From NCBI GenBank assembly GCA_003602415.1, contig QQSK01000013.1, positions 116,220 through 180,219 on the forward strand: a stretch of DNA of 64,000 nt, read 5' to 3'. The stretch comes from Candidatus Poseidoniales archaeon (GTDB taxonomy: Archaea > Thermoplasmatota > Poseidoniia > Poseidoniales > Poseidoniaceae). Below the pieces are notes generated by a model that saw nothing but the letters and a program-made list of their open reading frames with translations, searched no databases and was not told where the DNA came from. The position numbers were made by a program, and so were the translations under genes. Shown here one piece after another: positions 1-64,000 of the stretch (position 1 is the stretch's first letter; every line of letters starts with the position of its first letter).

Positions 1-318
1 ATTGGTGCAGATTTTGCTAAAGTGAATTATCCTCGTGCATTCGAAGGCATGACACAACCAGAAAGTCTTGGTATCGCTGCTGAAGCAGCAGGCCGCTGTG
101 GAATAATCTGTTCAGGAGGAGGAACACTTCCGCCTGAAGAATTCCTAGGACGTTTGGTTGACCAGATGCAAGTTTCAGGTTGTAGAGGTGCTGCAACTGG
201 CAGAAATATTCACCAGAAAACAACCGAAGAAGCAGTCAGAATGACCGCAGCATGTAAAGCGGTAATTTGTGATGGTGCTGGACTTGAAGAAGCTCTAGCA
301 ATTTACAATGGACAGTAA
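1..318 (+). CDS. DhnA-type class I (archaeal) aldolase / ADH-synthase-like, C-terminal part, truncated by window start
   Basis: Frame 1 is open from base 1 (IGADFAKVNYP...GIICSGGG...GCRGAATGRNIHQ...AVICDGAGLEEA); GADxxKxxYP and GRNIxQ are typical of DhnA-family aldolases. Confidence 0.75.
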   Translation: MGADFAKVNYPRAFEGMTQPESLGIAAEAAGRCGIICSGGGTLPPEEFLGRLVDQMQVSGCRGAATGRNIHQKTTEEAVRMTAACKAVICDGAGLEEALAIYNGQ

Positions 319-417
319 TCATTGTACCATTCCACAAGATGTACAGAGGCTACCTACGACTAGGCCGCCACAGAACATGCAGACTCCTGCATCAGTAATC
401 TCGAGAATGCGAATCAT

Positions 418-744
418 TCAGTTTCGCCTGATTAGGTCGCTGGTTTGAACGTTGCCATCAGGGCCGATGATAATTGGCTGGCCTTCTTCCCATCCTGGGC
501 AGTTATCTGAAACCCATGTTCGTGTAGCCCATTCGCAGATGTCGTATCCGCCAGATAGTATTCCTGAACGCTTGATGTATCCTACTTTGACAATGTCCTT
601 GTCCTTTGAAAGGACGTTTCCGAGTTGTTGACTAGTTGTTCCATGCCTCATGGTGCTGTTGATGTGCTCTAGGATCTCTGCGGTATTTCGCGGTTTGTCA
701 CCTAGGAACTTCTTGATTTTCTCTCGTATTCTTACTGTCTTCAT
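418..744 (-). CDS. small winged-helix-like protein
   Basis: 108 aa ORF with wHTH-like pattern (RIREKIKKFLGDKPRNTAEILEHINS...LGNVLSKDKDIVKVG). Confidence 0.6.
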   Translation of the reverse strand: MKTVRIREKIKKFLGDKPRNTAEILEHINSTMRHGTTSQQLGNVLSKDKDIVKVGYIKRSGILSGGYDICEWATRTWVSDNCPGWEEGQPIIIGPDGNVQTSDLIRRN

Positions 745-1006
745 TAGTCATCTCCTCCTTGTCATTTGGCTGTTTCCTGTGTCTTGGATGGGCCGTTGAA
801 TCCAAGGAGCGAAGCAGCCCATATAACCGTTGCTACTACATCGAGTTCAAAGTTACATTAACTAACTCGATTTTTGACATAAAAGTGGTTTTATTGTTAA
901 ACCGAGTTTAATAAAGGGAGTTCTCCAGTGGAAATATGTAACAAAATGTAACAAAATAGTGTAAAGTAAGTAAAAATCCTGATATATCAAGTATTATTGG
1001 AACAAA

Positions 1007-3295
1007 TTGGTGACAATGGTGCGTAGTAATCGTATTAGATCTACATACCAAAGAAGAATCCTAGATTGGCTTGCAGATGGAGGAGGAACTGTAACTGAAG
1101 TTTCTCAGGCGCTGGGGATCAGAATCCCTCACGCTTCTGCAGCCCTGAAAAAACTCAGAGAATCGGGCGACGTCGCCAGAGATCATGTTAGTCAACGCGG
1201 CTCTAGATATCGCTTATCTTCTCAAGGATTGACCCGTTTAGAATCAGATGGTTTGTCTAGATTGAATGAGTTGGTAAGGTGGCCTCCGCCACCAGGTGCG
1301 GCAGGGATAGTTTTGGCTAGAGAAGGGCCTATGCTACTACTTGGTTACGCCTCAATGCCAGCTGGACCTCTGCTTGGACTACCTGAAAGGCCAATGAATG
1401 AGGAAAGTGGAGTGATGGAAGATTCCACTGGAAATCAAGGGGAGTCTGACACATGGATTTGGGCTGTACAAAGAGGAGATGGTCCAGTATGGTGGGATTT
1501 AGATTCCTCGAGGAGGGCACAACCACCAGAAGAACCGAGTTCTCTAACATTAGCTGCTTGGATGGAACGTCCAAAAGTAATGGGTATTGTTCGAGCAAGA
1601 ATATTGGATGAAACAAATCCTTGGCCCTTAGGAGTTGGAAGTTGGTTCAAAACTTTACCAACTGGTTACTGGCCTGAATTACCACAGGTATTACGCGATG
1701 GTGATGCAGCAATTGGTCGTGCAGGTAATTCCGGTCCATTGGTTAGCCCTAGAGGCGGGATGCATGCTAGAATAGGAAGGAGAACAGATCGTTCATTATT
1801 GATCAATAGTTTCGTTGAAGAATCATTTACGGTTGCAGATGGCGACCTTTTGGCACGTCCAGAATCTGCTTTACCCAAGGGTTTGCTCAAGCATTGGCTG
1901 AAGATTATCCATCCACGTCTCAATCAACATTCAATCAATGAGAGATTCGAGAGGTTATCTAAAGACATAGATTCTTCATCATCCAATGCATTAACCAGAA
2001 AGTTACTCAATGATTTCCCAGGAAGGGTTTGGAAGAATCAGAAGACCAAATTCATAGACACTCGCTCTCTTTCACAAAGAGGTGGAGAGGCAGCGTTAAG
2101 ATACGCTATTGAGGTTAGTGAAGATTCCATTGTCTTGGATTGGAGATGGAATGAAAATGTGGAATTGTTGAACAGGTTTTCAAGTGATACTCGTTGTAAA
2201 TTATTGATTTCAGAATCGTCTCAAACCAATTTGCCATTCATCCTGACTTCGACAAATGAAACTGGTAAATTCAAATTAGAAATTCCTGGCAGACTATACC
2301 TCCCAATTAGTATCAAACAAGACGAATCTGTACCTGAGGATTGGAAGGCTCCAAAATCTCCATCAGAATTAGTTCGAGGTAATTCGAATACAATTTCAAA
2401 TGCAGATAATGAGTTAGATGCTATGTGGAAAGCGTGCATGCTACAATCTGGTAACGATGTCTGGGCAGATAGACACGAGAAAGAATATCCTCTAGCCTCA
2501 TGGATTGCAACCAGTAAAGAAAACCAGGTGGCAAGATGGAGGAGAATTGGAAATCAAATCGATCCGGTTTGGGCTGGCTTGGCCGATATGACAATTTTTG
2601 ATGATGATGATTTAGCAGACCTAGCGTTAGTTGATGACAAGGCACTTTCGATATTGATAGCTAGAATTAGGAATAATCCTTTGCGAATATTATCGAAAAC
2701 CGTGACAAATCCTGCTATTGCAACCGCAATTTTGCTTAGCACAGAATGGATTGATATCGACGCAGATGTCATAGATTGTTGGCTAACCAATCCTCTACGT
2801 GTATCAGATGTCCTTAGAAGGAATTGGGGCAAATCAGAAATCGGGAGATTGGTAGATGCCTGTCAACATCACAGTGTTCTATTCAATAATTCCAAAATTC
2901 ACGATAGAATTCAAATTCTTGCGATAATGGAAGATGTGCATTATTCGTTGTGGAAAGAACATTCTGTTGAATGGTTATCCATTTGTTTGGGCTCTACTAT
3001 TGGCAGAAATGCCTTGTCTATGCTAGATTTACCTTGGCCTGCTATCGTATACGAACAAAATCTAGATTCAGGTGATTTAGTCTTGATTCACCACATGCCA
3101 GATGGAATAGGAACAGATTCACTGAAAGATGTGATGGAAGGGTTAGAGGCTAGGGAGAATAATCGTCCACCAAGCCAAGGAAGAACACATCCATTGGCAG
3201 GATGGTTATTCCAGGAATTGGTTCCTCAGCCTGAATTAGATACTGAATATGATTTGGATATTCATATCGCTTTGCACCGACGCTTTGAACAATGA
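1007..3295 (+). CDS. large protein with N-terminal winged-helix (MarR/ArsR-like) domain, otherwise unassigned
   Basis: 762 aa ORF; N-term RRILDWLADGGGTVTEVSQALGIRIPHASAALKKLRESGDVARD resembles wHTH. Confidence 0.8.
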   Translation: MVTMVRSNRIRSTYQRRILDWLADGGGTVTEVSQALGIRIPHASAALKKLRESGDVARDHVSQRGSRYRLSSQGLTRLESDGLSRLNELVRWPPPPGAAGIVLAREGPMLLLGYASMPAGPLLGLPERPMNEESGVMEDSTGNQGESDTWIWAVQRGDGPVWWDLDSSRRAQPPEEPSSLTLAAWMERPKVMGIVRARILDETNPWPLGVGSWFKTLPTGYWPELPQVLRDGDAAIGRAGNSGPLVSPRGGMHARIGRRTDRSLLINSFVEESFTVADGDLLARPESALPKGLLKHWLKIIHPRLNQHSINERFERLSKDIDSSSSNALTRKLLNDFPGRVWKNQKTKFIDTRSLSQRGGEAALRYAIEVSEDSIVLDWRWNENVELLNRFSSDTRCKLLISESSQTNLPFILTSTNETGKFKLEIPGRLYLPISIKQDESVPEDWKAPKSPSELVRGNSNTISNADNELDAMWKACMLQSGNDVWADRHEKEYPLASWIATSKENQVARWRRIGNQIDPVWAGLADMTIFDDDDLADLALVDDKALSILIARIRNNPLRILSKTVTNPAIATAILLSTEWIDIDADVIDCWLTNPLRVSDVLRRNWGKSEIGRLVDACQHHSVLFNNSKIHDRIQILAIMEDVHYSLWKEHSVEWLSICLGSTIGRNALSMLDLPWPAIVYEQNLDSGDLVLIHHMPDGIGTDSLKDVMEGLEARENNRPPSQGRTHPLAGWLFQELVPQPELDTEYDLDIHIALHRRFEQ

Positions 3296-3297
3296 GA

Positions 3298-3575
3298 GCC
3301 ACCGACACTAACTCGACCGCACATGCAACATCGCACGGAGAGCGTCCGCTCAGTGAACTGCGATACCAATGTATGCGGTCGCGTGCCATCGACGAAGACC
3401 AGGGTGACTCTTAGGAGAATGACCTCTGATGCAAACCGATGGACAATGTGGTCGGTAATGGGTCCTCGCTGGACGAGAGAATGAGAGTGAGACAACCAAC
3501 CGGCTGCACAGATAAGCCCTGACCCTGGGTCAAGCCTCCGAGGAGACAGTGACAGGGGCTGTTACGGGTCGGGGC
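3298..3575 (+). ncRNA. candidate structured ncRNA (unassigned; RNase P RNA-like hints)
   Basis: GC-richer non-coding interval between two CDSs with nested complementary segments: GCC(A)CCGAC 3298-3306 / GTCGGGGC 3568-3575; CGACCGCA 3314-3321 / TGCGGTCG 3374-3381; ATCGCA 3330-3335 / TGCGAT 3359-3364; ACCGA 3435-3439 / TCGGT 3452-3456; AGCCCTG 3515-3521 / CAGGGGCT 3553-3560. Confidence 0.45.
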
Positions 3576-3625
3576 ACAGATTTCTTTGCGATTCATTGAA
3601 TAGCCATCCAAACCCAGTGGATAGT

Positions 3626-4615
3626 ATGGGGAAGTTGGAGCGCTGCTTAGTCGGTGGCACTTTCGACAGATTTCATGATGGCCACAAGGCTTTGCTCGAA
3701 ATGGCATTAGATGTCGCAGAGTTAGTCGAAGTTTGGATCACAAACGATGAAATGTCGGCCTCTAAATCTCCTGTACTCGAATCTTTTGAAGATAGAAGGG
3801 AAGCAATTCTGGTCTGGGCCGATGAAAGAATCACTACTCATGAATTAGAAGATAGTCTTGGTCCTGCTCCAATCCGAAAAGATTGCGACAGTATCATTTG
3901 CACTCCTGAGACTTTGAACAACTGTCAAAAAATCAATGAAATGAGATTACGAAATGGTTTGATTCCTTTAGAAATCATAGAAGTTCCTCACACACTTGAT
4001 GAGAATGGCGGAATAATTTCTAGTTCTAGAATCAGAGCTGGATTGATTGACAAAGAAGGGAAAGTTTGGCTAAATGAGACCAACCGACTAAACACATATC
4101 ATTTTCATTCTGGTTTGGATTCAGAACTCAAGAAACCATCTGGTGAATTATTTCCAGGTCCAGAAGAATCTCCAGAGATTGCAATGTCTGCAGCGATGGA
4201 GAATATTGCTCCAGGCGGCATTGTAGCGGTTGGAGATGTAAGCGTGGCGACATTGCTTGACATGGGTGTAATTCCAGATATTGCACTAGTGGATGGGATG
4301 ACTAAGCGTACAGAGTTAATCGAGAAAGTAGAACTCTCGCAATTTGATTTGCTAATCTCAGCAGTCAATCCTGCCGGTCAAATCACTCCCTCTCTCATCC
4401 AATCAATCGATGCTGCACTCCATAGTGACCAAACAACTTGCATCGAAGTCGATGGGGAAGAGGATTTAGCTCCAATTATTGTACACCTATTGGCACCTAT
4501 AGGCACTAATGTTGTTTATGGGCAACCATCCAAAGGAGTCGTATTACGCATTACCGACCTTGCAGCAAAAGAACAATGTCGAGGCTTGCTATCAAGATTC
4601 GAGGTGAGAAATTGA
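3626..4615 (+). CDS. fusion of archaeal phosphopantetheine adenylyltransferase (CoaD-like) and GTP-dependent dephospho-CoA kinase (DUF359)
   Basis: LVGGTFDRFHDGHKALLEMA nucleotidyltransferase motif; C-terminal GGIVAVGDVSVATLLDMGVIPDIALVDGMTKR typical of DUF359. ORF track start is 3596; ATG at 3626 preferred. Confidence 0.85.
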   Translation: MGKLERCLVGGTFDRFHDGHKALLEMALDVAELVEVWITNDEMSASKSPVLESFEDRREAILVWADERITTHELEDSLGPAPIRKDCDSIICTPETLNNCQKINEMRLRNGLIPLEIIEVPHTLDENGGIISSSRIRAGLIDKEGKVWLNETNRLNTYHFHSGLDSELKKPSGELFPGPEESPEIAMSAAMENIAPGGIVAVGDVSVATLLDMGVIPDIALVDGMTKRTELIEKVELSQFDLLISAVNPAGQITPSLIQSIDAALHSDQTTCIEVDGEEDLAPIIVHLLAPIGTNVVYGQPSKGVVLRITDLAAKEQCRGLLSRFEVRN

Positions 4616-5628
4616 CATTGGTTTCTATTGCAGTATGCGTTAGAAATGGATTAGATTGGATAGACGGGTGTCTAGAATCCTTGGTCAATCAAACCCATTC
4701 ACCACTTGAAATCATATTGGTGGATGATGGTTCAACCGATGGGAGCCAGGATAAAGTGAAACAATGGTCTGAACATGAATTAGTTTCAACAATCCTGCAA
4801 AAACCGCTTGGACTTTCTGCAGGAAGAATGGCAGCACTTAGTGAAGCAAAAGGCGAATGGTTTGCGATTACTGATATTGATGTTAGACCCGAAGCGGATT
4901 GGATTCAGAGGATGTTGGAGTCTTCAGAATCTCGAGATGGTGAAAATGTAGTAGCGGTGACGGGACGGACAGTCTTTGGCAGATCGGATGATGTCATTTC
5001 TCGCATTAGGTCGTTAGAAATTGAATCCAAGTATCGTTCTCGTCCCCGTCGGACCAAGTTAGCTAACGGTCCGTGTTCAATGTTTGATAGAGAGCAGTTA
5101 TTGGAAATTGGCGGATTTGATCCTTCTTGGTATCATGCTGAAGACATGGAAGTTTCTCTCAAACTGGTCGAAAATGGAGGGACGATTGTTTACACTCCTG
5201 AAGCCGTTGTTAATCACGTTCCAGAAACTGGGCTTTCCCGATTTTTGCATAAGAGAAGAAGAGACGCTAGAGCCCACGTCAGAATCCACAGAAGATACAA
5301 AGGAGTTAGGCACGACTTCATAGGTTCATCTTGGATGGTTTTGTGGATGATACCATTGATGGCTTTAGGCTCATATGGCGCATATCTGTATTCATTAAAT
5401 CTCACAAATTATTCTTCGATTGATTTAGAATCGCTGTACTATTCTCTAACAAGAGAAGTTTTGCTGATTATGTTTTTACCACTATTTTGGCTGGTCTCAA
5501 TCATTAGAAGCCATTTGCCAAAAAGAAGTCTGAAAGCACTAATTGTACTTTTCACATGGTCGATATACCTGTGGCAAGGAATCTTGCTAGGCTATTTAGA
5601 TGCGTTATTGAGGCGTAATGGCCACTAA
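4576..5628 (+). CDS. family 2 glycosyltransferase with C-terminal TM segments
   Basis: VSIAVCVRNGLDWIDGCLESLVNQTHSPLEIILVDDGSTDGS; C-terminal hydrophobic segments; real start may be TTG ~4612. Confidence 0.85.
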   Translation: MSRLAIKIRGEKLTLVSIAVCVRNGLDWIDGCLESLVNQTHSPLEIILVDDGSTDGSQDKVKQWSEHELVSTILQKPLGLSAGRMAALSEAKGEWFAITDIDVRPEADWIQRMLESSESRDGENVVAVTGRTVFGRSDDVISRIRSLEIESKYRSRPRRTKLANGPCSMFDREQLLEIGGFDPSWYHAEDMEVSLKLVENGGTIVYTPEAVVNHVPETGLSRFLHKRRRDARAHVRIHRRYKGVRHDFIGSSWMVLWMIPLMALGSYGAYLYSLNLTNYSSIDLESLYYSLTREVLLIMFLPLFWLVSIIRSHLPKRSLKALIVLFTWSIYLWQGILLGYLDALLRRNGH

Positions 5629-6225
5629 TCACTCATCATCTTCTACAGTTGAAAGCATTCTCAGGACTAAACCTGTTGCCATCAATGCAATTGCGATAGA
5701 ATAAACTCCAGGGTCAATCCATGATGTGTACATGATTCCCCAATAGAAGTAGAATACAACACTTGCAAGCATGGACCAAGTTCCTAGGACCAATGACCAT
5801 CCACCATTTCCTGGCTCGATCAAGTCGTTGTACCACTCGCTTTTTACCATTGACTGAATCCAATCGGATGCACTACCATCGCCGATTAATGAGCGAGATC
5901 CGAGGAAGGTCAAAACACCACAAAGTACCATGAAAACAGCGTCTCCTGCAACAAATGCAGATGCAGTATCCTTGTTATCAAATGCTGCGTTAGTATATTC
6001 AAAAGTGAATACTCCACCCCAAGATACTCGATAACTTGGATGAATAATTCCCATAATGTTGAGAATTGCTAGCATTAAACCAAGGATTCCTAGCCAAAAA
6101 TACCAGTTAGCAAGAGTCTTTGATGGGTTTGTCAGCATATCGAACATACCGTTCTCTGCATTCTCACCTTCGTTGCTCATGCGTCCGTCGACCTTGGACG
6201 CGTTTAAGAGTCTTGGCATAGCCAA
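5629..6225 (-). CDS. multi-pass membrane protein
   Basis: 198 aa with about four hydrophobic segments. Confidence 0.6.
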   Translation of the reverse strand: MAMPRLLNASKVDGRMSNEGENAENGMFDMLTNPSKTLANWYFWLGILGLMLAILNIMGIIHPSYRVSWGGVFTFEYTNAAFDNKDTASAFVAGDAVFMVLCGVLTFLGSRSLIGDGSASDWIQSMVKSEWYNDLIEPGNGGWSLVLGTWSMLASVVFYFYWGIMYTSWIDPGVYSIAIALMATGLVLRMLSTVEDDE

Positions 6226-6244
6226 AATAAGGCCGGATTACAAC

Positions 6245-7486
6245 TCAAAGTTGAGTTTGGTGTCGATATTTTGCTGAGAAAACATCGGTCAAAGCAGGTT
6301 CAGCCTTTGACATTACATCACAAGGGTCTATGTTGGTAGGAATACAAGAATTGATTTCTTTACTGCGTCCATATCGTCCACGTGAAATGGTTTTAGCGGT
6401 GATTAATCCTAACATGTCCAAGTTTGAAATGATTCCAGAGATTCTCCTGGCTGTAAGGAATTGCTGTCCGATGTGAGAACAAGCTTGCTTGTAAATATGG
6501 TAAACTTCACCAGTTTGTATATTCCTCAAACCATTCTTTTCGTTGATTAAAACTGAGGATAATACCAATTTTTGCTGAGTTGGAAGGGTTCTGATAACAG
6601 GAGTTACTTGGTCGGACTCAATTTGAGCCTGAGCAATTCTGACATGATTTTGTTCAACCACTTCAACGCCTTCTTGTTCTGCTTTTTCTGTTGAGACTCG
6701 CAACAAGTCTAGAGCACATCGAGCATCTCCATGTTCTTGTGCAGCAAGGGCCGCACATAACTCGATCACTCCTGGACCAATCGCCTCAGTACTAATACCA
6801 AGACTTGCTCGAGAGCGCAAAATGTCCTGAAGTTGCTCAGCATTGTATGGATTGAAAACAATATCTTGTTGTCCAAGTCGACTTCTAACTCTTGGATCTA
6901 AGAAATCTGTGAATTTGAGGTCATTAGAAATCCCGATAACACAAGCCCTTGCATTCTTCAATTCAGCATTCAAGTTTGTTAGGTTGTAGAGAAGGTCATC
7001 GCCTGCTTTCTTTACTAGATGGTCGATTTCATCAAGAACCAGAACATAAACTCCTCCTCGAGAATTCATTCTTTTGACCAATTCTGAGAAAACTCTGTCG
7101 GTAGGCCATCCAGTGAATGGAATCTCTTCTCTTTCATGATCTTCTAATAATGCATTTCCAAGATGTGAAAGTACTCTGTACTGTGTGTCGATTTGTCGAC
7201 AGTTAACCATTACTGGATGGACGATTCTTCCAATCGACTCTCCCTTCCTTTGCAGTTGGTCACAAACGTATCTAGTAACTGCTGTTTTTCCTGCACCGGT
7301 TACGCCGTACAAAATCATGTTAGATGGAATATGTCCCTTTAGGGCTTCAACTAGATTAAATGAAAGCTGGTCTCTCTCGTAGTCACGATGAGGTAGTGTC
7401 TCTGGTTGGTAAGTGTGGCGCAGTACTTCTTTCTGAATAAACAGAGTTTTTTGATTGAGAATTCCATCGAAAATATTTCTCTTCAA
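6245..7486 (-). CDS. cdc6: Orc1/Cdc6 replication initiator
   Basis: AAA+ Walker A ILYGVTGAGKTAVTRYV, Walker B VLVLDEIDHL, sensor VIGISND, C-terminal wHTH. Confidence 0.92.
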   Translation of the reverse strand: MKRNIFDGILNQKTLFIQKEVLRHTYQPETLPHRDYERDQLSFNLVEALKGHIPSNMILYGVTGAGKTAVTRYVCDQLQRKGESIGRIVHPVMVNCRQIDTQYRVLSHLGNALLEDHEREEIPFTGWPTDRVFSELVKRMNSRGGVYVLVLDEIDHLVKKAGDDLLYNLTNLNAELKNARACVIGISNDLKFTDFLDPRVRSRLGQQDIVFNPYNAEQLQDILRSRASLGISTEAIGPGVIELCAALAAQEHGDARCALDLLRVSTEKAEQEGVEVVEQNHVRIAQAQIESDQVTPVIRTLPTQQKLVLSSVLINEKNGLRNIQTGEVYHIYKQACSHIGQQFLTARRISGIISNLDMLGLITAKTISRGRYGRSKEINSCIPTNIDPCDVMSKAEPALTDVFSAKYRHQTQL

Positions 7487-7907
7487 AAAATAACACCTCT
7501 GATTTTTATCTTAGTCGTTTGAGCCCGGTCCATACCATGCGTGATGCCTACGGGGAGTCCGAGTCCACCATATAAGGATAATCCCGTGCAAGGATATTTG
7601 CAAGCGGTTTTGTCCATAAACTGAATTTCAATTGGGGGTATAAAAAGGGAAGGGGGTATTTTTGTTTTCACTTATAAAAAAAGACAACTGTGGTCCTAAA
7701 AATTTCAAGCTTTGCGGGTGATAAAAAATTCTCCGCCGAACATAAAATCCATTTTTATCGGAACAAAATTTGAGGGAGTTTACTCCAATTTAAGTTTGAA
7801 TAATTTCTCGATCGAATTTTTTTATAAATTTTTGATATTGAAGACGTTGAAAAAACCGCAGAATAAATAATAACAATAAAAAATGTTATTTTTAGTATAT
7901 TTTATTC
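7487..7907. other. AT-rich intergenic region next to orc1/cdc6, candidate replication origin
   Basis: ~420 bp without ORF beside cdc6; GGGGGTAT direct repeats at 7634-7641 and 7652-7659; GGAGT-TT-ACTCC at 7775-7786; long A/T tracts. Confidence 0.4.
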
Positions 7908-8720
7908 TTACAAAATGATGCCATTCGAATTTAAATTGAATTTCATACCATCTTCTCCATGAATGACATTTGGTGGAAATTCAGGGATTTCTTTGGTCAA
8001 AATTTCATAATCCGAATCTATGTATGTGTGAGTGAGTATTATTTTGGTTTGTGAACATTTTTTTGCCAAATCTGTAATGTGACTTGGCTTGTGATGATGT
8101 TCGGTAGCAACCCATTCTGGAACACCCATTTCTACAATCGCAAATTTGCACTTTTCAACACGATTCCACAATTCTTCACAAGGACCAGAATCTCCTGAGT
8201 GTAGCATCGACCATCCTTCTTTGTGGTCCATCATCCATCCGTGAGGTTCAACTTCAGGGTCATGTAAAACCTCAAATCTTTCAAATTTCCAATCCGATGT
8301 TTCTAAATCGTCTACCCATTCAATAGTTTGAAGCATATCATCAAGAGAGCCAGGGTATGCGAGCTTACAGAGTGTAGTCAATCTTTCACGTACAATTTCA
8401 GAGCCTGCCACAATCAATTTTTTTTGTCCTTCTCTATCTGAAATGTATTTTCTCTCAAGAAGGAAATTTGGGAAGCCAAATACATGATCTCCATGAACAT
8501 GCGTGACTAGTAATACGTCAATATCTGCCGGACTAATGCCTGCAATTCTTAGGCTTGCTAATGCAGTAGGTGGGCAATCAACGATGATGTGTCTATCGAT
8601 TGCCAAGAATGAATGGAGCCTTCCCGAAGGTAGGAATGCATTCCCACTTCCTAGTAACTCCACCAGTGCCATCAAACCTCCCAATCGTATCGAGAATATG
8701 ACATCATCGTCACCTAACAT
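7908..8720 (-). CDS. metallo-beta-lactamase fold hydrolase (RNase Z-like)
   Basis: LLVTHVHGDHVFGFPNF metal-binding motif, LHSGDSG; internal ATG giving MALVELLGSGNAFLPSGR is a likely start. Confidence 0.75.
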   Translation of the reverse strand: MLGDDDVIFSIRLGGLMALVELLGSGNAFLPSGRLHSFLAIDRHIIVDCPPTALASLRIAGISPADIDVLLVTHVHGDHVFGFPNFLLERKYISDREGQKKLIVAGSEIVRERLTTLCKLAYPGSLDDMLQTIEWVDDLETSDWKFERFEVLHDPEVEPHGWMMDHKEGWSMLHSGDSGPCEELWNRVEKCKFAIVEMGVPEWVATEHHHKPSHITDLAKKCSQTKIILTHTYIDSDYEILTKEIPEFPPNVIHGEDGMKFNLNSNGIIL

Positions 8721-8750
8721 TCATCTATCCGTTTCAGGTGGCCGGACCAA

Positions 8751-10025
8751 TTGGTGGTCAATGTGTCTAACTGGAGTGCAAAAAATCCGTACATGTCTAA
8801 GATTACAGAGTGCTATGTATTGAACGGTGAAGGTTCTAGAAAAGAAACTCGCCACGTCGTTTTCGATTTGGGAGACTCAGGACTTGATTACAAAGTCGGA
8901 GATGCTTTAGGAGTTCTATCTGAAAATCCTGAAAACACTGTGGATTTATTGATTGAAACTGCAGGTTGGGATGCTGACCACATGGTAACTACTCACAACG
9001 GTGAGAGAACACTCAAAGAAGCATTGAAGAAAGATTTCGAAATTCATCGTGTTAACAAGAAGTTCGTAAAATCACTAACTGAGAAAGTCAGTTCAAACGG
9101 AATGAGAATCTCTGTCAAATTGATTGAGAGTTATCGTGAATCCGTGGCAGGTCAAGGTTCAGGTTGGATGAGTGCCGATTCAGATTTATCCAATGGATTG
9201 CTTCCTTCAATTCCGGGAGATGACCCCGTGGGCAGAGTCGAGAACCTTGCATCTGATGCAGATGCGATGGAGGATTACATTTGGTCAAGAGACTATATTG
9301 ATGTAATGAACGATTTTGAGGTATCATACGCTCCAGAAGAATTCCTTGAGTTAGCTGACAAACTGAAGCCTCGATTGTACTCAATAGCCAGCAGTCATGA
9401 TGTCCACCCTGGATTTGTTGAATTGACAGTAGGTATTGTACGCTATTCGCATCATGGTAGAGATCGAGGCGGTTTGTGCACAGTCTACATGGCAGATGAA
9501 GTTGAAGTCAACAAGACCGATGTAGGAGTCTTTATGTCTCCAACTAAATCATTCGTTCTTCCTGAAGATAAGTCAACCGACATCATCATGGTTGGACCTG
9601 GAACAGGAATTGCGCCATTCCGTGCGTTCATGGAACAAAGAGTACACGATGGCGGCGACGGTAAGAACTGGCTATTCTTTGGCGACCAATCTTCAAAGAC
9701 TGAATTTTACTACAAGGACTCTATTGAAAACTGGTTAGATGAAGGTCATCTATACAGATTCACCACCGCTTGGTCCAGGGACCAAGAAGAGAAGATCTAT
9801 GTTCAACACAGATTGAAAGAACACGGTGCTGAAGTGTGGGAATGGTTCGAAAGAGGCGCATACTTCTACATTTGTGGTGACAAGCAATACATGGCAAAAG
9901 ACGTCCATAGAGCACTAATCGATATTGCTATTGATCATGGTGGAATGTCAGAAGCTGATGCTACACACTTCATTGAAAAGACGATGATGCGTGAAGAGAA
10001 GAGATACCTTAGAGATGTATACTGA
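8751..10025 (+). CDS. FAD/NADPH-binding oxidoreductase related to the CysJ/CPR reductase module, without flavodoxin domain
   Basis: LKPRLYSIASS (FAD), GPGTGIAPFRAFMEQR (NADPH), YICGDKQYMAKDVHRAL, C-terminal RYLRDVY. Confidence 0.9.
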   Translation: MVVNVSNWSAKNPYMSKITECYVLNGEGSRKETRHVVFDLGDSGLDYKVGDALGVLSENPENTVDLLIETAGWDADHMVTTHNGERTLKEALKKDFEIHRVNKKFVKSLTEKVSSNGMRISVKLIESYRESVAGQGSGWMSADSDLSNGLLPSIPGDDPVGRVENLASDADAMEDYIWSRDYIDVMNDFEVSYAPEEFLELADKLKPRLYSIASSHDVHPGFVELTVGIVRYSHHGRDRGGLCTVYMADEVEVNKTDVGVFMSPTKSFVLPEDKSTDIIMVGPGTGIAPFRAFMEQRVHDGGDGKNWLFFGDQSSKTEFYYKDSIENWLDEGHLYRFTTAWSRDQEEKIYVQHRLKEHGAEVWEWFERGAYFYICGDKQYMAKDVHRALIDIAIDHGGMSEADATHFIEKTMMREEKRYLRDVY

Positions 10026-10496
10026 TCATGCTTCGCCTTCAGGCGGAGTTGGTACAGTTACTGCAGGTATTCCTTTCTCCCTTGCTCGATTAATCATAAT
10101 CGTTGTCCACTTTGATTTTGGACCAGGGAAAGCTATGACATGAGTTGCATGTTCCAACATCTTGTCACCCAATGTTGGAGATGCTTCTGGCCTTCCTGAA
10201 TCCTCAAGACCTCGTCGAGGTTCATTCCATGCTTCAGTAAAAATCGCCATCGGTATGGCGTTATTATTTGCCCACCTTTCTACCAGGTAATCTACTCCAC
10301 TCGCTCCTCCAATGATAATTAAATCCGGATGTGAGTTCCATTTTATCCACTGCTCTAATTGTTCTTCAATCCATTCATAATTGTAAAATCTAGAATTTCC
10401 ACAAATTACCAAATTGATGACCTTTCCATCTTGATTAAGGTCTCTTCCAGCCAATTTTTCGACCGTGGCGGCTCCGGTGTTGATATCGTCGGACAT
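10026..10496 (-). CDS. SLOG-family (YspA/DUF2493-like) nucleotide-binding protein
   Basis: NLVICGNSRFYNYEWI...LIIIGGASGVDYLVERWA...HVIAFPG. Confidence 0.75.
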   Translation of the reverse strand: MSDDINTGAATVEKLAGRDLNQDGKVINLVICGNSRFYNYEWIEEQLEQWIKWNSHPDLIIIGGASGVDYLVERWANNNAIPMAIFTEAWNEPRRGLEDSGRPEASPTLGDKMLEHATHVIAFPGPKSKWTTIMINRAREKGIPAVTVPTPPEGEA

Positions 10497-10655
10497 AACT
10501 GACGATTGTTGAGGTAACCTATAAGTAAATCTGATTTATTTTCCATAAAAATACACAAACCCTCCTCTACTTTCCGCTTTTCGGGGAGAGAAACCGTACT
10601 TTCGAAGACGTTTTCGACCGCTTTCATCATAGAATAGTTGCTATTGGCGAGTAAC

Positions 10656-11996
10656 ATGGGATTCAAACGCGTACTAATTGCTAACCGCGGAGAAATTGCA
10701 TTGAGAATTCTCAGAACCTTGAGAGATATGGGTATTGAAGCAGCAATTATTCATGGTCGAGAAGATAGATTATCGCTTCCTGTAAGATTAGCAGATGTGG
10801 CTTATCCAATCATGCGCTCCAATCCTCTAGATTCATACCTTGACATCGAAGCAGTTGTTCAGGCAGCTAAAGATTTGAATTGTGATGCAGTCCATCCAGG
10901 ATATGGATTCCTTGCGGAAAACGCTCACTTCGTAAAGAGATTAGAGGAAGAAGGAATTACTTTCATCGGTCCAGCATCGGGTGTAATCACACTTCTTGGA
11001 GATAAAATCGAAGCAAGAGCAGCGATGGAGGCTGCTGGTTTACCTACAGCAAAAGGAAGTAGCGAGCCAATTTCTTCTGCAGATGTAGCGAGCGAATTGG
11101 CTAATGAAATTGGCTATCCTGTGATCATTAAAGCAGCAGCAGGTGGCGGTGGAATTGGTATGCAAATCGTCCATGCGTCAAATGAGTTCGAAGGCGCTCT
11201 CAAACTATGTCAGGGCCGTGCAAAATCAGCATTTGGCGATGACAGAGTTTTCGTAGAGAAATATATCGAAGGCGCTCAACACGTCGAGTTCCAAGTTCTT
11301 GCTGATGGAGAAAAAGCCATTCACTTTGGTGAAAGGTTTTGTTCAATTCAGAGACGCCATCAAAAATTGATTGAAGAAGGACCATGGCTGACCGATGAAA
11401 AAAGAGCTGAAGTTGGCGCATTGGTTTGTGCTGGTGCAGAGTCAGTTGGTTACAAAGGTCTAGCAACTTTCGAATTCCTCAGAGATAAGAACGGTGATTT
11501 CTACTTCCTTGAGGTCAATCCAAGAGTCCAAGTTGAACATACGGTTACTGAATTGATCACAGGATATAATTTGGTAGAATTAGGAATTAGAGTTGCTCAG
11601 GGTGAAAGCTTACCGCTTACCCAAGACGATGTAGTGATTAGAGGTCATGCAATTCAATGCCGCTTGAATGCTGAAGATACGACCAATTTCGTACCTTCTC
11701 CTGGGCGACTTTGGGAATGCCATTTCCCATCTGGTTTTGGTATACGTTGCGATACTCATGCACATCCAGGATATGAAATGCCAGGTTGCTTCGATAGTTT
11801 GCTAGCTAAATTATTGGCATGGGGACCAGACCGTGATTCTGCAATTAGGAGAATGAGAACTGCTCTTGATGAAACAATCATCACAGGAGTTGAGCATCTA
11901 ATACCTCTTCACCGTCGAATTATGGACGAAAAGGACTTCTTAGCAGGCGATATTACAATCGCTTACATCGACGAACATCAAGACCTATTGGGTTGA
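10656..11996 (+). CDS. biotin carboxylase subunit of acyl-CoA (acetyl/propionyl) or pyruvate carboxylase
   Basis: FKRVLIANRGEIALRILRT, AVHPGYGFLAEN, AAAGGGGIGM, FLEVNPRVQVEHTVTE. Confidence 0.93.
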   Translation: MGFKRVLIANRGEIALRILRTLRDMGIEAAIIHGREDRLSLPVRLADVAYPIMRSNPLDSYLDIEAVVQAAKDLNCDAVHPGYGFLAENAHFVKRLEEEGITFIGPASGVITLLGDKIEARAAMEAAGLPTAKGSSEPISSADVASELANEIGYPVIIKAAAGGGGIGMQIVHASNEFEGALKLCQGRAKSAFGDDRVFVEKYIEGAQHVEFQVLADGEKAIHFGERFCSIQRRHQKLIEEGPWLTDEKRAEVGALVCAGAESVGYKGLATFEFLRDKNGDFYFLEVNPRVQVEHTVTELITGYNLVELGIRVAQGESLPLTQDDVVIRGHAIQCRLNAEDTTNFVPSPGRLWECHFPSGFGIRCDTHAHPGYEMPGCFDSLLAKLLAWGPDRDSAIRRMRTALDETIITGVEHLIPLHRRIMDEKDFLAGDITIAYIDEHQDLLG

Positions 11997-12928
11997 TAAT
12001 CATGGATGTGTTAATCGTTGGCAGTTTGGCCTACGATTCATTAGAAACTCCGGTTGGTTCAATCGAAGATGAATTAGGTGGTTCAGCATCCTATGGAGGC
12101 TTTTCTGCAGCATTTCATAATCGAAAAACCAACGGTAAAGGTGTAGGATTAGTTGGTGTAATAGGAGAAGATTTCGAACAAAAGCATCTTACTTGGTACA
12201 AAGAATCGGGTTTGGATATCGGCGGAATCGAGTCGATGCAAGGTAATACATTTCGCTGGAAAGGGTCGTATCATGGAAACATGTCTGAAGCTGTAACTCA
12301 TGAAACACATCTGAATGTGTTTGAACATTTTCAACCTAAAGTCCCCAATAGCATGGCGAATCCAAAGATATTGATGTGTGCAAATTTACATCCTAGTCTA
12401 CAATCTTCAGTAATATCTCAGACCAATGTAGGTAGAGTCTCTCTACTCGACTCGATGAATCTTTGGATAGATATCGCACATGATGATTTGTTGGATGTAA
12501 TGAAAAAGGTCGACATCGTTGTTCTGAACGATGGAGAGGTGCGCATGTTGGCATCTGATGATAATTTGATCCGAGCCTCTCAAACGGTTTTATCGATGAA
12601 GGGAGGCGGAATTTTGGTGATTAAAAAAGGTGAAAATGGCGTTTTAGCATTGCATCCAGATGGGATGATTTCTATACCATCTTATCCAACATTAAATTTG
12701 ACAGACCCTACGGGGTGTGGTGATTCTTTCGCTGGAGCAATGGCTCAATTTCTCTCTCTAGGGAGTGGAAATGTTAGCCATGAAGAATTAGCAGAAGCAT
12801 TGGTTCATGCCACAGTAACTGCCTCGTTTACCATAGAAAGTTTCGGCACTGAACGACTACGCAATCTATCTGTTGAGGAATATGAAAATCGATTGAAAGA
12901 GTATAGATTAATCTCTAGAACTTCTTGA
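11993..12928 (+). CDS. PfkB-family sugar/nucleoside kinase
   Basis: N-term LIVGSLAYDSLETP...ELGGSASY; C-term DPTGCGDSFAGAMAQF anion hole/catalytic motif. Confidence 0.88.
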   Translation: MIIMDVLIVGSLAYDSLETPVGSIEDELGGSASYGGFSAAFHNRKTNGKGVGLVGVIGEDFEQKHLTWYKESGLDIGGIESMQGNTFRWKGSYHGNMSEAVTHETHLNVFEHFQPKVPNSMANPKILMCANLHPSLQSSVISQTNVGRVSLLDSMNLWIDIAHDDLLDVMKKVDIVVLNDGEVRMLASDDNLIRASQTVLSMKGGGILVIKKGENGVLALHPDGMISIPSYPTLNLTDPTGCGDSFAGAMAQFLSLGSGNVSHEELAEALVHATVTASFTIESFGTERLRNLSVEEYENRLKEYRLISRTS

Positions 12929-13987
12929 ATGCAGTATGCTCAAGAACAGGTCGTAACTCGCAGTGTTATGACCGTACTAAATATTGCAATGATTGGCAGT
13001 GATGACCTTGCCAAATCGATTGCAAAGGCTACAGACCAGCGCGACGTTCATACCTATGTTCACAAAGAATCAGGAGCAGATGGTCCTAGGATTCTTTCCA
13101 TAATTAGACCGGCTAAAATGCCGGAAAGGATTCGTCCATTTTTCAATTCACTTTGTGCAGCTAGAGTTGGTCTGATAGAAATCTCAGGAATCGATGCAGC
13201 ATTTGGTGAAGTACTGGTTGGCTTTGCTTCGGCTGGATTGAGCAAAGGTCTGTTTGTAATCAATCCTCCAGAGGGCGAGTGGATAGACGAAGACCAAGTC
13301 AAAGGTTTCCTCAATCAAGCGGGTCTATCCACATGGAAACAATGTGGTACAGACGGTATTGAATTACGCACAGCATTGTACGATTTGATGGATGAAATTT
13401 CTAGCGATTTAGAGTCTGCTAAAAAGGAGCCGCTGGTTGTTCCAATCGATCAATATTTCAATGTCAAGGGAATAGGATTAGTCGCCATAGGATATGTTCA
13501 ATCGGGCTCAGTTTCAGTACATGATGAATTACATCTATTGCCAGCAGAAGGACCTGGTACGGTCAAGAGTTTGCAGGTTATGGATGATGATGTTTCAGAG
13601 GCAGTAGCAGGCGATCGAGTTGGGATCGCACTCAGGAATACGAAAGAGGAACACTTGACAGGTGGTTCATTGGTCATCCATCCTGCGATTGAAGACAAAA
13701 ATAAGGGGGTCTCGATACCTCTTTGTTTGGAGAAACATGAGAAAAGTTCAGTTGAATTAACAGTTTCACCTTTCCAAAAGAGGATTTTGGCAGTAGGGGA
13801 TGTAGTTCATGCCAGCGTTGATTTGCAATTCGTTGTAGGACGCGTCGAATCCTTAGACTCCGGGCTTGAAGTGGCTTGGGAGTCTCCTTTGTTTATCCGT
13901 AAAGAAAACCCGCCTACAGTGATCATTGCTCAACTTGATTCAAAGCCTAGAATTATGGGCAGTGCAAAATTATCTCGGCTTTCATAA
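12929..13987 (+). CDS. SelB/EF1A-like elongation-factor homologue with degenerate G domain (aSelB-like)
   Basis: EF-Tu domain-2-like VPIDQYFNVKGIGLVAIGYVQSGSVSVHDEL...VKSLQVMDDDVSEAVAGDRVGIALR; N-terminal IGSDDLAKSIAK replaces GxxxxGKS/T. Confidence 0.75.
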   Translation: MQYAQEQVVTRSVMTVLNIAMIGSDDLAKSIAKATDQRDVHTYVHKESGADGPRILSIIRPAKMPERIRPFFNSLCAARVGLIEISGIDAAFGEVLVGFASAGLSKGLFVINPPEGEWIDEDQVKGFLNQAGLSTWKQCGTDGIELRTALYDLMDEISSDLESAKKEPLVVPIDQYFNVKGIGLVAIGYVQSGSVSVHDELHLLPAEGPGTVKSLQVMDDDVSEAVAGDRVGIALRNTKEEHLTGGSLVIHPAIEDKNKGVSIPLCLEKHEKSSVELTVSPFQKRILAVGDVVHASVDLQFVVGRVESLDSGLEVAWESPLFIRKENPPTVIIAQLDSKPRIMGSAKLSRLS

Positions 13988-14004
13988 TCCACTGCAAAGA
14001 ACGG

Positions 14005-14021
14005 CCCCCCCATAGGGGGGG
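14005..14021. repeat. C7-ATA-G7 inverted repeat in intergenic region
   Basis: CCCCCCCATAGGGGGGG, 7-bp arms, 3-nt loop. Confidence 0.9.
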
Positions 14022-14066
14022 AAAACGGTGGGTTCATAACCTCGGGTTCGACTTCAGCGGTTCGGG

Positions 14067-15596
14067 ATGCTTATGGACACGAGGCCAGAGGGGCTCGGTG
14101 TCAATGGAGGGGGGATTAAATTCCGCTCCTTGTCACTGGGTGGAGTTCGCGGTAAGGTCAGGGCGACCTTAAACGAGAACCAAATCTCATTTGAGTCACG
14201 AAATGGTCATGCATTAGACATTCGTTTGAATGCAATTCAAAGGGTCCATCACCACCATACAACTCTGGTTCCAGGATGGCTTGCAGTAGTTGGGTTAATT
14301 TTGGTATGGGTGGCATGGAGAGGCGTTACTGGTAAATTGCAAGCACTTCTTGGTTCAGCAGGAATCGTTCTTTCAGCATCTCACTACGCCACACGTAGAC
14401 CTACTCTTACAATCGATACAAAGGCCGAAGATTGTCATACGGTGTTTGGTTCAGATATCGCAATGATGCGCTTATGCGCTCTAATCCAACGAATTCAGAA
14501 TGGGATGAGTTTAGAGGATGCGAAGTTGAGTGTTGACAATATGGTTAGCGATTCAGAATATCCTCGCTCAATGAATACTGATGAAATGGAGTTAATCCCT
14601 GAGCCGGTTGAATTATTCCCCTCTCCAGTGCTTAGTCACTTCATCGATGCTATGGAAAACGACGGAGAAGTCGACCCTGAAATAGAAATCGTTAGTCCAG
14701 CAATTGCGATTGACGACCTGGATTTACCTATGTGGGAAGAAGAACCCGAACCGCCGGTAATCGAGCAACAGATGCCTGCTGGATTGATGGACAGATCTCG
14801 AGCAAATTTGTTCACCCAGAGAAATCAAGTTGTTCAAAACGGATGGCAACCTCCTCAGCAACAACATCCATACGACCAAATTCACAGATCTCAACCAGAT
14901 AATATTCCCTCATATGGGATGATTCCTCAACAGGGAATGGAATCTCATATCCATAGGCCTGTACAAAATCCCCAACCTACTCCAATTCCAAACGACTTTT
15001 TGCCATCTTTCGTAGGGGCAAACGGAGCTCACATTCCAAACACTAGTGCGGAACAATTCTCGGTTCCTGATTCCCCTCTGCCTCAAGCCCAAGAGACTGA
15101 AGAAGATGTTCAGTCATTGGTTGCTTCTGCACGCCGAGATGATATTCCTCTGGATGCGGAATTGATTCCAAAAGATGTCGAGCCACCTAAACAAAAATAT
15201 CCAAAGATGCGCGCATTAAAGTCCCAACCAACCACGACTCGTCTAGTAGTTCGCAAAGGTAGGACAGGACGAATTACTCCTCGTTCAGTATTATCGGAGT
15301 TAGTAACTCCAGCACTTGGCAAGGCATCTAAGCTCTCTAGGAGAATCTGGCCTAGAGGCAGAAGAACCGGCGAATCATTACGCCTTCAAGCCGAATATAA
15401 TCTTCAATCACAGGCTGCAGAATCCATTCAAAACCTAGCTAAGAGTAAGGGTGGAGAAGTTAGTGACGAAGAGGTGAATCAGATGCTATCGCACATCCCT
15501 TCACAACCGGTAATTCCAACAACTTTCAATGAACTTGTAAGTTCAAAATCCAAAGGCTCTGAAGATGTTGAATCAATTCCAAGAATCGATGAATGA
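14067..15596 (+). CDS. membrane-anchored protein with Pro/Gln-rich low-complexity region, unknown function
   Basis: 509 aa ORF; hydrophobic pair near residues 75-110; PQQQHPYDQIHRSQPDN region. Confidence 0.75.
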   Translation: MLMDTRPEGLGVNGGGIKFRSLSLGGVRGKVRATLNENQISFESRNGHALDIRLNAIQRVHHHHTTLVPGWLAVVGLILVWVAWRGVTGKLQALLGSAGIVLSASHYATRRPTLTIDTKAEDCHTVFGSDIAMMRLCALIQRIQNGMSLEDAKLSVDNMVSDSEYPRSMNTDEMELIPEPVELFPSPVLSHFIDAMENDGEVDPEIEIVSPAIAIDDLDLPMWEEEPEPPVIEQQMPAGLMDRSRANLFTQRNQVVQNGWQPPQQQHPYDQIHRSQPDNIPSYGMIPQQGMESHIHRPVQNPQPTPIPNDFLPSFVGANGAHIPNTSAEQFSVPDSPLPQAQETEEDVQSLVASARRDDIPLDAELIPKDVEPPKQKYPKMRALKSQPTTTRLVVRKGRTGRITPRSVLSELVTPALGKASKLSRRIWPRGRRTGESLRLQAEYNLQSQAAESIQNLAKSKGGEVSDEEVNQMLSHIPSQPVIPTTFNELVSSKSKGSEDVESIPRIDE

Positions 15597-16058
15597 TTAT
15601 CGGTTCTTTTGAGACAACATGTGTGTTCTGATGGCCTTGGCGATTTCCCAATCTGCCTTTTCTTCATCAGTTTCAGGATTAAATTGTGGTACAGGAATCG
15701 GGCGCATCATCGAATCGATCGCTATCATGAAGAAGTAACCTTGACAAATTTCGGTTTTGCTCCAGTCTGACTTATTCATTGCCCATGCAGTAACCTTGGC
15801 ACATGCAGTTCTGTTAGATGTGAATACCACCTTGCCGGTTACTTCGATTAGGTCACCCTGTCTTGCAGGTGCCTTAAACTCCAAAGTATCAATAGAAATG
15901 GTTACGAATTCTCTGTGTGCAAATTTAGCACAAACGATACCAGCAGCCTTGTCCATTAGCGATAGTAATCGGCCACCAAACAAGGTGTTGTATGAATTTG
16001 TGTCTTGAGGAAACACTTCCTCAATCAAGGTTACAGGTTCGGTACTGTATGGCTCCAT
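15597..16058 (-). CDS. hotdog-fold acyl-CoA thioesterase (YciA/BACH-like)
   Basis: EVFPQDTNSYNTLFGGRLLSLMDKAAG...FKAPARQGDLIEVTGKV. Confidence 0.88.
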   Translation of the reverse strand: MEPYSTEPVTLIEEVFPQDTNSYNTLFGGRLLSLMDKAAGIVCAKFAHREFVTISIDTLEFKAPARQGDLIEVTGKVVFTSNRTACAKVTAWAMNKSDWSKTEICQGYFFMIAIDSMMRPIPVPQFNPETDEEKADWEIAKAIRTHMLSQKNR

Positions 16059-16151
16059 TGGTATTAGGGAAGAGTATCTCCTCCTTCAATCCATGTACGA
16101 ATCATGCCAACAATGTGAGATTTGATGAGGTATAGGTCACGCCAGTGTACC

Positions 16152-16817
16152 ATGTCGGGCATTTGTGTCGGCCTTGTGAGCGGAGGAATAGATTCGCCCG
16201 TCGCCGTTGCTCGAATGTTAATGGCAGGATGGAAAATCTATCCTTTACACGCATCTCAAGAGCCTGTTACCGGTCCCGCAGCAGAAGAGAAAACAGTTGC
16301 TTTACTTCGTCATTTGTTGAATATGGAAGGCCCGGTAGGAGATGCAGCTAGAGAAAATCTTTCTCGCGAGTTAATCGTTGTTCCAGTTGCAGAATCTTTG
16401 GCTTTGTTTACAGAAAAGTGGAATCATTCCGAATATTTCATTCATATGAAGAGATTATTCAACGCAATTGCAACACTGCGAGGCGAGCAGATCGATGCAA
16501 CACATGTGCTAAGCGGTGAGAATTTAGGTCAGGTGTCAAGTCAGACACTTGGAAATCTAGGAGGGGTTGAGATAGCAACTCCTCTTTTGCCATTAAGGCC
16601 ATTACTTGCTATGGATAAAGTAACGATAATGACAATGGCTCGAAAATTAGGTACTCTTGAAATTAGTGAAGGCCCTGAAGTTTGTGATGCATTGGGTCCT
16701 AGCAAACCTACCACAGTCGCCAATAAGGAGTGGCTTGAAAGTTCTGAGGAAAGAGTAGGTGGCTTGCAGCACCTCGCTTCTAGTAATTTTTCTCAACTTA
16801 GAATTGTAAATCTCTAG
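16152..16817 (+). CDS. ThiI-type PP-loop ATPase domain protein without THUMP domain
   Basis: GLVSGGIDSPVAVARML; HVLSGENLGQVSSQTLGNL; ORF track start 16122, ATG at 16152. Confidence 0.75.
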   Translation: MSGICVGLVSGGIDSPVAVARMLMAGWKIYPLHASQEPVTGPAAEEKTVALLRHLLNMEGPVGDAARENLSRELIVVPVAESLALFTEKWNHSEYFIHMKRLFNAIATLRGEQIDATHVLSGENLGQVSSQTLGNLGGVEIATPLLPLRPLLAMDKVTIMTMARKLGTLEISEGPEVCDALGPSKPTTVANKEWLESSEERVGGLQHLASSNFSQLRIVNL

Positions 16818-16823
16818 GCTTTG

Positions 16824-16851
16824 CGGGTTTCCCCCTTTAGGGGGGAACCCG
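16824..16851. repeat. 12-bp-arm inverted repeat (hairpin) downstream of ThiI-like gene
   Basis: CGGGTTTCCCCC-TTTA-GGGGGGAACCCG (one T.G wobble). Confidence 0.9.
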
Positions 16852-16906
16852 TTGGTACACATCTCCGTCGGTATTTTATGCCCGACTTGAGTGGGGAGGG
16901 GAGAGG

Positions 16907-19900
16907 GTGGCCCCTATGAATGAAAATAAGAATGGAATAACCGCTTTGGTACTGACATGCTTGATGTTGATTACTCCGCTTGCAGGAGCAGCAGATGTCA
17001 CAACATTTAGCAACGGAGGAAGTGATGTTACTGTTGAAGTTCGAGACAGTGCAGAATACACAAATTACGAAGATGGAACAATTTCATTACCATCTGGGGA
17101 CACAGTTACCAGTGCTTCGATGAAGATATCAACCGATATGGCCACTCATGAAACTTTTACATCCATCAATTCTGAGACTGCTCAATATGTTTGGGATCCT
17201 GTATACAACAACCAACAAACCGAGTATTCCACGCTTACTGATTTCACATATCATGAAGATACTGTTCAACTGGTAAGCGGTGGTTTCTCAACCGACTTCG
17301 AAAGGTCAGAATCTTCATTCTTTGACCACACAGTGCCGCCTGTCTATGATGGCACAGGTTGGCAACATGGAACCCTTTCAGAAGCAACAGTCATCAATGA
17401 CAATTGTAACACTGGTAACGATTGTTGGGGTACAAACATGTACGACTGGGACAACGATTACACCAACGACGATAATGGCGGTGGATTCTCATACAGTCTG
17501 ATTACTCCAGAGATGGAAGTCGACCCAAGTTCCCACATTGCTCGCTTCTCCAGCTGGCACGGTATGCACTGGACACAAACCAATCCAGGTTCAAATCCAA
17601 CCAATACCTACTATGATTGTGGATATGTGATGGTAAGAAACTCATCATCACCAAACTTCCCTCCACCTGATATGGGTTGGAGTTACATTCCATTCGATGC
17701 AACAAATTCCACAGGAATCAGTTATGCAAATGGACTATATCCAATTGGTTCTGGAAATGGAAAGATTCAGAATTGTGATGGATTAACAGGTACTGATTAC
17801 GCAATTGGGGGAGAATCTACTCATCCAACTACCAACCCGTCCGGTTGGGCAACACTAGCTGTAAATCTGAACGAGCACATCCACAAGTATGTACAACTGA
17901 AATTCGTTATGAGCCACAACAATGGCGCAGGTACACCTGAAAATACCACAATGCCTGGTTGGTTCATCGATGACTTCAGAATCGGTGACCCTCTTCCACA
18001 ATCTGGTTCAATGACTGTGAAAGGTTTCACTCCTCAGCAATCACCTAACCCTGGTTTCCCAGACGGATACGGTGTTCTAACAATGGAGCAAGAAACAACT
18101 CCTACCAACTCTCTAACAGTTACTGCACTTCGTGGAGGAACTACTGATATCGTAGTCGACAAGTTTGGAGAATTGATGACAGGTCTTGAAGGTCCTATCG
18201 TTGAATTGTGGGATATTGATTCTGCAGACTACCCTGTTATCGATTTGAGATTCGACTTTGATACAGGACAATATCGGTTATCGACTGCAGTTCTTCACGG
18301 CATCAATGTAGGGACTCGTGTGGGTACGGGAATGAACGACACAAATGTCGTGCTAAGTCCAATGATCCAGGACGGAGTTTGGCAAACCTCTGGCGGAGGT
18401 CAGCCATTATTCTACACTCCAACATTAACTGATAATACGTTCACTCCAACGCTTTACAGTACTAAATTTTCACAACCAATTGTCGGTGTAACACCTGTTG
18501 TGGTTGACGATTGTACTGAATCTCCTGGTGTCGAATTGAACTTAAGAGACAATTCAATTCACAATTTGACCGTTGGACAGAAGTGGATTCCAGATGATCC
18601 AATCTTCGGTTTCTCTTCAGTTGTTTCTTATGCTAACCCTTGTGGATTGTCAGAACTTTGGTTTGACCTAGAATTCGGACACAGTGCGGAAGCGGTTGAA
18701 CTTGATATCGCAAACGATGGAGATATTGAATGGGCAATGAATGAGCCGGCATTCGGCTCGTTCGGCCGTCAAACAGTATTCTGGGCAGGTTACGCTGAAG
18801 GCGTCAATCATGCTATGCACGAATCAACGCTCACACTGAACACATTCGGTGAAGCAACAGGTGGTAGTTTCATGCTACCTATGGGCGCTGATGTTTCGAT
18901 TGCTGACATTATTCTATCAGATAACACAGCAGGAGATTTCGATTTGACATTAAGGTCTAGTGGCCAAGAAGTATCTCTTGGAACAATGGCTAATCAATCT
19001 TTGATATCCTATGAAACGGTGTTCCCAATGTTTGCATTTAACGATGCAATCAATTCACTGCTAACCAACCCATTACTTCAAGCGTCTCACATTGACAATT
19101 ATGGAAATGAATGGGCTACATTCCACTTCGATGTAGCAAACGAGAACGCTCCAAGTGGAACACAGGTTGTGTTTGGACACTTGGATATCGTTTACGAATG
19201 GGACACCACAATCGGTGGTTCAAGCAATTTCGACCGTGAATTGAACCAAGGTATTGCTCTTGGAAGCGGTTCCACTGTTGAGGTTCCACTTTCACTATCG
19301 GCAGGTAGTGGAGGCGCAGTTATGTTCTCTGACCTATCGGTCACAACATCTACAGGGTATGATTCATCACTTACTCTAACCGGTAGCCCAGAGGGATTGT
19401 ATCCAAATGGTGACATCGTAGAAGCTGTGTCTATTCACAGCGTAGATTCATCAACTGGAACTTCGTTTGCTGAATCAAGACTACGCATGGAATCTTCCAG
19501 TGGAGTTGTTGAATTAGCATTCTCCGAACTATCTCTGTTCACAGAAGCATATGACCCAGATAACCTAGTTACAATGGAATCATCCTCCTATACCGAGGTT
19601 GGAGATGAAATGCATGTCACATGGAGATTCAGAATTAACACCGCTTGGGAGGATACTGCTGAATTGAGATTGTATGCCAGTTTGATCGCAGCAAATGGCG
19701 TTAATGGAATGCCTGGAGCGGTTGTTCTAGCACCTAGTAATGGTAATGCAATTGAAAATGACGCTATGATCGCTTCTTTCGAATTGCAAAATGATGCGGG
19801 AGTAACACAGAACTTAGAATCAGCAAGTTCGAACCAGAACATCAATTTGGTTGGAAGCATTAGACTAGAAGGTCTAGATGTTGCACCAGACCCAACTTCT

Positions 19901-22750
19901 TACAATCTATCTTTGCAAAGATGGGACGTTCAAACAATCAATGGAAGCGTTGTATCTGAGTGGATCGAAGTATCCAACAGTACTGGAATCATCGGTGGTG
20001 ATTTCAATTGGGCTGTTAACCTTGGATTAACAGCAGCGGGTCAAGCAACTTACAGATTCATGATCGACGGATATGAAGGCGGAGACACACTTTGCCCACC
20101 ATCTCCAATCATATCTGATTCTGATTGTGCGATTCCATTCAATCTTTCAATCGATACATATTCTCCAACATTGGTGAACATTTCTGTTCTGAAAGCATCC
20201 AATTATGACCCGACAATCTGGACTAACTGGAGAGGCTTGGTAGATGACACATGGGTGCTTCCTAACGCTCAACAAAAGGTTAGAGTTCTAGCACAAGATA
20301 TTCCTTCGCCTCCAACAACACTGGATATGTATTACTGGGTTGAATACGACCATGATCAAGACCAGGATGGCATCGCTGACCCTGATGAATACGCATTGCT
20401 TATTCTGAACAGTGACGGTAATGCTCCAACAGCAAACTATTCTGGAACATTCAGTGATGATGCCAACAAGGGGCAAGACCCTCCTGGAAAAGTTAGTATC
20501 TACATCGAAGGTACTGACCTAGGAGGAAACCCAATCGATGGCGGTATGCCTGGATTTGAAGACGATTTGGTAACCTATGTTTCAATGGATGCAAAGACAC
20601 CGAACATCAGGAATTTCTTCATCGAAGACTCTGATGGAAACCGTCTGCACAATCCAAACGAAGGTGCTCCATTCTATCAGGGGCCTTGGAATATGACAAT
20701 GTACGCTGGCAATCAATATCACCTGATTGTTGAAGCTACAGACGAAAATGGTTGGAGAGATATCAACTACTTCGAAATCGATCTAGGTCCTGAAAATATG
20801 GTTGTCTACTATTCTCCTCGCAATGAAACAGCATGGTCAGATTCTGACGACATTCAGATTGTTCCAGCCGGTAATGATAGCGACGGACCTAAGGTTGTCA
20901 GAATGGATGGAGGACGACTAATCGATCCGTTCGAGGATGAATTCTATCTTGATTTACCTATTAGGATGAATTGGGATATTATCGGAATCGAGTCCACTAC
21001 CTATGTTCCTCAATTGAGAATCAAGGATATGGATAGAGATCCTTCTTTGATGAGTGAATCTGGTGGAAGGCACAAGCAACGCTGGGTCTACAGTGACGGT
21101 ATCCAGTTGGATTACAGAAATGGAATCAGTCCAACCTTCACAGATATGTCTGAGCCTTACTCACAGAATGTTGAGTTAGCGTTCGTATTCCCTGGTGACA
21201 CAATCTCCATGGAAGGCAAGTATGCGTACTTGGATGGAATCAACAATGGAGTATACGTTCTGCCTGAAGGTGAATTTACTCTTGAAGTGACCAGAGAAGC
21301 AGCAATGATGGATGGAAACAAGGGTTACCTTGCTTATCCAGCAGGTGGTGCAGATGGTTCTAGAACCGATGGCCCAACATTGCATACCATCGATGGTGGA
21401 GCATTCAACATCAACATTACAGCACCTCCACTATCAAATGAATATGTATACACTTTCAAACTGGTCAATCTACCAGATGGTGCTACTGACACTACTGCAA
21501 CCATCTGTGATGGTAACAATGCATTTGGATGCGCATCATTCAAGATTAAGGTAGATGGACAGAAGCCAGAAGTTGAGAAAGATTCCTGGTCTGTAAGTTC
21601 GGGAATTAACCAAGAAGTTCTTGGAATCACTCTACCTTCTTCTACCATGCATTGTGTGGATGTACAAGCAATAGTTGAAGAGAATGCAGCATTATTGGCC
21701 GGAGAAGTCGATTTAATGTGGTCATTCTACTCTGATGCAGATTCTAATCTAACATGGCCAGTTTACGGACAGAGATTTGGTGCAGATGCACAATCTCATC
21801 CAATGGACTTGAAGATTCAAGGTGGCGACTACTTGCTCAGTGCTGATTGTGTTGACCTTTGGCCAGACCCACAAGATCCAACTCAGGCACAAATTACTAC
21901 AGTCGATGTTGTCATGTGGATTGAAGGACGAGACTCAGCAGGATGGACTATCGATGGTGGCGGCCCTAACAGCGCAGGTGGAATCAGTTCTATCTGGTCA
22001 TCAGACCCAGTTCATAACTCGCAATACAGGCTCGTTCACGAACAAGCCAAGTTCAGTGTAATCGATGTCAGAATGACGCCGAAGAGTCCAGAAGTAGGGG
22101 ATGTTCCTGAACTAGAAATTTCACTTCAGAACATTGGAACCAAGGATGGAAACATTACACTTGAGGTGCAATCTGTCAAAGAAGGCGGATTCCCTACAAC
22201 AGAAATCACCTGGACTACAGATGAAATTGCTCAAGGAACAATGGCTAACGTATTCGTTACAGACTTAGAGATATTCGCAAACCCTACAAGTGGAATGTAT
22301 TTCCTAATTGTAGATGCAGAAACCAATGAAGTACTTTGGAATGGTTCAGAGAACTCTAAGTCATTCAATGTCGCTGAAGCAAGCGATGATGAAGGATTTT
22401 TGTCAGGTTCTGGAATGTTGATAGTCATTGGATTAGCAACTCTGATTCTAATTCTATTGGTCGCAGTTGTAATCTTGGCACGAAGAGATTCTGGTGATGG
22501 TACTTACGAATACGAGTATGAGTATGATGAGGAAGACAAGTCATACGCTGATATTCCGTCAGCCGGAACTGCAGCAGGGCCACCATCTTCAGGACCTCCA
22601 TCTGCGGGGCCTCCTCCTACGTCCGTGGACCCATTGATGGCAGCAGCATTAGCTGAATTCCCACAATGGGATGAGGCTACTATCCAAGGATACTTCGATC
22701 AGGGCTGGGATATAGACAGCCTACGTGATTGGGTTAACAGCAATCAGTGA
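16907..22750 (+). CDS. giant secreted/cell-surface protein with C-terminal TM helix and small cytoplasmic domain
   Basis: 1947 aa; N-terminal signal-like segment; extracellular Asn/Asp/Thr-rich body; C-term GMLIVIGLATLILILLVAVVILARR then PGPS linker and FPQWDEATIQGYFDQGWDIDSLRDWVNSNQ. Confidence 0.88.
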   Translation: MAPMNENKNGITALVLTCLMLITPLAGAADVTTFSNGGSDVTVEVRDSAEYTNYEDGTISLPSGDTVTSASMKISTDMATHETFTSINSETAQYVWDPVYNNQQTEYSTLTDFTYHEDTVQLVSGGFSTDFERSESSFFDHTVPPVYDGTGWQHGTLSEATVINDNCNTGNDCWGTNMYDWDNDYTNDDNGGGFSYSLITPEMEVDPSSHIARFSSWHGMHWTQTNPGSNPTNTYYDCGYVMVRNSSSPNFPPPDMGWSYIPFDATNSTGISYANGLYPIGSGNGKIQNCDGLTGTDYAIGGESTHPTTNPSGWATLAVNLNEHIHKYVQLKFVMSHNNGAGTPENTTMPGWFIDDFRIGDPLPQSGSMTVKGFTPQQSPNPGFPDGYGVLTMEQETTPTNSLTVTALRGGTTDIVVDKFGELMTGLEGPIVELWDIDSADYPVIDLRFDFDTGQYRLSTAVLHGINVGTRVGTGMNDTNVVLSPMIQDGVWQTSGGGQPLFYTPTLTDNTFTPTLYSTKFSQPIVGVTPVVVDDCTESPGVELNLRDNSIHNLTVGQKWIPDDPIFGFSSVVSYANPCGLSELWFDLEFGHSAEAVELDIANDGDIEWAMNEPAFGSFGRQTVFWAGYAEGVNHAMHESTLTLNTFGEATGGSFMLPMGADVSIADIILSDNTAGDFDLTLRSSGQEVSLGTMANQSLISYETVFPMFAFNDAINSLLTNPLLQASHIDNYGNEWATFHFDVANENAPSGTQVVFGHLDIVYEWDTTIGGSSNFDRELNQGIALGSGSTVEVPLSLSAGSGGAVMFSDLSVTTSTGYDSSLTLTGSPEGLYPNGDIVEAVSIHSVDSSTGTSFAESRLRMESSSGVVELAFSELSLFTEAYDPDNLVTMESSSYTEVGDEMHVTWRFRINTAWEDTAELRLYASLIAANGVNGMPGAVVLAPSNGNAIENDAMIASFELQNDAGVTQNLESASSNQNINLVGSIRLEGLDVAPDPTSYNLSLQRWDVQTINGSVVSEWIEVSNSTGIIGGDFNWAVNLGLTAAGQATYRFMIDGYEGGDTLCPPSPIISDSDCAIPFNLSIDTYSPTLVNISVLKASNYDPTIWTNWRGLVDDTWVLPNAQQKVRVLAQDIPSPPTTLDMYYWVEYDHDQDQDGIADPDEYALLILNSDGNAPTANYSGTFSDDANKGQDPPGKVSIYIEGTDLGGNPIDGGMPGFEDDLVTYVSMDAKTPNIRNFFIEDSDGNRLHNPNEGAPFYQGPWNMTMYAGNQYHLIVEATDENGWRDINYFEIDLGPENMVVYYSPRNETAWSDSDDIQIVPAGNDSDGPKVVRMDGGRLIDPFEDEFYLDLPIRMNWDIIGIESTTYVPQLRIKDMDRDPSLMSESGGRHKQRWVYSDGIQLDYRNGISPTFTDMSEPYSQNVELAFVFPGDTISMEGKYAYLDGINNGVYVLPEGEFTLEVTREAAMMDGNKGYLAYPAGGADGSRTDGPTLHTIDGGAFNINITAPPLSNEYVYTFKLVNLPDGATDTTATICDGNNAFGCASFKIKVDGQKPEVEKDSWSVSSGINQEVLGITLPSSTMHCVDVQAIVEENAALLAGEVDLMWSFYSDADSNLTWPVYGQRFGADAQSHPMDLKIQGGDYLLSADCVDLWPDPQDPTQAQITTVDVVMWIEGRDSAGWTIDGGGPNSAGGISSIWSSDPVHNSQYRLVHEQAKFSVIDVRMTPKSPEVGDVPELEISLQNIGTKDGNITLEVQSVKEGGFPTTEITWTTDEIAQGTMANVFVTDLEIFANPTSGMYFLIVDAETNEVLWNGSENSKSFNVAEASDDEGFLSGSGMLIVIGLATLILILLVAVVILARRDSGDGTYEYEYEYDEEDKSYADIPSAGTAAGPPSSGPPSAGPPPTSVDPLMAAALAEFPQWDEATIQGYFDQGWDIDSLRDWVNSNQ

Positions 22751-22756
22751 TTCATC

Positions 22757-23554
22757 ATGAATCTTGATTGGGAAGACATACATTGGAAAGACCCAGATGG
22801 TGGCACAATTGTGCTGCATGGGATTCTTCCAACAGTAGTTCTGCCTAATGGCATGAGGCCCAGATTTAATTGGCATGGTTTAGGCATAATGGGCTCGAGT
22901 GAAGAGATTGAAGTTTGGACTGAAGAGGAAAAGGCAGAATTGAAAGATTCTGGAATAAATCTCGATAGTGCAATCCTGAATGGAGGGCTAGACAGTCTGT
23001 ATTTGGAAATGCTCACTTGGGTCGAAGGATTACAAGTGGGAAGATTCCCAGACCCAGAACCGCGCAGATTGCATAAGGCAGCAGTCAATCATGACCGTCC
23101 AGTTTTCTTTGCAGAACCGGATATGGATGATGAATCCTGGGCAACCTATCTCGAGAAAGAAGCGAAAGCAATGACTCGTCCTCGTAAATTATTGAAAATG
23201 ATATTTGTTTCAAGACGTTGGAGAAAGTGCATCAAGAAAATGCGTAAGCACGTAATCGAACAACCGGTCCGAGAGCCAGATGGATTACAAGCAGCTAGTG
23301 CTCTTGCAGCCACCTGGTGGACTCTAAACAGAGAAAACTCGGAACAGGATTTGAATGAGGAAAAAGACTTGAGATTCGCAGGACGCCTAAGAGGAGGATT
23401 GGCGAAATTGAGAGAGGATTTCAAAGATGATGCATTACTCTTAGTGCCAATACAACAGGCTGGTAGAAAATCTATGCTAGCCGCATTAGAAAAACTTCCA
23501 GAACCAGAGGAGAGTTCTTCACTTGCCTCCTCCTCGGATGGAGAGGAGGAGTGA
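22757..23554 (+). CDS. hypothetical protein
   Basis: 265 aa ORF packed between neighbours on the same strand. Confidence 0.65.
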   Translation: MNLDWEDIHWKDPDGGTIVLHGILPTVVLPNGMRPRFNWHGLGIMGSSEEIEVWTEEEKAELKDSGINLDSAILNGGLDSLYLEMLTWVEGLQVGRFPDPEPRRLHKAAVNHDRPVFFAEPDMDDESWATYLEKEAKAMTRPRKLLKMIFVSRRWRKCIKKMRKHVIEQPVREPDGLQAASALAATWWTLNRENSEQDLNEEKDLRFAGRLRGGLAKLREDFKDDALLLVPIQQAGRKSMLAALEKLPEPEESSSLASSSDGEEE

Positions 23555-23556
23555 TT

Positions 23557-24096
23557 ATGAGCGGTTCAAATAAAATCGATGTTCGTGTCGATAACCTTCT
23601 GGTGAGATTCACCCCAACACCTGCTGTAGACCTTGAAGAAGCGGTTGAGAGACTTGGTGGAGTAGTCAATGGCGACGTCATTATCAAGATGTTAGATGCT
23701 CCTAGAGCGACTTTGATTATCGATGCTGAAGGTCGAATTATTGTCCATGGAACACATCGTATCGAAGCAGCCAGAGCAGCAGCAAAGGAAATGCTACTGC
23801 GAATGGGAAGAGATGATTCAGGACTGGTTACCGAATTAGGACCAATCGTAGCCTCATTTGATTTTGGCGAAACTGTACCAATTCACAATATTCGTTCAAA
23901 TTTAGGAAGCGGCACTTCCTCTGTTGATGAAAGACTTGGCTGCCTTAGAATAGAAGACTCTCGACATGATCTGGAATTATTGATTTGGCCAAATGGTCGC
24001 TGTGTAGCTCTGAATGCTCGACACCCTAACATGGTGGCAATGTCTGCAGTTCATTGGAAGTCGAAATTCGCTGATAAGAAATCTCTCAAGGCGTGA
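23557..24096 (+). CDS. divergent TATA-binding-protein (TBP)-like protein
   Basis: Two-fold repeat pattern: DVRVDNLLVRF..DLEEAVERL..APRATLIIDAEGRIIVHGTHRIEAARAAAKEML..G and IVASFDFGETVPIHNI..LGCLRIEDSRHDLELLIWPNGRCVALNARHPNMVAMSAVHW. Confidence 0.6.
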   Translation: MSGSNKIDVRVDNLLVRFTPTPAVDLEEAVERLGGVVNGDVIIKMLDAPRATLIIDAEGRIIVHGTHRIEAARAAAKEMLLRMGRDDSGLVTELGPIVASFDFGETVPIHNIRSNLGSGTSSVDERLGCLRIEDSRHDLELLIWPNGRCVALNARHPNMVAMSAVHWKSKFADKKSLKA

Positions 24097-24944
24097 GTCA
24101 AATGGATTGGAATGGACCAATCCTCGATGACCATTTCCATCTAAACCGTAACGGTAGATTCTTGGATGCTGCTAGAGATTTTTTACGAGTAGGCGGTACG
24201 GATTTAGTACTGGTTCACTGTCCCGATTTCGCTTCACCTCCAGTCACAAGGCAAGGGCACAAGGATGCCTATGCAGATACGATTGCCATGGCTGAACAAG
24301 TTAGAGAATTAGGCCTAGGTGTACGAGTCATTTTGGGCCCTCATCCGGCAGCGTTTGCTCACCAATTCGAAACACTTGGAGATAGAGCTGAAGAAAATTA
24401 CTGGGATAGTATTGAGACGGCATTGGAGTTTGTTCACGAAGGTAAAGCACACGGTATTGGTGAAGTAGGAAGGCCCCACTGGAAGGTTACCGATGAGATT
24501 TGGAGTCGCTCAAACACTCTATTGTTAGAGACTATGCAACTGGCGGCTAAGGAAGGAATACCTCTGCAATTGCACGTTGAAGGCGAATCGGATGAAACCT
24601 ATGGTGATCTTGCTGTAATGGCAGACAAGGCAGGTCTAGCAAGAGAGAAACTGGTTAGGCATTATGCACCACCTAGAGTAGATGAATCCTATACTCATGG
24701 GCTAACTCCAAGTGTTCTGGCAGGTAGTGGTTCAATAGACCAATTAATGGCGACATTTGAATCATCATCACATGGTTTCATGCTTGAAACCGACTACATG
24801 GACGACCCCAGGAGGCCAGGTGCAGTTTTGGGGCCAAAGACAGTTCCTAAACGGACCAGACAATTACTGGCCGCAGGTTTAGACGAAGAGGTTCTGTATC
24901 TCTGTCACAGAGATTTACCAAACAGGATTTATGGGGAAATGTAA
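24093..24944 (+). CDS. TatD-related metal-dependent hydrolase
   Basis: ILDDHFHLNRNGRFLDAARDFLRVGGTDLVLVHC; GIGEVGRPHW; LQLHVEG. Confidence 0.82.
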   Translation: MSQMDWNGPILDDHFHLNRNGRFLDAARDFLRVGGTDLVLVHCPDFASPPVTRQGHKDAYADTIAMAEQVRELGLGVRVILGPHPAAFAHQFETLGDRAEENYWDSIETALEFVHEGKAHGIGEVGRPHWKVTDEIWSRSNTLLLETMQLAAKEGIPLQLHVEGESDETYGDLAVMADKAGLAREKLVRHYAPPRVDESYTHGLTPSVLAGSGSIDQLMATFESSSHGFMLETDYMDDPRRPGAVLGPKTVPKRTRQLLAAGLDEEVLYLCHRDLPNRIYGEM

Positions 24945-25000
24945 ACCAGCCCCCCAAAGAGTTCATGACCTTGGATATATTCGCACGGTTTGGTGGAAAC

Positions 25001-26131
25001 ATGAAGAGAGTGTTACTTATCTCAATCCTCATGTTATGTTTGCTTGTTCCTATGAATGCACAAGCACAATTTCCTCCGATCGGTGTAGAAGTCGAATGTG
25101 ACCAGTCTACCATCAATATCAATGTACACCCTGAACAGAATGAGCCGGTCTCAGTTTCTTGCACGGTCAAGAATACAGGTTCAGTTTCTCAAAATATCGA
25201 TATTGAGAGTGAATTAGATGGTAACGATTTCTCTCTGGTTCTATCTGAAGACACATTTGAGCAAGTAGAGGCAGGTGGTGAAGAACCCTTCATCGCAACG
25301 TTTTCTGCATCACCAAGAATCGAGGTCTTGTCTGAAGATTTTACAATTACTGCAAGAATTACCAGTTGGGGTACTGAGCCAATAATGATTCCTTGGGGTC
25401 AATTCAATTCGACCTCAGAGGTTGGAGGAACAGTCAACTCTTTGCCATATTCTAGAATGGATTTGGAAGTCTCAAACCCTTCTACAAGGAACATCGAAGT
25501 TTCTGAAGAAGCAACCATTCAATTCACGATTTTCAATGATGGAAATCGAATAGACAATCTTGAGGTCGTGATTGTAAATCAGCAAGAAATTGAAGATGCT
25601 GGTTTCAAATTCGTTTCAGACCCGTTCTTCCGTGCTACTGTGAATCCAGGAGCATCTTCTGACCAAGGCAATATTATTCTTGAAGCACCTAGTGATGCTT
25701 CCAGTGAGATTTCAATACAGGTCGAACTTCTAGCATATTCTAAACTTGATACCAATGCTGAAGCCAGTGAAGTTTCAATTCGTGTAGTGGTTGCAGCATC
25801 TAGCGGAGGCGGGGGCTCAATCGGCCTTGATGACTTTGAAACACTTGATGGAGACAGTATGGCAATGATTGGAATGGCCGCTGGTGGCCTATTCGGTGTC
25901 ATCATCCTATTGGTCATCATCTCAAGGCTGACCAAGAAAGCAGGTAAGCAGAAAATTGCTGCAAAGGAAGCAAAGAAAGCGGCTAAGGCTGAGCGCAAAG
26001 CGGGACGTGCTTCAAAGAAAGCCGATGTTGCAGAAGAAGAATTCGATGATGATTTCGACGATGATTTGGATTTAGGAGATCTCGACGACCTTGACGACCT
26101 CGATGACGACTTCGATTTCGACGACCTTTGA
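25001..26131 (+). CDS. surface protein with CARDB/NEW3-like domains, TM helix and acidic cytoplasmic tail
   Basis: Signal peptide MKRVLLISILMLCLLVPMNAQAQ; beta-rich body; TM MIGMAAGGLFGVIILLVIISRL; Lys/Ala-rich then DDLDDLDDLDDDFDFDDL tail. Confidence 0.8.
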   Translation: MKRVLLISILMLCLLVPMNAQAQFPPIGVEVECDQSTININVHPEQNEPVSVSCTVKNTGSVSQNIDIESELDGNDFSLVLSEDTFEQVEAGGEEPFIATFSASPRIEVLSEDFTITARITSWGTEPIMIPWGQFNSTSEVGGTVNSLPYSRMDLEVSNPSTRNIEVSEEATIQFTIFNDGNRIDNLEVVIVNQQEIEDAGFKFVSDPFFRATVNPGASSDQGNIILEAPSDASSEISIQVELLAYSKLDTNAEASEVSIRVVVAASSGGGGSIGLDDFETLDGDSMAMIGMAAGGLFGVIILLVIISRLTKKAGKQKIAAKEAKKAAKAERKAGRASKKADVAEEEFDDDFDDDLDLGDLDDLDDLDDDFDFDDL

Positions 26132-26229
26132 CGATTTCTTAAATCGGCGGCTAAATTTTTCCACCCTTCTAATGTGTTTCACAGGCCTTTCATTCATGGT
26201 AACAGTCATAGGCGTAGTGGCTAAGGAAA

Positions 26230-26250
26230 CACCTACCCTAAGGGTAGGTG
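26230..26250. promoter_or_regulatory. perfect palindrome immediately upstream of fabI-like gene (operator or hairpin candidate)
   Basis: CACCTACCCT-A-AGGGTAGGTG, 10-bp arms, 1-nt centre, 6 nt before ATG at 26257. Confidence 0.6.
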
Positions 26251-26256
26251 CTAATC

Positions 26257-27051
26257 ATGCTTGGTTTACAAGGTAAAGTTGCATTCGTTTTTGGCGTGGC
26301 CAGTGAAGACTCAATTGCATGGGCTATTTGCAAAAGTTTAGCCGATGCAGGAGTCACTCTGTATCTGGGATATCAGAAGAGATTCATGTCTCGTGTATTC
26401 CAATTGAAAGACAAACTGCCAGCCATTGCGGGATTCTATCCATTGGATGTTGCAAACGATGCGGACACCAAAGAATTCTTCGATGCATTCGGCAAAGAGA
26501 ATCCCGGCATGAAAGCTGACATCTTGATTCATGCTATCGGTTTTGCACCACGAGAATGTTTTGATAGGCCGATATTATTCGTTGATGATGAAAGTATCAA
26601 TACTGCATACACAATTTCTGCAAACTCATTGCAACGTTGCCTAAAATTCGCATTACCTTATCTAAATCCTGGCTCATCAACAATCACTCTAACCTATGCG
26701 GCTTCTACAAGGCACGTCCCTTCCTATGGAATCATGAGTATGGCAAAAGCAGCACTAGAATGCTGGACTAGAGAATTAGCTTGTCATCTTGGGCCTGAAG
26801 GACACCGAGTCAATGCGATATCTAGTGGGCCGATTAGAACGATTGCTGCTAGCGGTATTCCTGGGTTTGACAACATCCTTGACCATGTTGCTGCCAATTC
26901 GCCACTGCGTCGAAATGTTACACAAACAGATGTTGCAGGATGCACAACATGGTTGGCAAGCCCTCTGTCATCTGGTGTGACTGGACAATGTATACACGTC
27001 GATGCTGGATATTCGATCACTATGGTTCCTCCAAGCATTATGGGTGAGTGA
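26257..27051 (+). CDS. fabI: FabI-type enoyl-[acyl-carrier-protein] reductase
   Basis: GKVAFVFGVASEDSIAWAICKSLADAGV; YAASTRHVPSYGIMSMAKAALE matches the FabI Tyr-x9-Tyr-x6-Lys arrangement; C-term SSGVTGQCIHVDAGYSI. Confidence 0.88.
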   Translation: MLGLQGKVAFVFGVASEDSIAWAICKSLADAGVTLYLGYQKRFMSRVFQLKDKLPAIAGFYPLDVANDADTKEFFDAFGKENPGMKADILIHAIGFAPRECFDRPILFVDDESINTAYTISANSLQRCLKFALPYLNPGSSTITLTYAASTRHVPSYGIMSMAKAALECWTRELACHLGPEGHRVNAISSGPIRTIAASGIPGFDNILDHVAANSPLRRNVTQTDVAGCTTWLASPLSSGVTGQCIHVDAGYSITMVPPSIMGE

Positions 27052-27055
27052 AAAA

Positions 27056-30000
27056 ATGACAATCACTACGACAAACGGTAAGCAAGTCGATGGCCTAAAT
27101 CAGGCTCCTTTCGAGCCTGTTGCGGTTATTGGAATGGCTGCATTGATGCCAGATGCCACTTCAATGGAAGAGTTTTGGCAGAATATTATCGATGCGCATG
27201 TCTCTATCAAAGAGGTATCCAAAGATAGATGGGACCCAGATATCTATTGGGAGAATGGGGCTCCAGGCAACGTTACCGAAGGCAAGACATATTCTAAAAT
27301 CGGAGGATTCGTAGAAGACTATGAGTTCGATTGGCGAAGGTGGAGGCAACCTCCAGGTACTCTTCCACAAATCGACCCATGTCAACTTTGGGCGGTAACC
27401 GTATCAGCAGATGCAATCGATGATGCAGGATACGGAGAAGGTGGGAAAACACTGGACAGAGCAAGGACTGGAGTCATTTTCGCTAATGCTTTAGGGGGGG
27501 AAAATCGCTCAGAATCAAACATCAGAATTTTTAGTTCTGAAATGAGGAAGATTGCTCTAGATAACGGAGCAACTCCAGAACAAGCAGATGCGATGGTAGA
27601 GAAAATGTGCGAGGGCAAACCTCGTATCGATGAAGATACAATGCCAGGAGAATTGGCTAATGTAGTCAGTGGGAGAGTTGCAAATCTTCTAGATCTGCAA
27701 GGTCCAAATTATTCCACAGATGCGGCTTGTGCTTCGTCTATGGCTGCACTTCTAGACGCATGTAGACTTCTACAAACACGCCAGGTAGACACAATGCTAG
27801 CAGGTGCAACAGACCGTTGCATGGAAGCTCCGACCTACGCTAAGTTTAGCGCAATCGGCGCACTTTCTCCAAGCCACTCTACTCCTTTCGATGCCCGTGC
27901 TAATGGATTCGTTATGGGTGAAGGAGCAGGTGTTCTTCTTCTCAAGAGATTGTCTGATGCAATCGATGCCGGTGACGACATCAAAGCAGTAATTCGCGGA
28001 GTAGGTGGTTCTTCGGATGGTAGAGGGAAAGGGATAACCGCTCCTAGTCAAAGAGGGCAAGTCCAAGCGGTAAGTCGAGCATATTCACAAGCGGGTTACG
28101 AGCCTTCAACAGTAGAGTTAGTCGAAGCGCATGGTACTTCAACCAAGGTTGGTGATGCAACGGAATTGTCGACATTGTCTCTATTGTGGACAGGCTTGGA
28201 TGGGGGAGACCACATCGCAGTGGGTTCAGTCAAGAGTCAAATTGGGCATCTGAAAGCGGCTGCAGGAATTGCTGGAATCATGAAAGCATGTAATTCAGTA
28301 TATCACAAGACAATACCTCCTAGTGCAGGGTTCCAAACTCCAAACCCAACGGTTGAATGGGACGAGATACCATTTTTCGTACCAACAGAAGCTAGAGACT
28401 GGCCAGAGCCAGAATCTCACCCACGTAGGGCAGGAATCTCAGCATTCGGCTTCGGTGGAACAAATTTCCACGTAGCAGTTGAGGGCTATGACCTCGAATA
28501 TCACTCCAAATTAGTAGAACACTGGAATGGGAGATGGGAAGCATATGCAGGAATCGAATCTTCTTCATCTGAAGCCAAACCAACTATGACGCACGAGGAG
28601 TTGAAGGCTGTTGAAGGCGGATTACTACTATTGTCTGGTGACTCGATAGATTCTCTCAAGTCAAAATTGAGTGCACTTACATTCTCTGGTCCAAACTTTG
28701 ACGATGATCCACGAGGCATGCGTCTATCATTTACTCTAGACTCTCACTGGTCTTTCGATGTTAAAGACACAGTCAGAATGGCTTTGTCAGCCACCAGTTG
28801 GGCTGAGTTTAACAAACGTAAGGACTTGGCAATCAAGGCTATGGATGACAAGGAGAAATGGGGCTTTTTGATGAGTCAAGGCATCATGATTAGCGATACT
28901 CCTGCACTGCCTAAACAAGCAAAAGTCGCACACATGTATCCTGGTCAAGGAAGCCAATATGTTGGTATGACCAACGACTTACATTCTCGTTTCAGTGGCG
29001 TAGGCGATGTTTGGGACAAGGCTGATGTTACCATGGTCGATGTTTTGGATGGAGAGACATTGTCTTCTTTCGTACTTCGTGATGGATTAACCGCTGAAGA
29101 AATGAAAGAGGCTGAGCACAAACTCAAGCAGACTGAATATACTCAACCCGCAATGTTGACAGCAGATTTAGCAATTGAAGCGGCACTGAATGCTCACGGA
29201 CATAAGCCAGATATGGTGGCTGGGCACAGTTTAGGAGAATATGCAGCACTAATGAGTGCAGGTATTCTTGACATGGATGGTGCATTGAGAGCGGCAGCAG
29301 CTCGTGGTACTGAAATGGGTAGTGTCGAAATTGATGACAAAGGCTTGATGGCTAGTGTAACCGCACCTTACGATAGAATCGCAGAGATTATCGAAGAAGT
29401 GGACGGTTATGTCATTGCAGCAAATAAAAACTCACCGAAGATGACGGTAATCGCTGGAGAAACCGAACCCGTAAAGCAAGCAATGTCACGCTTTGAGGCT
29501 GAAGGTTTCCAGTGTGTTGCATTAGCAACAAGCCACGCATTCCATTCTCGAATCGTTGCACCTGCAAACGAACCACTTCGCAGATTCTTAGAAGGGCTGG
29601 ACATTAGATGGCCAAAAATCCCGATCACCAGCAACGTTGACGGCGGGTGGTATCCAATGGATGATGGCGGCGATTCAAAGGCAGCAATACTATCCAAACT
29701 TGCACCTCAAATGGCATCAAGTGTTGAATGGACTTCGCAGATAAATTCGATGTATGATGCAGGAGCACGATTATTCCTAGAAGTAGGACCTAAGCGTGCA
29801 CTCACAGTATTCGCATCACAAATCCTTGAAGGCAAACAAGCCCTTCCAATAATGACAAATCACCCTAAGGCCGGAGGAATTGCAACGTTCCTTACCGCTT
29901 TAGGAACGCTAGCTCTTGCTGGAAGAGTTCCCGAATGGCCTGGCCCTAACAGCGCTCACTTAACTCCAGCATTCCGTGCAGGACCTATCGAGGCAGCAGG

Positions 30001-33000
30001 CGGAGCCAAGCAGCCTGCAACTCCTCTGAAGGAGAGAAGCAGGCCATTGCCATCAAAGGGTGGCCAAACAGTTACTCAAACCGTCATCCAATCGAGTGAA
30101 ACATACGTTGATCCCGATGCAGCAAAGAAGGCATTAGTGGGCGAGTTAATCGCTGCACAGACTGGATATCCTGCAAAATTCTGTCAAGGTAATGTCGACA
30201 TGAGAGCGGTTCTTGGTATGAGCGATGAGCAAATCCAAGTCGTAGTATCTTCAGTTCATGCAAGGTGTAGTACTGACCCCGATTGGGACATTACGATAGC
30301 AAAAACTCCTGGAGATATCACTAGATGGATAACTTCAGCACCAGCAATTGGCTCCAAGTCCAAGTCGATGAAACACGATGATAGAGATGACGACCCGTTC
30401 GTAATCACGGGTATTTCAATGGGCCTTCCTGGTGGAGAAAGAGTGTTTGATGAAGGTAATTTCGAGAAATTGGTGAGGGGTGAAACTTGTATCACCGAAG
30501 TGACCGACGAATACAAACAACGCCTTCTAGACAAAAATATCGTACGTCTAATAAAAGGAAGAGACGGCAGTGTCGGAATGGATGCTGCTACTGAATTTGG
30601 AGATATACCTCAATTAGCTGGAGTGAAATCCGCTTTCGATCCTACAGAAGAGTTCGGAATCGATGCCAAAGTCGCAGCAGCTTGGGATATTGCAACTCAG
30701 TTATCTTGTGCGGCTGGATTAATCGCATTGAAAGATGCAGGTATTCCATTAACTCCTGTGGAACAGGTTGGTAAAGGTGGATTGAGATTGATTCGTTCTT
30801 GGCAAATGCCATCCGCTTACAGAGATAGAACTGGAATAGTATTCGCATCTTGCTTCGCAGGCCATCAAATGGCTGCAAGGCATGCTAAGGTCAATGGAGA
30901 CGATGGTGAGGGAAGATTCGACAGAAGATATCTTTTCCAAATATTGAATATGGGCCATTCACAATTCGCTCAGCATGTTGGAATTAGAGGTCCGAATACC
31001 ACAATTAACCTAGCATGTGCTTCTGCAACTGCAGCATTCGGCGTCGCAGAAGATTGGCTTGCCAACGATAGATGTGACCGTGTAGTCATAATCTCTGCAG
31101 ATGATGTAACGGGAGACGACCTATGGGAATGGATTGGTTCAGGTTTCGCTGCCAGCGGAGCTGCAGCAACCAATAACTCGGTTGAAGAAACCGCATTACC
31201 TTTCGACAAGAGGCGCAATGGTTTGATTCTGGGAATGGGTGCAGCAGCATTCGTAGTCGAACGAAAATCAGAATCCGACGCTAGAGGAGTTCAGCCGATG
31301 GCTGAGTTATTGGGAACTAGAATTGCAAATTCCGCATTCCATGGAACTCGATTGGACGTTGAGCATGTCGCTAGTACCGTTGATGATTTCGTTTCTGAAA
31401 TGGAAGAAAGATGGGGATTAGACAGACACCAAATGGCTCCTGATACCGTGTTCTTTTCCCATGAAACATATACTCCTGCTCGTGGAGGTTCAGCTCAGGC
31501 TGAAGTCAAGGCCCTCAGAGACACATTTGGTGCTAGTACGGATTCAATAGTCATTGCAAACACCAAAGGTTTCACAGGACATCCAATGGGTGTAGGAATT
31601 GAAGATGCTGCCATGTTCTATGGTTTAATGACCGGCAGAATACCGCCAATCGCCAATCACAAAGAAACAGATCCAGAACTTGGAAATCTGAAATTATCCA
31701 AGGGGGGAGATTATTCCAATCTGAAGTATGGAATGAGATTTGCAGCAGGGTTTGGAAGTCAAATCGGTTTGTCATTAGTTCGAAAGTGTGAATTCACAGG
31801 AGATAGAATCAACAAACAAAAACTGCTGACCTGGAACCAATCTCAGGCAGGAACTACCAATTTAGAATTAAGAGTATTACAAAACAAACTGGTTGCATAT
31901 GTTGATGCAGACAACAATTTACACGGCGGAATTCTAGGAGATGAATACGCAGTACCACGAGAAATAGATAGCATCGAGGCTCCAGTAATCGAATCTAGTC
32001 CTGCTCCAAAACCAGAACCTGTGGCTCCAGCACCTGCTGAACCAACTCCTGTTGCGTCGGCGCCTTCAGGTGATACGACTTCTATCGTAATCGAAGTCGT
32101 AGTCAAGCACACAGGATATCCTGCTGACTTTGTAGAGTTAGACCAAGACCTAGAAGGTCAACTTGGAATAGATACTGTCAAGCAAGCAGAAATAATGGCA
32201 GATATCAGAGAAAAATTCGGTTTACCTATCGATGAAGACTTCGTACTTTCAGATTATCCAACACTGAATCATATGATCGCCTACATCCACAAGATGCAGG
32301 GAGGAAGTCCTGCTCCTGTTGCACCAAAAACAGTAACTGAAGTTTCAACTCCAGAACCAGTTCCAAAAGCAGAACCAGCACCTGCGCCAGCACCAGTTGC
32401 TAGCGAGCAATCTTCAGCAGTAGATATTCAGCCGAAATTAATCGGAGTAGTGGTCAAGCACACAGGCTATCCCGAAGATTTCATCGAAATGGACCAAGAC
32501 CTTGAAGGAGAATTGGGAATCGATACGGTCAAGCAAGCCGAAATCATGGGTGATGTAAGAGAAATTTTCTCATTACCTATCGATGAAGACTTCGTTCTAT
32601 CCGAGCACCCTACTCTGAACCACTTCGTAGCCTACATTCAGAAGATGACAGGCGGAAACGCTCCAGTGCCTACTCCAGCACCGGTCGAGACGACAAGTCC
32701 AGCCGCTCCAACGCCTGTTGAAGTTCCAGCAACTCCAACGGTTTCAGCAGATAGCGGAGACATTCAGCCGAAATTAATCGGTGTAGTGGTCAAGCATACA
32801 GGCTATCCTGAAGATTTCATCGAAATGGACCAAGACCTAGAAGGAGAATTAGGAATTGATACGGTTAAACAAGCCGAAATCATGGGTGACGTAAGAGAAA
32901 TTTTCTCATTACCAGTGGATGAAGACTTCGTTCTATCCGATCACCCTACTCTGAATCACTTCGTAGCCTATATTCAGAGAATGACAGGCGGAAGCACTCC

Positions 33001-36000
33001 GGCATCTACTCCAGCACCAGCGCCGGTTGAAGTGAAAAGTCCAGTTGCTCCAACACCTGTTGAAGCTCCAACAACTCCAACGGTTTCAGCAGATAGCGGA
33101 GAAATACAAGTGAAATTAATCGGTGTAGTGGTCAAGCATACAGGCTACCCAGACGACTTCATTGAAATGGACCAAGACCTAGAAGGCGAACTAGGAATCG
33201 ATACGGTCAAGCAAGCCGAAATCATGGGTGACGTAAGAGAAATTTTCTCATTACCAGTGGATGAAGACTTCGTTCTATCCGACCACCCTACTCTGAACCA
33301 CTTCGTAGCCTACATTCAGAAGATGAAAGGAGGAGGTGCACCAGCGCCAGCGCCAGTTGCGAAACCAGTTCCACAACCAGTTGCACCTCAGCCAGTGCCT
33401 TCAACACCTGTTAGCAATTCCAAGCCAATAGCCGAATCTACCACAAGACGATGGCAGGTAGAGGTCGAACCATGCCCTGCAGTAGCCGAAGGTCTTCCAA
33501 TTGGAGGAACAATCGTGCTAACACAGGATAGCTGGGGCGTAGCAGATGCTTTGGCAGATAGGCTAGTCGAAAAGGGCCTATCTGTAGCGAAGATTGGATT
33601 CGAATTCGGTGCTAAATCAGTTACTGAACAAGAGGAGTTGTCGGGTCATACCTTCAGAGCAGACCCAGGTAGTGAAGAGCAAATCGCCGAGGTTTGCTCT
33701 AGAATTTCAGGTGTTGCTGGAATCATCCACTTAGCACCACTTTCCCTAACCGGAAGTTCTTGGGAAGCCGATGGTCCATCAAATCAGGTGAATCTTGCAG
33801 CACAATCTTGGTTTGGATTACTGAAAGGCTTAGATTCACAATTAGGAGTAATCTCCTCAGGCATTGTTGGTAGTGTAACCGCTTTGGATGGAAGACATGG
33901 AAATAGGGGCGAGCGATTCAATTCACTTGCTTGCGCAGCAAGTGGAGTGACCAAGTCCTATGCCTTTGAGAGGGAAAACCTCAGATGTCGTGCACTTGAT
34001 TTACACCCTGAATTGATTATTGATGCAGCATCAGCAGCAGAAGTAATCGACAACGATTTATTCACCGCAGGCGGAGAAATCGAAATAGGAATCGACAGAG
34101 ATGGCCGAAGATGGACGATGGTCTGTTTCGCAGAAGATGTCGTTGAAGATGTTGAACCATTACAATCCGATGATTTGTGGTTGGTCAGTGGTGGTGGCTC
34201 TGGAGTAACAGCAGCATCAATAATCGGTGTATCAAGCGCTAGTAACGGCGCTGGTGCGACATTCCTACTACTTGGTAGAAGCAAACTCGTTGAAGAAACA
34301 TCGGGATGGTTGGATTGGAGCGATGACCAACTCAATCAGAGGAAGATGGAACTTAGAGAATCATTGATCGCCGAATCTGAATCTGGAAAAGTGACAATGG
34401 TGGAATGGAATAATGCTTGGACTAAATTAACTCGAAGTATGGATATTTATCGAACGATAAGCGATATCGAAGCAAGTGGAAACAATGCAGAGTACCACTC
34501 AGCAGATGTTACCGATTCTGAAGCGATTAAGTCCGCAGTCAATGGAAGAGATGTAACCGGTATCGTTCACGGTGCAGGTCTTGAAGAATCTAAACTGGTA
34601 GCAGACAAAGCATGGAACACATTCGACTTGATTGTTAGAGTCAAGGTCGATGGATGGAAAGCATTAGCCTCTGCTGCAGGAGATTCTCTACGGTTTGCCT
34701 GTGCGTTCACAAGCGTAGCGGGTAGATTTGGAAATCGTGGTCAAACAGATTATGCAGCGGCCAACTCAATTTTGGACGCAGAAATGGCTCGCATGACAGC
34801 TAACTCTGAATGCAGAGCGGTTGCTATTGGATGGACAGGATGGAGAGATGTTGGAATGGCAACTCGCGGCTCGATAGAAGCGGTGTTTGAGTCATCTGGA
34901 ATTGAGACATTGTCTGTTGAAGATGGTGTCGAGATATTCGTCAAAGAAGCATTAGCAGGCGGCAAAAGAAGAGTTCTAGGCTGCGGCTCATTAGGAAATA
35001 TGGACCTATTCGATTCATTTAGAGAAGCGCCTTTGAAATTACCTGCAGAAATGGCTGCATCGATTGCAGACCCTCGCAGATTCCCTCTTATCGACAAACT
35101 CTTGTCTATTGAGGAAGGCGAATCCTTAGTATCTCAGTGTACTCTTTCAATGCAAGAACATCCATTCTTGGTAGATCATGCAATCGATGGAGTTCCTTAC
35201 CACCCAGGCGTAATGGCGTTGGAGATGTTTGCAGAAAACTCTCTACTGCTGATGCCAAGTCATTGTTTAGCAGGTTTCGAAGAAGTCACATTTGGTTTAC
35301 CTGTCAAGATAATGAAAGGCGATATGACTGTTAGAGTTGAAGCAACATTATCCAGAACCGATGGTGACTTGTCTTGGGTAAAATGCCGCTTAGTTTCAGA
35401 TTTGACTAATTCAAAGGGTGAAGTATTCGGTGAACCAAGATTACATCACGAAGCGATGGTACGACTGGTTGCAACATCAGATGACCTTCGCCCATTCTTA
35501 CAAAATGAAGTTGACTCCTTACCAGCAATAGGAACTCCACCTCATGGTGATTTACTACATCACTCTAGTTTCATCTATCTGAGATATTTCCACGGCCCAA
35601 GGTTCCAATCTCATGGCGGAGTTCTACGTGGCGTTGAAAACGGCGTAGACGGTATTGCACTGATGCGCCACCAACTGCCTGCAACCGACCAATTTGCATT
35701 GGAAAGCGATGGTGAAGAAGTTCTGTTGGATGCTCTACCAATGCTAATCGAAGCAGGTTTCCAAAATGCTGGATTGGCAGCCATGGAAAGCGATGGATTC
35801 TCGAGTCTACCTATTGGAATCGAGTGGACTACAATGTTGCGAGTTCCCGATGCAAACGAATCTTTGCGAATGCGTTCAGTCAAAGTTGCTACCGAGGATG
35901 CGGGAATAACTGTACACGATGTGGTAATCGTTGGAGAAGATGATGCTCCTGTTCTATCGCTCAAGGGTCTACGACTCAAAGCGATGGGCCAAGTGCCTGA

Positions 36001-36028
36001 AGATCAGAGATTCAGTCTTGAGAGGTGA
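27056..36028 (+). CDS. type I iterative PKS / Pfa-like fatty acid megasynthase: KS-AT-(degenerate ACP)-KS-ACP-ACP-ACP-ACP-KR-DH
   Basis: KS1: DAACASS, VEAHGTST, GHLKAAAG; AT: PGQGSQYVGM, GHSLGEYAAL, SHAFHS; KS2: NLACASATAA, HETYTPARGG, GFTGHPMG; four LGIDTVKQAEIM ACP modules; KR: VSGGGSGVTAAS, TSVAGRFGNRGQTDYAAANSILD; DH hotdog: HPFLVDHAIDGVPYHPGVMALE. ORF track start 27002; ATG at 27056 follows fabI stop. Confidence 0.93.
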   Translation: MTITTTNGKQVDGLNQAPFEPVAVIGMAALMPDATSMEEFWQNIIDAHVSIKEVSKDRWDPDIYWENGAPGNVTEGKTYSKIGGFVEDYEFDWRRWRQPPGTLPQIDPCQLWAVTVSADAIDDAGYGEGGKTLDRARTGVIFANALGGENRSESNIRIFSSEMRKIALDNGATPEQADAMVEKMCEGKPRIDEDTMPGELANVVSGRVANLLDLQGPNYSTDAACASSMAALLDACRLLQTRQVDTMLAGATDRCMEAPTYAKFSAIGALSPSHSTPFDARANGFVMGEGAGVLLLKRLSDAIDAGDDIKAVIRGVGGSSDGRGKGITAPSQRGQVQAVSRAYSQAGYEPSTVELVEAHGTSTKVGDATELSTLSLLWTGLDGGDHIAVGSVKSQIGHLKAAAGIAGIMKACNSVYHKTIPPSAGFQTPNPTVEWDEIPFFVPTEARDWPEPESHPRRAGISAFGFGGTNFHVAVEGYDLEYHSKLVEHWNGRWEAYAGIESSSSEAKPTMTHEELKAVEGGLLLLSGDSIDSLKSKLSALTFSGPNFDDDPRGMRLSFTLDSHWSFDVKDTVRMALSATSWAEFNKRKDLAIKAMDDKEKWGFLMSQGIMISDTPALPKQAKVAHMYPGQGSQYVGMTNDLHSRFSGVGDVWDKADVTMVDVLDGETLSSFVLRDGLTAEEMKEAEHKLKQTEYTQPAMLTADLAIEAALNAHGHKPDMVAGHSLGEYAALMSAGILDMDGALRAAAARGTEMGSVEIDDKGLMASVTAPYDRIAEIIEEVDGYVIAANKNSPKMTVIAGETEPVKQAMSRFEAEGFQCVALATSHAFHSRIVAPANEPLRRFLEGLDIRWPKIPITSNVDGGWYPMDDGGDSKAAILSKLAPQMASSVEWTSQINSMYDAGARLFLEVGPKRALTVFASQILEGKQALPIMTNHPKAGGIATFLTALGTLALAGRVPEWPGPNSAHLTPAFRAGPIEAAGGAKQPATPLKERSRPLPSKGGQTVTQTVIQSSETYVDPDAAKKALVGELIAAQTGYPAKFCQGNVDMRAVLGMSDEQIQVVVSSVHARCSTDPDWDITIAKTPGDITRWITSAPAIGSKSKSMKHDDRDDDPFVITGISMGLPGGERVFDEGNFEKLVRGETCITEVTDEYKQRLLDKNIVRLIKGRDGSVGMDAATEFGDIPQLAGVKSAFDPTEEFGIDAKVAAAWDIATQLSCAAGLIALKDAGIPLTPVEQVGKGGLRLIRSWQMPSAYRDRTGIVFASCFAGHQMAARHAKVNGDDGEGRFDRRYLFQILNMGHSQFAQHVGIRGPNTTINLACASATAAFGVAEDWLANDRCDRVVIISADDVTGDDLWEWIGSGFAASGAAATNNSVEETALPFDKRRNGLILGMGAAAFVVERKSESDARGVQPMAELLGTRIANSAFHGTRLDVEHVASTVDDFVSEMEERWGLDRHQMAPDTVFFSHETYTPARGGSAQAEVKALRDTFGASTDSIVIANTKGFTGHPMGVGIEDAAMFYGLMTGRIPPIANHKETDPELGNLKLSKGGDYSNLKYGMRFAAGFGSQIGLSLVRKCEFTGDRINKQKLLTWNQSQAGTTNLELRVLQNKLVAYVDADNNLHGGILGDEYAVPREIDSIEAPVIESSPAPKPEPVAPAPAEPTPVASAPSGDTTSIVIEVVVKHTGYPADFVELDQDLEGQLGIDTVKQAEIMADIREKFGLPIDEDFVLSDYPTLNHMIAYIHKMQGGSPAPVAPKTVTEVSTPEPVPKAEPAPAPAPVASEQSSAVDIQPKLIGVVVKHTGYPEDFIEMDQDLEGELGIDTVKQAEIMGDVREIFSLPIDEDFVLSEHPTLNHFVAYIQKMTGGNAPVPTPAPVETTSPAAPTPVEVPATPTVSADSGDIQPKLIGVVVKHTGYPEDFIEMDQDLEGELGIDTVKQAEIMGDVREIFSLPVDEDFVLSDHPTLNHFVAYIQRMTGGSTPASTPAPAPVEVKSPVAPTPVEAPTTPTVSADSGEIQVKLIGVVVKHTGYPDDFIEMDQDLEGELGIDTVKQAEIMGDVREIFSLPVDEDFVLSDHPTLNHFVAYIQKMKGGGAPAPAPVAKPVPQPVAPQPVPSTPVSNSKPIAESTTRRWQVEVEPCPAVAEGLPIGGTIVLTQDSWGVADALADRLVEKGLSVAKIGFEFGAKSVTEQEELSGHTFRADPGSEEQIAEVCSRISGVAGIIHLAPLSLTGSSWEADGPSNQVNLAAQSWFGLLKGLDSQLGVISSGIVGSVTALDGRHGNRGERFNSLACAASGVTKSYAFERENLRCRALDLHPELIIDAASAAEVIDNDLFTAGGEIEIGIDRDGRRWTMVCFAEDVVEDVEPLQSDDLWLVSGGGSGVTAASIIGVSSASNGAGATFLLLGRSKLVEETSGWLDWSDDQLNQRKMELRESLIAESESGKVTMVEWNNAWTKLTRSMDIYRTISDIEASGNNAEYHSADVTDSEAIKSAVNGRDVTGIVHGAGLEESKLVADKAWNTFDLIVRVKVDGWKALASAAGDSLRFACAFTSVAGRFGNRGQTDYAAANSILDAEMARMTANSECRAVAIGWTGWRDVGMATRGSIEAVFESSGIETLSVEDGVEIFVKEALAGGKRRVLGCGSLGNMDLFDSFREAPLKLPAEMAASIADPRRFPLIDKLLSIEEGESLVSQCTLSMQEHPFLVDHAIDGVPYHPGVMALEMFAENSLLLMPSHCLAGFEEVTFGLPVKIMKGDMTVRVEATLSRTDGDLSWVKCRLVSDLTNSKGEVFGEPRLHHEAMVRLVATSDDLRPFLQNEVDSLPAIGTPPHGDLLHHSSFIYLRYFHGPRFQSHGGVLRGVENGVDGIALMRHQLPATDQFALESDGEEVLLDALPMLIEAGFQNAGLAAMESDGFSSLPIGIEWTTMLRVPDANESLRMRSVKVATEDAGITVHDVVIVGEDDAPVLSLKGLRLKAMGQVPEDQRFSLER
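32423..33340 (+). repeat. tandem near-identical ACP-coding repeats (copies 2-4 of four)
   Basis: Repeat units begin at 32423, 32759 and 33101 (336 and 342 bp periods); GGxGTAGTGGTCAAGCAxACAGGCTA... conserved at DNA level. Confidence 0.9.
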
Positions 36029-36032
36029 TTTT

Positions 36033-36722
36033 GTGGAGTTAATGGATCCTCCATCGGGTCCACGAATGCTAATTGCTAGAATGCCGATTTCCGATTGTCG
36101 AAGTGTACTAGCTGAAGACATTCCTCGTGCGACAGCCAAACGTCTTGCAGACCATAATTCGGGCCGCCTATTATTGGAGAAATGTTTGGAGCACTGGGAA
36201 TTGCCTATCGGCTCGCTAGAAGTTCTACGAACCCAACATCGAGCACCTTACCTGTCTTGGTTAAACGGGGTTTGGAGAAATGAACCATTGCCGGGAATTA
36301 GCATTGGACATTCAGGAGATTGGGCGGTTTGTGCTCTCATCGAACCTGGGTACTGGATAGGTATTGATGCAGAGCCAAAAGATAGGGGGATTCAGACCAA
36401 TGCATTCGACATGATGGCCAAAGGTAAAGAGTTAGATTTTCTAATTGAAAATTCAAAAATAGCAATTGAAACATGGACCGCAAAAGAGGCGGTTCAAAAG
36501 GCCGAAAAACTAGGAATGCACCTAAACCCAAGAGACATCAATTTGACCGAATATAATGTTGAATCTTTCATTCATGATGACCTGATGGTTTCAGTCTCAT
36601 GGAGGGAGGCAGGAGATGCTCCAAGGTCTGCTGAAGACGACCTCTTGGATGCTACTTTAGAAGCAATGAAAGATAATCCTAACTTTTCGGTTGGATGTAA
36701 AACAACCAGAAATAATGTTTGA
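36033..36722 (+). CDS. Sfp-type 4'-phosphopantetheinyl transferase
   Basis: GHSGDWAVCALIEPGYWIGIDAEP and IETWTAKEAVQKAEKLGM match the PPTase GID-x-E and W-x2-KEA-x2-K motifs; GTG 36033 or ATG 36042 start directly after the PKS stop. Confidence 0.88.
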   Translation: MELMDPPSGPRMLIARMPISDCRSVLAEDIPRATAKRLADHNSGRLLLEKCLEHWELPIGSLEVLRTQHRAPYLSWLNGVWRNEPLPGISIGHSGDWAVCALIEPGYWIGIDAEPKDRGIQTNAFDMMAKGKELDFLIENSKIAIETWTAKEAVQKAEKLGMHLNPRDINLTEYNVESFIHDDLMVSVSWREAGDAPRSAEDDLLDATLEAMKDNPNFSVGCKTTRNNV

Positions 36723-36723
36723 A

Positions 36724-37194
36724 TCACTTATTCCAAATTCTACTAGATTCCCAAGGTAGACCAAGCAGAATTCCAATTTCTGTCAAGATGACATAATTCA
36801 GTAAGAGGTAACTCAAGTAAGAGATAATTATGATCATTATTGATGTGTTAATAATTTTCCTTCGCTCGCGTTTAGCTTGGTCTATGGTGCAAATACCTCG
36901 GCTTCTGAAGTAGAATACCAGCCCAACACATACAGTGATTGCAGCAATTGCTAGCATTAGCGGTCTGAACCATGAATATCCATCTTCGCCCCAGTACAAT
37001 GTGTCAGATAATGCAGCACCAGTCGATACCGATGCAATACCAAACATCACCAATACAACTGATGGAAGACAGCACATTGATGCAATAACGGAAGAACTAG
37101 CGACAAGTTTCCACAATTTGTGCGGTTGCTCTTGGTCTAAACCGTCAGCAGTAGTTTCTTCCTGCACAACTAATTTTTTTTTGATAAAGTACAA
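36724..37194 (-). CDS. MerT-like small membrane transporter
   Basis: SSVIASMCCLPSVVLVMFGIASVSTGA resembles MerT Cys-Cys-x-Pro TM1; three hydrophobic segments. Confidence 0.55.
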   Translation of the reverse strand: MYFIKKKLVVQEETTADGLDQEQPHKLWKLVASSSVIASMCCLPSVVLVMFGIASVSTGAALSDTLYWGEDGYSWFRPLMLAIAAITVCVGLVFYFRSRGICTIDQAKRERRKIINTSIMIIIISYLSYLLLNYVILTEIGILLGLPWESSRIWNK

Positions 37195-37246
37195 AAAACA
37201 TTGTCTAAATCTATCATTGCATAACTTGCAAAAGTTTGCGATGTTG

Positions 37247-37414
37247 TCAATATACAGTCCAAACGTAGAACCCGACTAATATTGAGATTGGTACTATGTA
37301 GTACAAAGCGTGAATTATTCTAGATTTGGTTTTTTCTTCAGAGTTAAGAAAATCACTATCTTTTGCTATAGCATCTCCAATGCCAAGCATTAATTCACCT
37401 AAAGGGTCAACCAT
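37247..37414 (-). CDS. small single-TM protein (55 aa), not in ORF track
   Basis: Reverse-strand reading MVDPLGELMLGIGDAIAKDSDFLNSEEKTKSRIIHALYYIVPISILVGFYVWTVY*; fills the gap between neighbouring minus-strand genes. Confidence 0.5.
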   Translation of the reverse strand: MVDPLGELMLGIGDAIAKDSDFLNSEEKTKSRIIHALYYIVPISILVGFYVWTVY

Positions 37415-37422
37415 ATTTTCAC

Positions 37423-38829
37423 CTAAGCGTTTAGATTTCTAATCTCTGGAGTCTGGTCTGCGATGATGAACTCAAGCATAGCAGCCCACATTACGAACTC
37501 CATACTCTTCTCTAATTCTTCTTGCCCGCCAACTTCTGCGACCATATTGTCCAGTGTATCTGATGGTGAGTGGTATGCTGAGTAGTCTGCATCATACGCA
37601 CCCAAGTGGAAAATCGTTTGAGCACCTAAGTTACGGAAGGTGACGTGGTCTGAGCGTCCAAAGGTATCCTCGTGAACATCGAAAACAAGGTCTTCGTGCT
37701 CATCCCAGTGCTGGTCACAACCAGCACCATATGTTCCATCAATTCTCAGCGTCATCGGTGCTTTGAGAACATTCCAATGTACGTGTTCTAATACCGTGGT
37801 AATCTCAACATCTTGGACCTCAGGGTCAGAATCTGGACCAGACCAAGCGTGGTAAGGGAATGGGTCTCCATTGCCGTTCTTTTTGGCAGGCCAAGACATT
37901 CCCATCATGTCCATATTGATGTAGAACTTCAATTCCTTGTCGTGGGGTAAGCAGTAATCACATTGATTGTTAGCGAATGCGTTAGAGCCTCTGAGACCTT
38001 CTTCTTCGCTTGACCATAGTGCCAAGAATGTATCACATTCGAAGGTCAAATCTGCAAATGCACGAGCATAGAGCATCATTGCAACTGTTCCTGCGGTATT
38101 GTCGTATGCTCCTTCGTATGTTCCACCGCCAGGAGGGCCACCAGGAGGTGCGATGTCCATGTGTCCGCCCATTCCTTGAACGCAACTATCGTTACGACCT
38201 TGTTTCCAAGCGACAACGTTCAGGCTTTCAGGTTGAGCTAGATTACCGTGATCGGTAACTCTTAGCAAATGAGTCTCATATCCAAGACCTTCGAAGTGTC
38301 CTTTGAAGTATTCCGCAGCACGCTCATAGAATGCATTTCCTGCTCCCATCCATCTGTTCACGTATCCACCACATTTTGTGGTATCAGTACAGACGCTTGT
38401 GATGAAATCTATTTTCTCAAACCATTCTTCTCCATTTACTATTGGAACGCCTTCAGTAATTGGGACTTTGACCACTTGTGATTGTCCATCATTACTCATG
38501 AATGTAATATTTACTTCAGTGGTGTATGGAGTTGTGATAAACTGGCCAAAAACAGTGTTATCTTCAACCATTACACTGTGACTTTTGACATAAGTATCGT
38601 TAATGAAGATTAGAACATCAGCCTCGGTTGAAATCGCATTTCCTTTTCCTTCCAATGTGAAGTCATGGAATTCTCCAGTTCGAAGTATCGCATCTTCTGG
38701 ATTCACGAAATCGATTTGGAATGATTCAGATGCTACCACCGATTCTTTTTCATCGTCGCCAAAGCATCCAGCTAATGGTGCAACAACGAACAATGTCGCC
38801 AAGACAAATGCTGTTAGTCTACGGTTCAT
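37423..38829 (-). CDS. M28-family metallopeptidase, secreted lipoprotein-like
   Basis: Signal with lipobox-like LAGC; GGHMDIAPPGGPPGGGTYEGAYDNTAGTVAMM, LALWSSEEEGLRGSNAF, SDHVTFRNLGAQTIFHLG. Confidence 0.85.
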   Translation of the reverse strand: MNRRLTAFVLATLFVVAPLAGCFGDDEKESVVASESFQIDFVNPEDAILRTGEFHDFTLEGKGNAISTEADVLIFINDTYVKSHSVMVEDNTVFGQFITTPYTTEVNITFMSNDGQSQVVKVPITEGVPIVNGEEWFEKIDFITSVCTDTTKCGGYVNRWMGAGNAFYERAAEYFKGHFEGLGYETHLLRVTDHGNLAQPESLNVVAWKQGRNDSCVQGMGGHMDIAPPGGPPGGGTYEGAYDNTAGTVAMMLYARAFADLTFECDTFLALWSSEEEGLRGSNAFANNQCDYCLPHDKELKFYINMDMMGMSWPAKKNGNGDPFPYHAWSGPDSDPEVQDVEITTVLEHVHWNVLKAPMTLRIDGTYGAGCDQHWDEHEDLVFDVHEDTFGRSDHVTFRNLGAQTIFHLGAYDADYSAYHSPSDTLDNMVAEVGGQEELEKSMEFVMWAAMLEFIIADQTPEIRNLNA

Positions 38830-38930
38830 GCGCTACGCGCATATTGCAAACCACTTCAACATATGGTTGCTCGGATTTTTCTCAATTAATGTTAATGGCA
38901 TAGGATTTGGAGTGCGGATAGCGGGAGGAG

Positions 38931-38949
38931 CAACTTGCTAAGCAAGTTG
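38931..38949. repeat. palindrome CAACTTGCT-A-AGCAAGTTG
   Basis: 9-bp perfect arms, 1-nt centre, downstream of tRNA-Gly (minus orientation). Confidence 0.85.
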
Positions 38950-38988
38950 TGACTAGCTATCGCACGTTGGATACGATGAGATTCAGAG

Positions 38989-39060
38989 TGCGGATAGCGG
39001 GAATCGAACCCACGACATGAGGTTGGAAACCTCAGGTGATAACCACTTCACCATATCCGC
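38989..39060 (-). tRNA. tRNA-Gly(TCC)
   Basis: Reverse complement GCGGATA...TGAGG-TTTCCAA-CCTCA...GTGGG-TTCGATT-CCCGC-TATCCGC-A folds as a cloverleaf; anticodon TCC; no encoded CCA. Confidence 0.92.
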
Positions 39061-39104
39061 GAAGTAATCTGTCCGAGGGCGTTTACTTCTTAGCCAATTC
39101 GGTT

Positions 39105-42100
39105 CTAATTCATTGGAGGAAATCTACTCCTCATTGGGTTTTCATCCATGATAAAAGAATTAGCAATGTGCTGATTTCGACGCTCTTCTCTCTCTGCTTT
39201 CTTCTTCTTCGAATTACGAATAGCGTTGAGCGAAAGGAACAGAGCCAAGAGTATGGCTACTGCCACAGCCACAATTTCTTGAATATGCGGCACATCTTTT
39301 GCTTGTTCGAGGAGGTCATCGAAAGTATCTCCATCATCTGAGTTGATAGCTTCGATACTTAGTGATGTAAATGCCATCGAAGACAACGCACCAGGTTCAG
39401 TGGCTTCAATTACAGAATTGAAGTCGCCCTTTTCGACGATTTGACCAGAGAACGCAACAGTTTGTTGTCCTTCACCAGGAATAATCAGAATGTGTGTTCT
39501 CACTCCAGTATCAATGGCATTCATCGATTTCCATTCTACCTTGACAGTTAGGTTATTTTGAATCATATTGGTGATTGTACAAGTGAATGTAACACTCGAT
39601 TCAAAGGCTAGATCTAGTGCGAATTCTTCTGGTCCACATTCAAGCAATACCTCTGCAGTGTTTCGTGTCGGGTCATCAGGCCAATGGTCTGCCAACTCTG
39701 CACCAGGTGAATTGTTGTCTCCGTATCCATCTGCGTCAGAATCTTGGTATTGTGAACGATGTTCAGGGAACGCATCACCAGAGTTAGACCATCCATCTTG
39801 GTCATTATCTGGACAGCCGATTAGATCGAATGCTGCATTTCCTGCCTCATTCGGACAAGAATCACCATCAGTTCCTGAAGTATTGTCACCATACCCGTCG
39901 CCATCAGAATCTAGCCACTGTGAAGGATCTGTTGGCATGAAGTCATGATTATTTGACCATGAATCGCCATCGTCATCCAGACAACCAATCGATCCATTAG
40001 TGGAAGTTCCCGCAGTTATTGGACAGAAATCGATGTTGTTTCCAAAACCATCAGAATCGTTATCTGCCCACTCTGTAATATCATCAGGGAAAACATCGAT
40101 TGAATCTGCCCAGGTATCGCCATCAGAATCTAGGCAACCTAGGATTAATGATGTACTGTTACCCGAAACCGATGGGCAAGCATCAGGATTGTTTCCTTGA
40201 GCGTTGTCTCCAAATCCATCGTTATCAGTGTCATTCCATTGAGTGTTATCCAATGGGAATGAATCGTCAACGTCTCCCCAAGAATCCTGGTCTGCATCAA
40301 AGCAACCCAATGAGCCGTTTGTAGAAGTACCTGCAACATTTACACAGTCGTCTTCAACATCATCATATCCATCACCATCAGAGTCTAGGTGACGTGTTGG
40401 GTCTAGTGGAAAATCATCGTTAACATCTGAATATCCGTCACCATCAGTATCTACACATCCTAGTCTGTCAATGGTCGAGTTACCGTATGTGATAGGACAG
40501 TCGTCGGCATTGTTTCCGTTAGGGTTGTCACCATACCCGTCACCATCTTGGTCAGCAAATTGAGTATCGTCGTTAGGTAGAGCATCAATTGCGTCGGACC
40601 AGCCATCACCATCAGAATCAGGGCATCCTAATGCTCCGCCTTCTGTTGAATTACCCCAGACAGTTGGACAAGAGTCAGGATTAGTTCCGCCGATGTTGTC
40701 TCCATATCCATCACCATCGACATCGTGCCATTGAGTTGGGTCATCGATGAAGCTATCCTCTTGGTCGGCCCAACCATCGCTGTCTGTATCTGGACAACCC
40801 AAGGTTCCATTTTGCCAAGAATCACCAAATGTATTCGGGCAATCATCTGCTAATGTTCCACTTGGGTTATCACCAAATCCGTCACCATCTGTGTCATTCC
40901 ACTGAGTTGGGTCGGATGGGAATTCATCATATTCAACGGTTCTACCATCACCGTCAGCATCGAGACATCCAACTAGTATCCAAGTTGAATTTCCTGCAAA
41001 GTTTGGACAGTCGTCTTCATTGTCAGCAAATCCGTCACCGTCTGTATCAATAGATTTGGTAGGGTCGTTAGGCCATTGGTCTCCAACATCGGAAACGCCA
41101 TCGCCATCAGTATCTACACATCCCTGCAAGTCGATTGTTGAATCACCCCAAACGCTAGGGCAATCGTCCCAGTTTGTAGCTGGATTTGCATTGTCATAGT
41201 ATCCATCTCCATCCGTGTCAAGCCATTGAGTAGAATCATTGGTAAGTGCGTCATTTAGGTCTGATTGGCCATCGCCATCTTCATCCAAACAACCATTCCT
41301 ATCAAGCGAGGAATTACCCCAAACCGTTTCACAGGCATCTGCACCCTGAATTGCTCCCCATCCTCCATCAGGGTCAGACCAAGAATCAGAATCTGTATCT
41401 GGACATCCGTACCTATCGCTGCTTGATGTACCTGCAACCGATGTGCATGAATCTGGATTGATTCCTCCTGGGTTGTCTCCAAACCCATCACTATCAGTGT
41501 CAGACCACTGTGTTCCTTCGTTAGGGAAATCGTCTCCAACATTGGACCATCCGTCACCATCGCCATCAGGGCATCCTGTTTGGTCTTGAGTAGAGGTTCC
41601 AGGTGTGTTGACGCAGTCGTCTAAGGTATCGATGAAACCGTCACCATCTGCATCGGCAGACATGTTGATCATCGTGTAAGCAGCATCGATAACCATTGCG
41701 AACTTCTGTGGACCAGTAGGAATGTTTGTTCCATTTACATGAATCTCCCATTGTCCAGCCATCGGAGAAGAGATTGTAGTTCCAATGAGGTTGTCAAGGT
41801 TATTTCCATACTCTGCCCAGTTTCCATTAGGGTCTTTTACAGCGAAATCAATGTCATTAACCAAGTTTGTAGATGCGGCCGGAGTGCTTGCAGGGTCGGT
41901 CCATGAGACCATCACCTTGAGGTCTGGCGCAGAAGAAGGTACTGTGAACTTCCAAGACCTTGAATCTCCAGTATTCACCGACTCATCATCAACCCATGAT
42001 GTGTTAACTGCCCTATCTAAATCCAAAAGGCCCCAGCCTTCGTGATTGTTTGGTGCAGTTTCTCCCGCACCATTGGATGAAGAACCATATTGGCCAGTCA

Positions 42101-43799
42101 TGTCATGAGCGCTAGCAGTAATAATTCCCTTCACCAAAGCGCTGGAAGGTGTGGTGTGCCCCAAGTTGTCTATCAAATGCTGATAGAGAAGTGCAGATGC
42201 GCCTGCTGTGATAGGAGTGGCCATACTTGTTCCTCCCATGTATGTGTAATCTGAATTGGAGTGCGCTCCCCACCCAGTCGATGTTGTAGAGCGACTCTTT
42301 GCAGAAAGAATGAATGTGCCTGGTGCTGAAACATCGGGTTTCAATCGACCATCATCGACAGGTCCTCTGCTTGAAAACGCAGCCATTCCTTCGGTATTGT
42401 TTGCAATCTTGTCAGAGTTGATTGGGTCAGTTGGGTAATCTCCAGGCCACCATTGTCCCCATTCGCTCGAAATCTGTGTTCCTCTATCATTTTCAGAAGC
42501 GCCTACAGTTAGAACATTCTTGCTGGTAGCAGGTGCTCCCATACTATCCAAATCAATCTCTCCATCGCTATTTGCATCGGTTCCTTCATTCGCAGCAGCG
42601 AACAAAATCAGCATTCCGCTATGATTTCTAGCAGAGTGATCAGCTTGCATTGAGTTGGAGGTATATTGGCCCGCAACCGATGATCCCCAAGAGTTGGTGT
42701 GAATGTGAGAGCCATTAGCCGCGGCATCATCAAACATGTCAGACAAATCATCAGGGATTCCCATCAATGTGTAATCATCAGTGTAACCGTAGTTATTCTC
42801 TACGGTCGTTGTCCAATCGGTCCAAACTTCGGTTGCTTGCATGTACAAGTGTGCTTCAGGTGCTATACCCTTAATCGAGCCTGAGGATTGTGTTCCATCT
42901 CCTAGAACAGAACCTGCAACGTGAGTTCCGTGACCAGAATCTAGGTCAGAAGCACCATCGTTGTAAGGTGCGTTGACGTATGATTGTGAAGCAGGAGGGA
43001 TTCCATAGGAGTGAATTCCTACTATGTGGTCTCTGAAGTCAGGATGCATGTTGGTATTATTGACACCATTATCCAGTCCTGTGTCGGATACGGTGACAAC
43101 TATTCCAGTACCATCTAATGCATTCCATGCGGAATTAATCCCTGCCATTTGAGTTGCACTTTGCAGAACGGTAGCACCGATTACTCCATCTGCAACATCA
43201 TTGAGGAGAATCTTCTCGAATCTTGGCTCGACCCACTCTATCTCAGGTTGCTCGATTAGCCATTCAACACCACTTGTGCGAACTTCGACAGTAGCCCATC
43301 TCCAACTGTGAGATAGAACTTCTATGTCTCCTCGATTTTCGATTCCATCAGGAAGTTCATCTCCTGAAAGAACTAGATTGATTACTCCCATGCCTTCAGT
43401 GATGAACCAAGATTCCATCTCTCCCTTCAATGATGGCATAATGTGAGGGTGAAGTTTTGCAGTAGGGGGCATTTTCACCATTCCATCAACCTCTAACTTG
43501 GCTAATTCTGATGATGTTTGTCCAGTCAATTCACAATGGAAAGCAGATGTTGGCAAAAACGACCAACATTCAATGCCTTCGTCTGCTAAGTCATGTACCC
43601 AATTTGAAGGTACAGGGTATTCGTGAGTCAGCATCCAGAATCCGAAATGTGGAGTATTAGCAATTTGCTCAATTGGAATGGATTCAACGTCTCCATTTGC
43701 TAAATGAATAGTCTCTGAGTGTCCCGTTTGTGGTTGCCATGCTGCTACCGAAACGAAAGATGACAAAACCAAGAGCCCGACCAGTGCTACTGCGCGCAT
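39105..43799 (-). CDS. secreted subtilisin-family (S8) protease with ~12 thrombospondin-type-3-like Ca-binding repeat units and C-terminal TM anchor
   Basis: Catalytic VTVSDTGLDNG, SGHGTHVAGS, GGTSMATPI; repeated DTDGDGxxDxxDxCP...GC units; C-term IVAVAVAILLALFLSLNAIRNSKKKKAERE. Confidence 0.92.
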   Translation of the reverse strand: MRAVALVGLLVLSSFVSVAAWQPQTGHSETIHLANGDVESIPIEQIANTPHFGFWMLTHEYPVPSNWVHDLADEGIECWSFLPTSAFHCELTGQTSSELAKLEVDGMVKMPPTAKLHPHIMPSLKGEMESWFITEGMGVINLVLSGDELPDGIENRGDIEVLSHSWRWATVEVRTSGVEWLIEQPEIEWVEPRFEKILLNDVADGVIGATVLQSATQMAGINSAWNALDGTGIVVTVSDTGLDNGVNNTNMHPDFRDHIVGIHSYGIPPASQSYVNAPYNDGASDLDSGHGTHVAGSVLGDGTQSSGSIKGIAPEAHLYMQATEVWTDWTTTVENNYGYTDDYTLMGIPDDLSDMFDDAAANGSHIHTNSWGSSVAGQYTSNSMQADHSARNHSGMLILFAAANEGTDANSDGEIDLDSMGAPATSKNVLTVGASENDRGTQISSEWGQWWPGDYPTDPINSDKIANNTEGMAAFSSRGPVDDGRLKPDVSAPGTFILSAKSRSTTSTGWGAHSNSDYTYMGGTSMATPITAGASALLYQHLIDNLGHTTPSSALVKGIITASAHDMTGQYGSSSNGAGETAPNNHEGWGLLDLDRAVNTSWVDDESVNTGDSRSWKFTVPSSAPDLKVMVSWTDPASTPAASTNLVNDIDFAVKDPNGNWAEYGNNLDNLIGTTISSPMAGQWEIHVNGTNIPTGPQKFAMVIDAAYTMINMSADADGDGFIDTLDDCVNTPGTSTQDQTGCPDGDGDGWSNVGDDFPNEGTQWSDTDSDGFGDNPGGINPDSCTSVAGTSSSDRYGCPDTDSDSWSDPDGGWGAIQGADACETVWGNSSLDRNGCLDEDGDGQSDLNDALTNDSTQWLDTDGDGYYDNANPATNWDDCPSVWGDSTIDLQGCVDTDGDGVSDVGDQWPNDPTKSIDTDGDGFADNEDDCPNFAGNSTWILVGCLDADGDGRTVEYDEFPSDPTQWNDTDGDGFGDNPSGTLADDCPNTFGDSWQNGTLGCPDTDSDGWADQEDSFIDDPTQWHDVDGDGYGDNIGGTNPDSCPTVWGNSTEGGALGCPDSDGDGWSDAIDALPNDDTQFADQDGDGYGDNPNGNNADDCPITYGNSTIDRLGCVDTDGDGYSDVNDDFPLDPTRHLDSDGDGYDDVEDDCVNVAGTSTNGSLGCFDADQDSWGDVDDSFPLDNTQWNDTDNDGFGDNAQGNNPDACPSVSGNSTSLILGCLDSDGDTWADSIDVFPDDITEWADNDSDGFGNNIDFCPITAGTSTNGSIGCLDDDGDSWSNNHDFMPTDPSQWLDSDGDGYGDNTSGTDGDSCPNEAGNAAFDLIGCPDNDQDGWSNSGDAFPEHRSQYQDSDADGYGDNNSPGAELADHWPDDPTRNTAEVLLECGPEEFALDLAFESSVTFTCTITNMIQNNLTVKVEWKSMNAIDTGVRTHILIIPGEGQQTVAFSGQIVEKGDFNSVIEATEPGALSSMAFTSLSIEAINSDDGDTFDDLLEQAKDVPHIQEIVAVAVAILLALFLSLNAIRNSKKKKAEREERRNQHIANSFIMDENPMRSRFPPMN
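39660..41665 (-). repeat. protein-level TSP3-like tandem repeat array within the subtilase
   Basis: 12 D-x-C...GC Asp-rich units counted in the translation. Confidence 0.85.
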
Positions 43800-43877
43800 G
43801 AATCTATGTTACACTGAGTAGGGGATGAATGTTATCATCTTACGCAGGTTCATAATCTGAACCCTAGACGGCAGTTT

Positions 43878-45743
43878 ATGGGAGCAGGTAATCCACGCGC
43901 GGCACAATACAATCACCTTTCTCCAGAGGAATTAAACGACTCCAAAATCGAGGTTCTAGGCAAACAAGTTTGGAGAGTTATTCCATACGGATTACGCTAC
44001 AAAAAGAGAGCACTAACCGGTATTGCGGCTAATGGAATGGCAAGGTTCGCCGATTTGCTTCCATTCGTATTCATTGGATTTGCCGTGGATTATTACGCAG
44101 GTAATGATACCGAGGGATTCTTTGGCGGAATGAGAGATTTCTTGGATAATTCATTGTTCCCCCTACTAACAGATAATTTGGCGGTGGGTTATGGAATTCT
44201 GATTTTCCTAGGTTTCGCCAGCCTTGCAGTCTTCCAAGGAATCAGTGAATACTGTTGGCAGACACTGGGTTACAAAGTTCAGCACGACTTACGTCTCGAT
44301 GCTACACGCTCGTTAATCGATATGGAGGCATCATACTACGATCTTCGCCAAACAGGGCAATTGATGAGCGTATTATCAGCTGATGTCAATCAATTGGAGG
44401 ACGTGATTAGCGATGCATCAACATCGATAATTCGGATTGTTGTTACCTTTGGAACAGCGTTCTTGATATTGGTTCTAATGAGTTGGAAATTAGCAGCTGT
44501 ATTGTTTGCTCCTTTACTTCTCATCATTCCGTTAGTATATCTCTTCTCAACTAGAGTTCAAAGGAAATATCGCCAACAAAGGGAATCTACTGGCGATATT
44601 ACTGCGGTTTTAGAGAATGTAATTTCGGGTATTGCTGTTGTTCAAGCATACAATGCTCAGGAATGGGAATCCAATAGAGTTGACAGTGAGTCTACCTCTT
44701 ACAGAGACCAAGCAATCGGCGCAAGCCGTGATAGAAACCGTTTCCTTCCTGGACTATACGCAATTGCAGGTATTGCATTCGGATTGCTGGTTACAGTAGG
44801 TGGATATCTTACCAAATCTGGAGACATAACCACTGGACAATTGGTTACTTTCTTACTAATTTCAACAAGGATGACCATGCCTATGTTCATCTTTGGAATG
44901 CTGGTAAATCAGTTGCAAAAGGGCGAGGCTAGTGCTCGCAGAGTATTCGCTTTGGTTGATTTAGAGCCAACAATTACCGACAAACCAGATGCTAAGGAAT
45001 TAGAAGGTTCAATCACTTCTGTGGAATTCGAAAATGTTCATTTCACATATCCAGGGACTTCAACCAAAGTACTAGCGGGTATCTCATTCAAAGTTAGTGC
45101 GGGCCAATTTTTGGGAGTAATGGGTCACACAGGTGCAGGAAAAACCACCATTCTGAAACTCTTGATGCGTTATTATGAGCCTCAGGAAGGTAGAGTTCTA
45201 GTAAACGGAATCGATGTTCAAGATTTGACACTTGATTCAGTAAGAGCAGGCATGGGATTCGTGAGTCAAGAGCCATTCCTTTTCTTTGGTTCGCTCAAAC
45301 AAAATGTAGCCTACAACCGTGATGCTGACGATGAAGAGATTATGAAAGCATTAGAATTAGCAGGTGCTGCTGAATTCGTCAAAGAATTTGAAGACGGCTT
45401 GGATACCATGGTTGGTGACAGAGGAACAATGTTATCTGGTGGACAAAGAGCCCGTGTTTCTCTAGCAAGGGCACTTCTAAAGAATCCAAGTCTATTGGTT
45501 CTAGATGAAGCATCCAGTGCATTAGATGCTGAAACAGAGAAGAGAATCCAAGAGAATTTGATTGCCAGTGGTGGAGATAGAACCACCATCGCAGTTGCTC
45601 ACAGACTGTCTACAATTCGCAACGCTGAAGAGATTATTTCCATGGTTGATGGAGGAATCGTTGAGCGTGGAACTCATGAGGAATTGATTGCCAATAACGG
45701 TGTCTACGCTAGCCAATGGCAGATACAAACCGGTGAAAGATGA
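43878..45743 (+). CDS. ABC exporter (fused TM-NBD half-transporter)
   Basis: Six-TM N-terminal region; Walker A GHTGAGKTT, signature LSGGQRARVSLARAL, Walker B LLVLDEASSALD. Confidence 0.92.
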   Translation: MGAGNPRAAQYNHLSPEELNDSKIEVLGKQVWRVIPYGLRYKKRALTGIAANGMARFADLLPFVFIGFAVDYYAGNDTEGFFGGMRDFLDNSLFPLLTDNLAVGYGILIFLGFASLAVFQGISEYCWQTLGYKVQHDLRLDATRSLIDMEASYYDLRQTGQLMSVLSADVNQLEDVISDASTSIIRIVVTFGTAFLILVLMSWKLAAVLFAPLLLIIPLVYLFSTRVQRKYRQQRESTGDITAVLENVISGIAVVQAYNAQEWESNRVDSESTSYRDQAIGASRDRNRFLPGLYAIAGIAFGLLVTVGGYLTKSGDITTGQLVTFLLISTRMTMPMFIFGMLVNQLQKGEASARRVFALVDLEPTITDKPDAKELEGSITSVEFENVHFTYPGTSTKVLAGISFKVSAGQFLGVMGHTGAGKTTILKLLMRYYEPQEGRVLVNGIDVQDLTLDSVRAGMGFVSQEPFLFFGSLKQNVAYNRDADDEEIMKALELAGAAEFVKEFEDGLDTMVGDRGTMLSGGQRARVSLARALLKNPSLLVLDEASSALDAETEKRIQENLIASGGDRTTIAVAHRLSTIRNAEEIISMVDGGIVERGTHEELIANNGVYASQWQIQTGER

Positions 45744-46049
45744 TCATCGTCTTTCGGATTTAGCAACACGCTTTCTGCGCCTTTCTTCTAGGTCTGGTGC
45801 AAATCGCTTATCTCCCTGAATAATCCCTATGGATATCAATAGGAATAGCGGGAATCCAATTATTATCGCCCATACGGAAAGTGAAAGATTGAACATACTA
45901 CTTTCTTCAAATATTTCTGCAACGAGTATTATTGCAATTACCAAAACCACTCTGATAATGGTTAGCCAACTTCGAATAAACATCCAAATTTCTCTGGCAT
46001 CATTCGTACCATCTGGCGAATCCACCCTATCTTGGAAAGACTGCGCCAT
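45744..46049 (-). CDS. small two-TM membrane protein
   Basis: 101 aa with two hydrophobic segments and basic C-terminus. Confidence 0.6.
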   Translation of the reverse strand: MAQSFQDRVDSPDGTNDAREIWMFIRSWLTIIRVVLVIAIILVAEIFEESSMFNLSLSVWAIIIGFPLFLLISIGIIQGDKRFAPDLEERRRKRVAKSERR

Positions 46050-46083
46050 AGGGTGTCCTACTTCTACTGATGAATAAAATTAG

Positions 46084-47211
46084 TCAAGCAGTTCGGATTC
46101 TATCGTCTATCTGTTCGCCTACACCAGCACTTCCGCCAGTCTTTCGAATCTCTTTCCAAGCCTTGTTGACTCCTGCTCCGTAGGCCCAGTGTGCTAGGAA
46201 TACGAATAATGGTGCAAAGAATACAGTCCCAATACTACGATGTGGACTAGTTCCAATTGCAGCGCCTAACCAAGAGATGCCGATGTAAATTGCAGCCAAT
46301 CCCAACGGGATATGGAATGCGACTCGTGACAAATCCCATTCGCCATCCAGTGTGAACCAGAGGTCTGCAGCAGCGCCTCCCGTAGCAGCTCCAAAGATTA
46401 CTGAAATGGTTGCTGCAACAACTAGCCAAGGGAAGAAGCCGATTGCTGTATGAGACCACTCAGCAATCTCCGGCCATCGCTTGTTAGCAACCATTCGAGT
46501 GTATCCATAATTTCTCATCTGCTTCATGTATGGTCTGAATGGGCGACGACGTCGATGAGGCATTACGTTCTCAGGGTCGATGAACAACTTGTGTCCTGCA
46601 CGCTGAATCTTAGCATCAAGGACAACATCCTCTGCACCGATACAACCATCTTCGAAGAATCCAACTTCTCGCAAGTTGGCCATTCTGTGAGCACAATTGA
46701 CTCCTGGATTGTGAGTGATTGGAACTAATTTACCCTTGGGCTGAGCGCCGTATCTTGTTCCAGCAGTCATGAATCGTGTACAGAATGCAACATCGGCACA
46801 CTTAGCGCCGAATGGGTCTTCATCAGGTGCGAAGTTAGGTCCTCCAACAGCTCCAACTTCAGGGTTGTCGAACCAGCGAACTAGTTTCTCGACCCAATCC
46901 AGAGGAGGAATTGTGTCATCGTCGGTGAATAGAACGAGGTCGTGGTCCATTCTCTCCAGAGCATAATTGCAAGCGTTTGCTCGGTTTCTGGACGGGTCAT
47001 CAATCCATGTTACTCCATACTTCTCACACACTTCTTTTGTGTGGTCTTTAGACTTCGAATCTGAAATAACAATTTCAAAATCTGTGTAGGTTTGTTTTGA
47101 TAATCTTTCGAGAACTATATCCAACTCATCTGCATTGTTGATAGTAGGAATTAGAACTGCCACCTTGAATGGCTCGCCATCTTCTTTGAGCAGGGGCGTA
47201 ACTTCTGCCAT
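46084..47211 (-). CDS. family 2 glycosyltransferase with C-terminal TM segments
   Basis: VAVLIPTINNADELDIVLERLSKQTYTDFEIVISDSKSKDHT; DHDLVLFTDDDTIPP. Confidence 0.88.
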   Translation of the reverse strand: MAEVTPLLKEDGEPFKVAVLIPTINNADELDIVLERLSKQTYTDFEIVISDSKSKDHTKEVCEKYGVTWIDDPSRNRANACNYALERMDHDLVLFTDDDTIPPLDWVEKLVRWFDNPEVGAVGGPNFAPDEDPFGAKCADVAFCTRFMTAGTRYGAQPKGKLVPITHNPGVNCAHRMANLREVGFFEDGCIGAEDVVLDAKIQRAGHKLFIDPENVMPHRRRRPFRPYMKQMRNYGYTRMVANKRWPEIAEWSHTAIGFFPWLVVAATISVIFGAATGGAAADLWFTLDGEWDLSRVAFHIPLGLAAIYIGISWLGAAIGTSPHRSIGTVFFAPLFVFLAHWAYGAGVNKAWKEIRKTGGSAGVGEQIDDRIRTA

Positions 47212-47357
47212 ATACGGTCCACATTACACCCCTTCATCAAACCATCTCACTATTATGTGACAGTCAAAATACACTGTAAAGGCGCGCGTTTTGAGTGATT
47301 ATTGATTAGAAGGTTCATAAGCCTCCCAATGAGCAAACAAAGTATAGGGGTGCTCTC

Positions 47358-48098
47358 ATGTTGAACGTCACAGCCCGTCAAGAACTCATGCGAACCATAG
47401 TAGAAACACTTGGGGTCGTAGTTGAGGAGGCAAGACTAGACTTTGGAGAAGATGGACTTTCGGTTAGGGTTGTTGACCCTTCTCACGTAGCCATGATCAA
47501 GATGGATGTTGATAGTGCAGCGTTCGATACTTGGGAATTAGATGACACAAAATTAGGTCTTGAAATGAGACCACTCAAAGAAATCATGTCCCAAGGCCAA
47601 GGTACTGATATGGTCGAGTTATCATACGACGACAATACTGGACAAGCAAGCATCAAAATCGGCCGCATCGACATGAACATGCGCCCTCTTGACAACTCAA
47701 CCTTGAATCCTCCAAATCTTCCTAACCTAGACTTGCCATGTGGAGTCACAATCGCAGGGGCTGAACTGGCTCAAGCAATTCGTGCATCCAAGCTAGTTGG
47801 AGATTTGATTAACATGTCTCTAACCGAATCTGAATTTTCAGTCAATGTCAAAGGACCAAACCGAGAAGTGAATGCTAACTTCTCCAAGGATGAATTACAT
47901 GCAATCGATTGTGATTCTGCCGCACGTTCTCAATACTCTCTGACATACCTGATTCCATTGGCTAAAGTATTCCAAGGAATTGAGCATGTAAATCTAAGGT
48001 TCGGAGAAAACTTCCCACTGATGATTACATTCGACTTTGCAGATGGTGCAGGTCACGTTGAATACTTCTTGGCTCCAAGAGTCGAAGGCGATATTTGA
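47358..48098 (+). CDS. pcn: PCNA sliding clamp
   Basis: LDFGEDGLSVRVVDPSHVAMIKMDV, C-terminal LMITFDFADGAGHVEYFLAPRVE. Confidence 0.93.
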   Translation: MLNVTARQELMRTIVETLGVVVEEARLDFGEDGLSVRVVDPSHVAMIKMDVDSAAFDTWELDDTKLGLEMRPLKEIMSQGQGTDMVELSYDDNTGQASIKIGRIDMNMRPLDNSTLNPPNLPNLDLPCGVTIAGAELAQAIRASKLVGDLINMSLTESEFSVNVKGPNREVNANFSKDELHAIDCDSAARSQYSLTYLIPLAKVFQGIEHVNLRFGENFPLMITFDFADGAGHVEYFLAPRVEGDI

Positions 48099-48100
48099 GA

Positions 48101-48796
48101 CTAATTTGTCACAAAATACAGACAATGATTGTCTTCAAGACCATGAAGGTCAATCTGTTCTTCAATGTTCAATCCCGCTTGTTCTAATTGTTCTCGAACT
48201 TGATTGAAAACAACTCTCTCTCCGCCTTCTGTGAATCTCTCAGAAGCGGCTTTCAATGATAACAATCCCTTGCCACCAGGTTTCAGGAATCGCTTGACAG
48301 CACTGATGAAAATTTCAGCCTGCCCTGCTTGACTAACATCTTGAAGTAGCCAATCTACTTTGTTGGCAACCATTATTCCCCATGCAGCGTGCTTTCTAGC
48401 ATCTCCCAATACAGGGACCAATCCTGGGCGAATTGTCGATAGATGAACGAGATCTCTCAAGCACCTAGGTGACAAATCAACCGCAATTATCCGGCCACCT
48501 TTCTCATTGTTCTGTCCACATACCTGGTCATGAAGATGAGATAGTGAAGTTCCGTGACCGGCTCCCAAATACAAACACGTATCTCCTTCCTGTGGAAGTA
48601 ATTCGTACTGCGTATTTCTCGCTCTAGAAATTGCAGCGCCTAGTTTTGAGCGGGTAGGGTCCCATCTTCGGTACTCAATACCACGGAAACGGCGAAGAGA
48701 TTCACCGTATTGTGATTTTTTAGGAACCGCATTCAATGTCCAAATGGCTCTACCATCAATCATTACAGCCCAAGATAAACGGCGCTTTTTTGCCAT
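48101..48796 (-). CDS. flpA: fibrillarin-like rRNA 2'-O-methyltransferase
   Basis: YRRWDPTRSKLGAAI, YLGAGHGTSLSHLHDQV, VDWLLQDVSQAGQAEIF. Confidence 0.92.
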   Translation of the reverse strand: MAKKRRLSWAVMIDGRAIWTLNAVPKKSQYGESLRRFRGIEYRRWDPTRSKLGAAISRARNTQYELLPQEGDTCLYLGAGHGTSLSHLHDQVCGQNNEKGGRIIAVDLSPRCLRDLVHLSTIRPGLVPVLGDARKHAAWGIMVANKVDWLLQDVSQAGQAEIFISAVKRFLKPGGKGLLSLKAASERFTEGGERVVFNQVREQLEQAGLNIEEQIDLHGLEDNHCLYFVTN

Positions 48797-48800
48797 TTAA

Positions 48801-49820
48801 TCACCTTTGAGGGGGGCTCGAGTTTTCTTTACGAATAGTCTCCACCTTTGCAGCAACAGAGTCAATTCTGTCTTGGTCCCAAACCTCTCCTCCATAAGCA
48901 TCACATCTAGCTGCAATGGTTGCTTTTGCGGCAACAGTTCGAGCGATTTTTCCTCTTACCCATCGAGGTGAGCGAGATATCCATGGGTGCATGAATATGT
49001 GACCATGTTTTGGTGAAGGAGCGCCTGTCTTCAAGTGGTTGAAGAAAGCCTTCTCTGCCCCTAAAATTTGCATAGTTCCAGCGGGTAACCTCGCCAGTCT
49101 ACTTCTTCCATGGGCTTCTACACAAAGCCTTGCAGCCAAAATTGGACCTAATAGTCCTGATAGGGACGGAAGGTGCGCGGTCGCTAATTCTCTAACAACA
49201 TCTTCCATCTTTTCTAAACGCTTTTTGATTTCTTGAACGCTTAGAGCCCAATCGTGTAAACTAGCCCACTCAGCATCGGTTGGCCCTTCTGGAGGCATGC
49301 CGATGTCGAGCATAGTAGCAAGTTCTTCTAAAGATGAGGATTCAATCACTTTCTTAGCAAGTCCACTTCGATCTCTTTCGAATCTTGCTTCAGGAAGGAA
49401 TAATCCAACCCATTCTACCAATCTTCCTTCGATTGTAATGAATGATGCACGTAATTCATCAGATGCCTTGAGGATGTGTTCTAATCTTCTGTCAGGGTCA
49501 CCTGCAGCAGCATCAACTCCTCTCTTTGAAAGAAGAATTGCTGCTTTGTCTAAACACTCAAGCGCTTCTGGAGAAGGTGTCGGCCAATCAGCATCAGGAA
49601 GTTCTTCATCACCATGGATTCTGATTTTTGCATCCGGGAATCTTTCCGATAGCCTCTCAGCCTCAGGAGTAATCGCTTGGTAAGCTATCATGTCCATTCT
49701 TGAACAAACAGCATCAGTATCTCTCCAGCCATCCCACTGCTCGACATCTAGGATGTTACCATCATCGTCTGCAACGGCGGCGGCCCTCCAATCATACCAT
49801 AGCCACATACGACCATCCAA
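48801..49820 (-). CDS. Nop5/Nop56/58-like C/D sRNP protein
   Basis: GPILAARLCVEAHGRSRLARLPAGTMQILGAEKAFFNHLKTGAPSPKHGHIFMHPWI Nop domain; adjacent to fibrillarin. Confidence 0.93.
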   Translation of the reverse strand: MDGRMWLWYDWRAAAVADDDGNILDVEQWDGWRDTDAVCSRMDMIAYQAITPEAERLSERFPDAKIRIHGDEELPDADWPTPSPEALECLDKAAILLSKRGVDAAAGDPDRRLEHILKASDELRASFITIEGRLVEWVGLFLPEARFERDRSGLAKKVIESSSLEELATMLDIGMPPEGPTDAEWASLHDWALSVQEIKKRLEKMEDVVRELATAHLPSLSGLLGPILAARLCVEAHGRSRLARLPAGTMQILGAEKAFFNHLKTGAPSPKHGHIFMHPWISRSPRWVRGKIARTVAAKATIAARCDAYGGEVWDQDRIDSVAAKVETIRKENSSPPQR

Positions 49821-49894
49821 CAGTTACCACTTGATGAACCAATTGCTGTAGATTTATTACAAATCTCTATATAAATCAACTTCCACCTCTTCGT

Positions 49895-50242
49895 ATGTTC
49901 TGCCCAGAATGCGGCACAATGGCTTTCCCTAGTCCTAGTGGCATTATCGATTGTACCAATTACAAATGTGGTTACAAAGGACCCGTTGGTAAAATGAAAG
50001 TTCAAGGAAAAGAAATCGATTTGTCAGATGTTCAATCCTCAAGTAAGGCCGAAACTCGACAGTATGAAGTCATCAAAGATTCCGATGAATTGAAGGGTGT
50101 ATTAACCAAAGGAGATTACATGTGTCCTAAGTGTGATTGTGTAGAGGTATTCTCTTATCTCGAACAAACCCGTTCATCTGATGAACCTGAAACCAGAATG
50201 CTAACCTGCAAGGATTGCGGTAATGGTTGGAGAGAATACTGA
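49895..50242 (+). CDS. tfs: transcription factor S (TFIIS/RPB9-like zinc-ribbon protein)
   Basis: MFCPECGTMAFPSPSGIIDCTNYKCGY; CPKCDCVEVFSYLEQTRSSDEPETRMLTCKDCGNGWREY. Confidence 0.88.
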   Translation: MFCPECGTMAFPSPSGIIDCTNYKCGYKGPVGKMKVQGKEIDLSDVQSSSKAETRQYEVIKDSDELKGVLTKGDYMCPKCDCVEVFSYLEQTRSSDEPETRMLTCKDCGNGWREY

Positions 50243-50252
50243 GTGATAAGTT

Positions 50253-50831
50253 ATGCAATTCCGAGTCCTGCTCGTTTGCTTAATTCTACTAATTCCAGGT
50301 TGTTTTTCCGATGAGGAAAGACCTGATTTTAATGGTAAAGACCTCGGTGAGGTGGATGTTTTCAAATTTACATTGAATGACCAGAATCAATCAACCTACT
50401 CTTTAGAAGATGATGAAGGAAAGGTGGTTGTTCTAGCATTTGTCTACACACGTTGTGATGATGTCTGCTTACTGATTGCAAACAATCTGAAAGTGGCTAA
50501 GTCTCAGTTAACTGAGGATGAATTATCTAAGGTGCAATTTGTTTCCGTGACTATTGATTGGCGACATGATTCACCTGAAGTCCTCCGTAATTGGTCGGAA
50601 GATATGGGGCTGGATTGGCCACATCTTACCGATTGGAATTCAGATCAAATCCACACAACATATTCTGCATATGATGTAGTTCCTTACGATGAGGAAGATT
50701 ATCAGGACATACACCTTCAACCGGTTTACATTCTTGATACCAATTTGAAAGGGCAAGTCGTATGGAGTGAATACGATTGGCCAATCGATTTGTTCTTGGA
50801 AGACTTGCGTACTGTAATTGATATGGAGTGA
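50253..50831 (+). CDS. SCO1/SenC family copper chaperone-like lipoprotein (copy 1)
   Basis: Lipobox LIPGC; FVYTRCDDVC (CxxxC), distal conserved His in DIHLQPVYILD. Confidence 0.87.
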   Translation: MQFRVLLVCLILLIPGCFSDEERPDFNGKDLGEVDVFKFTLNDQNQSTYSLEDDEGKVVVLAFVYTRCDDVCLLIANNLKVAKSQLTEDELSKVQFVSVTIDWRHDSPEVLRNWSEDMGLDWPHLTDWNSDQIHTTYSAYDVVPYDEEDYQDIHLQPVYILDTNLKGQVVWSEYDWPIDLFLEDLRTVIDME

Positions 50832-50836
50832 TTTTA

Positions 50837-50992
50837 ATGACTATTTCTCAATGGTTAATGTTGTTCGCTTGTTTATTGTTCATCATTGGGGGTATTTTCA
50901 CATTCTATGAAAATAGAAATTGGCGAGTAGCTTCAGCCATGATTTTGTTGGGAATCGCTAATGCATTATTGCTTTGGGAGGCATCATCATGA
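50837..50992 (+). CDS. small two-TM protein (51 aa) between the SCO genes, not in ORF track
   Basis: MTISQWLMLFACLLFIIGGIFTFYENRNWRVASAMILLGIANALLLWEASS*; its TGA overlaps the ATG of the next gene (ATGA). Confidence 0.6.
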   Translation: MTISQWLMLFACLLFIIGGIFTFYENRNWRVASAMILLGIANALLLWEASS

Positions 50993-51582
50993 GAATCCAA
51001 GCATTTGTTTTGGCAATGATTTTACTTCTTCCTGGATGCTTTTCTGAGGATGAAGAAGAGATTACCTTCAACGGTCGTGACCTTGGTGGTAGCGATACTT
51101 ACATGTTCACATTAGAAGATGCTCAAGGTCCACTTTGGAATCTAAGTGACCAAGAAGGCAAGGTTGTAATCCTTGTATTCATGTTCACCCGTTGTGACAA
51201 TACTTGTCCAGTGACAAGTCAAAACGTCAAAATGGTTCAAGACACACTGACTGAAGATGAATTAGAAAAAATCAGTATTGTATCAGTAACGGTAGATTGG
51301 AGGCATGACTCACCGTCCGAATTGAGAAATTGGACCGAAGACAGAGGTTATGATTGGCCACATTTGACAGGTTCAAAGCAATCTCTTGACCCAGTCTACG
51401 AAAATTATGGAGTATTCCCTGTCGAGGAAGGAGATGATTCAGAGGAAGGCTATTCTGTTGCTCATCCGTCACCAACTTACATCCTTGATACCAAACTCAA
51501 AGGTCGAGTAGTATGGTCAGATTATGACTTCCCCGTCGATCTATTTGTTGAAGATGTCAGAAAAGTGCTAGAGCACTACTGA
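50989..51582 (+). CDS. SCO1/SenC family copper chaperone-like lipoprotein (copy 2)
   Basis: Lipobox LLPGC; FMFTRCDNTC, VAHPSPTYILD. Confidence 0.87.
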   Translation: MRIQAFVLAMILLLPGCFSEDEEEITFNGRDLGGSDTYMFTLEDAQGPLWNLSDQEGKVVILVFMFTRCDNTCPVTSQNVKMVQDTLTEDELEKISIVSVTVDWRHDSPSELRNWTEDRGYDWPHLTGSKQSLDPVYENYGVFPVEEGDDSEEGYSVAHPSPTYILDTKLKGRVVWSDYDFPVDLFVEDVRKVLEHY

Positions 51583-52386
51583 TTATTTTTGACATGAAGG
51601 ACACCAGAATGTAGAGCGTCCACCTTGGACTAATCTCTCGATAACTCCTCCACATTCACAATCTCCTCCTTCCTTGTCATACACCTTGAATTGATGTGGG
51701 AAGTAACCAAGTGTGCCGTCGACTCCAGCGAAATCCCTCAATGTAGAGCCACCTGCTTGGATTGCTTCAGAGAGTATAATCTTGATTTCATTTACCAAAA
51801 CCTCACATTCCTTTTTCTTGATTTTATTCCCCAATCTTTTGGGAGAGATCTTACTTCGATTCAGAGCTTCACATGCGTAAATATTGCCTACGCCGACTAC
51901 GATTTTTTGGTCGAGAATACAGATTTTGATAGGGCTCTTTCGTCTCTGAAGTTTCTCATACAGGTCGGCAGCGGTCCATTCTTCGAGGGGCTCCGGCCCC
52001 AAATGGTCTAGCAGTTTGTGTGAATCTCCTCGATAGATGTCGATTACTCCGAACCGCCTAGGGTCGTTATACACGGACATAGACCCATCATCGAGATGCA
52101 ATACCATGTGGTCATGTTTACCCTCACATTCACTGGCATCGAGAGTCCATTTGCCACTCATTCCAAGATGAGAGAGCAATATGTCGTCATTGTCAAGGTC
52201 GATTAGAAGATATTTTGCTCTACGTCTAATTTTGATTATTGTCCTTCCAGTCAGGCGCTTTTCTAAATCTTCGGGGAATGGGAATCGTAGTCCTTCACGT
52301 CTCAACTCCACGCCATCGATACGTTTGCCAGTCCATGAACGAGCAAGACCGGTTCGAACGGTCTCTACCTCGGGTAGTTCTGGCAT
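51583..52386 (-). CDS. mutM: formamidopyrimidine-DNA glycosylase (Fpg/MutM)
   Basis: MPELPEVETVRTGL N-terminus; GVGNIYACEALNRSKISP; C-terminal zinc finger CECGGVIERLVQGGRSTFWCPSCQK. Confidence 0.92.
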   Translation of the reverse strand: MPELPEVETVRTGLARSWTGKRIDGVELRREGLRFPFPEDLEKRLTGRTIIKIRRRAKYLLIDLDNDDILLSHLGMSGKWTLDASECEGKHDHMVLHLDDGSMSVYNDPRRFGVIDIYRGDSHKLLDHLGPEPLEEWTAADLYEKLQRRKSPIKICILDQKIVVGVGNIYACEALNRSKISPKRLGNKIKKKECEVLVNEIKIILSEAIQAGGSTLRDFAGVDGTLGYFPHQFKVYDKEGGDCECGGVIERLVQGGRSTFWCPSCQK

Positions 52387-52425
52387 GAGGTGGTGGCTAA
52401 ACTGCACCTCAATAGTATTGATGTG

Positions 52426-53034
52426 TCACTGGAAGATTAATCGATACCCAGTCCATATTGCTAAACCAATCATCAGTACCCCAGTAATGATGTTGAGTAG
52501 GCGTTGATTGTTTTCGATCTTTTTCAACATATTCGAATTTGATAGAACCAGTGCGACCAAAACATACCATATCGTATCGATTGTCATACCCATTCCTGCA
52601 ATAATCCATTTTGTATCATTAGACATGGTCGGTTCAAGAACTGTTGAAAGAACTGCAAGCATGAATACAGCAATCTTTGGATTAAGGAATGCAATGAAGA
52701 AACCTTCCACGAATCCTTCTCGTTTTCCTTCTGAATGTTTGATTTCCTTCACTTCACTACGCATCATTTCGATACCAAGGTACAGCAGAAATAGCCCGCC
52801 GAATACTTGCATCACAGTGAATATGTCTGGATTATTTTCCATTATTACTACTAAACCGAATACTACGGTGATAGCATAGAAACCGAAACCGATACCGTGA
52901 CCCACTGCACATGCTAAACCGCGCCCTCTTCCGCCTATCATGGTGTTACGCAATACAACAGCTAGCGATGGTCCTGGAGATGTTGCTCCGAGAATGAACA
53001 TCGCGGCTGCAGCAGAGATTGCAGTTAAGTCCAC
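52426..53034 (-). CDS. LysE/RhtB family transporter
   Basis: MFILGATSPGPSLAVVLRNTMIGGRGRGLACAVGHGIGFG. Confidence 0.87.
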   Translation of the reverse strand: MDLTAISAAAAMFILGATSPGPSLAVVLRNTMIGGRGRGLACAVGHGIGFGFYAITVVFGLVVIMENNPDIFTVMQVFGGLFLLYLGIEMMRSEVKEIKHSEGKREGFVEGFFIAFLNPKIAVFMLAVLSTVLEPTMSNDTKWIIAGMGMTIDTIWYVLVALVLSNSNMLKKIENNQRLLNIITGVLMIGLAIWTGYRLIFQ

Positions 53035-53075
53035 GTTGCTCGCAACATGGGTTTGGCAATGACCTTTCTGTATCT

Positions 53076-53237
53076 TTAACCAAGTAAAGTAATCGAATGA
53101 GCACCTAATGCCTTTGCCGTTTCAAATGAGGCTCTATCCATGTGCGCCTGGATTTCCAAATTGTCAAGCACTGTGATAGTGGCTTTGACTAGGTTTTCAG
53201 CAGCAGATGGACGTTTGTTAGCAGTTTCGCTCGCCAT
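53076..53237 (-). CDS. small hypothetical protein (53 aa), not in ORF track
   Basis: MASETANKRPSAAENLVKATITVLDNLEIQAHMDRASFETAKALGAHSITLLG*; amphipathic, fills intergenic gap. Confidence 0.4.
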   Translation of the reverse strand: MASETANKRPSAAENLVKATITVLDNLEIQAHMDRASFETAKALGAHSITLLG

Positions 53238-53293
53238 GTAGTGCAGTTATACTACTGCACCTATGTACCTTTGTCTCCATGCATCAAATGAGG

Positions 53294-54337
53294 TCATGCG
53301 TGATAAATTACGGAATCCTGAGAATGGATTCCGGATGACGGAATTGTAGTTTCCACAAGTGGGAATTTTCTCTTCACAACACGGAAAGAAATTGGACTTT
53401 TGACCCTTCTAGACACTCCGGCCATCGCTAATCGCCTTCGAGCTTTTTCTCGTGCGGCATCGACCTTTCTTGCGCGCCGACGTAACTCCGCCAAACCGAA
53501 GTGTTCTGCGACAGGAGATTCTCTAGTTTCGGTTTTCAGCCACCAATGTTCACTCTTCAGCGTTCTTTGTCTGATTGTTTGTCCGGTACCAAGGTCAAAT
53601 GCCGCAATGCAGGGGTTTTCTTGGTTGTAAGCACAAGTGTCCATTGCAATCCATGATGGTCTGCCATCTGGAATCACCATGTTTGATTTAGCGACATTGC
53701 CCACTTTACCGAACTTTGTTGTTGGAGTGTGGCCAAATAGAATTGTTCGCTTGGGATCTATTGGTTCATCATGCTTGAAGAAAGCCCTGCGAATCCATAG
53801 CAATGTTTTCTCGTCTTGTTCTTCAAGATCTATCCGTGGATGATAACCGGCATGTACCAGCCGCCAATGGTCTAGGACAATATGGCTAGGAAGGTCTGCT
53901 AACCATGCACAGTCTTCTGCAAATGTGAGTTTCGCTCTGTGCAAATCTCCTTTTGCAGCGACGATATACGAACCCCAAGTCGATGCTCCGCCTTTGGACA
54001 TCCATGTCGAGTTTAATTCGATACTAGTTGCTTGTAGTGATTGAATTGCCATTTGCTCATGGTTGCCTTTGATGGCAATGATTTGTGGATGTTCTCGAAT
54101 ATATTCGATAACGCCTGCTGAATCAGGGCCTCTGTCTATCATATCTCCAAGCAGTACAACTCTGTCTTCCTTGCCGAGTTTAAGGCGATGCATCAGCGCT
54201 CTAAGAGTAGCTAAGTGCCCATGTATATCTCCAACAACCCAAACTTGGTTGCCTGCAAAAAGACGAGCCTGCAGGTCGGCTTCGACGCCTCGGTCGCGAA
54301 CGGCCGGGGCACGACGAATGTCGTGTTTGCTTCCCAT
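53294..54337 (-). CDS. calcineurin-like metallophosphoesterase (PPP-like)
   Basis: VWVVGDIHGHLATL, VVLLGDMIDRGPDS, IAIKGNHEQM, FGHTPT. Confidence 0.88.
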   Translation of the reverse strand: MGSKHDIRRAPAVRDRGVEADLQARLFAGNQVWVVGDIHGHLATLRALMHRLKLGKEDRVVLLGDMIDRGPDSAGVIEYIREHPQIIAIKGNHEQMAIQSLQATSIELNSTWMSKGGASTWGSYIVAAKGDLHRAKLTFAEDCAWLADLPSHIVLDHWRLVHAGYHPRIDLEEQDEKTLLWIRRAFFKHDEPIDPKRTILFGHTPTTKFGKVGNVAKSNMVIPDGRPSWIAMDTCAYNQENPCIAAFDLGTGQTIRQRTLKSEHWWLKTETRESPVAEHFGLAELRRRARKVDAAREKARRRLAMAGVSRRVKSPISFRVVKRKFPLVETTIPSSGIHSQDSVIYHA

Positions 54338-54502
54338 AAGGTTCCACCGGAGGGATTACTCTCTCCGGTCTCACGGCACCTATGACGGTATATTGTCTTC
54401 GGTTGCAAAGTGTAATCGAAAGGCCGTTTTCGCTACCTTTTGGGTTAATGCCAACCATTTGCAAACGGTGAGTCCATAAGCGAGAGTCAGCCGCCTCGCA
54501 TT

Positions 54503-56179
54503 ATGTCCCGTGAACTCATCCGTGTCGAGGGTGTGGACCGTGCGTTCGGTCCTGTCACAGTTCTTCAGGACATCAACCTCATGGTCAATGAAGGAGATCG
54601 TATTGGAATCGTTGGCCACAACGGTGCAGGGAAAACAACACTTCTCAATACTATTTCAGAACAAAAGCAAGATGTTGGAGACATCGAATTTTCCTCTGGA
54701 ATTAGAATCGCCTATCTCACACAGATAAGAGATATTGATGAGGATTCTACTATCGAAGAAGAGTTATCTCGAAAGGGAAGACAATTCCAAGAATTGGAAG
54801 AAGAGATTGCTGCGATAGAAGCGCAGATGGTTGACCCTACCTTCTATGAGGGCGACTGGCAACCGGTCATGGATAGATACTCCGAATTACAAACCATGCT
54901 TGGTGCATCAGGTGGAGGTAATGTTGCAAATATCGCTAAGGCTATTCTTGAGAGGCTCGGTCTTGACCAGCATCCTATGGAGATGAAAGTAAGTTCATTA
55001 TCTGGTGGAGAAAGAGCAAAACTTGCTCTGGCACGTCAGTTGGTAGGTCTTGCTGGTGTCGATGTAATTTTCCTCGACGAGCCGACAAATCACTTGGACA
55101 TTCAGACAACTGAATGGCTTGAAGAGTTCATCAATGAGTTCATAGGAGCTCAACTAATCGTTTCTCACGACAGATATTTCTTGGACCAAGTTTGTACTCG
55201 AATTGTTGAAATTGATAATTTACGCAATTGGAATTACAAGGGTAATTATTCTCAATTCCTAAAGCAAAAAGAAAACTTCTTGGCTGCTCTTGATGATAGA
55301 ATAAAGAATGTTGAAAAGAAGATTTCACATACCCAAAGCGCACTTCGTTCCATGAAGTCAGCTAACAAGTATGACAAGTCTATCTCAGCCAAGCACAAGA
55401 TGATTGAGAGGATGCAACAGGAATTGAAGGCGCTAAAGGCTCGTAAGCCTAAGCAGAGAAAGGGCTTGAGATTCAATCTAGAAGCAGCTGATAAATCTAG
55501 TAACGACATCATACAATTCTTAGGAGCATCAAAGAAATTCGATGGGCTCAAGCGTCCGATTTTAGATAACCAAGATATGGAAATCTCAAAGGGTGACAGA
55601 ATTGGAATTGTCGGTGGAAATGGTCAAGGAAAAACCACACTTCTGAAAATGATTACAGGTGATGAAGAGATCGATTCAGGAACTAGAGATTTGGCACCTG
55701 GTGCGATTATTGGTTACTATCACCAAGACCATCGAACGCTTGATTTCAAGTTAAATCCAGTCGAGCAGGTCGAGGTACTTCGCCCCGATATGCAGTATGG
55801 AGACATTCGTGCGGCTCTTGGTAGATTCCAATTTGCTAAAGAACAGGTAACCACTCCTCTTGGCAAATTATCCGGTGGAGAAAGAGCAAGAATCGCTTTG
55901 CTCAAAATATTGCTAGAAGAGAACAATCTCTTGCTATTGGACGAACCAACCAATCACTTAGACATGGATGCCAAAGAAACTCTGGAAGAAGCATTGGTCG
56001 ATTATGAAGGCGCTATTGTCACTGTAAGTCACGATAGATGGTTCTTAGATCAAGTCGTAAATCAAATCTGGGAATTACAAGATGGAATCGTTACCAAGTA
56101 TTTCGGAAATTACACCGACTATATCAGGAAGAAGAAGGGTCTTCCTGCTTTGGTGGATGGAGAAGAACCGGTCCAGTAA
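54503..56179 (+). CDS. ABC-F family ATPase (Uup/EttA-like, soluble, two NBDs)
   Basis: GHNGAGKTTLLNTI, LSGGERAKLALARQL, FLDEPTNHLD; second GGNGQGKTTLLKMI, LSGGERARIALLKIL, LLDEPTNHLDMD. Confidence 0.92.
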   Translation: MSRELIRVEGVDRAFGPVTVLQDINLMVNEGDRIGIVGHNGAGKTTLLNTISEQKQDVGDIEFSSGIRIAYLTQIRDIDEDSTIEEELSRKGRQFQELEEEIAAIEAQMVDPTFYEGDWQPVMDRYSELQTMLGASGGGNVANIAKAILERLGLDQHPMEMKVSSLSGGERAKLALARQLVGLAGVDVIFLDEPTNHLDIQTTEWLEEFINEFIGAQLIVSHDRYFLDQVCTRIVEIDNLRNWNYKGNYSQFLKQKENFLAALDDRIKNVEKKISHTQSALRSMKSANKYDKSISAKHKMIERMQQELKALKARKPKQRKGLRFNLEAADKSSNDIIQFLGASKKFDGLKRPILDNQDMEISKGDRIGIVGGNGQGKTTLLKMITGDEEIDSGTRDLAPGAIIGYYHQDHRTLDFKLNPVEQVEVLRPDMQYGDIRAALGRFQFAKEQVTTPLGKLSGGERARIALLKILLEENNLLLLDEPTNHLDMDAKETLEEALVDYEGAIVTVSHDRWFLDQVVNQIWELQDGIVTKYFGNYTDYIRKKKGLPALVDGEEPVQ

Positions 56180-57569
56180 TCAGCGCTCTTGAAAGGTAAG
56201 GCGGAACATCTTCAGCAACCAAGCCTGGTCCAACTTCCTCGCCTGCAAGCACTCCTGCAACCCGCATTATATGAACGCCCAATCTAGCGGCTCCCCATGG
56301 AGATAATCCGAGCCCCAGTAATCCGCCTATGCACCCGGCCAATAGGTCTCCAGTACCGCCCATTGACATGCGCGGATTTCCGCCTTTACCGATTCCTCCG
56401 CGCCCAGCGGAACCAATGATTAAATCTTCAGCGCCTGTTCTTATGACGACTCTACTTTCGCCTGAGTTGGATAACAAATCTGGTACGGAGTCAATTGTTC
56501 CAATCCAGTTTTCTAATTCTCTTTGGTGTGGGGTTACCACTCCAACTAATTCTTTTGGCCATCCCTCAAGAGCCTTAATTGCGTCTGCATCGATTACTTT
56601 TGGAATGTTAGGTGTGGCTTGAATTAGCATCCTCACAGCTTCTAATGATGCTGGGTCATCACCCATTCCTGGGCCAATGACCATCGCTTGAACACCACGC
56701 CCAGTCATACAACGTTTGACCAAAGAAGAAACATCTCTGATTATCTCTTTGTCTGTGATTTTTTCTTGAATCAATTCACTTGGCCATTTTGCCCTCGCAG
56801 CAGCATGAATAGGCATAGCAACATGAACCAAATCCACCCCCATTCTTGCAGCAGCCATACCTGAAAGAATTGGAGCACCATGATATGGCCCTCCGCCAAT
56901 GATTAGCACTCTTCCCCTATCTCCTTTGACTTGATTTTCTTGTGGTTGAGGATAGCGTAGCAGATCTCCGGGGCCAGGGTCTAATGTTCCGACTGGCCAT
57001 CCAACCGGTGCTACGAATACATCACCGACCTCCGGTAGAAGTTGGCCATTTGCAGAAACCATGTTTGTTTTGGGTGCTTCGAATGTAACTGTTCGAAATG
57101 CGTTGAAAGAAATGCCTGAACCACAACCGGTCGGCATATCACAAGCCAAAACCATCGGCCTTCCGGGTATTGATTCCATTAGCCGTAGTATTTCTCCACG
57201 AGGTTGACCCACTGAACCAGCGCCTAATAGACAATCTACTATCGTAGCAGGTGGCGTTTTTGGTAAGGACTCTATCGAATGAATTTCACCTTTCCAGTCA
57301 TCGCGTGCTCGCTGAGATAGAGCTGTCTTTTGCTCAGAATGCGTTGCGATTACTGAACACTCATCAAGCATCTGAGCCAGTCTGAAACCATCTCCTCCAT
57401 TGTTACCTGGCCCACATAGAATCCAGATGGGATTAGGTGCTCCTTCCAATGCATTAGCAAGATGCTCTGCAGCGGTAATCATCAGTTGGTCCATATTTGC
57501 TCCAAGAGATTGTGCATTGGCATCCAAGATTGCAACCTCGTTTGGGGTCATAATCCAGCGTGGCCGCAT
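56124..57569 (-). CDS. nnr: bifunctional NAD(P)HX epimerase / ADP-dependent dehydratase
   Basis: ILCGPGNNGGDGFRLAQML; VLIIGGGPYHGAPILSGMAA; VIGPGMGDD; RMSMGGTGDLLAGCIGGLLG. Confidence 0.92.
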   Translation of the reverse strand: MRPRWIMTPNEVAILDANAQSLGANMDQLMITAAEHLANALEGAPNPIWILCGPGNNGGDGFRLAQMLDECSVIATHSEQKTALSQRARDDWKGEIHSIESLPKTPPATIVDCLLGAGSVGQPRGEILRLMESIPGRPMVLACDMPTGCGSGISFNAFRTVTFEAPKTNMVSANGQLLPEVGDVFVAPVGWPVGTLDPGPGDLLRYPQPQENQVKGDRGRVLIIGGGPYHGAPILSGMAAARMGVDLVHVAMPIHAAARAKWPSELIQEKITDKEIIRDVSSLVKRCMTGRGVQAMVIGPGMGDDPASLEAVRMLIQATPNIPKVIDADAIKALEGWPKELVGVVTPHQRELENWIGTIDSVPDLLSNSGESRVVIRTGAEDLIIGSAGRGGIGKGGNPRMSMGGTGDLLAGCIGGLLGLGLSPWGAARLGVHIMRVAGVLAGEEVGPGLVAEDVPPYLSRALITGPVLLHPPKQEDPSSS

Positions 57570-57641
57570 GTTGTTGGTTCATACTTCTAGGCCTTTGATT
57601 TGAACGGTATCATGATGAACGAATGTATGCTCCGTAGGAGC

Positions 57642-60600
57642 ATGTCCGAGGAGGCGCCGGTGTTTGAGACTACTACCGGTCCGGTTCGTGTAATTACTGC
57701 TGCAAGCCTATTCGATGGTCATGATGCGGCAATCAACGTCATGCGTAGACTGATTCAATCCAGTGGAGCAGAAGTTATTCACTTGGGTCATGATAGATCT
57801 GCAAAAGATGTGGTCGATTGTGCAGTCCAAGAGGATGCTCATGCCGTTGCTTTAACTTCCTATCAAGGCGGCCATATGGAGTACTTCACTTACATTCGAC
57901 AACTATTGGATGAGGCAGGGTGCGCTCATGTACGCATCTTTGGTGGTGGTGGCGGAACTATCACTCCTCCTGAGATTAGAGACCTACACAAGAGTGGAAT
58001 CTCGAGAATCTATTCTCCAGATGATGGACGAAAGATGGGTCTTATGGGCATGATTCATGATTTGATGGGTACTGCAAGCGAAGTCGATTTGATTTCTAAC
58101 GATAGACTGGCAAGTCTTGATGGCCCGATTACCGCCGATGATATGGCAAAGGTTGGTTTGTTGCTAACTCTATCAGAATCAGCATCTGATGAAGAGTTCA
58201 AGTCCACTCTAGGTAAAGTTCGTTCGAGTGATGCAGATGTGCCTGTAATCGGTTTTACTGGCACAGGTGGTGCTGGAAAGAGCAGTCTTTTGGATGAATT
58301 GATGCTGCGAATCCTTCGTGATAATCCTGACAAGAAAGTCTGTCTTCTCTGTGTCGACCCAACACGAAAGCGAACCGGAGGGGCGCTTCTTGGTGACAGA
58401 ATCAGAATGAATTCACTATCCAACAATAACCTCTACATGCGCTCGCTTGCAAGTCGTGGCAGTGGCTCGGAAATCAGCGCAAATCTTGACCGCGCAATCG
58501 AGGCGGCAAAGGCCGTAGGATTCGATTTGATTTTCTGTGAGACAAGCGGTATCGGTCAAGGTAGTGATGCGATTACTACCGTTTCAGACCGCTCGTTGTA
58601 TGTTATGACTGCAGAGTTCGGCGCACATACTCAACTTGAGAAGATTGAGATGCTTGACGTTGCTGACCTCGTCGTTCTAAACAAGTACGAAAAGAGAGGC
58701 AGTGAAGATGCACTACGTGCTATTCGCAAGCAAGTTCGCCGCAACAGAAACAAGTTCGATGTTGAGGACCATGAGTTGCCAGTTGTAGCAACAATCGCTA
58801 GCCAATTCGCCGACCCAGGTGTCGATGTCCTATGGCAGAAATTGGCCGGAATGGTTGGATTTGAAGCCAGTGAGCCGATGGGTGTAATCGGTGAGCGCAA
58901 GGGCGTAATCCCTCCAGAAAGAGTTCACTATCTATCTGAAATCGCTTCGGTTATTCGTGAATACCATGAGGCAAACAAGACTGTCTCAGAGAAGCTGCGT
59001 CTAATTCAGCACCTTGAAACTGCAAGCCAAGAACTTCCATCAATCAAAGGAGAGGTTGATGAGCACTTAGCGCAATTACGTGAAGAAATTGCAGAGGCAA
59101 AGCAATCTGTAGAAGACTTCAGATTATTGGCTGAAGAATATTCTAGTGGAGAATACACCTACCACGTCCGTGGTAAACCATTCAAGGTTTCAACAGTCAC
59201 CGAATCTCTATCACATCAGATGATCCCTCGTGTTGCACTGCCAAAGTACAGCGACGATGGTGACATGTTCAACTGGTTGACAAGAGAAAATGCGCCGGGG
59301 CATTTCCCGTTCACAGCAGGAGTATTCCCATTCAAGCGAACCGATGAATTGAGTGCTAGAATGTTCGCTGGAGAAGGAGAAGGCGAGCGTACAAACCGCA
59401 GATTCCACCTTCTCTCGCAAGGCCAAGATTACGTCAGACTCTCCACCGCTTTCGATAGCGTAACCCTGTATGGACGAGACCCCGACCGCAGGCCTGACAT
59501 TTGGGGTAAGGTCGGTAACTCAGGCGTTTCAATCGCTAGCATCGATGATGCGAAACGCCTGTATTCTGGATTCGATTTGTGTGATGCTAACACCTCGGTA
59601 TCGATGACAATTAACGGTCCAGCACCGATTATTCTTGCATTCTATCTCAATGCAGCTATCGACCAACAGGTCGAGAAGCATCTGAAATTAGAAGCAGATG
59701 CAAGCGGCTATCGTGGAGATTTACCAGAAGGCCACGATGGATTTGGATTGGCTACTGTAGGCAAGCGTGGAGATGAAATGGTTGACGGCGCAACCTATGC
59801 GGATATCAAGGCAAAGACTCTACAGACAGTTCGTGGTACAGTTCAGGCTGATATTCTCAAGGAAGACCAGGCGCAGAATACCTGTATCTTCTCTACACCG
59901 TTCGCTCTCAAGATGATGGGTGACGTTCAGCAGTACTACATCGACCATGGAGTTCGCAACCACTACTCGGTTTCAATTTCGGGATACCACATCGCAGAAG
60001 CAGGAGCAAACCCAATCACTCAGTTGGCTTTGACACTAGCAAATGGATTCACCTATGTCGAGTATTATCGCAGCAGGGGAATGGATGTAGCGCAATTCGC
60101 ACCTAACTTGTCCTTCTTCTTCTCGAATGGACTAGACCCTGAATATACAGTAATTGGAAGAGTTGCTCGCCGTATATGGGCCGTAGCAATGCGTGACTTG
60201 TATGGTGCAGATGCGCGCAGTCAGAAGTTGAAATATCACATTCAGACCAGTGGACGCAGTCTACACGCACAGGAAATCGACTTCAACGATATCCGCACAA
60301 CCTTACAGGCTCTATTAGCGATTCAAGACAATGCAAACTCGCTGCACACCAATGCATACGATGAAGCGATTACCACCCCAACCGAGGAATCGGTTAGAAG
60401 AGCGCTTGCAATCCAGTTGATTGTCAACAAGGAAAGCGGCTGGACCAAGACCGAGAACCCAATGCAGGGTTCATTCATTGTTGAGGAATTGACCGACTTG
60501 GTCGAAGAAGCAGTTCTACAAGAGTTCGAAGCTCTATCTCGCAGAGGTGGAGTTCTTGGTGCTATGGAGACGATGTATCAGCGTGGTAAGATCCAAGATG

Positions 60601-60935
60601 AAAGCATGTATTACGAGCATCTCAAGCACGATGGTACACTTCCAATTATTGGTGTTAACACATTCCTGAATCCAAATGCACAGGACTTCGATGAGAACGC
60701 TGCTGACGAATTCGATATGGAATTGGCAAGAGCGACACCTGATGAGAAACAAGCGTGCCTTGAGCGTACTCAGGCGATTCCAAAAGACGAGAAAGCACTA
60801 CTACGCCTACAACAGGTCGCTAGAGAAGGCGGCAACGTATTCGAGGAATTGATGGAGACAACCAAGGTTGCTTCCCTAGGTCAAATCACAGATGCACTGT
60901 TCGCTGTTGGTGGGCAGTATCGCCGCAACATGTGA
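57642..60935 (+). CDS. icmF: IcmF-like fused isobutyryl-CoA mutase (B12-binding + MeaB-type GTPase + mutase domain)
   Basis: SLFDGHDAAINVMRRLIQSSGAEVIHLGHDRS; GFTGTGGAGKSSLLDELMLR; SVSISGYHIAEAGANPITQLALTLANG. ORF start 57600; ATGs at 57612 and 57642. Confidence 0.92.
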   Translation: MSEEAPVFETTTGPVRVITAASLFDGHDAAINVMRRLIQSSGAEVIHLGHDRSAKDVVDCAVQEDAHAVALTSYQGGHMEYFTYIRQLLDEAGCAHVRIFGGGGGTITPPEIRDLHKSGISRIYSPDDGRKMGLMGMIHDLMGTASEVDLISNDRLASLDGPITADDMAKVGLLLTLSESASDEEFKSTLGKVRSSDADVPVIGFTGTGGAGKSSLLDELMLRILRDNPDKKVCLLCVDPTRKRTGGALLGDRIRMNSLSNNNLYMRSLASRGSGSEISANLDRAIEAAKAVGFDLIFCETSGIGQGSDAITTVSDRSLYVMTAEFGAHTQLEKIEMLDVADLVVLNKYEKRGSEDALRAIRKQVRRNRNKFDVEDHELPVVATIASQFADPGVDVLWQKLAGMVGFEASEPMGVIGERKGVIPPERVHYLSEIASVIREYHEANKTVSEKLRLIQHLETASQELPSIKGEVDEHLAQLREEIAEAKQSVEDFRLLAEEYSSGEYTYHVRGKPFKVSTVTESLSHQMIPRVALPKYSDDGDMFNWLTRENAPGHFPFTAGVFPFKRTDELSARMFAGEGEGERTNRRFHLLSQGQDYVRLSTAFDSVTLYGRDPDRRPDIWGKVGNSGVSIASIDDAKRLYSGFDLCDANTSVSMTINGPAPIILAFYLNAAIDQQVEKHLKLEADASGYRGDLPEGHDGFGLATVGKRGDEMVDGATYADIKAKTLQTVRGTVQADILKEDQAQNTCIFSTPFALKMMGDVQQYYIDHGVRNHYSVSISGYHIAEAGANPITQLALTLANGFTYVEYYRSRGMDVAQFAPNLSFFFSNGLDPEYTVIGRVARRIWAVAMRDLYGADARSQKLKYHIQTSGRSLHAQEIDFNDIRTTLQALLAIQDNANSLHTNAYDEAITTPTEESVRRALAIQLIVNKESGWTKTENPMQGSFIVEELTDLVEEAVLQEFEALSRRGGVLGAMETMYQRGKIQDESMYYEHLKHDGTLPIIGVNTFLNPNAQDFDENAADEFDMELARATPDEKQACLERTQAIPKDEKALLRLQQVAREGGNVFEELMETTKVASLGQITDALFAVGGQYRRNM

Positions 60936-60994
60936 TTCAACTATTGAGATTGTAGTCTCAAGCATTATCTATCATAACAGGGTCGGCAGACCTC

Positions 60995-61609
60995 ATGGAT
61001 GCAACGACTGCTCTACTTCAGTTGTTGCTGATTATCGCCATTGCTTTACTCACACCAGGTCCCAATGCATTGACTGCATTTGCTCATAGTGGTCTATTTG
61101 GAAGAAAAAGCAACATCTCCTTAATCACAGGAATGGCGATTGGATTATTCATAATGGAATTTACAGTAGGGTTGGCTATTGATTCATTAAGCGAAAATGA
61201 GACAGCGTTAGTTGCTCTTCATTGGATAGGGATGTTATTCTTGTTAGCTATGGCTGTGGCTCTATTCAAATTTGATATTTCATCTCTAAATGTTTCAGAT
61301 TCAACAGGTAAACTGGGATTAAAAACAGGTATTGCAATGCAATTCGTTAATGGTAAAGAATGGGCTTTCGTCATTCTAATTATGAGTCAATACATTGAAC
61401 CATTGGGGGGAGGTGTCGTTGGTATCTTATCGATAATCTCAGTCACTTTGAGTATCTGCGTTGCTGCAATGATCGCTTGGACTTTCTTTGGCGCTCGTCT
61501 TTCAGGACTATTCAGTGATGACATAAAGGGTCCAAGAATCTTCAAGATTTGCGGAATCTTGCTTTCGCTATTATGGGTGGCTTTCCTGATTAGAGGCCCT
61601 ACGGCCTAA
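60995..61609 (+). CDS. LysE/RhtB family transporter (second in window)
   Basis: IAIALLTPGPNALTAFAHSGLFGRKSNISLITGMAIG. Confidence 0.82.
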   Translation: MDATTALLQLLLIIAIALLTPGPNALTAFAHSGLFGRKSNISLITGMAIGLFIMEFTVGLAIDSLSENETALVALHWIGMLFLLAMAVALFKFDISSLNVSDSTGKLGLKTGIAMQFVNGKEWAFVILIMSQYIEPLGGGVVGILSIISVTLSICVAAMIAWTFFGARLSGLFSDDIKGPRIFKICGILLSLLWVAFLIRGPTA

Positions 61610-64000
61610 TCACTTGCTACGTTCTTTAGCCTGCTTAACCCACTGGTCACGCTTGACTCTTCCTGGGAAGAACTCGATTGCAATGTTGACCTCATCTTCA
61701 ATATCTGATGTCATCTTGGCAATTTGCTCGAACTTGTAGATTCCCAAAGCGTTCAACTTCTCTTCGATGAACGGACCGATTCCCTTCAATTCCTGAAGGT
61801 TGTCTTTGTCAGTAGCAGATGCAACACCAATTGTGGCGAAGTCAATCTTCTCTGCCTTCTTTGCAACACGTTCCAATTCCTCAGCCTTCTTCAGTGCCTT
61901 TTCGTCAATCTTGACATCCTCGCCAAGTAGAATCTTAGCTTGTGCAACCCATTGGTCACGCTTGACTCTTCCAGGGAAGAACTCGATAGCCAGGTTAACA
62001 TTGTCTTCGAGTTTACTTGTCATCTTTGAAATCTGCAGGTATGTGTAGATTCCAAGAGCATTCAACTTCTCTTCGATGAATGGACCAATTCCCTTGATGA
62101 TCTGAAGGTCGTCCTTATCAGATGCCTTTGCAGTTCCTAAAACCTTGAAGTCGATCTTCGAAGCGTTAGCTTTGACTCGCTTCAATTCTTCTTTCTTCTT
62201 TGCTTCCTTAGTTACTGGTTTTGCAGCAGCTGCGGCTTCTTCTTCGGCCTTCTTCTTAGCCTCGGCTTCTTTCTTGGCTTTGGCTTCGGCAGCCTTCGCT
62301 TTCTTGGCTTCAGCATCTGCCTTCTTCTTGGCAGCAGCCTCTTCTTTGGCCTTCTTCTTGGCAGCAGCCTCTTCTGCTTTCTTTGCCTTCTCTTCTTCTT
62401 GTTTCACAAGTAGAGCAGCGGCAGCAGCTTCTTCCTCTTCTTCAGCGAGCAGAGCAGCGGCTTCTTCCTCGGCTTTCTTCTTAGCCTCAGTTTCTGCCTT
62501 AGCCAATTTCTTGGCTTCTGCTTGTTCTGCCTTCTCGGCAGCCTTTCTCTGCTTCTCAATTTCTTTGAGTTTCTTCTTGTCAGGCTCAACAGTAACTGTC
62601 CAAGATAGGTATACGCTAGCACGGCCAAGTTTCAGTAGTCCAGTGAACTCTCCACCTTCATAGGTAGGCTCGCCAACTCCATCGTCGAACAGTACGTTGA
62701 TGATGATCTCTCCATTTTCTCCAACTTCGATAACTCGTGTACCGTTTTCGTCGAAGTTGGTTTCGTACATGCTGAATCTATCACCGTTAATTTCCTGGTT
62801 GAAGTCCATCATGTCAACATCGATTCTTGACATCCTATTGATTGTTATAACCTCTGTACTGCTAATAGACTCACCAGGCATCACTCCTTCAGCAGGAGCA
62901 AGAATGAATGGGTCATCTTGAGTTCCAGCGCCACCAACAAATTCAGGTTCTGAAGTTGTGTTCTCTGGCTCAGGACCAACTAGTATCATTCCCAATACTC
63001 TGTCACGTCCAATCAGCATTGGTATTAGCAGCAAGATAAGCAGAATCAGCAGACATGGGAAACACCACATGTAATTGAATCCATCATCGTTATCTCCACC
63101 TGCAGATGTAGAGTCTTTACAACTGCCATCATCATTTAGAGTAGGAACAGATTCTGCATCCAATGGGTCGGTGTCACAATCAGATTCTAATTCATCATCG
63201 ACGCCGTCGTTATCATCATCAAGGTCCTCAACAAGAGGAGGAATCGAAGTCGAAGTTCCAGTCAGTGTGTCTGGCATTCCGTCACCATCAGTATCCTTGC
63301 TAGCAGATGGGTCGAATGGGAATGCATCAGGTCCTGCTTCACATCCGCCATTAGCGGGTGCGCTAGGTCCGTCACAGAATCCATCCCCATCACTGTCAGG
63401 GTTGTTTGGATCTGTGCCCAATGCATCCTCTTCAGTGTCGAGCAGTCCATCGTTGTCATCATCCAAGTCTTCGACTAAGATTCCAACAGTTGGGTCATAA
63501 TCATCAGGCAACTCATCAGGCATTCCATCGCCATCAGAGTCTTCGAGAACAGTTAGTCCGAATGTTGCCATTACAGATAGAGCGACTGAATCGCTTCTGC
63601 CGAAGTCAGAGACGTTAGCCCACAAGGTGTAGGTTGTGTTGTCACTTACTTCGGTAGCTGCACCAGTTATTTTCCCAGTTGATGTATCGAGAGTTAGTCC
63701 AGCAGGTAGTGCAGGAGAAATCTCCCAAACCGCACCAGGAACTTGGTTCGGTGGCGGGATTGGTGTGTCGATCTCAATATTCTCAACTAGGACGATGTTT
63801 CCTCCATCGTGTGTTCCGAATGGGTTAGAGTCAGGTCCGTTGATACAGATTGGCCAAACTGAGTTCGGTCCATCACAAACTCCGTCACCATCGGTGTCAG
63901 GGTTCAGTGGGTCTGTTCCGTAATCGGATGTTCCGTTGTAGACTCCAGTTCCAGTCTCTGCCAAATCAGACAGGCCATCACCATCATCATCATCGTCTTC
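61610..64000 (-). CDS. surface protein (5' end beyond window): TSP3-like Asp repeats, Ig/cadherin-like segment, TM, Lys/Ala/Glu coiled coil and two C-terminal HhH domains
   Basis: DSDGDGMPDELPDDYDP...; TM CFPCLLILLILLLIPMLIG; AAAKKKAKEEAAAKKKADAEAKK; duplicated KGIGPFIEEKLNALGIYxxxQIxKMT; frame open to window end (EDDDDDGDGLSDLAETG). Confidence 0.88.
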   Translation of the reverse strand, partial: EDDDDDGDGLSDLAETGTGVYNGTSDYGTDPLNPDTDGDGVCDGPNSVWPICINGPDSNPFGTHDGGNIVLVENIEIDTPIPPPNQVPGAVWEISPALPAGLTLDTSTGKITGAATEVSDNTTYTLWANVSDFGRSDSVALSVMATFGLTVLEDSDGDGMPDELPDDYDPTVGILVEDLDDDNDGLLDTEEDALGTDPNNPDSDGDGFCDGPSAPANGGCEAGPDAFPFDPSASKDTDGDGMPDTLTGTSTSIPPLVEDLDDDNDGVDDELESDCDTDPLDAESVPTLNDDGSCKDSTSAGGDNDDGFNYMWCFPCLLILLILLLIPMLIGRDRVLGMILVGPEPENTTSEPEFVGGAGTQDDPFILAPAEGVMPGESISSTEVITINRMSRIDVDMMDFNQEINGDRFSMYETNFDENGTRVIEVGENGEIIINVLFDDGVGEPTYEGGEFTGLLKLGRASVYLSWTVTVEPDKKKLKEIEKQRKAAEKAEQAEAKKLAKAETEAKKKAEEEAAALLAEEEEEAAAAALLVKQEEEKAKKAEEAAAKKKAKEEAAAKKKADAEAKKAKAAEAKAKKEAEAKKKAEEEAAAAAKPVTKEAKKKEELKRVKANASKIDFKVLGTAKASDKDDLQIIKGIGPFIEEKLNALGIYTYLQISKMTSKLEDNVNLAIEFFPGRVKRDQWVAQAKILLGEDVKIDEKALKKAEELERVAKKAEKIDFATIGVASATDKDNLQELKGIGPFIEEKLNALGIYKFEQIAKMTSDIEDEVNIAIEFFPGRVKRDQWVKQAKERSK

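What the first reader, a model, noticed from the sequence alone, without database searches (positions are those of the whole stretch)
3298..3575. Unassigned multi-stem ncRNA candidate between a wHTH gene and the CoA-biosynthesis fusion
Seen: ~278 nt non-coding, GC-richer than surroundings, with closed ends (GCC(A)CCGAC / GTCGGGGC), a long nested hairpin (CGACCGCA / TGCGGTCG enclosing ATCGCA / TGCGAT) and a 3' multi-hairpin (AGCCCTG / CAGGGGCT). Segments GCAAACCGATGG, AGAGAATGAGAG and AACCGGCT faintly recall RNase P CR II-V, but no clear P4 pairing was found. It could be a divergent RNase P RNA or a novel RNA.
Basis: partly seen in the sequence, partly recalled or inferred. Interest (0 to 1): 0.62.

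Follow-up and report, generated by a model that had tools for sequence, protein, structure and literature searches.

The report
HgcG-type H/ACA guide RNA, four motifs
The stretch encodes a conserved small RNA of marine Poseidoniales archaea that, judging by its structure and its match to ribosomal RNA, most likely directs the conversion of up to four uridines near the ribosome's catalytic centre into pseudouridine; it is a diverged, enlarged relative of the known Pyrococcus guide RNA HgcG (Pab40).

Summary
In detail: 3298-3575 holds a real structured non-coding RNA (core about 3313-3580, + strand). It is not RNase P RNA, which lies elsewhere in the same genome (222 bits). It is a tandem array of four H/ACA-type guide hairpins with K-turn/K-loop signatures. 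Motifs II-IV are orthologous to HgcG (RF00064 = Pab40 = Pf7): Rfam's model hits it below threshold (best 30.9 bits, E 6e-7, in a relative), and a model built from these RNAs hits 10 of 12 Thermococcales HgcG loci in return (E 1e-7 to 2e-12). It is syntenic and found in 181 of 194 Poseidoniales genomes searched. Stems covary strongly while guide pockets stay nearly invariant. Target scans put motif IV on 23S U1915 and motif II on U2496 (E. coli numbers), the published Pab40 targets L2016 and L2588. Motif III fits U2555 and motif I U2606. Motif I is absent from Thermococcales HgcG, whose P. abyssi rRNA has C at 2606; it has no ACA box, so it is H/ACA-like at best. No expression or modification data exist here, so function is inferred. 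Verdict: a known kind of RNA in a divergent four-motif variant that Rfam's threshold misses.

The parts
3313..3580 (+). whole four-motif H/ACA guide RNA; exact 5' and 3' ends not determined
   Evidence: R1 full-length match to the own locus, 301.6 bits; conserved core in alignments
3315..3380 (+). motif I (H/ACA-like, no ACA box): lower stem 3315-3321/3374-3380, upper stem 3330-3335/3359-3364, apical stem 3340-3343/3348-3351, K-turn GGA 3337-3339 / TGA 3354-3356, pocket GCAAC 3325-3329 and ACC 3365-3367; predicted target U2606
3386..3445 (+). motif II: lower stem 3386-3391/3437-3442, upper stem 3400-3404/3424-3428, K-turn TGA 3405-3407 / TGA 3420-3422, pocket CGAAG 3393-3397 and GCAA 3431-3434, ACA 3443-3445; predicted target U2496 (= P. 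abyssi L2588, Pab40.1)
3448..3510 (+). motif III: lower stem 3448-3456/3499-3507, upper stem 3465-3470/3486-3491, K-loop GGA 3471-3473 / TGA 3482-3484, pocket TAATGGGT 3456-3463 and ACAACC 3492-3497, ACA 3508-3510; predicted target U2555
3516..3578 (+). motif IV: lower stem 3516-3525/3566-3575, upper stem 3533-3538/3555-3560, K-loop GA-rich 3540-3544 / TGA 3550-3552, pocket GGGTCA 3527-3532 and GTTAC 3561-3565, ACA 3576-3578; predicted target U1915 (= P. abyssi L2016, Pab40.3)
3277..3292 (+). promoter-like block (CCGACG .. TTTGAACAA), inside the last codons of ORF 1007-3295; inferred BRE/TATA
   Evidence: position and sequence match by eye to the conserved CGATG..TTGAAAA block of other genera; not tested

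Best explanation
The RNA is the Poseidoniales orthologue of the archaeal H/ACA guide RNA HgcG/Pab40/Pf7, enlarged by a fourth hairpin at the 5' end. Each hairpin would bind L7Ae at its K-turn or K-loop and the pseudouridine synthase Cbf5 with Nop10 and Gar1. The two arms of its internal loop would pair with 23S rRNA on either side of one uridine, which Cbf5 then isomerises to pseudouridine. Motif IV would guide 1915 in helix 69 and motif II 2496 in the peptidyl-transferase region, the sites that Pab40 guides in Pyrococcus; motif III most likely guides 2555 and motif I most likely 2606. Shown here: conserved structure, homology to HgcG, complementarity to rRNA, presence of Cbf5. Inferred: expression, RNP assembly and the modifications themselves.
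For: Reciprocal covariance-model matches: Rfam HgcG hits the window RNA (18.6 bits, E 0.0058) and the same RNA in G115 over the full model (30.9 bits, E 6.1e-7); model R1 hits 10 of 12 Thermococcales HgcG loci (E 2e-12 to 1e-7), including P. abyssi Pab40 at its published coordinates. Stems covary, pockets do not vary. Motif II gives U2496 and motif IV U1915 as best site in all six Poseidoniales genomes scanned against their own 23S rRNA; the same scan on P. abyssi returns L2588 and L2016, the sites reported for Pab40. The motif II guide changed GAGG to GAAG together with the rRNA change CCUC to CUUC. Found in 181 of 194 genomes of the order. Cbf5 encoded in the genome.
Against: No expression or modification data. 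Scores against Rfam HgcG are far below its gathering score of 77. Motif I has no ACA box, and motif II keeps an ACA only in part of the group. Taken singly, shuffled guides reach the score of I in 6% and of II in 3% of trials, and the pocket register was chosen by me, so these figures are optimistic; for the window's own motif II, U2610 ties with U2496. The window genome's own 23S rRNA is missing from its assembly.
Confidence: 0.88

Rival explanations
1. It is an HgcG orthologue in which only motifs II and IV are working guides; motif I and motif III are structural or decayed and guide nothing.
For: Motif I has no ACA box. The U2555 fit of motif III is lost in part of family f2, and needs one guide base left out. 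In P. abyssi the homologous motif is assigned a different site, L1932, equivalent to E. coli 1816.
Against: The pocket of motif I (GCAAC/ACC) is nearly invariant over the order and gives U2606 as best site in every genome scanned; P. abyssi, whose HgcG lacks motif I, has C at 2606. The U2555 fit of motif III is reached by 0 of 1500 shuffled guides.
Confidence: 0.35
2. Motif III guides U2586 (the equivalent of Haloarcula pseudouridine 2621) rather than U2555.
For: GGUC of the 5' arm pairs with GACC next to U2586, and P. abyssi motif III gives U2586 as its best site in the same scan. Haloferax HP1, called the homologue of Pf7 stem II, was proposed for this site (PMC2584109).
Against: Pairing at U2586 is weaker (score 21 against 33 for the window guide) and skips two bases.
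Confidence: 0.2
3. A divergent RNase P RNA.
For: Short recalled sequence resemblances only.
Against: No RNase P match here; a full RNase P RNA is elsewhere in the genome, 222.5 bits; the structure is four H/ACA hairpins.
Confidence: 0.01
4. An mRNA leader or other cis-regulatory element of the PPAT::DUF359 gene, since it always lies just upstream of it.
For: Position upstream of the same gene in both families.
Against: Homology to a trans-acting guide RNA of Thermococcales and complementarity to rRNA at published sites. A promoter-like block precedes the RNA itself.
Confidence: 0.03

Closest known systems
HgcG RNA, RF00064 (Pab40 of P. abyssi, Pf7 of P. furiosus, Tko1 of T. kodakarensis)
   Same: Order of three H/ACA motifs (our II, III, IV), two of three guide targets (E. 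coli 2496 and 1915), reciprocal covariance-model matches.
   Different: Extra motif I at the 5' end; motif III pocket fits 2555 instead of the L1932 site assigned to Pab40.2; scores far below Rfam's gathering cut-off.
Archaeoglobus Afu4 (Af4.1-Af4.3)
   Same: Three motifs, the last guiding L1970, described as closely related to Pa40.3 (PMC4652768).
   Different: First motif guides a 16S site (S1167), second L2601. Not compared directly here; by my estimate of numbering L2601 could be the 2554/2555 equivalent.
Haloferax volcanii HP1 and HP2 (Hvo1, Hvo2)
   Same: HP2 guides the 1915 equivalent; HP1 is called the homologue of Pf7 stem II (PMC2584109).
   Different: Two hairpins separated by a long spacer; HP1 proposed for U2586; no homologue of Pf7 stem I reported.
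Pyrobaculum H/ACA-like guide RNAs
   Same: Guide hairpins that depart from the canonical motif (PMC4652768), as motif I does here.
   Different: They lack a full lower stem; motif I here has a 7-pair lower stem but no ACA box.

Membership tests
Archaeal box H/ACA guide RNA | Stem - internal loop - stem hairpin | tested here: met
   Four such hairpins, all ten helices supported by double changes
Archaeal box H/ACA guide RNA | K-turn or K-loop in the upper stem | tested here: met
   Conserved GA on the 5' side and TGA on the 3' side in all four motifs; L7Ae binding not tested
Archaeal box H/ACA guide RNA | ACA box after the lower stem, 14-16 nt from the upper stem | tested here: inconclusive
   Met by III and IV nearly everywhere and by II in the window; not met by motif I
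Archaeal box H/ACA guide RNA | Pocket arms complementary to rRNA around one U | tested here: met
   U1915, U2496, U2555, U2606 for the window guides; lost for III in part of f2
Archaeal box H/ACA guide RNA | Partner proteins encoded (Cbf5, Nop10, Gar1, L7Ae) | tested here: inconclusive
   Cbf5 found, 317.9 bits; the other three not searched
Archaeal box H/ACA guide RNA | Guides pseudouridylation in the cell | not testable with these tools
   needs RNA and rRNA modification data
HgcG (RF00064) | Score above Rfam's gathering cut-off (77 bits) | tested here: not met
   18.6 bits in the window, 30.9 at best
HgcG (RF00064) | Statistically significant homology to known members | tested here: met
   E 6.1e-7 one way, E 2e-12 to 1e-7 the other way
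HgcG (RF00064) | Guide targets of Pab40.1 (L2588) and Pab40.3 (L2016) | tested here: met
   Equivalent sites U2496 and U1915
HgcG (RF00064) | Three-motif architecture | tested here: not met
   Four motifs; motif I is extra
Archaeal RNase P RNA (RF00373) | Match to the family model | tested here: not met
   No hit in this stretch; the true copy is elsewhere

The most novel reading that the evidence does not exclude
A four-motif H/ACA RNA in which an added, ACA-less first motif guides pseudouridine 2606 and a third motif with an altered pocket guides 2555, so that one RNA modifies four sites around helix 69 and the peptidyl-transferase centre, with guide and rRNA changing together between archaeal lineages.
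Probability: 0.45. Interest if true: 0.5.

Novelty: new variant of a known kind. Interest (0 to 1): 0.4.

Why it matters
I found no paper in the held library that mentions both Marine Group II and H/ACA. The model built here finds the RNA across the order, where Rfam's cut-off misses it. It gives specific, testable predictions of pseudouridines in the ribosomes of abundant ocean archaea, and it shows a guide RNA that gained a motif and changed another while its two core sites stayed fixed. It also shows that a curated RNA family can be much wider than its threshold suggests.

Tried and rejected
RNase P reading. Other sub-threshold Rfam matches (Afu_514, SNORA51, mir-194, PhotoRC-I), taken as chance. 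Other pocket registers for motif III (GUC/GAC counted into the upper stem, or U2586 as target): weaker pairing. The pattern search for Thermococcales HgcG gave only a contig cut off inside the RNA, but it served as a handle to the family. The sigma-70 promoter scan is not informative for an archaeon. Literature searches for later work on Haloferax sites and on Thermoplasmata guides gave nothing useful.

Full report
What is there. Rfam at gathering thresholds finds nothing there. At relaxed E-value the only match with a small E-value is HgcG, RF00064, 18.6 bits, E 0.0058, covering 3384-3583. The genome's RNase P RNA is on another contig at 222.5 bits.

Conservation. A DNA search found the RNA in most same-genus genomes and in several other genera of the family. 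A covariance model (R1) built from 24 members (alignment A1) matches 181 of 194 genomes of the order, in both families and nearly always over its full length. The gene order upstream ORF - RNA - PPAT::DUF359 is kept in both families.

Structure. The alignment shows four tandem hairpins. I drew the structure from the window sequence and a first alignment and then counted it: 96.5% of cells pair, 38 of 62 pairs have changes on both sides, and there are 124 such cells against 24 in shuffles and at most 20 when partners are slid. RNAalifold on the same alignment, without my structure, finds largely the same helices. With the second family added the figures are 93.1%, 54 of 62 and 446 cells; that alignment was fitted to the model and so leans toward it. 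Each hairpin has a lower stem, an internal loop whose two arms hardly vary, an upper stem, and a GA / TGA pair of strands typical of a K-turn or K-loop. ACA follows motifs III and IV almost everywhere, motif II in part of the group, and motif I not at all.

Identity. The Rfam HgcG model hits the same RNA in relative G115 over its whole length at E 6.1e-7. In reverse, R1 hits 10 of 12 Thermococcales HgcG loci at E 2e-12 to 1e-7. One of these, G215:C1:382332-382604, has exactly the coordinates that PMC4652768 gives for P. abyssi Pab40. The P. abyssi transcript starts at the first H/ACA motif according to that paper, which is our motif II; TATA-like TTATAA stretches are visible upstream of it in most of the Thermococcales sequences. 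Loci of other Thermoplasmatota (L136, L140, L141) have only a short stretch where motif I would be. Motif I is therefore extra in Poseidoniales. A promoter-like block lies at -45 to -30 from its pocket in 49 distinct upstream sequences, a few of which are probably misplaced by the simple anchor search, and this suggests that transcription starts at motif I (inference).

Targets. A simple two-arm scan pairs motif IV with GUAAC[UA]UGACCC at U1915 and motif II with UUGC[UA]CUUCG at U2496; motif I gives U2606 and motif III U2555 (E. coli numbers). For I, II and IV this is the best site in all six genomes that have both the RNA and their own 23S rRNA. For III it is so in G035, G036 and G040, but not in G039, G108 and G150, whose pocket reads ACUACC. 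The window genome lacks its own 23S rRNA, so its guides were scanned against the rRNA of G035; there motif II ties between U2496 and U2610. Applied to P. abyssi, the same scan returns L2588 and L2016, which are the sites reported for Pab40.1 and Pab40.3. A single offset of 26 places all 11 P. abyssi positions that I checked on U, which supports the numbering; several of those positions I recalled rather than read. Of 1500 shuffled guides per motif, the fraction with an equal or better score is 0.062 (I), 0.03 (II), 0 (III) and 0.012 (IV). These values ignore that I chose the pocket registers. They are modest alone; the argument rests on the agreement with published sites and their constancy over the order. 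Between P. abyssi and Poseidoniales the guide of motif II changes GAGG to GAAG while the rRNA changes CCUC to CUUC. P. abyssi, which lacks motif I, has C at 2606.

Mechanism. From established knowledge of archaeal H/ACA RNPs (PMC4652768, PMC6138745), L7Ae binds the K-turn, Cbf5 with Nop10 and Gar1 binds stem and ACA box, the rRNA is held in the pocket and the U is isomerised. Cbf5 is in this genome; Nop10, Gar1 and L7Ae were not searched. Expression and modification are not shown.

Novelty. It works like HgcG and is its orthologue by sequence, structure and two targets. It falls outside the family as Rfam delimits it (30.9 against 77 bits at best), carries an additional motif, and has a different pocket in motif III. 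I therefore call it a new variant of a known kind. A specialist would find it useful and unsurprising in principle; the prediction of sites 2555 and 2606 is the part worth testing.

Noticed in passing
window 3596-4615 (+): One ORF joins a CTP_transf_like domain (phosphopantetheine adenylyltransferase type) and DUF359 (archaeal dephospho-CoA kinase, from general knowledge), so two CoA steps may be fused; the arrangement downstream of the RNA is kept in both families.
   Followed up: partly
window 1007-3295 (+): A 762-aa ORF without any Pfam match lies upstream of the RNA in all Poseidoniales loci examined, although its sequence diverges to about 25% identity.
   Followed up: partly
L097, L099, L100, L104, L105, L106 (family f2): Motif III reads ACUACC instead of ACAACC, with a diverged 5' arm and no good fit to U2555; the motif may have lost or changed its target.
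   Followed up: partly
G210:C1:629971-630180: A Thermococcales genome has a second, weak match to HgcG (35.4 bits), possibly a paralogue.
   Followed up: no
L079-L090, Rfam RF00064 model positions 1-56: The first fifth of the Rfam HgcG model seems to cover the promoter region rather than the RNA: TTATAA-like boxes lie there, and PMC4652768 reports that the transcript starts later.
   Followed up: partly
window 3277-3292; upstream of motif I in 49 distinct sequences: A conserved CGATG-N-TTGAAAA block looks like a Poseidoniales BRE/TATA promoter; in the window it overlaps the end of the upstream coding region.
   Followed up: partly
window 418-744 (-): ORF matching DUF3860 (PF12976, E 1.5e-33), a domain of unknown function with a solved structure.
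   Followed up: no
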